From a virus, in the IMG/VR virus record IMGVR_UViG_3300021963_000333, positions 1-37,094 of that record: DNA of 37,094 nt; one strand, given 5' to 3'. A model generated the notes under the pieces. It was not told the DNA's origin. It saw only the letters and a program-made list of their open reading frames with translations, and did no database searches. The position numbers and the translations under genes are program-made. This document shows positions 1 through 37,094 of this stretch, in pieces. Each line of letters begins with the position of its first letter. Within the stretch, counting starts at the first letter, position 1.

Positions 1-500
1 AGATCCAACATATTGTATGTTTTTTCATCAACTTGTTTTAATGTGTTAGTGATTTTATCATACACTCTGCTCATATAGTTTTGTTTAACTATTTCGCCTG
101 TCTCTGGATTTTTAACTGTAATGTCGCCGCCCTCAACCATAATACGAAACATATCTCTCGCACTTTGATTTTTAAGTTGTATCCAGTTTTCTTGTAATGA
201 ACTTGGTGGATAAAACTTAACTTCAGTATTGAGATATTCTACCTTTGTTTTTTTGTGCCAAGATTTTGTTTGTAGTTTTCTAAAGTATTTTGGTTGACTA
301 TCTCTGTAAAAGCGCATATCAGTATCTTTCAATACCTGTTCTGCTTTTACAAAACTGTTCCATCTTTCAATGCTACTACTTTCTTCTTCACGTTTCTTCT
401 GTTCGTCTGTCTTCTCTAGCGTTTTCTTTTGCTTACTAAGTTCTGCTATCTGTTCGGCAGTCATACTTGCCATTAGTTGTTTAACTAGTTCCTGATCCAT
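1..500 (-). CDS. Partial gene, probably the N-terminal part of the replicative helicase
   Basis: The frame opens with ATG at 500 (MDQELVKQLMASM) and stays open for 166 codons to the window edge, so the 3' end is missing. It begins two bases after the primase stop, so it is the next gene of the replication operon. The first 45 residues are a charged, probably helical segment rich in Lys and Glu. After it comes a mixed domain with aromatic residues, including KYFRKL and SWHKKTKVEYL. I recognise no catalytic motif. Because the SF3-type helicase at the other end of the window lacks its N-terminus and is on the same strand, this is plausibly that missing part in a circular map. A direct join of the two ends is out of frame (2 spare bases on each side), so some sequence must be missing if that is right. 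Otherwise it is an unknown replication-associated protein. Confidence 0.7.
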   Translation of the reverse strand, partial: MDQELVKQLMASMTAEQIAELSKQKKTLEKTDEQKKREEESSSIERWNSFVKAEQVLKDTDMRFYRDSQPKYFRKLQTKSWHKKTKVEYLNTEVKFYPPSSLQENWIQLKNQSARDMFRIMVEGGDITVKNPETGEIVKQNYMSRVYDKITNTLKQVDEKTYNMLD

Positions 501-502
501 TA

Positions 503-1438
503 TTATACTCTTTTCAATATCTTTTTATTTGTCAGTTCGCCATAACCTGATCTTTTTATTTTACCTTGACGATCTTTAATCATTTTAACAATAGTACCTA
601 TTGTTACTTTTTTACCATTATATCTAGTTGTAGATAGTTTTTTATATTCACCCTGACTAGTTTCAGGATAATATTGACGCATTAGATTGATGCCTTCACT
701 TTGACCTAACTCGTGGCAGAAAGCCCAAGTAACTCTAATCCAAGTTTCGTAATTAAGATCGGGATACAATCTTTTTAGTTCTTGTATCATTAACTCAATA
801 TCTTCTGGTGTATTTTTACTATATTGTACATTATCTACATAGGGAACATATTCTTCTACATTAAAGATATAAGGATCAATCATTAAACCTTTGTTGCGAA
901 ATGCTATATTATCCTCTTTACCTGAATGAAAGTAAAAGCTTTGACTTACACTAAAACTAGCACCATCAACGTTGGGAAACATTTTTCTAATGTCCTTTTG
1001 TCTTCCAGCAACATCTTCTGCAAGTAATGGCCTACTAAACGGTATTACTACACGAAATCTATGTTCATCTTTTTTATGTCTAAATGTAGTATAAAGCACA
1101 TATTCAATGCCCTCTAACTCAGTTATAGTTTGTTCAATAGTTTGATCTTTGTCAAAGTCAAGCACGATACCTGTAATAGATACCATATTGTTTTTACATC
1201 TGCGTATCGTGTTTGGTATTTCATCATATGTTTCTTGTCGTTCTCCATCAACATAATGATATTTGCGACCCAATTCATAGTCAGTTGTTTTGAAGTCAAC
1301 CATATTGTATAGTTCAACATTTTCTTTACTGTCAACATCATAATGATGTATCAATAAATCACTAATCTCATCCCACGACAAATCCAACCTTAAATCAACA
1401 TACGCTTTTTGTACTGATTTGAAAGTTGAGATTATCAT
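503..1438 (-). CDS. AEP-family primase (PrimPol-like) with PriCT-type C-terminus
   Basis: Predicted DNA primase of 311 aa that would make primers at the phage fork. The N-terminal two thirds looks like the archaeo-eukaryotic primase fold used by phages and plasmids. It has a metal-binding acidic motif LDFDKD (residues 93-98), the block FRHKKDEHRFRVVIPFSRP (119-137) and a SQSFYFHSG segment (165-173), where these primases have the SQxFYxPS signature. Residues about 215-290 resemble a PriCT domain: a helical segment with NYETWIRVTWAF, then YNGKKVTIGTIVKM. It overlaps the upstream 90-aa gene by ATGA and is followed two bases later by the gene leaving the window. With an SF3-like helicase in the same unit, this is a standard primase-helicase pair. 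No DNA polymerase is visible, so polymerase activity by this enzyme is possible but not shown. Confidence 0.85.
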   Translation of the reverse strand: MIISTFKSVQKAYVDLRLDLSWDEISDLLIHHYDVDSKENVELYNMVDFKTTDYELGRKYHYVDGERQETYDEIPNTIRRCKNNMVSITGIVLDFDKDQTIEQTITELEGIEYVLYTTFRHKKDEHRFRVVIPFSRPLLAEDVAGRQKDIRKMFPNVDGASFSVSQSFYFHSGKEDNIAFRNKGLMIDPYIFNVEEYVPYVDNVQYSKNTPEDIELMIQELKRLYPDLNYETWIRVTWAFCHELGQSEGINLMRQYYPETSQGEYKKLSTTRYNGKKVTIGTIVKMIKDRQGKIKRSGYGELTNKKILKRV

Positions 1439-1707
1439 ATTTGTCTAGCCCCTTGTGATGAGAGTTCATTAAAATATTTCATTGTTTCTTTGAACTTCGT
1501 TGTTGCTTCTTCTTTGATTGTAGGATTGTCGTGGTTCAGTTGTGAACCATATACTTCTAATATATCTTCCAACATAAACAATCTTTTTTGTTTTTGTTTT
1601 GGACTTTCTGGTTCCAGAACGTTTATTTTATCAGGTGCATTCATAATCACTAACTCACGTTGAATACCTTTTAATGTTTTTAATAACTCTGTTTGAAAAT
1701 CGTTCAT
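1435..1707 (-). CDS. Small hypothetical protein upstream of primase
   Basis: A 90-aa charged protein with no recognised domain. It has an N-terminal helical stretch (FQTELLKTLKGIQREL), a Pro/Lys linker (PESPKQKQKR) and a helical C-terminal half. Translation starts at 1707 behind a good AAAGGAAT ribosome site and ends in an ATGA overlap with the primase, so it should be translationally coupled to it. It is the first gene after the folded RNA at 1771-1903, and that RNA would sit in its 5' leader if transcription comes from upstream. A primase accessory or DNA-binding role is a guess from position only. Confidence 0.7.
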   Translation of the reverse strand: MNDFQTELLKTLKGIQRELVIMNAPDKINVLEPESPKQKQKRLFMLEDILEVYGSQLNHDNPTIKEEATTKFKETMKYFNELSSQGARQI

Positions 1708-1770
1708 ATCTATTCCTTTAGAGGCACTTGGGCCCGTTAGTTTATTAGCCCAAAATAGAATTATTTTATG

Positions 1771-1903
1771 ATTTCTCGCAGGGCAACCGATCTTGCATCG
1801 GGCGGAGATAAAAAGACTTCACCCTCTTTATCCAGCCCTTTGGGGACCGAAGTCCCCATTGTGCTTTGTGAAGTTTTGTCCTTTGCAGGACTGAGCGAGA
1901 AAT
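1771..1903 (-). ncRNA. Compact structured RNA with multi-way junction and predicted pseudoknot
   Basis: No gene lies between 1708 and 1941. Read on the minus strand, the segment folds almost completely. A closing stem P1 pairs 1895-1903 with 1771-1779 (9 bp). P2 is the hairpin 1878-1891. P3 is 1842-1857, GGGGAC-UUCG-GUCCCC, a C(UUCG)G tetraloop only on the minus strand. P4 pairs 1835-1839 with 1780-1784 and abuts P1. P4 encloses P5 (1824-1832 with 1807-1815, 9 bp including one G-U) and P6 (1787-1801, 5 bp). The P5 loop (1816-1822) is perfectly complementary over 7 nt to 1868-1874, giving a pseudoknot. The G-U pair becomes an A-C mismatch on the plus strand, so the minus strand is the likely RNA. 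It may be a cis-acting leader element or a processed RNA; I do not recognise a known family. Confidence 0.75.
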
Positions 1904-1941
1904 ATTGAAATGTCGGAAAGTACTAATAACCGACAATCTAT

Positions 1942-2127
1942 TTATACTTTCAAATCATCTACTAAACTTTCCAAGTATTCTTCATATGCATCGTTTTCAA
2001 ATAGTTCTTCTGCCCTACCTATGGGCACGATTTGTCCCAATGCATTGTAAAAGATTGCTTTGTCCAGTTGTCGTTCGTGTACAGTCAAATATCTATCTAT
2101 TAATCGTGTTTCAGTTTTAGTTAGCAT
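1942..2127 (-). CDS. Small acidic hypothetical protein
   Basis: A 61-aa protein starting MLTKTETRLIDRYL. The C-terminal half is strongly acidic (ELFENDAYEEYLESLVDD) and probably helical. Its start overlaps the end of the 56-aa gene by 11 nt, which supports coupled translation. No domain is recognised. Small acidic early phage proteins often bind or inhibit host proteins, but nothing in the sequence shows that here. The folded RNA begins about 40 nt downstream of its stop. Confidence 0.6.
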   Translation of the reverse strand: MLTKTETRLIDRYLTVHERQLDKAIFYNALGQIVPIGRAEELFENDAYEEYLESLVDDLKV

Positions 2128-2287
2128 AACTACCCTTTCTTATCTGCTCACAGATATAATCAAGTTCTTCATCCCAAATAGTTACCATATGATGATAACC
2201 CATTCGTACAAACATCTCACGTGTTTCTATCGCACTTTCTAGTCGCTGTTGTAGCTCTAGTATCGGTTGTATTAGTTCATTAGTCAT
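2117..2287 (-). CDS. Very small hypothetical protein (56 aa)
   Basis: A short reading frame starting MTNELIQPILELQQRL and ending RKGSYAN. The start at 2287 has a clear AAAGGAAA ribosome site 7-8 nt upstream, and the stop lies inside the next gene's start, an arrangement typical of this genome. The protein looks like a helical hairpin: an amphipathic N-terminal helix, then an aromatic segment MGYHHMVTIWDEELDYI. Function unknown. It is the first gene after the possible promoter at 2334-2363. Confidence 0.65.
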   Translation of the reverse strand: MTNELIQPILELQQRLESAIETREMFVRMGYHHMVTIWDEELDYICEQIRKGSYAN

Positions 2288-2333
2288 TTTTAGTTTCCTT
2301 TAACATATATATTTATCTATGACAGTTTATCAT

Positions 2334-2363
2334 AATATATTTATATTTACCCGTTTTAATCAA
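2334..2363 (-). promoter_or_regulatory. Possible sigma70-type promoter
   Basis: On the minus strand TTGATT (2363-2358) is followed after 18 bp by TATATT (2339-2334), in a very AT-rich gap between the 138-aa and 56-aa genes. The spacer contains TAAAACGGGTAAA, which also occurs at 3546-3558 upstream of the better promoter. Downstream, 2304-2333 holds an imperfect ATGA...TCAT inverted repeat. AT-rich sequence gives such matches easily, so this is tentative. Confidence 0.3.
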
Positions 2364-2772
2364 TATCGGGCCAGTTCTCGTTATATTCATTAGCTAGACA
2401 GATTTGGTTCAGTTCCTCAAAGAACTCGTGGAACTCCATATAGACCTCGTCTGTGTCCATATCAGTTACATCAAGTGCTATGACACCCTGACTTACCTGA
2501 ACCCAAGTGTTAGCACTAGGCATATCTTCCTGATATTTAGGAACAAATGCAACCACAGTTCTGTCAGTATTAGTATCATAATATACCCATATTTTGAAGA
2601 AGTGTGTTTCAACATATTTGCTTTCAACAGTATGTTCAATGTCTACATTTGTCCAATCACTACGCCAGTAACCACTACGACTGTCTTCCAAATAAGTGTC
2701 AATGATGCTACGCACTTTGTCTGGAAACATATTACCATACTTTAGTATATCCATTGTCATTTTTTTATTCAT
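2356..2772 (-). CDS. Hypothetical early protein (138 aa)
   Basis: An acidic soluble protein with no recognised domain. Residues about 1-35 look helical (NKKMTMDILKYGNMFPDKV), followed by a beta-rich middle with alternating hydrophobic residues (HFFKIWVYY, TVVAFVPKY) and a helical acidic C-terminus (MEFHEFFEELNQICL). It overlaps the 126-aa gene by 8 nt and so belongs to the early unit driven from about 3500. Small host-takeover or DNA-metabolism proteins are usual in this position, but no specific role can be read. Confidence 0.65.
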   Translation of the reverse strand: MNKKMTMDILKYGNMFPDKVRSIIDTYLEDSRSGYWRSDWTNVDIEHTVESKYVETHFFKIWVYYDTNTDRTVVAFVPKYQEDMPSANTWVQVSQGVIALDVTDMDTDEVYMEFHEFFEELNQICLANEYNENWPDID

Positions 2773-3145
2773 TCCTCATACTTTCAAAACTACGTATCTG
2801 TTTATTGTACATCCAGTCATTACGTAAGAACAAGAATACACAATACTTGTTTTCTTCATCCTGACGTATTTCCCAGTTAAGTCCTGTCTTTTCACAATCC
2901 TCTGCCCAACATTCTAAACTGATACTACGTTTAGTGTTGTATGGAACCTTGAACCAACAGACTACATCGTCTTTTGCACTTTCAACATACTTCGGATCCA
3001 AGTCAGCCATCCAACGTCTATCAGCAACATAACGATTAGTTATTAATCTACGATCCTTGAGTTGTTTATGTATAAGAGTGGCACCAGTCATAAATGCGAT
3101 GAATATAAAATCATCAACAGTCATATCTTTACCATAATCTCTCAT
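2765..3145 (-). CDS. Hypothetical early protein (126 aa)
   Basis: An unrecognised protein beginning MRDYGKDMTVDDFIFIAF. The N-terminal third is hydrophobic to amphipathic. The centre has many aromatic residues and a VVCWFKVPY strand, and Cys residues are scattered without a metal-site pattern. It overlaps its upstream neighbour by ATGA and its downstream neighbour by 8 nt, so the three proteins from 3459 to 2356 are translated as a coupled set. Function unknown. Confidence 0.65.
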   Translation of the reverse strand: MRDYGKDMTVDDFIFIAFMTGATLIHKQLKDRRLITNRYVADRRWMADLDPKYVESAKDDVVCWFKVPYNTKRSISLECWAEDCEKTGLNWEIRQDEENKYCVFLFLRNDWMYNKQIRSFESMRNE

Positions 3146-3459
3146 TTGATTGCATCAAGTAGTTGCTCTGCAGTACCAGTGAATAATGTATTCTTGCGAG
3201 CCATCTTCATTTCTTTGAAGTTGACCTGACGAAATTCACTTTCAATCAATAGTTTGTCGTTTTGAAACTGTATAAGACCTAGCATATGTATGCATAGTTC
3301 TTGTTTAGTTTTTGGAGTATCTGTGTAGATGAAGTTGAGATTTGTGAAGCCGTCACGAGCTAGTATTTTTAGTCGTTGGTCCAAGTTGTTTGCATAGCGT
3401 ACTTTTGTTTTGCCGTTTTTGTCTGTAGCGATACCTGCTACTGTGTAAGTTTTAATCAT
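3142..3459 (-). CDS. Hypothetical early protein, first gene after the early promoter
   Basis: A 105-aa basic protein starting MIKTYTVAGIATDKNGKTKV behind an AAGGAACTGAA ribosome site. The N-terminal half looks like a small alpha/beta fold with short strands (YTVAGIA, KVRYAN, NLNFIY). The C-terminus is helical and basic (KEMKMARKNTLFTG). It lies directly downstream of the strongest promoter in the window, so it should be among the first products made. No family recognised. Confidence 0.65.
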   Translation of the reverse strand: MIKTYTVAGIATDKNGKTKVRYANNLDQRLKILARDGFTNLNFIYTDTPKTKQELCIHMLGLIQFQNDKLLIESEFRQVNFKEMKMARKNTLFTGTAEQLLDAIK

Positions 3460-3478
3460 TTCAGTTCCTTTGTGTTAT

Positions 3479-3528
3479 ACTGTGCTAAACAGTGACTTTA
3501 GTATAGCACTGTACAGTATTTATCACAA
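3479..3528 (-). promoter_or_regulatory. Early promoter with two palindromic operator candidates
   Basis: On the minus strand TTGTGA (3528-3523) and TATACT (3505-3500) are separated by exactly 17 bp, matching the sigma70 hexamers at 4/6 and 5/6. The spacer contains a perfect 10-bp palindrome ACTGTACAGT (3508-3517). A second inverted repeat ACTGT-GCTAA-ACAGT (3479-3493) covers the expected start site. Two sites with the same half-site placed where RNA polymerase binds suggest repression by a dimeric regulator. No repressor gene is recognisable in the window. Confidence 0.55.
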
Positions 3529-3561
3529 GTGTTTTTGTAGACTTTTTTACCCGTTTTACCC

Positions 3562-3598
3562 AAAAAAAGACCCAGAATGACTAAAAACTGGGTCTTTT
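3562..3598 (-). terminator. Strong intrinsic terminator at end of virion block
   Basis: Minus-strand RNA forms an 11-bp stem pairing 3588-3598 with 3565-3575 (AAAAGACCCAG against CUGGGUCUUUU) with a 12-nt loop, and runs into a 7-U tract. It separates the late block (lowest gene at 3730) from the early promoter at 3500-3528. A run of four T also follows the stem on the plus strand, so weak bidirectional action is possible. Confidence 0.85.
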
Positions 3599-3715
3599 AA
3601 TGCTCTTGCGAGCCTATCAACGGAATATTAAGATGTAGACAGTTACTTAAAGGACAAATACTATGGCGTAGTATTATAACAGGAACTGAATATGCAATCA
3701 GTCATAACTGCCTAC
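3562..3715 (-). ncRNA. Candidate small RNA or structured 3' UTR ending in a terminator
   Basis: The 270 bp between 3460 and 3729 hold no gene. On the minus strand 3705-3715 pairs with 3635-3645 over 11 bp, with one G-U that would be an A-C mismatch on the plus strand. The enclosed segment has a 7-bp hairpin AAUACUA/UAGUAUU (3657-3675). Further 3' is a GCUC-GCAA-GAGC hairpin with a GNRA loop (3602-3613), then the terminator. A folded body followed by a Rho-independent terminator is the usual layout of a small RNA. It could also be a stabilising 3' end of the late mRNA. I see no dedicated promoter. Confidence 0.5.
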
Positions 3716-3729
3716 AAATATATTTATTC

Positions 3730-3924
3730 TCATTTAGATTGATTTATTTTTTCCTCAATACGATCTAGCTGTTTTGTCAAGTTATTAACTTGGTTATGCA
3801 CAACCGCTACTTTAGTACTTAGTTCGTCAATCTTATTATTCATTGAGAGGTAACCAGTACCACCGATGCCTAACGCACCAATGACGATCCAACTTAGTTG
3901 TTTAAGAGTAAATTCCATAATCAT
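3730..3924 (-). CDS. Small membrane protein with coiled coil, possible holin or spanin-like
   Basis: A 64-aa protein with one predicted N-terminal membrane segment (about residues 9-26, SWIVIGALGIGGTGYL) followed by a soluble heptad-like helix (KIDELSTKVAVVHNQVNNL) and a basic end. This topology fits small phage lysis proteins such as type III holins or inner-membrane spanins. It is the last gene of the virion block, where lysis genes often lie, and no other lysis candidate with a membrane segment is visible. It overlaps the 62-aa gene by ATGA. Assignment to lysis is inference; an unrelated membrane anchor is equally compatible. Confidence 0.6.
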   Translation of the reverse strand: MIMEFTLKQLSWIVIGALGIGGTGYLSMNNKIDELSTKVAVVHNQVNNLTKQLDRIEEKINQSK

Positions 3925-4109
3925 ATATTATTAAAGTAATCTTTTATACTTGTTTCAACATCACTAGTAACAGGTATAGAATAAACGACTGCTTCCCTAT
4001 TGCTAATATTTACATTGCAAGTATTACCTGTAATGTCTAAAATGTTTATAAAGTTGCTAGTTGTTTCACCATTTATTATTGGATGGGTATCTAATATAAC
4101 ATATTCCAT
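3921..4109 (-). CDS. Small hypothetical protein after the fibre genes
   Basis: A 62-aa protein starting MEYVILDTHPIINGETTS behind AAGGAAC. It appears to be mostly short beta strands (CNVNISNREAVVYSIPV) with a short acidic C-terminal helix. It lies between the LamG protein and the membrane protein and overlaps the latter by 4 nt. It could be a small fibre accessory or chaperone; nothing in the sequence decides this. Confidence 0.6.
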   Translation of the reverse strand: MEYVILDTHPIINGETTSNFINILDITGNTCNVNISNREAVVYSIPVTSDVETSIKDYFNNI

Positions 4110-4118
4110 ATTTGTTCC

Positions 4119-4871
4119 TTATGTATGGTCAGCACGTGTAGTTGTAACTGTTACCAAGTTACTTGCGTTAGTCATATTTCCAGACACAGCGCCTGTATAT
4201 GGTATAGTTGTTCCAGGACTTCCTGTAGGTTCAATCAATATTTGTGTATTAGCATCACTAACAAATGATGATGTTGCTAATGTATAACTAGCACCACTGT
4301 ATCTGTTAACATTACTAACTCTTAGATTATTAATGTAACCACCAATATAACTGCCACCATACTTACCCATACCAAACACTGTACCAGTACTAACTATACC
4401 ATTAGTTACTGACTTAGTATCTGTATATGTACCAGTATTATTCCATTGTATCTGTTGTCTTACACCATTTACATATAAACTTGCTGTTGCTGTTGACCCA
4501 CTAGTAGTAAAAACTGCACAAACGTTAGTCCAAGTGTTTAATGGAACAGCACTAATGTTTGTTGTAAAATATTGTTGACCACTTCCCCAATAATAAAACT
4601 CTAATGATCCACCCGTTTTTGGCCCAAAGCTCCAATAGTTTGTACCTGCTCCATCCTGATTACCTGGACCTCCATTAATAGTGTTGCCGAATTGTGTCCA
4701 GTAACCCCAATATTCAATAGTAAATCCAGTAGTTGCTTTCCAAGTAACTAAGTTAGTTGTTCCTGCTTTACTAATAAACTGATTTGAGTTAGTTGGAAAG
4801 AACATATTATTACCCCAGATAGTACCTGAAGGTGCTGACTGATAGTTAAACTGTTGTCTGGCTGCAAACAT
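4119..4871 (-). CDS. LamG/concanavalin-A-like virion protein, probable receptor-binding
   Basis: A 250-aa protein dominated by a laminin-G-like jelly roll. Seen in order: FTIEYWGYW at about residues 51-59, NTWTNVCAVF near 113-122, the hallmark LYVNGVRQQ near 132-140, and GGYINNLRVSNVNRY near 177-191. Such domains bind glycans and occur in phage tail fibres and tip proteins. The start codon overlaps the stop of the 1314-aa fibre gene (TAATG), so the two are translated together. That suggests this is a fibre-associated adhesin or decoration protein. It has no chaperone-like or depolymerase motif. Confidence 0.75.
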   Translation of the reverse strand: MFAARQQFNYQSAPSGTIWGNNMFFPTNSNQFISKAGTTNLVTWKATTGFTIEYWGYWTQFGNTINGGPGNQDGAGTNYWSFGPKTGGSLEFYYWGSGQQYFTTNISAVPLNTWTNVCAVFTTSGSTATASLYVNGVRQQIQWNNTGTYTDTKSVTNGIVSTGTVFGMGKYGGSYIGGYINNLRVSNVNRYSGASYTLATSSFVSDANTQILIEPTGSPGTTIPYTGAVSGNMTNASNLVTVTTTRADHT

Positions 4872-7800
4872 TATGCATATCCTTTTGTTAGTGAAGCATA
4901 ATATGTACTACCATCATAGAACACACCAATAATATCAATAGCACCTGCCGCAGTACTTAATGTTTTACTTGCACCTGCAAACTTCATTGTACTTGATAAC
5001 AATCTGCTACCTGTACCATCTTGCGTAATAATAACAGTAGCACTAGAACCAGCAACTGCATTAGTCAAACTGTTAAAAGTAAAGTTATTATTTGCAGTAT
5101 ATCTAAAGATCGTACCTGTAGCTACGTCCGGTGTGATGCTTGTACTTGTATTTGCACTTGCTAATACTGTTTCTTGGAACTGAACTAAACTTAGATTACC
5201 TAATGTACTAAATGTTATTTCACCAGTTGTACTATCATAATACAACACATTACCACCAGTTGCACTACGTATTGGTTTTACTGTAAATGTATTAGCTGTA
5301 GTAGTTTGTAAGTTTGCACCAGTAGCATTCAACACAATACTGTTATTGCCTTGACTACCTGCACCTCTACCTGCATTAGCACCAATACTAATAACATTAG
5401 CATTAGATGCAGTTGCATAATCACCAATCATAATAGATTTGAGTCCAGTGCCACCTGTACCTGCATTAGCTCCAATAGCGATAGAACTATTACCCATACC
5501 ACTAAACCCAGAGTTATAACCAATAGCAATCGCTCCATCACCCTGTGTTGCAAGTCCGGCATAATCACCAATAGAAACTGTAAATGATCCTGAGTTACTA
5601 GATCCCGCATTTGCACCAATAGCAACACGATTACTACCTGGAGATCCAACACCACTATTAGCACCTAACTGTACATTACTTGAGTTAAGTGTTAAGTTGC
5701 CTAATACTAAACCTGTACCAGTGAATGTTGCTACGTTAGCATTACCAGCAACACCTACAGTAACGTTACCATTAACAGTTGCAATATTAACATTACTTGT
5801 ACCATTGCTGATACCTGCACCATTTCCACTGCCACCACTTTGTGCTACCCAACTTAATCCGCCTGAACCATCAGTGCTTAATACATAACCACTTGATCCA
5901 CCAGTAATAGTAATATTACCTACAGCACCTAAATAGCTAGTTCCAACAACATTTAAGTTGCCAGCAGTAACTTGGCCAGCACCTGCATATACATTACCTG
6001 GGAATTCAGCTCGCCCATTACTATAAAAAGTTGTGTTTAAGAATGTAGCAACATTGCCAACGTTAGCAACAGTTTGGAACTGATGATATAGTGGTACAAT
6101 AGCGTCATTAGCAACATAACTACTATCAACAACAACTCTATATTGTGCTACGTTACTACTTTGGTATGCACCATTGCTATATGCAGTAAAGTAAGATACA
6201 CCTACGTGATCACCTGGCTGAACAGTTTGAACATTATCTCTATTGCCACGTGATTTTTGGAAGTTTAATCCACCTGCACGTACAAGATTAGCTGTGCTTT
6301 GTCCATAATTAGTTATTAATAAACTACTTGTTGTTTGACCTAAACTAACGTTAGGAGCAGTACCTGGATTAATAGTTACCGCACCACTATTAGTAAGTGC
6401 TAATTGATTAAAACCACTAGTTGCAGTAGTATTACCAATATCTCCAGCTGGATTACCAACAGTCATTGTCCATTGAGCACCAGTATATACTGCATTACTA
6501 TTACTATTAACTGTGCCAGACAAACTTAACGTTTCACTGGCTGCTAATATATTTGTGTTACCATTATATACAAAATAACCGTGCTGAACAATTCTATCAC
6601 CATTTACAACAGTAGCTGGACTAGCTACGTTACCACGACTTCTAATGATAATGTTTTTAGCAACGTTAGCACTTGCATTAGGACTATAAATTGCAGCCAA
6701 ATCATATGCTACATTGCTACCTAATGGTGAAGCAAATGTAACAGTGTTTGGTGCAAACTGTCTAATTGTCCCGCTAGTATTACTACTATCACGTACATTT
6801 AAATATAATAAGTTGCCAGTTGTTGTAATGTTTGGTTGTGCTGCCACAGTTACGTTACCTGCATAGTTTGCAAAGTTACTGTTACCTACATTACTTGTGC
6901 TTAATACAACTTGTGCAGGATAACCATTACCACTATCACCAACCCAAATGTTGCCATTTTCTAAGTTTGGTAAGCTGTACACATTCCAAATATTAACTTC
7001 AACACTTCCTGATGTAGAACTAATACGACCTGCTACACCAACGCTTTGAACGATATTATTATTTGTTGGGCGAACATTAGTAATGCCACCTGTGGCACCG
7101 ACATATAGTTCATCTCCGCTTGCAAAAAGACTTGTATCATATTGACGTAATGCGCCAACACTAACAGAATAACCTGTAGCACCAATAGCTAATGTATCTT
7201 CTAATAAACCAATACATCCCATTGTGCTTGCTGTATCAGCACGACTGGCACTAACTTCAACCACAGGGCTTGCACCAACTGTGCCTGTAACATATACAGG
7301 AGTACCTTTAGTTAATATGCCCCCGCTTGTATTTTTAACTTCAGTTCTTACAGTTACAGCACCAGCGACATTAGCACCAGCAATGTTGCTTAATAATCCA
7401 CCATCGCCACTAAAGAAGTTAGCAACTGCTAAATTGCCTAAGTTTGCATTAGCAACTGTTAAGTTACCTGTAGCGATAACACTGTCAGGGAAAGTTACTA
7501 ATCCATTACCATAAAATGTTGATACAGAACGAGTATTAATATCAGTAGTTGGCTCTATGGAAATGTTCATTGGAACATATGCATTATTAGCTACATAACT
7601 ACTATCTACAACAGTACGTATTTGTGCAGGTACTGTAGTTGTCGCATTACCATTATTTGGAACAAAGCGCCATTTTGCAACTTCATCATTTGGTTCTACG
7701 CTTAATGGATCACTGCTATCACCACGTGCTTTATTTTGATATATACCACTTGCGTATTGTGCGCCAGTGCTATTACCAAAATCACTTAAGTTAAATATAC

Positions 7801-8815
7801 CTGCATCCGCTCCAGTAGTTGGTCTAGAACCAGGGGTAATACTTAATCTACCAGTAGTATTAAACGTCATTGAATTTAATGCACCATTACCAGTATTGCT
7901 CCAATCACCATATGGATTGCCTGTAGTCCAACTAAATTGTGCGCCTGTATATAACGCATTTGCACTTGTGTTTAATGCGCCTGTACCACCTAAACGCACA
8001 GTATAAGTTGCTGCCAATGCATTTGTATTACCATTATATGCATAGTATGAGTTTTGCTCTAATGTATCACTTGCACCAACACTAGTTGTTGTAGTTGTAT
8101 TACCACGTGTACGCAATACTACTTTTGCTGGAACAGTTGTACCTGCACGACTTACTTGTTCATAATAGCTGATGTTTGCGCTTGGCGGCGCATTTGTAGT
8201 AATAGATATACCATTAGGTGTAAATCTTGTTATTGGATCAGTGGGAAATGTATCATTAATAGTTAAGCTTACTAGATTGCCTAAGCTTGTAATATTTGGT
8301 TGTGCGTTAACAGTTACATTACCTGCATATGCGGCAAAGTTGGAACTGATGTTACCTGTTATAGGTCCCCATACACCAACGCCATTTAGATAATTTGCGC
8401 TATTACCATCTAAATCTATTGTTGCAATATTACCTATACCTACAACATTACTTACATCTACACTGAATGCCTCACCTGCAAAGTTTGCATAGTTAGCATA
8501 GTTAGCTGTATTACTAGTATCAATACCAGTTAAAAAAGCACCATTACCAAAATAATAATCTGCTGTAATATTACCACTTGCTACAATATTAGTAATAGTA
8601 TTGCCGCCGTCAGTGCCAGCATTTAAAAAACGTTCAACATTGGCATTGCCATAACTTGTAGTTGCTGTAACTGGCGCACCTGCTCCACTATACAATGTAG
8701 TTAAGTTTTTACTTGGTATTGTTCCAGCTACATTCGGAACAACCGTCGTTGTAATAACGGTATCTTTACCGCCACCGTATAATGATGTTAAGTTGTTTGA
8801 TGAAATGTTAGCCAT
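4871..8815 (-). CDS. Giant tail-fibre protein with duplicated module and YadA-like head repeats
   Basis: A 1314-aa low-complexity, Asn/Gly/Thr-rich fibre protein. The N-terminus carries a short duplicated motif (NLTSLYGGG, NLTTLYSGA). Two homologous modules of about 250 aa follow, roughly residues 198-445 and 685-938. They share YNGNTN(A/I)LAA, YTGAQ and VDSSYVAN(N/D)A. Between them (about 485-620) is a beta domain with KGTPVYVTG and GDELYVGATGG, reminiscent of DUF2190-like capsid or tail decoration proteins. Residues about 1048-1165 are repeats of the AIGANAG/SIGDYAG type, as in the left-handed beta-roll of YadA-type trimeric adhesins. The C-terminal 100 aa probably form the trimeric tip. 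It is followed by the LamG protein. The function is host attachment; the fold of the modules is inference. Confidence 0.8.
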   Translation of the reverse strand: MANISSNNLTSLYGGGKDTVITTTVVPNVAGTIPSKNLTTLYSGAGAPVTATTSYGNANVERFLNAGTDGGNTITNIVASGNITADYYFGNGAFLTGIDTSNTANYANYANFAGEAFSVDVSNVVGIGNIATIDLDGNSANYLNGVGVWGPITGNISSNFAAYAGNVTVNAQPNITSLGNLVSLTINDTFPTDPITRFTPNGISITTNAPPSANISYYEQVSRAGTTVPAKVVLRTRGNTTTTTSVGASDTLEQNSYYAYNGNTNALAATYTVRLGGTGALNTSANALYTGAQFSWTTGNPYGDWSNTGNGALNSMTFNTTGRLSITPGSRPTTGADAGIFNLSDFGNSTGAQYASGIYQNKARGDSSDPLSVEPNDEVAKWRFVPNNGNATTTVPAQIRTVVDSSYVANNAYVPMNISIEPTTDINTRSVSTFYGNGLVTFPDSVIATGNLTVANANLGNLAVANFFSGDGGLLSNIAGANVAGAVTVRTEVKNTSGGILTKGTPVYVTGTVGASPVVEVSASRADTASTMGCIGLLEDTLAIGATGYSVSVGALRQYDTSLFASGDELYVGATGGITNVRPTNNNIVQSVGVAGRISSTSGSVEVNIWNVYSLPNLENGNIWVGDSGNGYPAQVVLSTSNVGNSNFANYAGNVTVAAQPNITTTGNLLYLNVRDSSNTSGTIRQFAPNTVTFASPLGSNVAYDLAAIYSPNASANVAKNIIIRSRGNVASPATVVNGDRIVQHGYFVYNGNTNILAASETLSLSGTVNSNSNAVYTGAQWTMTVGNPAGDIGNTTATSGFNQLALTNSGAVTINPGTAPNVSLGQTTSSLLITNYGQSTANLVRAGGLNFQKSRGNRDNVQTVQPGDHVGVSYFTAYSNGAYQSSNVAQYRVVVDSSYVANDAIVPLYHQFQTVANVGNVATFLNTTFYSNGRAEFPGNVYAGAGQVTAGNLNVVGTSYLGAVGNITITGGSSGYVLSTDGSGGLSWVAQSGGSGNGAGISNGTSNVNIATVNGNVTVGVAGNANVATFTGTGLVLGNLTLNSSNVQLGANSGVGSPGSNRVAIGANAGSSNSGSFTVSIGDYAGLATQGDGAIAIGYNSGFSGMGNSSIAIGANAGTGGTGLKSIMIGDYATASNANVISIGANAGRGAGSQGNNSIVLNATGANLQTTTANTFTVKPIRSATGGNVLYYDSTTGEITFSTLGNLSLVQFQETVLASANTSTSITPDVATGTIFRYTANNNFTFNSLTNAVAGSSATVIITQDGTGSRLLSSTMKFAGASKTLSTAAGAIDIIGVFYDGSTYYASLTKGYA

Positions 8816-8823
8816 ACTTTATT

Positions 8824-10008
8824 TTACTTTATGTTATATTGACGATATTGTCTAGGTTGCCATACACTAGTTAATCTAGTATGACCACCACTCCATTTGC
8901 CAAGATTGTTTTGATCTTCAACAATCTGCCAAGCATTTTCAAACTTTGTTGAATAAATGCCAGCATCTTCACTATTGTGACGTTTGATGTAATATTCACG
9001 CAACGTTGCATAAACATAACCTTCAGCCCAAGTTTGTAATACTGCATTGTTTTGTACTGTTTGGTTAGTTATATAAACATCAGTAACATCTCCATCAGTA
9101 ATACTTGTACCACTGATTGTTATTGTAGTACCAGATGGTACTGCTGTTACTGTAACTTGTGTGCTTGTACCAAAACTTCCAGTACCAGCAGTTGCAGTCA
9201 ATGTGTCACCTACACTAACACTGCTACTATCATCAACAGTTAATGTTGCAGTAGAACCTGTACTACTAGAAATAGTACTAGTAGCATCAACTAATGTATC
9301 ATCTAATGGCGCAAACAATAATGGCCAAGCTTTATAGTAATACATATTGATAAGATCACCTTCAGCAACATATGGTAAAAACTCATAGTTGCTACCTACT
9401 TCACTGAACTTACCACGAATAACTGCTGGTACATTAACTGGTTGCAAATATAGTTGTGCAATCATACTTTGTGTAATGATATCTCTATCACCAATACGAT
9501 CATAAACGATCCAAGGACCTGTTTGACTACTTGCTGATCCAACAGTTGTAAATGTAATTGTTCCACTGACTTCGCCAGCATTAGCTACAGTTAATGTAAT
9601 AACACTACCTATAGTACTACTTGCTGCCGCATTTACAGTGCAACCTGCGCCAATGCCAGTACCAGTTACGACCATACCAACTTGTATTGTTTGATTAGGT
9701 ATACTTGTTAATGTGATGGTTGTTTCACCACTATTACCTGTACAAGTTGCAGTTGTTGTATATTGTTGTCCTTGTTTGAAAAACAATATAGGTTTGTTCA
9801 TATCACCTGGAATAGGTATTTGACCCAAACTATTAACTACACCAATATTTTCTGGTGCATATGGATCACATCGTAATGCTGGTAGTTCAATGTTACGCAT
9901 TGACAACTCAGCCATAAAGATACATTGCTTTATTTCTGTATCATTTGTACTACCTGTGAAGTCTTTGATGAATGTTACTAGGTCATCACCTGTTGGGATT
10001 ACAAACAT
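8824..10008 (-). CDS. Head-tail connector/adaptor-like protein with two inserted beta domains
   Basis: A 394-aa protein. The flanking segments are helical and aromatic: residues 1-50 with LVTFIKDFTG and IKQCIFMAEL, and 315-394 with WAEGYVYATLREYY and HNSEDAGIYSTKFENAW. They resemble the helical adaptor or gp11-like connector proteins of podoviruses. Two Ser/Thr-rich beta segments (about 84-157 and 232-310), with patterns such as GETTITLTSI and STATLTVDDSS, interrupt this core and look like Ig-like surface insertions. The start follows an AAGGACA site inside the end of the preceding gene. Its position downstream of the capsid and ahead of the fibre supports a connector or tail role. Exact identity is uncertain. 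Confidence 0.6.
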   Translation of the reverse strand: MFVIPTGDDLVTFIKDFTGSTNDTEIKQCIFMAELSMRNIELPALRCDPYAPENIGVVNSLGQIPIPGDMNKPILFFKQGQQYTTTATCTGNSGETTITLTSIPNQTIQVGMVVTGTGIGAGCTVNAAASSTIGSVITLTVANAGEVSGTITFTTVGSASSQTGPWIVYDRIGDRDIITQSMIAQLYLQPVNVPAVIRGKFSEVGSNYEFLPYVAEGDLINMYYYKAWPLLFAPLDDTLVDATSTISSSTGSTATLTVDDSSSVSVGDTLTATAGTGSFGTSTQVTVTAVPSGTTITISGTSITDGDVTDVYITNQTVQNNAVLQTWAEGYVYATLREYYIKRHNSEDAGIYSTKFENAWQIVEDQNNLGKWSGGHTRLTSVWQPRQYRQYNIK

Positions 10009-10011
10009 ATT

Positions 10012-10587
10012 TTAATGTCCTTGAAAGTATTTCTTTTCGCCACTCTTTGTGGGATATGGTACGTCTACTGGAATAGGTAACTTACCACCTGGGTAGCAAA
10101 CATATTGTGGATATTCTTGTTGTACTACACGATAAAACTGTGCTTTTAATGTTCTATCGTTTTTAAGTGCTGTCCAAGGAATTCCACCAAAATATTGGTC
10201 ACTAATACGAATACTAATAACTTTTGGTAGTTCCATCCATTTCCATCCTAATGTGCCATCAGGCATTAATGGAGCTAATGGATCAGGGATACCCTGTTCA
10301 GCACACATACGATAATGCTTGCAATGATCCAATATGGCTTGGGTATTTAGTTGCTCTCGTTTAATATAGAACTTGCCGTCCTCACGACCTGTAGTAACAA
10401 TAATGTTATTGCTTTTGTTAGCTTCTGTGCGTTTCCAATCGCCCTTCATTGAGCGATATAAATCGTCATTTTGTAGTAGTCTATCAGCCAAGCCATTATC
10501 AGTAGTAATCATACCACCATTGTCTTGTCTATAGTAGTTAAAGTTTTTTTCTGGATCTGTATCGTCCAAGTATTCAGGATTATTCAT
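10012..10587 (-). CDS. Hypothetical virion-module protein (191 aa)
   Basis: A soluble protein with many aromatic and charged residues and no recognised motif (segments FNYYRQDNGGMI, GWKWMELPKVISIRI, FYRVVQQEYPQYVCYPGG). It is the first gene after the capsid terminator and ends 3 nt before the connector-like gene, so a head-completion or neck role is plausible. The ATG at 10587 has no Shine-Dalgarno match. Instead an ATAAATAC element ends 5 nt before the start, an arrangement repeated at 22365 and 22015. Earlier in-frame starts would run into the terminator, so this start looks right. Confidence 0.65.
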   Translation of the reverse strand: MNNPEYLDDTDPEKNFNYYRQDNGGMITTDNGLADRLLQNDDLYRSMKGDWKRTEANKSNNIIVTTGREDGKFYIKREQLNTQAILDHCKHYRMCAEQGIPDPLAPLMPDGTLGWKWMELPKVISIRISDQYFGGIPWTALKNDRTLKAQFYRVVQQEYPQYVCYPGGKLPIPVDVPYPTKSGEKKYFQGH

Positions 10588-10606
10588 AGTATGTATTTAT
10601 GATAAT

Positions 10607-10640
10607 AAAAAAGGGTACTTCTTATAAAGAAGCACCCCTT
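10607..10640 (-). terminator. Intrinsic terminator after the major capsid gene
   Basis: Minus-strand RNA forms a stem of about 12 bp (GGGGUGCUUCUU, 10638-10627, with AAGAAGUACCCU, 10623-10612, including G-U pairs) and a tight loop, then runs into a U-rich tract (10612-10607). It sits 25 nt after the capsid stop and 20 nt before the next start. It would let capsid mRNA accumulate above the distal tail genes. Confidence 0.8.
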
Positions 10641-10664
10641 TGTAGGTTACAATATAATCAATGA

Positions 10665-11837
10665 TTAAGGTGTAACGTCGCCTGCACCAAAGTTCACACG
10701 ACTTACCAATGCACTTGGACGTGCGCCTGGCAATGAAGATTGAGCTGTTGTACCAGCTTCAATGTTGTTCAACATACCAACACCAGCTGGGTTGCGAACA
10801 ATCAATGTACCTTCCATAATGAACTGATCTAATGAAGCGTCAGCATTACTGAATACTTCATTGTTAGGTCCTAGGTCACGCAATGCACCCCACTGAACAA
10901 CATCTTCGTTTAAGAAGTATATTGAGTTAGGTGTTACTTGGTCCATAATCCAGCTATCATAGATTTCGTATGTATAGTTGAAGTCACCTTCGTATGTAGC
11001 GATTGTGTCACCACGCTCACTGTTTACACGATTGATACCACGTGATTGAGCGATGTTATCGCTGATAGATGTACGTAGTGATGTTGGAGCAACAACAGAA
11101 CGGATCTTAGCGTTGTAACGCTGTTCAGCAACAGTTACCAACTGCTTGTACAATGCTGGTGAGAAGTACTGGTTAGTAAATGTACCTGCATAGTAGTAGC
11201 TACCATTAGCATAAATGCGTAATGCGTTAGAGATTTGTGTTGCGCTGTCTGTATCTTCGTTATTAGCGAATGTGTCCAAACCACTCAATGTACCACTAAC
11301 TGTGTTGAAACTCATTGTACCTGCGAAAGATGCCAATGAACCCATACGACGGCCTGTTTGACCACTTGGTAAGCCTGAAGCTGTACCTGTTTGACCAGCA
11401 TACTTAGTACCGATTTGGTCAGCACGAACTAGTTGTAGTTCAACGTCAAACATTAGTTCAATCAACTGCTTAACTTCTTGGTAAGCTTGTGGGTCACCAC
11501 CAGATTGCATAACAGCACGTGCAGTACCTGAAGCGGCAATAACTGTACTGAAAATCTGTGTGTAGTTACCTAAGTTGTAACGCTGATTGCTTTCTGCTTG
11601 TGATGTAGAAACAGCGGCACCTTCAACTTGAGCTTGAACGCCTGGAGTACGATAGATATCGTCTGTCCATAATGGTAGTGTAGAATTGACTTTGCGCTTC
11701 TTGCTCATTGCCATATTCAAAACTGGGGTATCGTCTTTTACACGATTGGATACATCTAAATCTAAGTCTTTAACAACGATATCACTGCCGTATGCTGTTG
11801 TACCGTTACCAATTTGACTGGTTGTAATTTCTGCCAT
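10665..11837 (-). CDS. Major capsid protein (HK97 fold, SU10-like)
   Basis: A 390-aa protein that would form the icosahedral shell. The N-terminus (DLDLDVSNRVKDDTPVLNMA) and the following SKKRKVNSTLPLWTDDIYR match the opening of SU10-type capsid proteins (residues about 24-64). The central part has the expected mixed helices and strands (YFSPALYKQLVTVAEQRY) and a late strand IMEGTLIVRNPAG. Its place directly after portal and scaffold and before a terminator is classic. It has the only perfect AAGGAG site I noted among these genes (about 6 nt from the ATG), as expected for the most abundant virion protein. No protease gene is visible, so it is probably not N-terminally processed. Confidence 0.85.
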   Translation of the reverse strand: MAEITTSQIGNGTTAYGSDIVVKDLDLDVSNRVKDDTPVLNMAMSKKRKVNSTLPLWTDDIYRTPGVQAQVEGAAVSTSQAESNQRYNLGNYTQIFSTVIAASGTARAVMQSGGDPQAYQEVKQLIELMFDVELQLVRADQIGTKYAGQTGTASGLPSGQTGRRMGSLASFAGTMSFNTVSGTLSGLDTFANNEDTDSATQISNALRIYANGSYYYAGTFTNQYFSPALYKQLVTVAEQRYNAKIRSVVAPTSLRTSISDNIAQSRGINRVNSERGDTIATYEGDFNYTYEIYDSWIMDQVTPNSIYFLNEDVVQWGALRDLGPNNEVFSNADASLDQFIMEGTLIVRNPAGVGMLNNIEAGTTAQSSLPGARPSALVSRVNFGAGDVTP

Positions 11838-11873
11838 TTTATTCTCCTTGAATGTTATATATAGGCTATATTT

Positions 11874-13043
11874 TTATCTACCACCTCTACCGCTACGAAT
11901 TTGATTAAGTCGTTGCACTAGTAGGTTGTCTGCGGCTTTTTTATCACCACTCTTGGCTTGTTCACGTAGTTTGCTCAAGTCATCACCACCACTATTTTTT
12001 TGTGTTGATGATCCGCGTCTTTGTGTTAACGCAGCCATACTACTTCCAGCACTCTTGGTAGAGGGTTTATCTCTATAGCGTAATCCATCTCTTACTAAAC
12101 TTAGTAAGTTCTCATCACTACTGATGAGATCAATGTTTGGAACTCCAGGAATAATCTCTTGTTTGGCTTGAGGCCATAACTTTGAAACTTTTTCTCGTAC
12201 TTCGTTATAGACATATTCGTTTTTCAACTCTTTGTCTGTAAAACTCTTACGAGCCTGTTCTAATCGTTCACTTACTTGTTGAGCACGAACTTGTCTAAAC
12301 TGGTCTACCATTGGCTTCATTTGACCTATTACAGCCTGTTGTTGCCTGATATACTGTTCATTCTGTTGCATCGCTGCCTGAATCCTTGCTATTTGAGCAG
12401 GGTCTCTAGTCTGTGCTAACTGTTGTTGAAATGTACTTTGATAACCTTGTGTTTTAACAATTTCATCATAAGCACCTTGCAACTTAGGTTGAACGGTGAA
12501 TTCCATCGCTAAAGTTAAACCTTCTTGCCTTGCTTGAGTTTCCTTTAAGTACTCGTCAAACTCTGCTTTCTGTATTTTTAACTCTCTAGCTTCCTCGTGT
12601 ATTGCAGATCCCTGACCTAATATTGCCGCGGCTTTCTTTGCATCAATGACGACTTCTTTACCATTTCGCATAAACTTGAACTTAGCGTTCGGATTAGTCT
12701 CTGCAAACTCAATAAAGTCAATCAGTTCATCTGTTGTAGAATTTGTACTGTCAGTAGTTACCTGTTCTTCAACTGGGCTATCTGCTTCCAAATTGTCGCT
12801 AGCATTATCAATGTCGCTGGTTTCAGCAACTTCGGCTTCAGCATCATCGCTGGGTGCCACAGGGCTTGAAGTTTCTGCCGACTCCTCATTACCTGTTGCA
12901 GTCTGTTCAGTAGCACGAATAAGATTACGCTGTGTGTTTTCACGCATTGCGGTCATTTTCGCGGCTATACTATCTAAACTAGGGACTGCACTTTGATTAG
13001 TGACCGCACCAGTATCGGTGTTAGGACTTATCGTTGTTTCCAT
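11874..13043 (-). CDS. Scaffolding protein
   Basis: A 389-aa protein between portal and capsid genes. The N-terminal third is acidic, Ser/Thr-rich and disordered (ESAETSSPVAPSDDAEAEVA). A short folded element carries KFKFMRNGKEVVIDAKKAAA (near residues 120-140). Long Gln-rich, highly helical segments follow (about 170-265). The C-terminal tail is basic (QRRGSSTQKN, RLNQIRSGRGGR). An acidic, helical protein with a basic C-terminus is the usual architecture of podovirus scaffolds such as T7 gp9 and P22 gp8, whose C-terminus contacts the coat protein. Enzymatic motifs are absent. Confidence 0.75.
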   Translation of the reverse strand: METTISPNTDTGAVTNQSAVPSLDSIAAKMTAMRENTQRNLIRATEQTATGNEESAETSSPVAPSDDAEAEVAETSDIDNASDNLEADSPVEEQVTTDSTNSTTDELIDFIEFAETNPNAKFKFMRNGKEVVIDAKKAAAILGQGSAIHEEARELKIQKAEFDEYLKETQARQEGLTLAMEFTVQPKLQGAYDEIVKTQGYQSTFQQQLAQTRDPAQIARIQAAMQQNEQYIRQQQAVIGQMKPMVDQFRQVRAQQVSERLEQARKSFTDKELKNEYVYNEVREKVSKLWPQAKQEIIPGVPNIDLISSDENLLSLVRDGLRYRDKPSTKSAGSSMAALTQRRGSSTQKNSGGDDLSKLREQAKSGDKKAADNLLVQRLNQIRSGRGGR

Positions 13044-13056
13044 TTATTTTTCTTTC

Positions 13057-13404
13057 TTAATCTAATTGCTCGGGCACTTCATTTGTGTTACCGAGCTTAC
13101 TTTTCAAATATACTGCTCGTTTAAGAGAAGTAATGAAACTATCTATGCCAACAAGTTCGTTACATAACGCTACTCGCTGTGCATTATCGTCTGGAGTATG
13201 ACCTCTTATGTTTGCTAAAACGTCATTTACTTCAAACTTCCAATGATGTATAAACATTGCCAAATCTCTATTTTTCAACAATGCTTCTGCTTGACTTCCA
13301 TAATGTCTAACTCTATCAGCTTGTGATGCTGTTAGTTTCTTAATATTACTTAAATCAACTGTTAATCTATTATTATAAAACTCTGTCGTTTCTTCGTTAA
13401 TCAT
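13057..13404 (-). CDS. Hypothetical protein between portal and scaffold
   Basis: A 115-aa, largely helical protein (SNIKKLTASQADRVRHYGSQ, FIHHWKFEVNDVL, FITSLKRAVYLKSKL) with a flexible acidic end. Its start follows an AATAGGAT ribosome site and a TATAAATAC element at 13420-13428. Genes here in comparable phages are often small head-assembly factors, but I recognise no family. Confidence 0.65.
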   Translation of the reverse strand: MINEETTEFYNNRLTVDLSNIKKLTASQADRVRHYGSQAEALLKNRDLAMFIHHWKFEVNDVLANIRGHTPDDNAQRVALCNELVGIDSFITSLKRAVYLKSKLGNTNEVPEQLD

Positions 13405-13436
13405 TTCAAATCCTATTCTGTATTTATACCAATATA

Positions 13437-15698
13437 TTAACTATAAACTTTTGGCTTTCCTTGCGCTAATGCCATATAGTCAAGTTGCGATTCCGCATCT
13501 TGTCCAGTCATTTCTGCTTGTATTTGCTGAGCCTTAACTGTATCTAAGTTGGCACTTGCAAGTTGTTTCTTAGCTTCTGGTGTTGGCTCTTTATTCTTCA
13601 TAGCTTCAGCACCTTGCTTAATCATTTGTTCTACTTCGTCATCACTTGGTAGATATGTATCGCAATCTTTTACGCCAAGAACATATAATGTATCAGCAAA
13701 TGGCTTCTTAACTTTTTGATATACTTCTTTAGTTAATGTACCTGCCGCTACCATACTTGTAGTTGTTTGATATAAATCACTTTGACATTTTTGAATGATT
13801 TGTAATCTACCCAATGCGTTTTCTTCACTCATCATACCAATGCTTAGTTCTGTATGAATTTGTTTTCTGTCGCAGAAGTTCATATCATCCCAAGCTTGAT
13901 AATCTAAGAACACTGGCTGCTTATCTGGGTGGAAGTTTTGCGCTAATTTCTTAACACCATAATCATCGCCATACTGTATCAATGTACGCCATACCAACCA
14001 TAATGCTTCTTTCAATCCTTCAGCACTATTGCGTATTGTATTATCTTGTATGATTTGATTAGGTGTCAGTGCAAGTTGTAGTTTAATACCACTATTACCT
14101 GCTGCCATAACTTCTGGATTGAATACATCACTAGGTGTAGTCATACCTACCATTGCCATTGTGTCTTGTTGAATGCGGTTCATCGCAACTTCCAAGAATT
14201 GTAAGTTTCCGCTTGGAGGAGGCACTTGATAGATATCTTTTGCTGGATCAAACTTGCTGTCTAAGATAAAGATAGCGGCTTCGCCATCTTGTAACATCTC
14301 AAAGTCTAATCTGTCTGGCTTAACGCCTAAACGAGGAGTGGCAGTTAATAATCCTAATTGTATCTCGGCACGGGCGGCAGATGTGTTGTATTCTTGCATA
14401 GGAATAACGCTTTCAGCGATACTCATACCATAGAAGTTGCCTGGCAAGGGCTTGGGACACATATTAGCAACTGGAATAAATTCCACTTCTTTCGCACTGA
14501 TTATATAACTGCCACTATAAATCAACTCAACTAATTCTAATTCTCCATCACCATCAATATCATATTTGTTCCATACTGTAACGATAGATACTTGACGACT
14601 ATCTGGGTCAGCACTTGCCGCTGAACTAACTGGAATACCCATAACAGGTACGCTATCACGTGCGTGAATAGCTAAGTTGTTTAATACTGAACCTGCTTGA
14701 TAAGCACCGTTCATATTATATTCTGCGTGTTCTCTAAATTGTTCTAAGTTAATACCTGGATATAATTCAGTTGCTTCCTGAATAGTCATTGGATCATAAT
14801 AACCACAGAATGGTTGATCTTTCATTTCAGGTACTGTAGGATCACAGATCCAATAGTGTTGAGCGATAGGAACGAACTTGATATTGATGCTATAACCAGT
14901 TAGTTTATATTTGGCTGCGTAAATTGTATTCCTATTGATAGCATCATTCAATACAGTTTGTTCTGCATCCAACATCATATCTGCTTGGTCAAACTGTTCA
15001 TCCAATTCACTTTCACCTTGTAGTGTAGCAACGAACTCATCTAGTTTTGCTTGTCCAATGTTGGATTTCTCTTGACCTAAGTTTTGTTGTATTTCAGCCA
15101 ATGCTTTTTGCATATCAACACTAATTCTACGTTTACCTTGACGTAATGTTGTTAATCCACTTTCAGCGGCTTGTTGTTCAAATGCACGTAGTTGATCTAA
15201 TGTACCTTGTGTCTCTACATATCTAGTAATAGGATCACGGATGGGTTTAATCATCATCATACCATTCTTGTGCATATTAGCATCCATAATCCAACGCTCT
15301 AAAATAAAGTGTGGATCATTCATTTGATTAACAACTTTGCTAACCATATCAGTTGCTTGTCTTGCGGCGATTTCATCATCTTCTGTGTCTGCTACAAACT
15401 CAAAGTTGATTTCGCCATTGGGCATTAGACCTTTAGCAATAACTGCTGTTGCATAATCTACAACTGGTTTAACACTTGGGTGAATATAGTCAATGCCGTT
15501 TACTGGAGCTGTACTATCAGTTACCGCGAGACACAAATAGTGATAATCGCTGGCTCTGTTAACGGCATTTTTTGTTCCTAAGTAACGCAAGTAAGATGCC
15601 ATTTTGACATCCATCAAGTTCTTCATACGAACGAAATTTGCGTTTATTTTTCTATTTTGGTTGATGAACTCAACGGGGATATTTTTAATATCTAACAT
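13437..15698 (-). CDS. Portal protein (P22-like, large)
   Basis: A 753-aa dodecameric portal candidate, the DNA channel at the capsid vertex and docking point for the terminase. Recognisable segments are HPSVKPVVDYATAVIAKGL near residue 75, the WIMDANMHKNGMMMIKPI region near 140-157, the long clip/stem area with KPLPGNFYGMSIAESVIPMQ near 412-431, and a helical crown with VKKLAQNFHPDKQ and YLPSDDEVEQMIKQGAEAM. Size is close to P22 gp1 and larger than the T7 type. It is followed by the 115-aa gene, scaffold and capsid, and preceded by a glycosyltransferase-like gene. The C-terminal 90 residues are charged and helical, compatible with a P22-like barrel. Confidence 0.85.
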   Translation of the reverse strand: MLDIKNIPVEFINQNRKINANFVRMKNLMDVKMASYLRYLGTKNAVNRASDYHYLCLAVTDSTAPVNGIDYIHPSVKPVVDYATAVIAKGLMPNGEINFEFVADTEDDEIAARQATDMVSKVVNQMNDPHFILERWIMDANMHKNGMMMIKPIRDPITRYVETQGTLDQLRAFEQQAAESGLTTLRQGKRRISVDMQKALAEIQQNLGQEKSNIGQAKLDEFVATLQGESELDEQFDQADMMLDAEQTVLNDAINRNTIYAAKYKLTGYSINIKFVPIAQHYWICDPTVPEMKDQPFCGYYDPMTIQEATELYPGINLEQFREHAEYNMNGAYQAGSVLNNLAIHARDSVPVMGIPVSSAASADPDSRQVSIVTVWNKYDIDGDGELELVELIYSGSYIISAKEVEFIPVANMCPKPLPGNFYGMSIAESVIPMQEYNTSAARAEIQLGLLTATPRLGVKPDRLDFEMLQDGEAAIFILDSKFDPAKDIYQVPPPSGNLQFLEVAMNRIQQDTMAMVGMTTPSDVFNPEVMAAGNSGIKLQLALTPNQIIQDNTIRNSAEGLKEALWLVWRTLIQYGDDYGVKKLAQNFHPDKQPVFLDYQAWDDMNFCDRKQIHTELSIGMMSEENALGRLQIIQKCQSDLYQTTTSMVAAGTLTKEVYQKVKKPFADTLYVLGVKDCDTYLPSDDEVEQMIKQGAEAMKNKEPTPEAKKQLASANLDTVKAQQIQAEMTGQDAESQLDYMALAQGKPKVYS

Positions 15699-15723
15699 AG
15701 TGGGGATTTACCTTCAGTATAGA

Positions 15724-16599
15724 CTATTTAGTCTTTTTAATTTCGTCTAGTTTAACGCTAATTTCATCTACTTTTTTAGACCTAAAATGACCATAATGCT
15801 TATCTTGTAATCTAATGACCCCAGGATAGTTATGTTGTTTCCAATTACCAATGAAATGTACGAAATCATCACTGAACGGATAATCAGTATAATGATTGTT
15901 CAATAGTGTTTTAACTTTGACTTCTGGGTGTTCGTGTAACAATATACCTAACGTTTGTTGTTCTACTACACATATATGCAATCGTTTATCAGTATAAAAC
16001 AATGGCAAATTATCATTGACTAAATTTGTAGCCAAATCAGTGTATTCTTTATTTAATCCCATATCATTGATATAAAAGATACCTAAGTTTGGATACTTGA
16101 TATGATCTAATGTCTTACTTGATTTTTGTAATATTGGTGGCAACAGATAATGTTTGTTATGTATGCCTAAATTATAAACTAAATCTAGTGTTCGTTCTTG
16201 CGTATCTGGATGTACCATTTGCTCAAATACTTGAAATGCAACATTAGTATCATTCAATATATCTAGCTTATTGTTAATAATGAAATCTAAATCAAAATGC
16301 ACATAAGGTTTATCCTGTTGCTGATAAGTTAATACTTTACTATAAGCCCATAAACTTACTGGCAACTTATCATATAGATTATCATATACTACTTCAAAAT
16401 CACACTTATCAGTTAGCTCACTTAATATTTCTTTACCTAAACTATCTGTGTATATTACTGGACGACTATACAATCTTTCAAATGAGTTTATGCTTGCTAT
16501 TGCACAACATAACATTTCACTTGTGCTATGCCAATCTTGTTTAGTATCTCTACCTGATTTAAGCCAAGGTTCAAAACTCCAAGTTGCTACACATCTCAT
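15724..16599 (-). CDS. Glycosyltransferase-like (GT-A) protein
   Basis: A 291-aa protein with features of a nucleotide-sugar transferase of the GT-A type. It has an N-terminal alpha/beta region (RPVIYTDSLGKEIL, residues 46-59), then YVHFDLDFII (99-108) containing a DxD metal-binding motif at D103-D105. Later come NLGIFYINDMG and a C-terminal VHFIGNWK segment, where such enzymes often carry a metal ligand His. The substrate is unknown: host surface glycan, phage DNA or virion protein are all possible. It lies between the terminase cluster and the portal, and overlaps the 42-aa gene by 4 nt. The stop codon is within an ACTAAATAG element also found at other gene boundaries. Confidence 0.6.
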   Translation of the reverse strand: MRCVATWSFEPWLKSGRDTKQDWHSTSEMLCCAIASINSFERLYSRPVIYTDSLGKEILSELTDKCDFEVVYDNLYDKLPVSLWAYSKVLTYQQQDKPYVHFDLDFIINNKLDILNDTNVAFQVFEQMVHPDTQERTLDLVYNLGIHNKHYLLPPILQKSSKTLDHIKYPNLGIFYINDMGLNKEYTDLATNLVNDNLPLFYTDKRLHICVVEQQTLGILLHEHPEVKVKTLLNNHYTDYPFSDDFVHFIGNWKQHNYPGVIRLQDKHYGHFRSKKVDEISVKLDEIKKTK

Positions 16600-16724
16600 T
16601 TCTTTTCGTCTTGTTTTGGTTCAGGTTTCTTTTCTTCTTTAGTATCTTTTTTGCCAAAGATAGCGTCCCAGTTATCTCTAATCTTACTGGTATCTTCTTT
16701 TCTACGACTTGATCCTTTTCCCAT
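16596..16724 (-). CDS. Tiny basic conserved-type phage protein (42 aa)
   Basis: A 42-aa protein starting MGKGSSRRKEDTSKIRDNWD with IFGKK following, behind an AAGGAA site, and ending in an ATGA overlap with the glycosyltransferase gene. The pattern MGKGS..R...., a W or F near residue 20 and IFGK is one I know from small unannotated phage proteins near packaging and portal genes. The tail is Lys/Glu-rich and disordered. Function unknown. Confidence 0.7.
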   Translation of the reverse strand: MGKGSSRRKEDTSKIRDNWDAIFGKKDTKEEKKPEPKQDEKK

Positions 16725-16733
16725 TATCGTTCC

Positions 16734-16961
16734 TTAATTTGGTAGTATTATTCGTGGCTGATTATCTATAATATCTGGTAATAGATTACAAGCTTGACAT
16801 TTGTGATTGTCCATATCTTCATCATCTAGTTCATAGATTGTATGTGGCACTTCGTCTGCCATCATAATCTTTTCAAATATCTGTGCGTGTTTTTCACACA
16901 TAATCACAGGTGTATTTTCACCTATTGTTGTTAAGTACATTGTTTCCATATTATATCTCAT
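16734..16961 (-). CDS. Small putative zinc-binding protein
   Basis: A protein of about 75 aa with CEKH (about 22-25) and CQAC near the C-terminus, a C-x2-H...C-x2-C set that could hold one zinc. The start is uncertain. ATG at 16961 overlaps the methyltransferase end by 11 nt; ATG at 16949 begins just after its stop and has GGAAATGAG upstream; a longer form from 17000 overlaps too far. Between the motifs is an acidic stretch (YELDDEDMDN). Role unknown; a nucleic-acid or protein-binding finger is possible. Confidence 0.6.
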   Translation of the reverse strand: MRYNMETMYLTTIGENTPVIMCEKHAQIFEKIMMADEVPHTIYELDDEDMDNHKCQACNLLPDIIDNQPRIILPN

Positions 16962-17484
16962 TTCCAAAACAATCCCATCCGGGACGTTTAATACGTGCAA
17001 ACATTTCCATTTTCTTTTGTGTAGGAAACATTCGTTCTATTCGTGTATATAGCTCTTGTGGTTTTGCACTATGTTTTGTACGCATTTCTTCAATCAGTTG
17101 ACGTTCATTGCGTGTGCCTCTGGGCTGTGGTATCTTACCTCTTTTAAAACACAATACAGGTTCAGTTTGTGTCATTGTGTAAAAGCCAGGATTAGTTTTC
17201 ATCTTGTTCCATACAAAAGGTGTATGTACATATTTAAATCCCCAACCTTTACCTAGTTCTATTGCTTGATCCAGATGAGGCCAAGTAGTCCACATAAACA
17301 ATAAACAATCATCTTCACACCAACTATCAATCAATGGTCTAAACAATGGTATCATATCAACTGTTTTAATAGTTGGATAGTGAGTTTCTGCTCCACCTGT
17401 ATCGCTAGTCTTAGTTCCACTGTGTTGTGTTTGACCACCATAGTCCCAAGGTGGGTCAGCACATATAATGCTATACTTAGTCAT
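16951..17484 (-). CDS. MT-A70-family adenine methyltransferase
   Basis: A 177-aa SAM-dependent methyltransferase. The catalytic DPPW is at residues 10-13 (IICADPPWDYGG), followed by CLLFMWTTWPHLDQAIEL, a FVWNK strand, and PVLCFKRGKI near 110-119, in the order typical of MT-A70 (beta-class N6-adenine) enzymes. The family methylates adenine in DNA or RNA. No restriction enzyme accompanies it, so it is an orphan, most simply protecting phage DNA from host restriction. It begins behind AATAAGGAATAG, 9 nt after the 91-aa gene. Confidence 0.85.
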   Translation of the reverse strand: MTKYSIICADPPWDYGGQTQHSGTKTSDTGGAETHYPTIKTVDMIPLFRPLIDSWCEDDCLLFMWTTWPHLDQAIELGKGWGFKYVHTPFVWNKMKTNPGFYTMTQTEPVLCFKRGKIPQPRGTRNERQLIEEMRTKHSAKPQELYTRIERMFPTQKKMEMFARIKRPGWDCFGNEI

Positions 17485-17493
17485 TTCTATTCC

Positions 17494-17769
17494 TTATTCG
17501 TACTTTAGTAAGAAGTGTGTTTTCTCTGCACAACTATTAGGCCATATAATATCTGCCATTTCTCTTGGGCTATTACAAGTAACTCCATTAAACACCCATT
17601 GAGGTCTGTTTTGCATCATTACTGCTTGATTGTACATCTGTTGCTGTGTTAGTCCCAAACCAGCTATTTGATTATTATATTGTTGTGCTCGTTGAAAGCC
17701 ACTTTGATTGGATTGCAGTTGGTTTTGTCCCATCAAACCACTCAATCCTAAACTATCTAAAAAACTCAT
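17494..17769 (-). CDS. Small Gln/Asn-rich hypothetical protein downstream of terminase
   Basis: A 91-aa protein starting MSFLDSLGLSGLMGQNQLQ. I choose ATG 17769 because AGGAAT lies just upstream; a longer TTG start at 17784 would read through that ribosome site. The N-terminal 60 residues are Gln/Asn-rich (QSNQSGFQRAQQYNNQIAG) like other virion-internal proteins here. The end has PQWVFNGVTCNSPREMADI. Possibly a minor head protein; no family recognised. Confidence 0.65.
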   Translation of the reverse strand: MSFLDSLGLSGLMGQNQLQSNQSGFQRAQQYNNQIAGLGLTQQQMYNQAVMMQNRPQWVFNGVTCNSPREMADIIWPNSCAEKTHFLLKYE

Positions 17770-17780
17770 TTCTATTCCTA

Positions 17781-19391
17781 TCAATTTGCGCTATAAGCTT
17801 TCTTCCAAGCAGGCTTATTGCTATCATCATATTTAACATATCTGTCACGCTGTGCTAACATTCTTTGTTGTGGTGTTCTGTTATCCCAAGGTTCTGCTAT
17901 TCCATTTAGACAAGCTAGTATAGCATAACGACAGCTATCAATACAATCATCTGGGTCGCTAAATCTGCCCTTTTCATCAACGAAATAGTTTTGTGCTTCA
18001 CTTAAAAAGTGTGTGCAGTTTTCGTTAACCATTAAGCTTCCAACTTCTAACATTTGACGCATTTGGTTAATACCATATGCTTTGTGATTAGTAGTGCGAC
18101 CTTGACTATCTGGTGGATTCATAATAGCCTTTTCATAAACATTAAGTTCATAGCTTTCAAATAGTTCTCGTATTGAACTACTGCTCATTGTATATCTACC
18201 AACAGTATTAGCATCAGGAGGTAATACGATAGGAGTACCAAATACTTCAGGACGTAATAGATGATTAATATATTGAGTTGGTACTGCTTCTTCAATGCCT
18301 TGAACTATAATCTGTTTATGTAAGTATGCTGTTCTTTCGTAAGGTTCCCAATACATTAAACTGATAACAGTTTTATCATTAACTAAACCCAAGTCTAATG
18401 CAATAACTCTGTGAATATGTGGCATTCGTTGAAAGTCAATCTCACCAGTTTTATATGTAGGCCAGGTGCTTAGTTGGAACACAGCGCCTTTACCCATAAC
18501 AGGTTTACCCGCAATACGTGCTTCACGTTCGTGTGGTAAGTAATCACGCTCAAGTTGTTTGCGTGTTTCGTTTAATAGAAATGGTAAACCCCAAGGATCA
18601 TATTCTGGAACATCGTCCCAACTTACTCGTATGTAGTTGTATCCCTCTTCTTTATTCCAGAACTTTGATACGAGACCGTTAAGTCCTTTAAGAGGTGTAA
18701 ACGAACAGAGGACTTTACCTTGCGTCGTGGCAGTACGTGTAACGATTTCACTGAAGAAGTCATCTGGTGGCTGTTCGTCAAAGACTGCGAGGTTAAGTTT
18801 GAAACCTTGTAGCTGTCGTACTTCTTGCGTATAGTTGGCAAATAACAAATAGCTATTACTACCAGACTTATGCTTAATCTCCACACCAATGCAGTTTGCG
18901 CCGTCATTACGCATAGTACTAGTAACAATACACTCACGTGGTATAGCACCAGATCCAAGATTTTCAGTAATTTTGACATCTTGTGTTCCTAACAATTCAT
19001 TTTGTAATACGAGTGCAACCTGACTCCAACCCTCACCTGCAACCATTGCTGTGATAGGACCAGCGAAGCGATGACCTTCCCACCAATCAGGATATAAGCC
19101 AGTTAAGTGCATAGCTGTTTCATAGCAAGTACTAACTGTTTTACCAATACGGTTTGCCGCAAGAATACCTCTACGCTCACTATTACCTGTCTTAAAAAAC
19201 TCTAGTTGGTGATTGAATGGGCGAAAGTATTTAAGTTGATGATAGCGCATATCTTCAGCTATTTCAATACTCAAGTCCATTAGTTTATTTTTTAATGGAC
19301 CTGGTATTGTTTTCAATGCATCAACAGTAAGATTATATTCATCTACACTGTGTCGCAATGCTCTCGCCATTAGAGTATCTTCACCCAGCAT
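17781..19391 (-). CDS. terL: Terminase large subunit
   Basis: A 536-aa packaging motor. The ATPase domain has Walker A AANRIGKT (78-85), Walker B LAVFDE (201-206) and the coupling motif SFTP (230-233). The nuclease domain begins near RVIALDLGLVNDKTVI, with the first catalytic Asp at D333. The overall pattern (N-terminal HQLEFFKTGNSERRGILAAN, no separate Q-motif fusion) is closest to terminases of the T7 gp19/Terminase_6 group. It starts in a TAATG overlap with the 99-aa gene. The upstream small genes are candidates for packaging partners. Packaging type (cos, pac or direct repeats) cannot be read from the sequence. Confidence 0.93.
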   Translation of the reverse strand: MLGEDTLMARALRHSVDEYNLTVDALKTIPGPLKNKLMDLSIEIAEDMRYHQLKYFRPFNHQLEFFKTGNSERRGILAANRIGKTVSTCYETAMHLTGLYPDWWEGHRFAGPITAMVAGEGWSQVALVLQNELLGTQDVKITENLGSGAIPRECIVTSTMRNDGANCIGVEIKHKSGSNSYLLFANYTQEVRQLQGFKLNLAVFDEQPPDDFFSEIVTRTATTQGKVLCSFTPLKGLNGLVSKFWNKEEGYNYIRVSWDDVPEYDPWGLPFLLNETRKQLERDYLPHEREARIAGKPVMGKGAVFQLSTWPTYKTGEIDFQRMPHIHRVIALDLGLVNDKTVISLMYWEPYERTAYLHKQIIVQGIEEAVPTQYINHLLRPEVFGTPIVLPPDANTVGRYTMSSSSIRELFESYELNVYEKAIMNPPDSQGRTTNHKAYGINQMRQMLEVGSLMVNENCTHFLSEAQNYFVDEKGRFSDPDDCIDSCRYAILACLNGIAEPWDNRTPQQRMLAQRDRYVKYDDSNKPAWKKAYSAN

Positions 19392-19690
19392 TAATCTTGC
19401 CTTAAATCTTTACGAACAAAGTATATTGCTTCTAATGCTTGACTTAAATCTTTAAGTTCTGTGGGTGATAGTTTCCAAGTACTACTATCTTCAACGATAA
19501 CACCATCACGCTTATCAAGTCCCATTTGTAAACGTTCTGTTAATAAGCGTAAGATGTGTTCGCATTGACCAGGAAACTTTTCAGCAAAAGCCACACGATG
19601 ACTTGCATTAATCTTTTGAAGTATTAATGTTTCACGTACTTTACTAGCTTCTTGTGCTTTGCGTATCTCTTGGTCTTTTGCGTCTATCAT
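19391..19690 (-). CDS. Small helical protein upstream of TerL, possible packaging partner
   Basis: A 99-aa, highly charged helical protein (AKDQEIRKAQEASKVRETLI) with a C-terminal helix LKDLSQALEAIYFVRKDL. I place the start at ATG 19690, in an ATGA overlap with the 270-aa gene; the alternative ATG at 19705 would overlap by 19 nt. It overlaps TerL by one base. Position and size match small terminase or maturase A proteins of podoviruses, but there is no visible HTH signature, and the GRK-rich protein at 22024-22365 is a competing candidate. Confidence 0.6.
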   Translation of the reverse strand: MIDAKDQEIRKAQEASKVRETLILQKINASHRVAFAEKFPGQCEHILRLLTERLQMGLDKRDGVIVEDSSTWKLSPTELKDLSQALEAIYFVRKDLRQD

Positions 19691-20499
19691 TTTGAAATGT
19701 CCCAAGGATTATTTGCAATATCGCTATTGAGTGTAACGAACTCACGGTCAACCCAGATGTCCCACTGATTACTATTGTTAACACGATATGTCAACATAGT
19801 TGCACGTAAGCGTTTGCCTTGTTGTGTTAATGTACCATCTTCACGTACAGCAACTTGTTCACCTGTGCGTGGATCAACCCACTTGATGATTTCTGGGCGT
19901 GTGCGGCCATACTTGTCAATCTTTTCACCATATGGCTTTTGACTTAATGGACCTAAGATTTCATAACTAATCATACCATTTTTATATTTGCGAAATATCA
20001 TATGGCATTTTTTATCTTGTGCTCGTGCTTCTTCATCAGGGTGAGGAAAGGTAGGAACATAGAATGTGTTTTGTATGTCTTTATGTGAGGGTAAAGATTT
20101 ATCACGTTCTGGAGTAGGCTTGATTGGATCAATAGGGATCATTTCGCTTTTTTCTACATATGGATTTTCACTTCCAATGTATACAGGATTTACTTCTAGT
20201 CCATTAAGTACATCCATTGCGATTTGATATTTGAGTTTGTTAGCACGACCTTTTAAGTTTAGTACGATATTAGTTTGGTCGTATACAAAACGCTCTAGTT
20301 CTTTTGCTGTTGGGAAGTCAGTCATTAATCCTTCTAAGTCAAACTCAGTACTAAGTGGTTGTAAAATCAACTGGTGCGTTTTACCTTCGCCTATTACTTT
20401 TTTAGATTTAGTGGGTTTAACTGGTTTTTCTACTTCTTGTGTTGATGATGTTGCATCATCGTCCCAGGGATTTGGATCGTTTGGTGTTTGTTTAATCAT
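19687..20499 (-). CDS. Hypothetical protein in packaging module (270 aa)
   Basis: A Pro/Lys-rich protein with a disordered N-terminal 40 residues (NDPNPWDDDATSSTQEVEKP). An alpha/beta region follows (TAKELERFVYDQTNIVLNLKG), with a basic domain FRKYKNGMISYEILGPLSQK near 175-194 and a C-terminal beta part. The motif NPWD occurs at both ends (NPNPWDDD near residue 10 and NNPWDISK at the C-terminus). It could be a head-associated or DNA-handling protein; I recognise no family. An intrinsic terminator (20522-20550) lies just before it in transcription order. Confidence 0.65.
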   Translation of the reverse strand: MIKQTPNDPNPWDDDATSSTQEVEKPVKPTKSKKVIGEGKTHQLILQPLSTEFDLEGLMTDFPTAKELERFVYDQTNIVLNLKGRANKLKYQIAMDVLNGLEVNPVYIGSENPYVEKSEMIPIDPIKPTPERDKSLPSHKDIQNTFYVPTFPHPDEEARAQDKKCHMIFRKYKNGMISYEILGPLSQKPYGEKIDKYGRTRPEIIKWVDPRTGEQVAVREDGTLTQQGKRLRATMLTYRVNNSNQWDIWVDREFVTLNSDIANNPWDISK

Positions 20500-20521
20500 T
20501 TCTTTTCCTTTTCAATAAAAT

Positions 20522-20550
20522 ATAAGAATGGGCCCATTGCCCATTCTTAT
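20522..20550 (-). terminator. Intrinsic terminator downstream of 98-aa gene
   Basis: A perfect 12-bp inverted repeat, AUAAGAAUGGGC/GCCCAUUCUUAU, with a 5-nt loop. On the minus strand it is followed by AU-rich sequence with a UAUUUUAUU run. It closes the small-protein cluster starting at 22365. Since the stem is symmetric and T-rich on both sides it could work in both directions. Confidence 0.7.
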
Positions 20551-20559
20551 TTAACTAAC

Positions 20560-20856
20560 TTAACCTTTTGTAATAGGTTTTTTATACTTGCTTGACAACT
20601 TAGATCCATTACTTGTTGGATTAGTCTTAGGTCCTGTATTAGAGTGTAGTCCTTCTAATGCAGGATCAGTTCTGCCGCCAAACTGACCACGACCACGCAT
20701 TTCTAATGCACTTGTGACCATATCTGCTAATACAGATTTTTCACTACCGCTAACAGATTTTGCATCCATAAATGCATTACGTTTAGTCATAGTGCCTGCG
20801 TTACCTGTTGTAGGACCACGCTTTTGATTGATAGGTTTACTTTGTGGGTTGCTCAT
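20560..20856 (-). CDS. Small Gly/Lys-rich protein with RGPTxGN motif
   Basis: A 98-aa basic, low-complexity protein, mostly disordered. Near the N-terminus is QKRGPTTGNAGTM, matching the motif RGPTxGN that occurs twice in the 119-aa protein two genes upstream. The middle forms one helix (SEKSVLADMVTSALEMRGRG), and the tail is Lys-rich (SKLSSKYKKPITKG). It begins behind AAGGAAAT and is followed by a terminator. Function unknown; the shared motif points to a common partner. Confidence 0.65.
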   Translation of the reverse strand: MSNPQSKPINQKRGPTTGNAGTMTKRNAFMDAKSVSGSEKSVLADMVTSALEMRGRGQFGGRTDPALEGLHSNTGPKTNPTSNGSKLSSKYKKPITKG

Positions 20857-20865
20857 TTTATTTCC

Positions 20866-21513
20866 TTAAGCTACAATTTGTACTGGTGTAATGTACACTG
20901 CTGAGGTACCAACTGATAATGTTAATGTGTTAAAGTTTGGTGATTGAATACTGTTTGGTATTTGTACTAATTCAGTTGAACCTGCGCCAATAGAAATAGT
21001 TGCTGTTGGATTACCTTCAGTAGGTGTTGTTGGATCTGGACTACCTGGAATCAAACCACCACCATATGATAGTTCTGTTGCCGCGCCTTCTGGTTCTGGA
21101 TCTACTGCTGTAAAGTTTACTCGTATATTATTAAGTCCACTAACACCGCCGATATCTGCACCATCAACGTCTACGTAGTCATTAGTAGTCCAGTTATTAG
21201 AAGTATCTGTTACTGCTATAGATATTGATTGGCCAGCATATACTGTGATGTCCATTCCTATCCATTTAATACCTGTAATAGCATCAATGTATACTGGATA
21301 AGTTACAGGCTCTGGAGGAGTTGGAGGTGCTATTGGAGCTGACCAAGCTAAGAACGCTGTTTGACCAGGTCCAAATGGGCTTGGTGGATTAGTTACTTTT
21401 AATATAACTGGTCCTATGCTACCGCCTGGTGCAGTAATATCGCTAGCTGCCAACTCAATTGAATTGTTAGCTGGCACATAATATGTAAGACCTACTGGTA
21501 ATAATACGCTCAT
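20866..21513 (-). CDS. Beta-rich virion surface-type protein
   Basis: A 215-aa protein composed of probable beta strands and Pro-rich linkers (APIAPPTPPEPVTYPVY). It has patterns such as SIGPVILKV, GMDITVYAGQSISIAVTDTS and NTLTLSVGTSAVYITPVQ that fit Ig-like or decoration domains. It is sandwiched between the two RGPTxGN proteins and overlaps the 119-aa gene by ATGA. A capsid decoration or head fibre role is plausible. Not recognised by family. Confidence 0.6.
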   Translation of the reverse strand: MSVLLPVGLTYYVPANNSIELAASDITAPGGSIGPVILKVTNPPSPFGPGQTAFLAWSAPIAPPTPPEPVTYPVYIDAITGIKWIGMDITVYAGQSISIAVTDTSNNWTTNDYVDVDGADIGGVSGLNNIRVNFTAVDPEPEGAATELSYGGGLIPGSPDPTTPTEGNPTATISIGAGSTELVQIPNSIQSPNFNTLTLSVGTSAVYITPVQIVA

Positions 21514-21869
21514 TTTTGATTGCCTTTCGTTGGACCACGACCTACATTAATGCTGTCTGCGTTGCCCTTATAGTTTTGACCACTACTTGGAGCCCAAGCA
21601 CGGGTGCCACCTGGAGTACGAACCTGTGCGCCACCATTAATATAATCTGGATTTTTAATTTTAGTTGAGCTTGGCATACTGGCTGCACCTGGGTAGCTAG
21701 CATCTTTGTCGCTCTTGTTGCCAACTGTAGGTCCGCGACCTTTGTTGACTAGTCGTCCGTCATTCATATAACCGGTATGTTGGTTAACCAACTTTTTGTC
21801 AACTGTTGAACTGCGTGAGTAGCCAGGACCACCTTGACCATTGAATGCTAAACCTGATGTATCTTTCAT
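21510..21869 (-). CDS. Low-complexity protein with two RGPTxGN motifs
   Basis: A 119-aa Gly/Asn/Ser/Lys-rich protein without predicted regular structure. It starts [20 protein letters not shown] and contains [11 protein letters not shown] mid-protein and [10 protein letters not shown] at the very C-terminus. The same RGPTxGN pattern is at the N-terminus of the 98-aa protein. It is coupled to both neighbours by ATGA overlaps. Perhaps a DNA-condensing or scaffold-binding peptide; function is not established. Confidence 0.65.
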
Positions 21870-22015
21870 TTTGATTTTCCTTTTGTTTTTTTCGCCGCTT
21901 GTCTTTTAACGGCGTAACCAATAGCGACGGCTTGTTTTACTGGTTTTCCTGCTTTCACCTCAGTAGCAATGTTTTTTTGCATTGCTTTTTTACTTGTTGA
22001 TTTTATTAACGGCAT
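21866..22015 (-). CDS. Tiny basic protein (49 aa) with KAGKPxKQAVAI motif
   Basis: A 49-aa, strongly basic protein starting [20 protein letters not shown], followed by [19 protein letters not shown] and ending in a Lys-rich tail. The KAGKPxKQAVAI.Y.VKR pattern is one I know from small conserved phage proteins near head or packaging genes. It is likely helical and DNA- or RNA-binding. The ATG at 22015 lies 4 nt after an ACTAAATAG element that also contains the upstream gene's stop codon. Its TGA overlaps the next start. Confidence 0.75.
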
Positions 22016-22023
22016 AATACTAT

Positions 22024-22365
22024 TTAGTCTTTCTGTAAACCTGTAAGTTTGCTTAATGCTTCTGCAAAGATAACCTTTTTAGCTTCAATCGCTTCTGCGC
22101 TGTCTGTAACTTCAATCTTTGCCATATTTGTCATAACTTTATTCAATATCAAGTTATGATACTTAATCATTAATTGTGTGTCATTTGCTTGACGAGCTTG
22201 CAAAAAGTCGGTTACCAATAAATCTTCATAGGTTTTACCACCGGCTTTAAGTTGCAACGTTTCTAGTAAATCAGCAACACTTAGCTGGTTTTTACCATCT
22301 TTTTTGCGCCCAGCACCAGGACGAGCACCGCCCCTCTTTTTCTTTTCAGTTATAATCTTATCCAT
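22024..22365 (-). CDS. GRK-rich DNA-binding protein, candidate small terminase subunit
   Basis: A 113-aa protein. The N-terminal [13 protein letters not shown] (residues 12-24) is the Arg/Gly/Pro signature frequently seen at the start of phage small terminase subunits and related DNA-binding proteins. Helices follow ([32 protein letters not shown]), and the end is a helical acidic tail. It is separated from TerL by about 2.6 kb and by small structural genes, so TerS identity is only moderately supported. The ATG follows a GATAAATAC element with a 4-nt gap and has no well-spaced Shine-Dalgarno. Confidence 0.65.
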
Positions 22366-22422
22366 ACTAGTATTTATCGCCTCATTTTTATGATATTAAA
22401 TACGACATTGAAAGGAAACGCA
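22366..22422. promoter_or_regulatory. Divergent intergenic promoter region with oppositely oriented TAAATAC elements
   Basis: The gap between the minus-strand gene starting at 22365 and the only plus-strand gene contains GATAAATAC on the minus strand (22378-22370) and TATTAAATAC on the plus strand (22394-22403), each pointing at its own gene. This orientation match supports TAAATAC as a promoter core for both. An AAAGGAAA ribosome site serves the plus-strand gene. Confidence 0.5.
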
Positions 22423-22914
22423 ATGACTTATACTTGGAGACCTGCTACTGGAGCAGACGTACCACAAATCGTACAAATGGCTATTGACCATTTTCAAATT
22501 GAGATAGATACTATCTTTACTCCCGATCCCGTTGCATATAGTCGCAACATTACACTTAGTGTCGTTAATCAATTCTATAGTCCTACAACAGAACTATTAT
22601 CTGTCGCAGTTGATACAAACAACACTATTGTTGCTTATACCTGGTGCAAAACAAAAGAGTATGCACCTTGGTCCGATGACGAAATGGTCATTGTTAAAAT
22701 GGCACATTTATCATTAAATCTATCACCTAGAGAACGAGTTATCTTAGTGAAAGATATGTTACGATTATGGGAGGCTTTTGCTACTTTGGCTCAAGTTCCT
22801 ATTATTTGTTCTACCACAATGCGTAAAGACCAATCAAGTTTTCTTAAACTACACAAACAGTTTGGTTATGATGTTCGTGGAAGTTATGCTTACAAAAAAG
22901 TTAGTGCCGTATAA
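22423..22914 (+). CDS. GNAT-like acetyltransferase, the only plus-strand gene
   Basis: A 163-aa protein with a GNAT-like layout. An N-terminal WRPATGADVPQIVQMAI segment resembles motif C. Central strands follow (ELLSVAVDTNNTIVAYTWC). The C-terminal part has CSTTMRKDQSSFLKLHKQFG then YDVRGSYAYKK, the usual beta6-beta7 end. A typical acetyl-CoA pyrophosphate loop is not obvious, so it may be a divergent or inactive acetyltransferase-fold protein. ATG 22423 is chosen because AAAGGAAA precedes it; the longer ATG at 22390 lacks such a site. It is transcribed against the surrounding genes, divergent from 22365 and convergent with the Dps-like gene. Confidence 0.6.
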   Translation: MTYTWRPATGADVPQIVQMAIDHFQIEIDTIFTPDPVAYSRNITLSVVNQFYSPTTELLSVAVDTNNTIVAYTWCKTKEYAPWSDDEMVIVKMAHLSLNLSPRERVILVKDMLRLWEAFATLAQVPIICSTTMRKDQSSFLKLHKQFGYDVRGSYAYKKVSAV

Positions 22915-22948
22915 GCTCGCCTGCCAATTCGTTGATACCCAGACTAGA

Positions 22949-22992
22949 AAGACACAAAATCATCTGGTTCTTAATAGCACTATTGGTGTCTT
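22949..22992. terminator. Possible bidirectional terminator between convergent genes
   Basis: A 7-bp perfect inverted repeat AAGACAC/GTGTCTT (22949-22955 and 22986-22992) brackets an inner AATAG-CA-CTATT palindrome. It lies between the plus-strand gene and the Dps-like gene and overlaps the latter's stop. The U tracts are short on both strands, so termination would be weak. Confidence 0.3.
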
Positions 22993-23422
22993 AACTTAAC
23001 GTTGCATTTAGCATCCAAATACTTTTTGCAATATCAAGTATTTGGTCTTGTGCATAGTTTGCTATTTCTTCGTGTCCATTCTTTTCAGCTACAGCCATTA
23101 GTTCTTCGTAACTACCTTTAAGATGTTCCATATCATCTTTTACACCGTGCAAGAAACCATCTGCATCTTCTTCAAATATACCTGTACCTATTTCGCTATT
23201 GTTTAATACGTCTTGTATTTCACAAGGCATATAATCATCTAATGTACGTAATAGTTCAGCTAATCTATCAATTTGTTCTTGGCGTCTTTCATAGATACCT
23301 TGTAATAGTTTATGATCACTTGCAAAGTTGCGACCTAAAATGTTTACGTGCGCTACGTGAGCACGATAATAAGCAACAAAGTTATTGTTGAATACTTGGG
23401 TTAGTTGTTCTTGTGTTGTCAT
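22991..23422 (-). CDS. Dps/ferritin-like protein
   Basis: A 143-aa four-helix ferritin-like protein. The first helices match Dps: YYRAHVAHVNILGRNFASDH, then YERRQEQIDRLAELLRTL. The ferroxidase residues of Dps (His, His 12 later, Asp 15 later, Glu 4 later) are all in register as H25, H37, D52 and E56. Dps proteins bind and oxidise iron at dimer interfaces, and some bind DNA. This one lacks a Lys-rich N-terminal tail. It overlaps the virion protein gene upstream by ATGA, so it is made with late genes and might be packaged or act late against oxidative damage. Length is slightly below the usual 150-170 aa. Confidence 0.8.
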   Translation of the reverse strand: MTTQEQLTQVFNNNFVAYYRAHVAHVNILGRNFASDHKLLQGIYERRQEQIDRLAELLRTLDDYMPCEIQDVLNNSEIGTGIFEEDADGFLHGVKDDMEHLKGSYEELMAVAEKNGHEEIANYAQDQILDIAKSIWMLNATLS

Positions 23423-25074
23423 TCTATTCTTTTACCTTTAATGTTTCTCTTTACTATACTTACCTCAGGCAAATGCTTACGTAAATCTTCTGGAACAAAA
23501 CTATAATCTGGAGTTTCGTGTCTTACAATATGTTCACCTTCTTTGTAGCCGCCTACTGGTTTTTTACCACCTAATGTATTAAACAGATTTGCTTTTTCCC
23601 ATTCAGCTTTAGTATTAAAAACTGTATCTTCAGTCAACATTTGACTTACATTACTTGGTGCCTTTTTTTTTGAGGCAGACTTTTCAGCTTTTACTGCGGC
23701 TTCATATTCTTGTTTTAATGCAGTCATTCTTCTGTTCATTTGATCCAACTGATTTCTATAATCAATGCTTGCTGGACTATCAGGTTTTAAGCCTGCACTC
23801 AATGCTTCATCACGTAGTTGTGTTGCTTGATTATCTAAGATATTCATTTCTTTATTAATCAATGTTGAGTTTCTGCCAGTGCTTGGCGCAACAGTTGGTG
23901 TAACTGGTTGTGGTCTTGGAGCTGGTGCTGGCATTGGAGCTGCCTGAGGTGGCATTTGCGTTGGAGCTACAGGTTGTATTCTTGCTGCCGCTGCCTGTTG
24001 TGATATTTGTGCAGGAGTTTGTTGTGCAGGGGCAGATAATAATGGTGTTTGTGGCATACTTGCCTGTAGACCTGCACGACCTTCACGTTGTAATGCTGAC
24101 GCACGTGCTGGACCGAACGAAGGTTCAAACTGTGTTGCTCTTTGTAACAATGCACTAGCTACTGTAGGTACTGATTTGATTGCCGCACCAACAGGACCAA
24201 TGCCTGTTGCTAGACCTGCAATATCAGCCATACCTTGTAATGGATTAGTTCTATATCCACTACCTAATGTTTCACCAACACCTTCCCAGAAACGATTTTG
24301 TGCTGGAACTAGTTTTTGACCTTGTGCATTTTCTGGAGCCATTGCATTTGCCCAACGTGTTGCCGCATTCTTTTCAACTAATGGAGCTGTTGATACTTCA
24401 GTTAAACTTGTTGCAGGTCTTTGTCCGGCCATAAACTCGCCCACTTGTTCGTGTGGGACATAAGTTGGACGAATAGGTAGTAATGCTGAGTTCTCTGCTG
24501 TTCCACCTGGGAACGCAACACCACGTAATGCACCTTTACCTACATTATAAGGTGCCATAACTGTGCCACTTACAACTGGAGCTGCCGATTTAACACCTTT
24601 TTCAATGGCGTTACCTAATCCTGAACCTATTAACATCTCAGGATCGTACAATACACCTTTAGCCATCTCACCTGCAACACCTGCAGGATTAGTTGTTACT
24701 GCGTTATATGCACTTTGTGCTGATTGTACTGGATTAGTTGCAATATTATATGCACCTTGAGCCATTTGTTGACCTTTGCCAACAAGATTTTGACTGCCTT
24801 GCTTTAAGTTCATTGCGGCAACATCAGGACGTAACATACCAAATGGTGTTACACTTTGTAATGTCTGCATTGCTGGAGCTAATAATGACTTTTGTGCCCA
24901 ATCACTGACGCTAACATCTTTGAATGGTTCCATAAACTTGTCAGCCATACTCTTTTCCTCTTTAGGTTGATAAAGAGACTGAGCTTGCGCTATAACATCA
25001 TTAGGATTAGCTCCGTCAGGACCTTCAATGGTGATAATCTCACCATTAGGTCCTTGAACTTTGTATATTGCCAT
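23419..25074 (-). CDS. Large internal virion or ejection protein (551 aa)
   Basis: The N-terminus IYKVQGPNGEIITIEGPDGA resembles the small beta element found at the start of many phage virion proteins. The middle is Ala/Gln/Pro-rich, with helices and a long Pro-Gln linker (about 345-410, for example QPVAPTQMPPQAAPMPAPAP). It then has a helical segment (MNRRMTALKQEYEAAVKAEK) and a short folded C-terminal domain that includes HIVRHETPDYSFVPEDL. It is coupled to the 716-aa transglycosylase protein by TAATG. By position and composition it resembles podovirus internal core or ejection proteins. No enzymatic motif is visible. Confidence 0.65.
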   Translation of the reverse strand: MAIYKVQGPNGEIITIEGPDGANPNDVIAQAQSLYQPKEEKSMADKFMEPFKDVSVSDWAQKSLLAPAMQTLQSVTPFGMLRPDVAAMNLKQGSQNLVGKGQQMAQGAYNIATNPVQSAQSAYNAVTTNPAGVAGEMAKGVLYDPEMLIGSGLGNAIEKGVKSAAPVVSGTVMAPYNVGKGALRGVAFPGGTAENSALLPIRPTYVPHEQVGEFMAGQRPATSLTEVSTAPLVEKNAATRWANAMAPENAQGQKLVPAQNRFWEGVGETLGSGYRTNPLQGMADIAGLATGIGPVGAAIKSVPTVASALLQRATQFEPSFGPARASALQREGRAGLQASMPQTPLLSAPAQQTPAQISQQAAAARIQPVAPTQMPPQAAPMPAPAPRPQPVTPTVAPSTGRNSTLINKEMNILDNQATQLRDEALSAGLKPDSPASIDYRNQLDQMNRRMTALKQEYEAAVKAEKSASKKKAPSNVSQMLTEDTVFNTKAEWEKANLFNTLGGKKPVGGYKEGEHIVRHETPDYSFVPEDLRKHLPEVSIVKRNIKGKRIE

Positions 25075-27224
25075 TATCGTTTTCCTGGTTCTACGCTTAT
25101 AATCTTAAACTGACTTGCTTGTGGTACTTGACCTGTTGGTGCTGGAGCTTCTGGAATATATGCTCCGCCACTTTCCATTTGTTTCTTAGCAAACTCTAAT
25201 GTTCTGCGTGTACCTTCAACAGATTTCTTTAACCAATCACTAACAGCTTCTTGTGGCCAGCTAATATCTGGTTTAGTTGATACAACAAACTGCAAATCTC
25301 TATCTGTTGGGTTAACACCTAACATTCTTGCGTTAATAGCAGCCTGCTTATTAACTTGCTCTAACACATTCATAGTATTAATATGATCTTGTGTTTTAAA
25401 GAACTGACCAACAGTTTGTTCACCTGGAATCATACCACTAGTAATAGTTCCAAAGTTATTTTTCTTACTTAATGCTTCGTTTGCCGCACGTTCAATGTTT
25501 GTAATATCAGTTACAATCTTAGCACCCTCTGCAATAATGTCTGCTGATTTCTTAACGATTTCTTCACGACCTTTTTGCTGGGACTCACGCTGACCAGGAG
25601 TTAATGCTTGTGGTGCAGGTGCTACAACTTGTCCTGGAGCTACTGGTGCTACTGGAGCAGGTTGTATTGCTTGACCACCTGGCATTGGTGGCTGTTGAAC
25701 GATGCCTGCAGGGGCTTGAGTAGGTTGTGTAGGTACTGTTCCAGATATTGTTCCCAATGCTTGCTGTTTTACTGCAGGATCTAATGGTCCAAATTTAGCT
25801 TCATTCTCAGCAACTATCTTTGCACGTTCTGTAGGACCTGCAAAAGCTAGTTTATTAGTTAACTCATTTATTTGGATTTGGTTCTTAGTTTGGATATCAC
25901 TTCCAATACCGAATGGGCGCAAGTTTTGACTAGGTCCTGTATACTTTTTACCATTGTTGTCAACCAACTCAATACCTTGTGGTGTAGTTCTTTCATAATA
26001 TACTTCTCCAGTTTTCATATCTTGCATTTTGCCAGTATGTGTTTGTGCGCCTTTTTGTGCAGTACCATACTGTGCCGCTATAACGAGTTCTTCTGCTGAT
26101 AACTTCTTACCAGTAGTTGCATTATAGCCTTCAATAGGTGTACCATTAGCTGCCATCTTAACCATTGCAGGTTGACCATTAACTGTTGTAAATGTTTCAC
26201 GACCTACACCAAGCTTGGCTGCTTCTGCCATTGCGCTTTGTTCCATACCTAACATACCAAACAATGCTGCCTTCAAATAGCTACCACCTGTTGTTTTTTC
26301 ACGCAATGTTTTAGCGATTTCACTTTCACTCATTGTGGGTATCTGTTGTTTTGCTGCCTCTAACTCACGCTGTTGTGTAATAAGTTCGCTTGCACGATTT
26401 TTCATACGATCACGCATCCAATCAGGCACTCCAACATTCTCACTAGTATATGCCATACTGATTAATGCACGTGGATTATCTTGGAACTGTTGATAGAAGT
26501 CAATAGCTGGACTAGCTTGTGGTTGTAATGCAGGAGCTGGAGCTGGAGCTTGTATGCCTAAGCCAGTTTGACCCGTTGCTAAACTGTATGGACTAGGTTG
26601 TGGCGCAGGTTGTTCCATAGATTGTGGTGCAGCCGGTCCAGCTGGTTGATTAAAGCCAACCTTTTGTAAATAGCCCTGTGTTTCACGTGGAAGTTGACTA
26701 ACATTCATCACACCTTGATTTTGTTGAATGTTTTGTTGAACACGACCAGGTCCTGCATTGTATGCCGCTGCCGCTGCCTCTGGATTACCAAACTTTTTAA
26801 GCATCGCTTGATAATATTCACTTCCAACACGATTGTATTCTTCAGGAGTTTGTGCTTGTGCAGGACGAACTCCATAACCAGGACTAGCCGCTGTTGCAGG
26901 CATAACTTGACTTGCAAACATAGCACCTTTAGGGCTTGTTACTGGTTGACCACTAGGTGTAAAGTTTCTATTGCCACTTTCAGCTTGCAACATACGTTGA
27001 TATGTTTCATCTTTAGGCTGACCAGGCATACTTAGTGTAGGAGCATTAGGATTGATTGGACTTAATGCTTCTGGCGTACCCTTAATTGTAACTTCGCTAG
27101 TTCCGTCTGGGTTATATGTGATTGTTTGTTTTACAGGTTGATTAGCAGCCTCACGAATGCGTCTTTCTTCTTCGCTTTCGTATTGACCTACTACATTGCC
27201 CATTTCGTCGTATTGATATGCCAT
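25074..27224 (-). CDS. Virion-associated lytic transglycosylase (SLT domain), 716 aa
   Basis: Likely a virion protein that opens peptidoglycan during DNA entry. An SLT-type domain spans about residues 74-165: MLQAESGNRNF with catalytic-type E82, then SPKGAMFASQVMPATA (97-112), and AAAAAYNAGPGRVQQ (150-164), the three expected motifs. The order E-S-G-N, G-A-M-x-x-S-Q-V-M-P and A-Y-N-A-G-P-G-R-V is canonical. The remaining 550 residues are Pro/Gln-rich linkers and helices (NAQ and PAPAP runs), comparable to T7 gp16-type ejection proteins although shorter. It starts behind CAGGAATG and overlaps the 551-aa gene by one base. Confidence 0.85.
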   Translation of the reverse strand: MAYQYDEMGNVVGQYESEEERRIREAANQPVKQTITYNPDGTSEVTIKGTPEALSPINPNAPTLSMPGQPKDETYQRMLQAESGNRNFTPSGQPVTSPKGAMFASQVMPATAASPGYGVRPAQAQTPEEYNRVGSEYYQAMLKKFGNPEAAAAAYNAGPGRVQQNIQQNQGVMNVSQLPRETQGYLQKVGFNQPAGPAAPQSMEQPAPQPSPYSLATGQTGLGIQAPAPAPALQPQASPAIDFYQQFQDNPRALISMAYTSENVGVPDWMRDRMKNRASELITQQRELEAAKQQIPTMSESEIAKTLREKTTGGSYLKAALFGMLGMEQSAMAEAAKLGVGRETFTTVNGQPAMVKMAANGTPIEGYNATTGKKLSAEELVIAAQYGTAQKGAQTHTGKMQDMKTGEVYYERTTPQGIELVDNNGKKYTGPSQNLRPFGIGSDIQTKNQIQINELTNKLAFAGPTERAKIVAENEAKFGPLDPAVKQQALGTISGTVPTQPTQAPAGIVQQPPMPGGQAIQPAPVAPVAPGQVVAPAPQALTPGQRESQQKGREEIVKKSADIIAEGAKIVTDITNIERAANEALSKKNNFGTITSGMIPGEQTVGQFFKTQDHINTMNVLEQVNKQAAINARMLGVNPTDRDLQFVVSTKPDISWPQEAVSDWLKKSVEGTRRTLEFAKKQMESGGAYIPEAPAPTGQVPQASQFKIISVEPGKR

Positions 27225-27226
27225 AT

Positions 27227-27952
27227 TTACATTCCTGGAAATTTAAGTTCAGCGCCAAATTTAGACCCTGTAGTTGATGTTGCTTGAGTACCACGGAAGT
27301 CAGGGTTATAACTTGCTGAAGGCGTACCAAAGATTACACTTGCGTATTGATTGTATAATTGTTGTGGGGTCATTGCCGCACTTACTTGCTGACCGGCAGC
27401 ACCTAATGCTTGACCAATGCCACCTTGACCTAATCCTGCTAATGTAGTGCCTACGCCCATTCTTTGTGCGGCTATGTCACGTTGAACTTGTGCCGCTGTT
27501 TGTGCTTGTTGTGCTTGTGTTTGTCCTGCAAGCTGTTGGCCTGCTAATGCTTGACGAGCACTACCCAAGTTGCCAGCTCCACCAAACTGTGCTTGTTGTC
27601 CAGCTAAGTTTTGTTGATATTGTGCTTGAGCTGGAGCTAATGCTGCCTTGATTTGGTTAGCTTCATAATCTGGACTAAACAAGCTTTCTAATCCACTGAT
27701 TCCAGTACGTAATGCACTTTCACCAGTAGAACCTAGTGTCTGTTGTGCTTGACTAGCTGTACCACCTAAGTTTTGTGCGGCATTTAACACGCCGCCAGCG
27801 TTTAAGTTATAAATGTCTGTTGCACCTTTAACTGCTTCCTGATATGTTGGAGCAATGGTACCTGTAAAGAAGTCAGTCTGCGCTTTAATTTGCGCTTTCT
27901 GCTCATCTGTTAATGTTGGAGTAGTTGTTGAACTTGATTTTCCGAAACTCAT
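27227..27952 (-). CDS. Gln/Ala-rich internal virion protein (241 aa)
   Basis: A helical, Gln/Ala/Gly-rich protein (QYQQNLAGQQAQFGGAG, AGQTQAQQAQTAAQVQRD) with an N-terminal Ser/Thr tail and a Gly-rich C-terminus. It has no catalytic motif. The first residues (SFGKSSSTTTPTLTDEQKAQ) recall other small phage head-tail joining or core proteins. It sits between the 1255-aa and 716-aa genes and starts behind AATAAGGAAA, 20 nt after a TATACTAAATAC element (27972-27983). It is a candidate core or ejection protein partner. Confidence 0.65.
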   Translation of the reverse strand: MSFGKSSSTTTPTLTDEQKAQIKAQTDFFTGTIAPTYQEAVKGATDIYNLNAGGVLNAAQNLGGTASQAQQTLGSTGESALRTGISGLESLFSPDYEANQIKAALAPAQAQYQQNLAGQQAQFGGAGNLGSARQALAGQQLAGQTQAQQAQTAAQVQRDIAAQRMGVGTTLAGLGQGGIGQALGAAGQQVSAAMTPQQLYNQYASVIFGTPSASYNPDFRGTQATSTTGSKFGAELKFPGM

Positions 27953-27971
27953 TATATGTTTCCTTATTAGT

Positions 27972-27983
27972 GTATTTAGTATA
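27972..27983 (-). promoter_or_regulatory. TATACTAAATAC element before the internal virion gene
   Basis: On the minus strand TATACTAAATAC lies in the 37-bp gap between the 1255-aa and 241-aa genes. The preceding bases (GC) also match the -10 region of the early promoter at 3500-3505 (GCTATACTAAA). No good -35 lies 17 bp upstream. It may be a phage late promoter or an activator-dependent one. Confidence 0.45.
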
Positions 27984-27989
27984 GCTAGA

Positions 27990-30900
27990 TTATGGCTTAT
28001 CTATCGTTGGGTTTAATATTGCATCAACCTGACGTTGTATTGCAAAATATGTATCCCAATCACCTGCATTAGCTGCCGCTTGTTGTCTATTAAACCAGTT
28101 TGCACCTAGTTGTTTAGCTAGTTCTGGATTGTTGTATGTAGTACTTGGACTGTATGCAACATTTGATACGGGCGTGTTAGTTATTTTAGGTTCTAACTTG
28201 CGCTGACCATAGCTTGGTGCTACTGGACTAGGAGCATATGCTTCTCGTCTTGTAGCATTTGGTACGACAGGTCCACTTACTTGTTTTCCTGCAATCAAAT
28301 CATTAATCTGTTGTCCAGTTAATGGAGTTGCAAGTTGTTGTAAGCCCCAAGGTGTTTCTGGTGCTGCCGCTTGATTCCATTGTACCTGATTAAACGTAGG
28401 ACCACCCTGGAATCCGTGCTGTCCCCAATAGTACTGACTTTGTGCAGGATTGTTTGTATTGTAGAAGCTTGTTGGACTAATCCATCCTGGATTCAATCCT
28501 GTACCAAACGTTACATTGCCCACATTCGCTACGTTTGCAACATTGCTTGTTACATTAGATACATTGCTGATAACGTTTGTAACGATATTAGCGTTGGTCA
28601 ATACATTAGCAACCACATTAGCGTTAGTTAATACGTTAGCAATAACATTTGCATTAGTTAATACATTTGCAATAACATTAGCATTGGTAATAACATTGGC
28701 TATTACGTTAGCATTGGTATTTGATATGTTACTTATCACATTGCTATTACTCAATATATTGGCAATAACATTTGCGTTAGCTAGTGTATTTGCTGTGATA
28801 ACCAATGTATCAATATTAGCGTTGCCATTACTAGTTGTTGTTATAATGTTAGCTAAATTACTTGAAGTATTGCTTACAATAATATTGGCTATATTACTTG
28901 CAACATTACTAATAACATTAGCTGTACTGTTGCTAATAACCACATTACTTAGATTGCTTACGCTATTGGTAATAGTGTTTGCAATACTATTGGTAATATT
29001 GCTATTAGACACATTGCTGATAACATTGCTTATATTATTAACCACTGTATTGCTGATGTTTGCATTGCTAATGTTACTGATTACATTGTTGATTGTATTG
29101 GCAAATGTATTGCTAATGTTAACATTGTTCAATGTGCTACTAGCGTTATTAATACTATTAACAATGCTGTTGCTGATATTACCATCAGTGAATAAGCTGA
29201 TAACGTTACTGATGTTATTGGCTTGTGTGTTATTAATGTTTGCATTACTGATGTTTGCAATACTGTCGGTAATATTGCCCACATTTGCGTTACTAATATT
29301 AACGTTGCTTAAGTTAGCAATAACATTATTGATTGTGTTTGCGAACGTATTGGCAATGTTTGTATTGGTTACGTTACTTGTGCTATTAGCAATAGTATTT
29401 GAAATAGTATTAGCGATATTGCTAGCCAATACGTTACTATTTACGTTTGTAATCATATTGGTATTAGCATTAGCTAGTGCCAAATTACTTGTAGTTGTAT
29501 CAATGTTAGCAACGTTACCCATAGTTGAGTTAGTAATCGTTATGTTACCACTAGGTACTACTGGACCACTAACGTTTCCAGTTACATTACCACCAGTTAC
29601 ATTAGCTAGTGTTAGGTTAGCATTGCTTCCTCCAGTAACTCCTGATACGTTTGCGTCACCCAAAACAACATTGCTATATGTAACGTTATTTGCAGTGCTT
29701 GCGCCACCAGTTAAGTTGGTTGTTGTACCAGCAAAGTTTGCATCAGCAATAACAACATTACCTTGACCTGTTGTACCATTGTAAGTAAAGTCTGGTCCTA
29801 CACGTTCCCAGGTTTGACTGTCTACTGGGTATTGTGTTCCAGTAACACTATCAACCATCCATCTTACGTTAGGATTATTATATGTGCTAATATTATTTGC
29901 ACTGTCAATTGTTGATGGACTTACAGCTCCAATGTTACTTAATGTATCGCCAAACGCACCAAATGTATTGCCAGTAGGATTGAATATATCATATGCTGAT
30001 AAATCGTGTTTAACCCATACGTCTTTACCATCAATATTCATCAGTTCCGCTGGACCATTAAAGATCCTATTGTCGTTTTCATCGTATGTAATTCTGGTTG
30101 CGTCTGCGTCTGCACTACTTGCAATAACATAACCAGCAGGTACATTAACGTTGCTAGCACCGGCTTGATCGCTTGTTATTGGAACACCACTAACTTCAAT
30201 ACTTGTTCCTGTACCACCCAATCCAATTTGTGATGTGCCAGCATCAGTTGTTGTGCCAGTGTTTGCACTTGCAACTAATGTACCAGTTCCAGTATTTGCA
30301 CCAATAGCAGGTATGATTGTGTCGCCATTGCCATTTACAACCGCTCCAGTATTAGTATCTAAGAATGTGTTATCACCAATTTGTACAACATTGCCTGTAC
30401 CATTAATAACTGTATCAATAATGTTGCCTGTACCTGTGGTAATATCTGTTATAACGTTTCCACTAGTTGCAACATTCGTAGCATTCATAATATCTGCAGG
30501 AGTAACTGGACTAACATTGGCAGCCTGTTGAGCGGCTAATAAATCAGCTGCCTGCTGTGCCGCTAGTGCATCGGCACGTTGTTGAGCTTCGTATGCGGCC
30601 TGTGCTTCAGCTTGTCTTTGTAACTCAGCTTGTCTATTTGCTTCAAATTGTTGTTGAGCTTCAAACTGACGTTGTGCTTCTTGTTCTGCAGCCAACTGTT
30701 CTGCACGTTGTTGTGCAGCCAAATCAGCTTGTCTTTGTGCTTCTGCTTGTGCAGCCAAATCAGCTTGTCTTTGTGCTTCTGCTTGTGCCGCCGCCACTTC
30801 AGCCGCGTGTTGGGCTGCCAACTGATCAGCACGTTGTTGCGCCTCTATTTCTGCTTGACGTTGTGCTTCTTGTGCCGCCGCCACTTCAGCCGCGTGTTGG

Positions 30901-31757
30901 GCTGCCAATGCGTCGGCTCTTGCTTGTGCTTCTGCGGCCGCTTGTGCATCAGCACGTTGTTGTGCTTCTTGTGCTGCCTGAACTTCGGCTGCGTGTTGTG
31001 CCGCAATTGCATCTGCTCTTGCTTGTGCTTCTGCAGCCGCTTGTGCCGCGGCCTGTTCTGCTTGAACTCTGGCAGCCTCTACTTCGGCTGCGTGACGAGC
31101 TGCCAATTCTGCTTGACGTTGTGCTTCTATTTCTGCTTGGCGTTGCGCTTCAATTTGTGCTACTCTTTGAGCTTCTAATTCGGCTTGTCTTTGTGCCTCG
31201 GCCTGACGTTGAGCTTCAGCTTGGGCTGCCGCTTGTGCATCTGCTTGACGTTGTATTTCAGCTTCATATGCGGCTTGTTGTGCTGCCGCTTGTTGAGCAG
31301 CCTCATATGCCGCTGCCGCTTCTGCCGCACTGTTATCAGGTATAACTGGCCCAGTATCTAATCCTGTTGTGTCGTCACGTAGTACTGGTTGTGTAATTAC
31401 TGGTTCATTATCACCATAATCTGGCAACGTGCCTCCAGTAAAAGCTCCTGGCGTAAATGTATTGTTATATGTAGGTCCAGCTGGATCACCACCTACACTT
31501 GAACCTGGCACACTACCATAATCTTGTGCCATTGTTGTTGAGGTATCTGCTGTAGGTACCACAGGAGCTACTGTTGTAGTATCTACTGTTGGAGTATATG
31601 TTGGTTGCACGATATCTGTGGGTGCAACAGGGCTGGAAATGGTGCCACCAGAATAATCTATTGTGCCACCATAATCATTATAGTCGTTATAATCGTTCCA
31701 ATCACTCCAGGCACTATCCTCAAAATCAGTTGAGTAGTTGTTTAAATTTATTGCCAT
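27990..31757 (-). CDS. Giant virion protein: Ala/Gln coiled coil plus Asn-ladder repeats (1255 aa)
   Basis: This gene has three unusual parts. The N-terminal 140 residues are acidic and Tyr/Asp-rich (NDYNDYNDYGG). Residues about 143-413 are a near-continuous Ala/Gln/Glu/Arg helix, TolA-like (EAQRQAEIEAQRQAELAARH), which if fully helical would be about 40 nm long. A mixed linker follows to about 690. Residues about 690-1085 are extraordinarily Asn/Ile/Val-rich (ANVIANVLTN and NISNANISNT types), with four exact-length 30-nt units encoding ten-residue repeats near the end. The C-terminal 170 residues regain normal composition, with aromatic PAQSQYYWGQHGF. The stacked Asn pattern suggests a beta-solenoid, but this is inference. 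It lies between the nozzle block and the ejection-like proteins. It may span the tail or be ejected. No known family is recognised. Confidence 0.7.
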   Translation of the reverse strand: MAINLNNYSTDFEDSAWSDWNDYNDYNDYGGTIDYSGGTISSPVAPTDIVQPTYTPTVDTTTVAPVVPTADTSTTMAQDYGSVPGSSVGGDPAGPTYNNTFTPGAFTGGTLPDYGDNEPVITQPVLRDDTTGLDTGPVIPDNSAAEAAAAYEAAQQAAAQQAAYEAEIQRQADAQAAAQAEAQRQAEAQRQAELEAQRVAQIEAQRQAEIEAQRQAELAARHAAEVEAARVQAEQAAAQAAAEAQARADAIAAQHAAEVQAAQEAQQRADAQAAAEAQARADALAAQHAAEVAAAQEAQRQAEIEAQQRADQLAAQHAAEVAAAQAEAQRQADLAAQAEAQRQADLAAQQRAEQLAAEQEAQRQFEAQQQFEANRQAELQRQAEAQAAYEAQQRADALAAQQAADLLAAQQAANVSPVTPADIMNATNVATSGNVITDITTGTGNIIDTVINGTGNVVQIGDNTFLDTNTGAVVNGNGDTIIPAIGANTGTGTLVASANTGTTTDAGTSQIGLGGTGTSIEVSGVPITSDQAGASNVNVPAGYVIASSADADATRITYDENDNRIFNGPAELMNIDGKDVWVKHDLSAYDIFNPTGNTFGAFGDTLSNIGAVSPSTIDSANNISTYNNPNVRWMVDSVTGTQYPVDSQTWERVGPDFTYNGTTGQGNVVIADANFAGTTTNLTGGASTANNVTYSNVVLGDANVSGVTGGSNANLTLANVTGGNVTGNVSGPVVPSGNITITNSTMGNVANIDTTTSNLALANANTNMITNVNSNVLASNIANTISNTIANSTSNVTNTNIANTFANTINNVIANLSNVNISNANVGNITDSIANISNANINNTQANNISNVISLFTDGNISNSIVNSINNASSTLNNVNISNTFANTINNVISNISNANISNTVVNNISNVISNVSNSNITNSIANTITNSVSNLSNVVISNSTANVISNVASNIANIIVSNTSSNLANIITTTSNGNANIDTLVITANTLANANVIANILSNSNVISNISNTNANVIANVITNANVIANVLTNANVIANVLTNANVVANVLTNANIVTNVISNVSNVTSNVANVANVGNVTFGTGLNPGWISPTSFYNTNNPAQSQYYWGQHGFQGGPTFNQVQWNQAAAPETPWGLQQLATPLTGQQINDLIAGKQVSGPVVPNATRREAYAPSPVAPSYGQRKLEPKITNTPVSNVAYSPSTTYNNPELAKQLGANWFNRQQAAANAGDWDTYFAIQRQVDAILNPTIDKP
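28591..28710 (-). repeat. Four tandem 30-bp repeat units inside the Asn-rich gene
   Basis: Units begin at 28591, 28621, 28651 and 28681, each exactly 30 bp and encoding ten residues of the form ANVIANVLTN. The units differ by several bases each but keep length and frame, so they are old enough to have diverged yet are recognisably tandem. The flanking DNA carries weaker versions of the same pattern. Confidence 0.85.
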
Positions 31758-31778
31758 ACTTTTACCTTATTCTTATAT

Positions 31779-32684
31779 TTACTGCTTAACCACTTGAGCA
31801 CTTATGCTTCTTAATCGTAGCTCATCTTCAGTCACATAGATATCTGTTGATACACCAAACGTTTGGAAATATACCTCAACGATATAACGATAATAGCCAG
31901 GGGGAGGCGTATCAATTACGCTTGTGAAAACTGTTTCTATTAATGGCAATGAGCCTGTGCTCAAGCCTGTATACTCATATACCTTTTCGGTAACTGTATA
32001 GGGTTCATCAAAGATATAATCTGGATTAGTTGGATTATCGTTTGTAAAAGCTTTATATCTTGTGATATCAACATAAACAGTCATATCTGGTGTGCCAACT
32101 AATACATCATAACTGATCAATTGATCCAATTGAGCACTAATGAAAACTCTATCAGTTCCACCTGTTACAGTTACACGAACATCACAGTCAGTGGATATCA
32201 ATGTATCCATACTTGAATATTCAATAGATCCACCACTACTGTATGTACCTAATGGTGTGGTAATGGCTGCAACAGTTCTAACAATCACATAACTGTCTGT
32301 ACATTCTACTACACCAATCTGTGCAATACTATAACCAGCGTTACGCAAGTCTGCACTGTTATATGTTGAAGGTGTGATGCCAGTTATGGTCAGACCATTA
32401 CCCAAACTAAATGGAGCACTAGCTAATGGTGCTCCACTAAAGTAATACTTAATGGTTCTATCATCAAGTTGTTCTGCGTAACTAACACTTATTGGAGCTA
32501 CATAAAGTTCTGCTGGAGTAGTTTGACTGAATGGTATGCGAAAGTTACCAGTTAAGTAACCTGGCGTATATGTACTAAAACCTGCAAAGTTTTGTCCTAA
32601 GCCCGAAGGACCACTCAACAGATAATTGACTGCATCTACAATGCCTTCACTATCACCAACATCTACTGGGTATTTTGCTGGCAT
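31779..32684 (-). CDS. Structural protein next to the nozzle (301 aa)
   Basis: A beta-rich virion protein with no recognised family. Segments include IVDAVNYLLSGPSGLGQNFA near residue 14, TIKYYFSGAPLASAPF, CDVRVTVTGGTDRVFISAQL near 170 and a C-terminal YRYIVEVYFQTFG. It overlaps the nozzle-like gene by one base (TAATG), suggesting equal dosage and joint assembly at the tail. Its N-terminal LLSGPSGLGQNF pattern is one seen in structural proteins of some aquatic phages, a weak recollection. It might be a tail spike or nozzle plug. Confidence 0.6.
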   Translation of the reverse strand: MPAKYPVDVGDSEGIVDAVNYLLSGPSGLGQNFAGFSTYTPGYLTGNFRIPFSQTTPAELYVAPISVSYAEQLDDRTIKYYFSGAPLASAPFSLGNGLTITGITPSTYNSADLRNAGYSIAQIGVVECTDSYVIVRTVAAITTPLGTYSSGGSIEYSSMDTLISTDCDVRVTVTGGTDRVFISAQLDQLISYDVLVGTPDMTVYVDITRYKAFTNDNPTNPDYIFDEPYTVTEKVYEYTGLSTGSLPLIETVFTSVIDTPPPGYYRYIVEVYFQTFGVSTDIYVTEDELRLRSISAQVVKQ

Positions 32685-34873
32685 TATCTATCGTCCTCTA
32701 CTTGTGTGACTTGCCAAGTTGTTGCACTGCACATCCAAATGTCACTATTGCTACTGTTGCTAAGTTCTATTGTATTGACACGGAATGCGTTTTGATTAAT
32801 CTGTGCCCAAGGGTTTTTGTTTGATGTTCCATCAGCATCAACTGGAATGGTTACTGGTGTAATAGCTGTTGGGCTTGAACCCACACTGTTTGCACCCTCA
32901 ATCGTTACTGTAATATTACCTGTACCTGGAGTGATTGGTATCTCGTTGTTTTGATTATGTATGGCACCAAGATTAACTACTTCAGGTAATATACGATGCA
33001 CCATAAGTTTACCACTATAATCTTTAAGTAGCTTGATGTTATCTCTACGGAACACACTATCAATGTTTGCATCGTTAATAAAACTGTAACCTTGATCTTT
33101 TTGTACAAGCTTTTGGTCAGCTACGCCACGTGCATAAACAACTGTGCGGGAACTTAATAATGGTGTATAATAACTGTTGTCAAATGCCGCTACGCCTGTA
33201 TTGATTGGATCAAAACCAAACGTTGCAATACCACCATTACTATCAAGGGATAATATAGTTATGCCAACGTTATTGGTTGGAGCAACACCTCCGAGGTCTA
33301 GGCCTGAAACGATAGCAGTGTTGCCTCCGCTTAAGCTATAGCCTGACCCTGGATTAGCCAATGTAATACTGATAGTAGTATAACTAGCATCCCAAGTAAT
33401 ATTAAACAATGCTCCACTACCACTAGCTATGCCTGTGATTGGTGCAGTATAAACATATGGTGGATTATATATTGGGCTTTCACAACTGAACGTAGCACTA
33501 GATACATCACGTGGGCTGTTCCAGCAATCTAAGTCATAACGATAGCTTAACATTTTGTTTGGTACGCCATCAATGCTTTCACTGTCTGGATAATATATCT
33601 CAACTTGCGATCTTTGGCTATTCACTTCCATAAACACACGATCATAGTATTGTGGGTCAAGTTGGTCAAACAACCAGTTCTTTACACGTTGATTGCCTAG
33701 ACCAGTAAAGTCTTGTCCATCAAATACCCATACATCTCGTGCGTCAATACCATAAACTAGTTTGTCTGTGTTAGCCCAGCAGTTGGCGCTTAGTATGCCA
33801 CGACCTTGATTGAACTGTCTTACGCCCAATATAGGAGCACTTGTTGTACTATAGTTGATAGGACTAAACACCACAGTATCCCAATAGCTACAAAGAAAGA
33901 ACTGTCCATTGCAAGGAAAGCTGTCTAATGCAGGACCACGCAATGGGACTTCAAGTTGGTTAGCTACGTTAGTAACTGTTGGTTGCCAAGTACTTGGAGC
34001 TTGGTTCAATCCAAAAGCTTGACTCCATTGTACAGTAACTGGATAATTAACAGTTGTATCATCCAATAGTGTTGCAGTCAAATCACCAGCAACTAAAATA
34101 CTTCCAACGTTTGGCGTACTATAGATACGCATAAAGTTAGCGACTACGCTTTTCCAATTGGGGTTATAGTTCCAAGTATATGCTGGACTAACGACACCTA
34201 ATGGTCCTCCAGGATATCCACCACCAGGAACTGCGGTATAATCAATATAACTTGTAGTACTATTGACTACTGTAAATTCACCATTAAAAAAGTTATTAAC
34301 ATCACTGATAACAATGCGCTGACCGGCAACATATGGTGGTGTTGCATATGGTGTAACCAATGTAATACGTTGTGTTGTTGGACCAATGTAACTGATATAA
34401 TCTATGTCTGCTGGAATGATTAAGTTACTATATTGAACTAATATTGCGCCAGCTGTGTCTGGTAAAAACATAGGTGCGCCAATGCCATCATTAAAGAATG
34501 GTATTGTTCCATTCCAAGCTTCAGTGATATTTGTTGCTTGAGTGTAACCACTGATAGGGACACCACCTGGTGTAATGTCATACCAATCTGTTACACCATT
34601 GCTTGTATACCAATAACCTTCAGTTGTTGCAACAATGAACCAAAACTCTCCTTGCAATCTAAAACCACCAGTAACAAACGTTGGGGTGCCTGGGATGGTA
34701 TTAAGTATTTCCTGATCGCCTGCCATACTACGAATGCCACGAACATCAGTCTCAACGTTCTGACCAACATTATATTCATTAGGACCTAACGCAGTGGAAG
34801 GAACGTCTGGCGTAAACGTCATCTTACTAAATGGAATGCGTACTTCGTCTAGTGGGTTTTTTATTTGAGCCAT
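32684..34873 (-). CDS. Tail nozzle-like protein (729 aa)
   Basis: The large beta-rich protein resembles podovirus tail nozzle or tubular B proteins (T7 gp12 class). It has repeated propeller-like strand patterns, including FRLQGEFWFIVATTEGYWYT near 69-88 and KLVYGIDARDVWVFDGQDF. Later come KMLSYRYDLDCWNSPRD and a C-terminal NTIELSNSSNSDIWMC. An N-terminal SKMTFTPDVPSTALGPNEYN segment leads into the first blade. It is the first gene of the virion block after the replication terminator, behind an AATAGGTAAT region. It would form the distal channel of the tail. Confidence 0.7.
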   Translation of the reverse strand: MAQIKNPLDEVRIPFSKMTFTPDVPSTALGPNEYNVGQNVETDVRGIRSMAGDQEILNTIPGTPTFVTGGFRLQGEFWFIVATTEGYWYTSNGVTDWYDITPGGVPISGYTQATNITEAWNGTIPFFNDGIGAPMFLPDTAGAILVQYSNLIIPADIDYISYIGPTTQRITLVTPYATPPYVAGQRIVISDVNNFFNGEFTVVNSTTSYIDYTAVPGGGYPGGPLGVVSPAYTWNYNPNWKSVVANFMRIYSTPNVGSILVAGDLTATLLDDTTVNYPVTVQWSQAFGLNQAPSTWQPTVTNVANQLEVPLRGPALDSFPCNGQFFLCSYWDTVVFSPINYSTTSAPILGVRQFNQGRGILSANCWANTDKLVYGIDARDVWVFDGQDFTGLGNQRVKNWLFDQLDPQYYDRVFMEVNSQRSQVEIYYPDSESIDGVPNKMLSYRYDLDCWNSPRDVSSATFSCESPIYNPPYVYTAPITGIASGSGALFNITWDASYTTISITLANPGSGYSLSGGNTAIVSGLDLGGVAPTNNVGITILSLDSNGGIATFGFDPINTGVAAFDNSYYTPLLSSRTVVYARGVADQKLVQKDQGYSFINDANIDSVFRRDNIKLLKDYSGKLMVHRILPEVVNLGAIHNQNNEIPITPGTGNITVTIEGANSVGSSPTAITPVTIPVDADGTSNKNPWAQINQNAFRVNTIELSNSSNSDIWMCSATTWQVTQVEDDR

Positions 34874-34891
34874 ATTTATATTACCTATTGT

Positions 34892-34903
34892 GTATTTAGT
34901 GTA
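34892..34903 (-). promoter_or_regulatory. TACACTAAATAC element before the nozzle gene
   Basis: On the minus strand TACACTAAATAC is in the 72-bp gap between the terminator at 34939-34967 and the 729-aa gene. The same core precedes the HNH gene and the internal virion gene. Because a terminator lies just upstream, the virion block needs its own start, and this is the best candidate. A clear -35 is not visible. Confidence 0.45.
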
Positions 34904-34938
34904 GGCACAAAGTGGTGTTTATGGTAAGAAAAATGTTG

Positions 34939-34967
34939 AAAAAAATCATAGTGATGGTCCATCACTA
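34939..34967 (-). terminator. Intrinsic terminator closing the replication unit
   Basis: Minus-strand RNA forms UAGUGAU-GGACC-AUCACUA (7 bp) with a tail UGAUUUUUUU. The hairpin includes the last codons and stop of the small zinc-finger gene, so termination and translation end overlap. It separates the helicase/HNH unit from the nozzle gene. Confidence 0.75.
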
Positions 34968-35239
34968 ATGTTTTTATATGGCTGCCAAACGTTTCCTGTA
35001 GTTGTGATTACAGTAACGTTTGGAGGTGAACGCTTTAGTTCTTTATTTAGTTCGCGGCAGTTGTTATTGTGTTTTAATGCGGCGTTCATATGCTTTAATC
35101 CACTATCACAAGCTGTGCAACGATAACCAACAAACTTCCATTCTTTTGTTAAGAACATATATTGATATCTCAAATGTATATTTGGTCTATCTTTAACAAC
35201 ATTATATCTTTCGTGTAGTTCTATTGGTTTTTCTTTCAT
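34946..35239 (-). CDS. Small zinc-finger protein next to HNH gene
   Basis: A 97-aa basic protein starting MKEKPIELHERYNVVKDRPN. It contains C41-x2-C44-x12-H57-x3-C61 (CTACDSGLKHMNAALKHNNN then C), the same spacing as the C-terminal finger of the neighbouring HNH protein. The start at 35239 is chosen because it follows the HNH stop by 2 nt; a longer ATG at 35290 would overlap the HNH gene by 47 nt. The C-terminal 30 residues are Pro/Thr-rich. It may be a detached DNA-binding finger or remnant of a second homing endonuclease. It ends in the terminator. Confidence 0.6.
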   Translation of the reverse strand: MKEKPIELHERYNVVKDRPNIHLRYQYMFLTKEWKFVGYRCTACDSGLKHMNAALKHNNNCRELNKELKRSPPNVTVITTTGNVWQPYKNISDGPSL

Positions 35240-35243
35240 TTTA

Positions 35244-35693
35244 TTATGTAATAGGTTTATGTTTGCAGTTCTTGTTATGCCAGCGTCCAATCGTATTTAC
35301 TGCACTTTCAACACCACAGTAAATACATTTACTTGTGGGCTTTGGTATACCTTTTAATACACTTTGTCCCCAAAACTTATGACGACCTTTATTCTGCATA
35401 TCGTGCGTATTATCTTTTCTGCTACCTAACCATAAGTGATCGGGATTTACGCAAGTGGGATTATCACAAGTATGCAATACACACATATCTTGTGGTATCG
35501 TTGTGTTGTTGTATAGTTCATAACTTACACGATGTGGGGTACGCATTTTCTTACCCACTCTCATTAATCCATATCCCAGATTGTTTTTACTTAGTTGCCA
35601 TATCCAGCAACCATTACTATCAATCTCTATGTTGTTTTCTAATCTTTGAGCAACTGTTGTTGCTGGTCCTGGTCGTCTTCCTGTTTTTGCCAT
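35244..35693 (-). CDS. HNH homing-type endonuclease with C-terminal zinc finger
   Basis: A 149-aa nuclease. The core matches HNH homing endonucleases: NGCWIWQLSKNNLGYG at 27-42, RTPHRVSYEL with H54, then CVLHTCDNPTCVNPDHLWLG (71-90) and KDNTHDMQNKGRH near 93-105. A C-terminal C123-x2-C126-x12-H139-x3-C143 finger (RWHNKNCKH) resembles the DNA-contacting finger found in several phage homing endonucleases. It is free-standing between genes, not inside an intron; the helicase upstream has an intact frame to its stop. It begins behind AAAGGAAAA and a TACACTAAATAG element. Confidence 0.85.
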   Translation of the reverse strand: MAKTGRRPGPATTVAQRLENNIEIDSNGCWIWQLSKNNLGYGLMRVGKKMRTPHRVSYELYNNTTIPQDMCVLHTCDNPTCVNPDHLWLGSRKDNTHDMQNKGRHKFWGQSVLKGIPKPTSKCIYCGVESAVNTIGRWHNKNCKHKPIT

Positions 35694-35713
35694 AATGTTT
35701 TCCTTTGTTATAT

Positions 35714-35725
35714 CTATTTAGTGTA
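35714..35725 (-). promoter_or_regulatory. TACACTAAATAG element before the HNH gene
   Basis: On the minus strand TACACTAAATAG lies about 20 nt upstream of the HNH start codon. Homing genes commonly carry their own late promoter so that they are expressed independently of the host gene's unit. No clear -35 hexamer is seen 17 bp upstream. Confidence 0.4.
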
Positions 35726-35748
35726 TGATAAAGACTGATTTATTTTTT

Positions 35749-35854
35749 AGCACAGTGACGGGTTTGTAGGTTAAAAAACTTTTGACAGGGGAAATATTTT
35801 TTTTATTTCTCAATCCTAGATTTTCAAAAACACCCGTCACCCCGTCACTGTGCT
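35749..35854 (-). repeat. 14-bp perfect inverted repeat with tandem CCCGTCAC, 78-bp spacer
   Basis: AGCACAGTGACGGG (35749-35762) is perfectly inverted at 35841-35854. Next to the second arm, CCCGTCAC occurs twice in tandem (35833-35840 and 35841-35848). The spacer is AT-rich. It starts 8 nt after the helicase stop. A stem this long could act as a folded 3' end, a replication or processing site, or a protein-binding array. There is no U tract for an intrinsic terminator. Confidence 0.6.
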
Positions 35855-35862
35855 CCATTTTA

Positions 35863-37094
35863 TTACTTTTTAAGCAACTTTTTAAGCTTATCTTTAATAA
35901 TATCACTAGTTTCGCTGTCTTTATATCTAAGTTTACGTTGTTTTGGTCCTAAACTATTAGATCCCATTTGCACTTCAACAATATAGTTGTCTATGTTTAT
36001 CTCATAATCTCTAAAACTATTTCGTATTGTGTTATCGTATATTGCCGCTCTTGTACCATTAGCAAGATATGCTTGATCGTGTTTTGTATAGCCCTTTTGT
36101 GTTAACAATTCACTGATACTTTGACTGAATCCAGCCATCTTTTTAATAGCATCGCTACGATCTTGTTGTATAACTTTATAGATTTCATAAAGTTCCATAG
36201 TAGTAATAGTATTAACATTCTGTTCAATGATATAATCAACAACTTTTTGCACTGCTGGTAGTCTATCTCTTACAATATCATCCCAATCTTTACCACGCAA
36301 TGGTGCAAGACTATAGTTACCACTTTCACTTTTATACGTATAATCTAAGTAGTTTAATAGTTTTTGATTAGCTTCTCTACTGGCCCATTCATTTTGTAGT
36401 ACGTTACGCAATAATGTATCACCTACAGTAAAGTTGTTCATATTATCAACATCTAGTGTATCATCACTGTCTTTTAGTAGTTGTCTAGAATAACCCTCAC
36501 CATTCTGTTGATCTAGCATTTTAACTACGTTTTCAGCAAATGTGCTTAATCTGTTAGTTTTCATAGGACTTACACGCATCATTTGTGGCCCGTTTTCAAC
36601 AGGTAATGGATAAACCTCTTCATTAGTACCAATAGCATAACGTACTGTATTGTCAATCACAAACTCAGCACCATACTTTTGTTTAACAAAGCTATCAGTA
36701 GAACCTGTCATATTTTTTAGTATATCCCAGCTACCCTTTTCTGGAACTTCATCAATAAACATAACTACTTTACCAAGTTTATAACCGTCAAAGTTACCGT
36801 GAATGATATCCCAAGTACCACTAAAGCAAGCGTCTTTACCTAAGCATTGTTTTAATACAACATCAAATAATGCATTACGACCCACTTTACCTGGTCCATA
36901 AATGACTGGAAAGCTGACCATATTGTTACCAATATCAGCGTGTATTGTACCATATATCCATTTCTCTAACCATTGTAGATTTTCGGGCTTTTGCCCAACC
37001 CAACCTCCATCAATATATTCAATCACATTACCTGATACAGCATAGAACAATGCTTTGTGTATCAATGGGCATTCTGGTATCTCATCTGGACCAT
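35863..37094 (-). CDS. SF3-type helicase, C-terminal part (5' end outside window)
   Basis: An open frame from the right window edge (first complete codons read GPDEIPECPLIHK) to a stop at 35863, about 410 residues. Features of phage D5/DUF5906-type helicases are a P-loop-like FPVIYGPGKVGRNALFD, Walker B VVMFIDEVPEKG and sensor/motif C segment AIGTNEEVYPLPVENGPQ followed by MMRVSPM. The P-loop is unusual: aligned to GxxGxGK[S/T] it reads GPGKVGRN, with Arg for the invariant Lys and Asn for Ser/Thr. The C-terminal 150 residues are helical and basic. It is the likely partner of the primase at 503-1438. An internal TTG at 37065 is not a real start. Confidence 0.8.
   Translation of the reverse strand, partial: GPDEIPECPLIHKALFYAVSGNVIEYIDGGWVGQKPENLQWLEKWIYGTIHADIGNNMVSFPVIYGPGKVGRNALFDVVLKQCLGKDACFSGTWDIIHGNFDGYKLGKVVMFIDEVPEKGSWDILKNMTGSTDSFVKQKYGAEFVIDNTVRYAIGTNEEVYPLPVENGPQMMRVSPMKTNRLSTFAENVVKMLDQQNGEGYSRQLLKDSDDTLDVDNMNNFTVGDTLLRNVLQNEWASREANQKLLNYLDYTYKSESGNYSLAPLRGKDWDDIVRDRLPAVQKVVDYIIEQNVNTITTMELYEIYKVIQQDRSDAIKKMAGFSQSISELLTQKGYTKHDQAYLANGTRAAIYDNTIRNSFRDYEINIDNYIVEVQMGSNSLGPKQRKLRYKDSETSDIIKDKLKKLLKK

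Follow-up and report, generated by a model that had tools for sequence, protein, structure and literature searches.

A conserved pseudoknotted RNA precedes the primase operon of an uncultured podovirus-like phage, probably as the operon's 5′ leader and probably serving as a switch or brake on primase production. The RNA is encoded in the window, by which we mean the whole stretch of DNA analyzed, a 37,094-base IMG/VR virus record assigned to a podovirus-like phage by matches to portal, major head, terminase and virion proteins. Among annotated phages, Podoviridae sp. ctfne034 (MW202484) is the nearest relative, with 52% identity in the terminase and 62% in the major head protein. Nearly all genes of the window are on the minus strand, and replication genes are encoded around the RNA. 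A lone 174-aa ORF (22390-22914) is found on the plus strand of this otherwise minus-strand genome. The initial annotation had read the RNA on the minus strand ahead of a primase gene, and this is borne out by a PHROG DNA primase match, with Pfam PriCT_2 just below its cut-off.

1771-1903, minus strand: pseudoknotted structured RNA of 133 nt (113 nt in both homologues), from RNAfold, covariance model R1 and covariation
1435-1707, minus strand: 90-aa ORF, the first gene past the probable leader, preceding the primase (ORF list)
503-1438, minus strand: PriCT-type DNA primase (PHROG DNA primase, E 1.2e-9; Pfam PriCT_2, 20.9 bits with a cut-off of 22)

RNAfold predicted a structure of -54.4 kcal/mol for the minus strand of this region, in which helices P1 to P6 formed unprompted. 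The six helices and 7-bp pseudoknot described initially are all in the sequence, the pseudoknot having been recognized by inspection. None of 200 dinucleotide shuffles (mean -34.9 kcal/mol) was as stable as the minus-strand RNA (z -5.47), in agreement with the proposal that it is more than a chance hairpin. The plus strand gave a different and weaker fold that was also below shuffles (-50.4 kcal/mol, z -4.15).

1895-1903, minus strand: P1 5′ strand AUUUCUCGC, pairing with 1771-1779 (9 bp in all three phages)
1771-1779, minus strand: P1 3′ strand GCGAGAAAU, pairing with 1895-1903
1878-1891, minus strand: P2 hairpin GUCCU-GCAA-AGGAC with a GCAA loop, in the window phage only (deleted in L090 and L094)
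1868-1874, minus strand: pseudoknot 5′ strand ACUUCAC, 7 bp with 1816-1822
1841-1858, minus strand: P3 hairpin UGGGGAC-UUCG-GUCCCCA with a UUCG loop (fold and covariation)
1835-1839, minus strand: P4 5′ strand AGGGC, pairing with 1780-1784; the homologues retain just its inner GGC/GCC
1806-1833, minus strand: P5 hairpin with an 8-nt loop and two G-U pairs, 100% paired in all three phages and shorter in the homologues
1816-1822, minus strand: pseudoknot 3′ strand GUGAAGU, within the 8-nt P5 loop, 7 bp with 1868-1874
1787-1801, minus strand: P6 hairpin with the invariant loop (U)GCAAG(A) (covariation)
1780-1784, minus strand: P4 3′ strand GCCCU, pairing with 1835-1839

Two details of the original description needed amendment. 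It had P5 containing one G-U pair able to pair only on the minus strand; such strand-specific pairing is present, but in two pairs (1833-1806 and 1826-1813). The statement that nearly every base is used is correct for the window phage but not for its homologues, where P2 is absent and P4 has shrunk to GGC/GCC.

A covariance model built from the single window sequence (R1) and run on related phage contigs found one homologue (L084/L090, 48.9 bits, E 3e-9), with the RNA at L090:5220-5332 on the minus strand. The second homologue, L094:752-864 on the minus strand, was added by a pattern scan of IMG/VR and was also found with R1. DNA of the RNA region is approximately 69% identical, and all three phages share the gene order 56-aa ORF, 61-70-aa ORF, RNA, 71-90-aa ORF and PriCT-type primase, the ORFs 3′ of the RNA in L084 and L094 being 71 aa each. 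Both homologues were likewise predicted to be much more stable than shuffled sequences (z -5.1 and -4.9, compared with -5.5 for the window). In the homologues RNAfold formed the pseudoknot helix and not P5, as would be expected of compatible but non-nested helices in a program that does not allow pseudoknots. Coding constraint was considered and rejected as an explanation for the RNA, since the ORFs crossing it are short and the homologues differ from the window by 20 nt in length.

Few carriers of the RNA were found. Conserved-core patterns across IMG/VR recovered three true carriers only, with the remaining matches resembling coding sequence, and a scan of bacterial genomes gave 30 matches, about the number estimated by chance, none of which was supported by model R2. 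Neither the 31 related contigs nor approximately 1.9 Mb of loci yielded an additional carrier with R2, and MW202484 had no R2 match. A borderline R2 match in L088 (17 bits) was discarded; it overlaps the pattern match that had brought L088 in and lies in a coding-looking region. Annotated phages gave no useful BLAST match to the RNA or to 20 kb of the window.

Support for the individual helices came from a hand-made alignment of three sequences trimmed to a gapless core, for which P2 and 3 nt of P5 were cut from the window sequence, while one C was cut and one N inserted in L094. Across the three sequences, 11 of 42 pairs had changed on both sides and 92.9% of cells were paired. No shuffle out of 500 reached 11 double changes together with 92.9% pairing, and slid registers gave 0-3 double-changed pairs with at most 50% paired. 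Most of these changes reflect one split, the window versus the other two, because two of the three sequences are close, and P6 and P1 also change between the two close homologues. Compensatory change had been proposed as the test for P1, P5 and the pseudoknot. The pseudoknot passes from ACUUCAC/GUGAAGU to UUACCACA/UGUGGUAA (8 bp) in the homologues, with four of eight pairs double-changed, and P1 has one compensatory change (UA/CG) and is otherwise sequence-invariant. P5 is unbroken and nearly invariant, its single change being G-U to G-C with one G-U kept in all three, and it is therefore backed by pairing rather than covariation. Among the other helices, P3 has four double-changed pairs with the register kept (GCCCC/GGGGC in the homologues), its loop and two end pairs being unconserved; P6 has two, one of them with three pair types; and in P4 the two outermost pairs do not form in either homologue.

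The 3′ half of the RNA is nearly invariant across the three phages (GGCUGGAUA..UAUCYCCGCCC-nn-UGCAAGA-nn-GGUUGCCCUGCGAGAA), in contrast to the pseudoknot and P3, which vary freely. This arrangement suggests that a sequence-specific binding site or an active core may be carried on structural arms.

Conservation extends into both flanks of the RNA.

1939-1946, minus strand: putative promoter motif TATAAATA, with TAAATA preceding GTCGG by 4 nt in each of the three phages
1912-1934, minus strand: 5′ hairpin GUCGG..CCGAC, the probable transcript start, conserved in all three phages (RNAfold)
1709-1759, minus strand: leader hairpin in which UCUAUU pairs with AAUAGA adjoining the start codon, with the Shine-Dalgarno (SD) AAGGA inside; sequence conserved in all three phages

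TAAATA is exactly 4 nt upstream of the 5′ hairpin in each phage. The longer ATAAATA occurs at nine window sites, every one of them on the minus strand (1939, 2310, 2338, 3517, 3721, 10594, 13421, 22371 and 34873); one site overlaps the end of an ORF and the other eight lie outside ORFs, compared with 37 of 161 sites outside ORFs for rearrangements of the same letters. The core of T4 late promoters is TATAAATA, spanning -13 to -6 (PMC1524935), and the putative promoter motif at 1939-1946 is identical to it, which is a match of letters in a podovirus-like phage. Downstream, sequence is conserved across the three phages from P1 to the start codon, and the leader hairpin encloses or adjoins the SD of ORF 1435-1707. 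Predicted pairing probabilities in the SD region are high in the window and L094, and in L090 AAUAG is paired and the SD purines are open. The stretch separating the RNA from ORF 1435-1707 yielded no terminator.

A primase-profile search extended the comparison to 13 primase loci, and R2 detected no pseudoknotted RNA of the window type in the new ones among them. Nine relatives, whose primases are related, have another structured leader at the same site (L002, L232, L233, L234, L235, L237, L240, L241 and L242), composed of two adjacent hairpins whose loops pair with each other, within pairings that include the SD. These kissing-hairpin leaders precede the primase operon with strong covariation at the following loci:

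L002:50-156, kissing-hairpin leader
L240:3955-4056, kissing-hairpin leader
L232:4175-4310, kissing-hairpin leader
L242:3530-3710, kissing-hairpin leader

The kissing loops differ in sequence while remaining paired (UUAGCGU/ACGCUAA, UUGGUAG/CUACCAG and CUGAACC/GGUUCAG). Among four hand-registered representatives, 15 of 22 pairs were double-changed and 97.7% of cells were paired, compared with at most 44% in slid registers. A descriptor scan of 1.1 Mb found 7-bp examples at these leaders and just two elsewhere; the bulged leader of L242 escaped the scan, and L232 scored at 6 bp. Rfam gave no match in seven loci, L094 included, and the kissing-hairpin leaders are not in Rfam. In L002 and L235, competing pairings of the SD and start codon are predicted, which would be switch-like; in the window phage, no alternative pairing between the RNA domain and the SD hairpin emerged.

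The two kinds of leader share their site before a small ORF and primase, a TAAATA-type motif, a 5′ hairpin, and a hairpin loop engaged in a tertiary helix of 6-7 bp. They differ in that the relatives use loop-loop pairing, whereas in the window the loop pairs with an upstream strand; the closing pairing of the kissing leaders directly takes in the SD; and there is no sequence similarity, R2 missing the kissing leaders. In L002 the primase is 82% identical, yet the leader is of the kissing type, so the pseudoknotted fold is not tied to the primase protein. L236 lacks a leader gap before the primase operon and L239 is truncated at that site; every examined operon in this set that has a leader therefore has a structured one. 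That the position is retained although the architecture differs favors a function in the operon downstream.

The absence of a recognizable riboswitch or ribozyme signature, remarked on initially, was upheld, as no Rfam 15 family matched the window at the gathering cut-off; at E up to 10 only scattered chance matches appeared in 1500-2200 and in L087. No description of the RNA was found in the open-access literature. Structured phage leaders are a known kind of element, and the architecture here is new, with three carriers found. In T4, a pseudoknot in the gene 32 leader nucleates binding of the gene product, which blocks its own translation; its sequence diverges among relatives, and RB49 is reported to be without it (PMC535899). 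Like that operator, the window RNA has a pseudoknot, here covarying, upstream of the ribosome-binding site in what would be the leader of a phage DNA-replication operon. The T4 element differs in being a pseudoknot of approximately 28 nt followed by an unstructured UUAAA-rich stretch (PMC535899), while the window RNA is a multi-helix domain of 113-133 nt before the primase operon, followed by a structured SD region; in place of an unstructured A/U-rich stretch over the ribosome-binding site, the SD is predicted to lie within or next to a hairpin. T4 gene 32 is a precedent for function, a comparison of working and not of membership. The suggested likeness to phage packaging RNA gained no positive evidence: the phi29-type RNA, which belongs to phages with a pRNA-dependent motor, is likewise phage-encoded, compact and multi-helix, but the window RNA has no Rfam match and no packaging genes beside it, and the terminase large subunit encoded at 17781-19391 is an ordinary one.

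Several other explanations were weighed. In one, the RNA would be transcribed from the TATAAATA promoter, be cut at P1 or beyond it, and persist as a stable small RNA acting in trans on host or phage targets, with the primase merely downstream. It has its own promoter-like motif and a compact domain closed by the 9-bp P1, and the phage encodes another conserved structured RNA, probably a stand-alone small RNA, which adds to the plausibility of this reading:

3562-3716, minus strand: second structured RNA, with a terminator at 3562-3598 and an ATAAATA motif at 3721-3727

This second RNA has a 13-bp closing stem (UGUAGGCAGUUAU/GUAACUGUCUACA) and two hairpins, then the terminator. Its closing stem covaries in homologues at L198:8616-8760 and L199:10229-10398, and weaker similarity was seen in L233 and L240. 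For the RNA at 1771-1903 no such terminator was found before ORF 1435-1707, conservation runs from P1 up to the start codon, and relatives keep SD-pairing leaders at the site, all of which makes a trans-acting role for it unlikely, although this reading ranks next after cis-acting control. A metabolite-binding aptamer would be a special case of a cis-acting leader, and the conserved core, variable structural arms and downstream SD hairpin do resemble riboswitch anatomy. With no Rfam riboswitch match, no metabolic gene downstream and an unrelated fold in operon relatives, which would be unusual for one shared ligand, we regard a riboswitch as improbable.

Self-cleavage of the leader, for example by a distant relative of the twister-sister ribozyme, would fit an invariant 3′ half (UAUCYCCGCC-P6-GGUUGCCCUGCGAGAA) beside freely varying arms, and the UGCAAG loop of P6, a hairpin after a CCGCC linker, resembles the twister-sister loop. 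The twister-sister model (RF02681) did not match the window RNA; its one fragment, 15 nt inside the G031 copy, scored 10.5 bits against a cut-off of 34, and with E allowed up to 10, RF02681 also picks up matches in 8 of the 14 control genomes. Twister-sister ribozymes have an internal loop between P1 and P2 with a C-A cleavage site. Here P1 closes a pseudoknotted multiloop, and its 3′ strand comes immediately after P4 in each of the three phages, so there is no room for that loop. We found no positive evidence for the ribozyme suggested initially, and consider one very improbable. A DNA-level element such as an origin, packaging site or cruciform deserves hardly any credence: replication genes are nearby and the plus strand also folds below shuffles, but the minus fold is stronger, the P5 G-U pairs (one kept in all three phages) pair only as minus-strand RNA, and the element is co-directional with the genes and has a promoter-like motif upstream.

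Cis-acting translational control is favored over these alternatives because nine relatives have a different, SD-pairing structured leader at the same site, and we think it reasonably likely that the conserved RNA is a cis-acting leader of the small-ORF and primase mRNA that controls translation of the operon. This model draws on the fold, the covariation, the synteny and the structured leaders of relatives. We infer where transcription starts, that the RNA acts in cis, that there is a switching step and what any ligand would be. Transcription would start just 3′ of TATAAATA (1939-1946), giving a transcript that begins with a protective 5′ hairpin. The P1-closed domain would fold next, with the upstream strand 1868-1874 locking the 8-nt P5 loop, and the transcript would then enter the hairpin pairing around the ribosome-binding site of ORF 1435-1707. 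Whether the domain is unoccupied or has a phage replication protein or small molecule bound to it would alter the openness of the ribosome-binding site and thereby set primase output.

T4 is known to have structured leaders on its replication genes; to our knowledge, few phage leaders of this kind have been described elsewhere. Tentatively, the two leaders may represent a new regulatory class in which one site has two unrelated architectures within a lineage, both responding to the same phage protein or signal. The finding adds an uncatalogued, covariation-backed RNA at a site where relatives hold a different structured leader, and with it reporter and binding assays could test how an uncultured group of podoviruses regulates primase expression.
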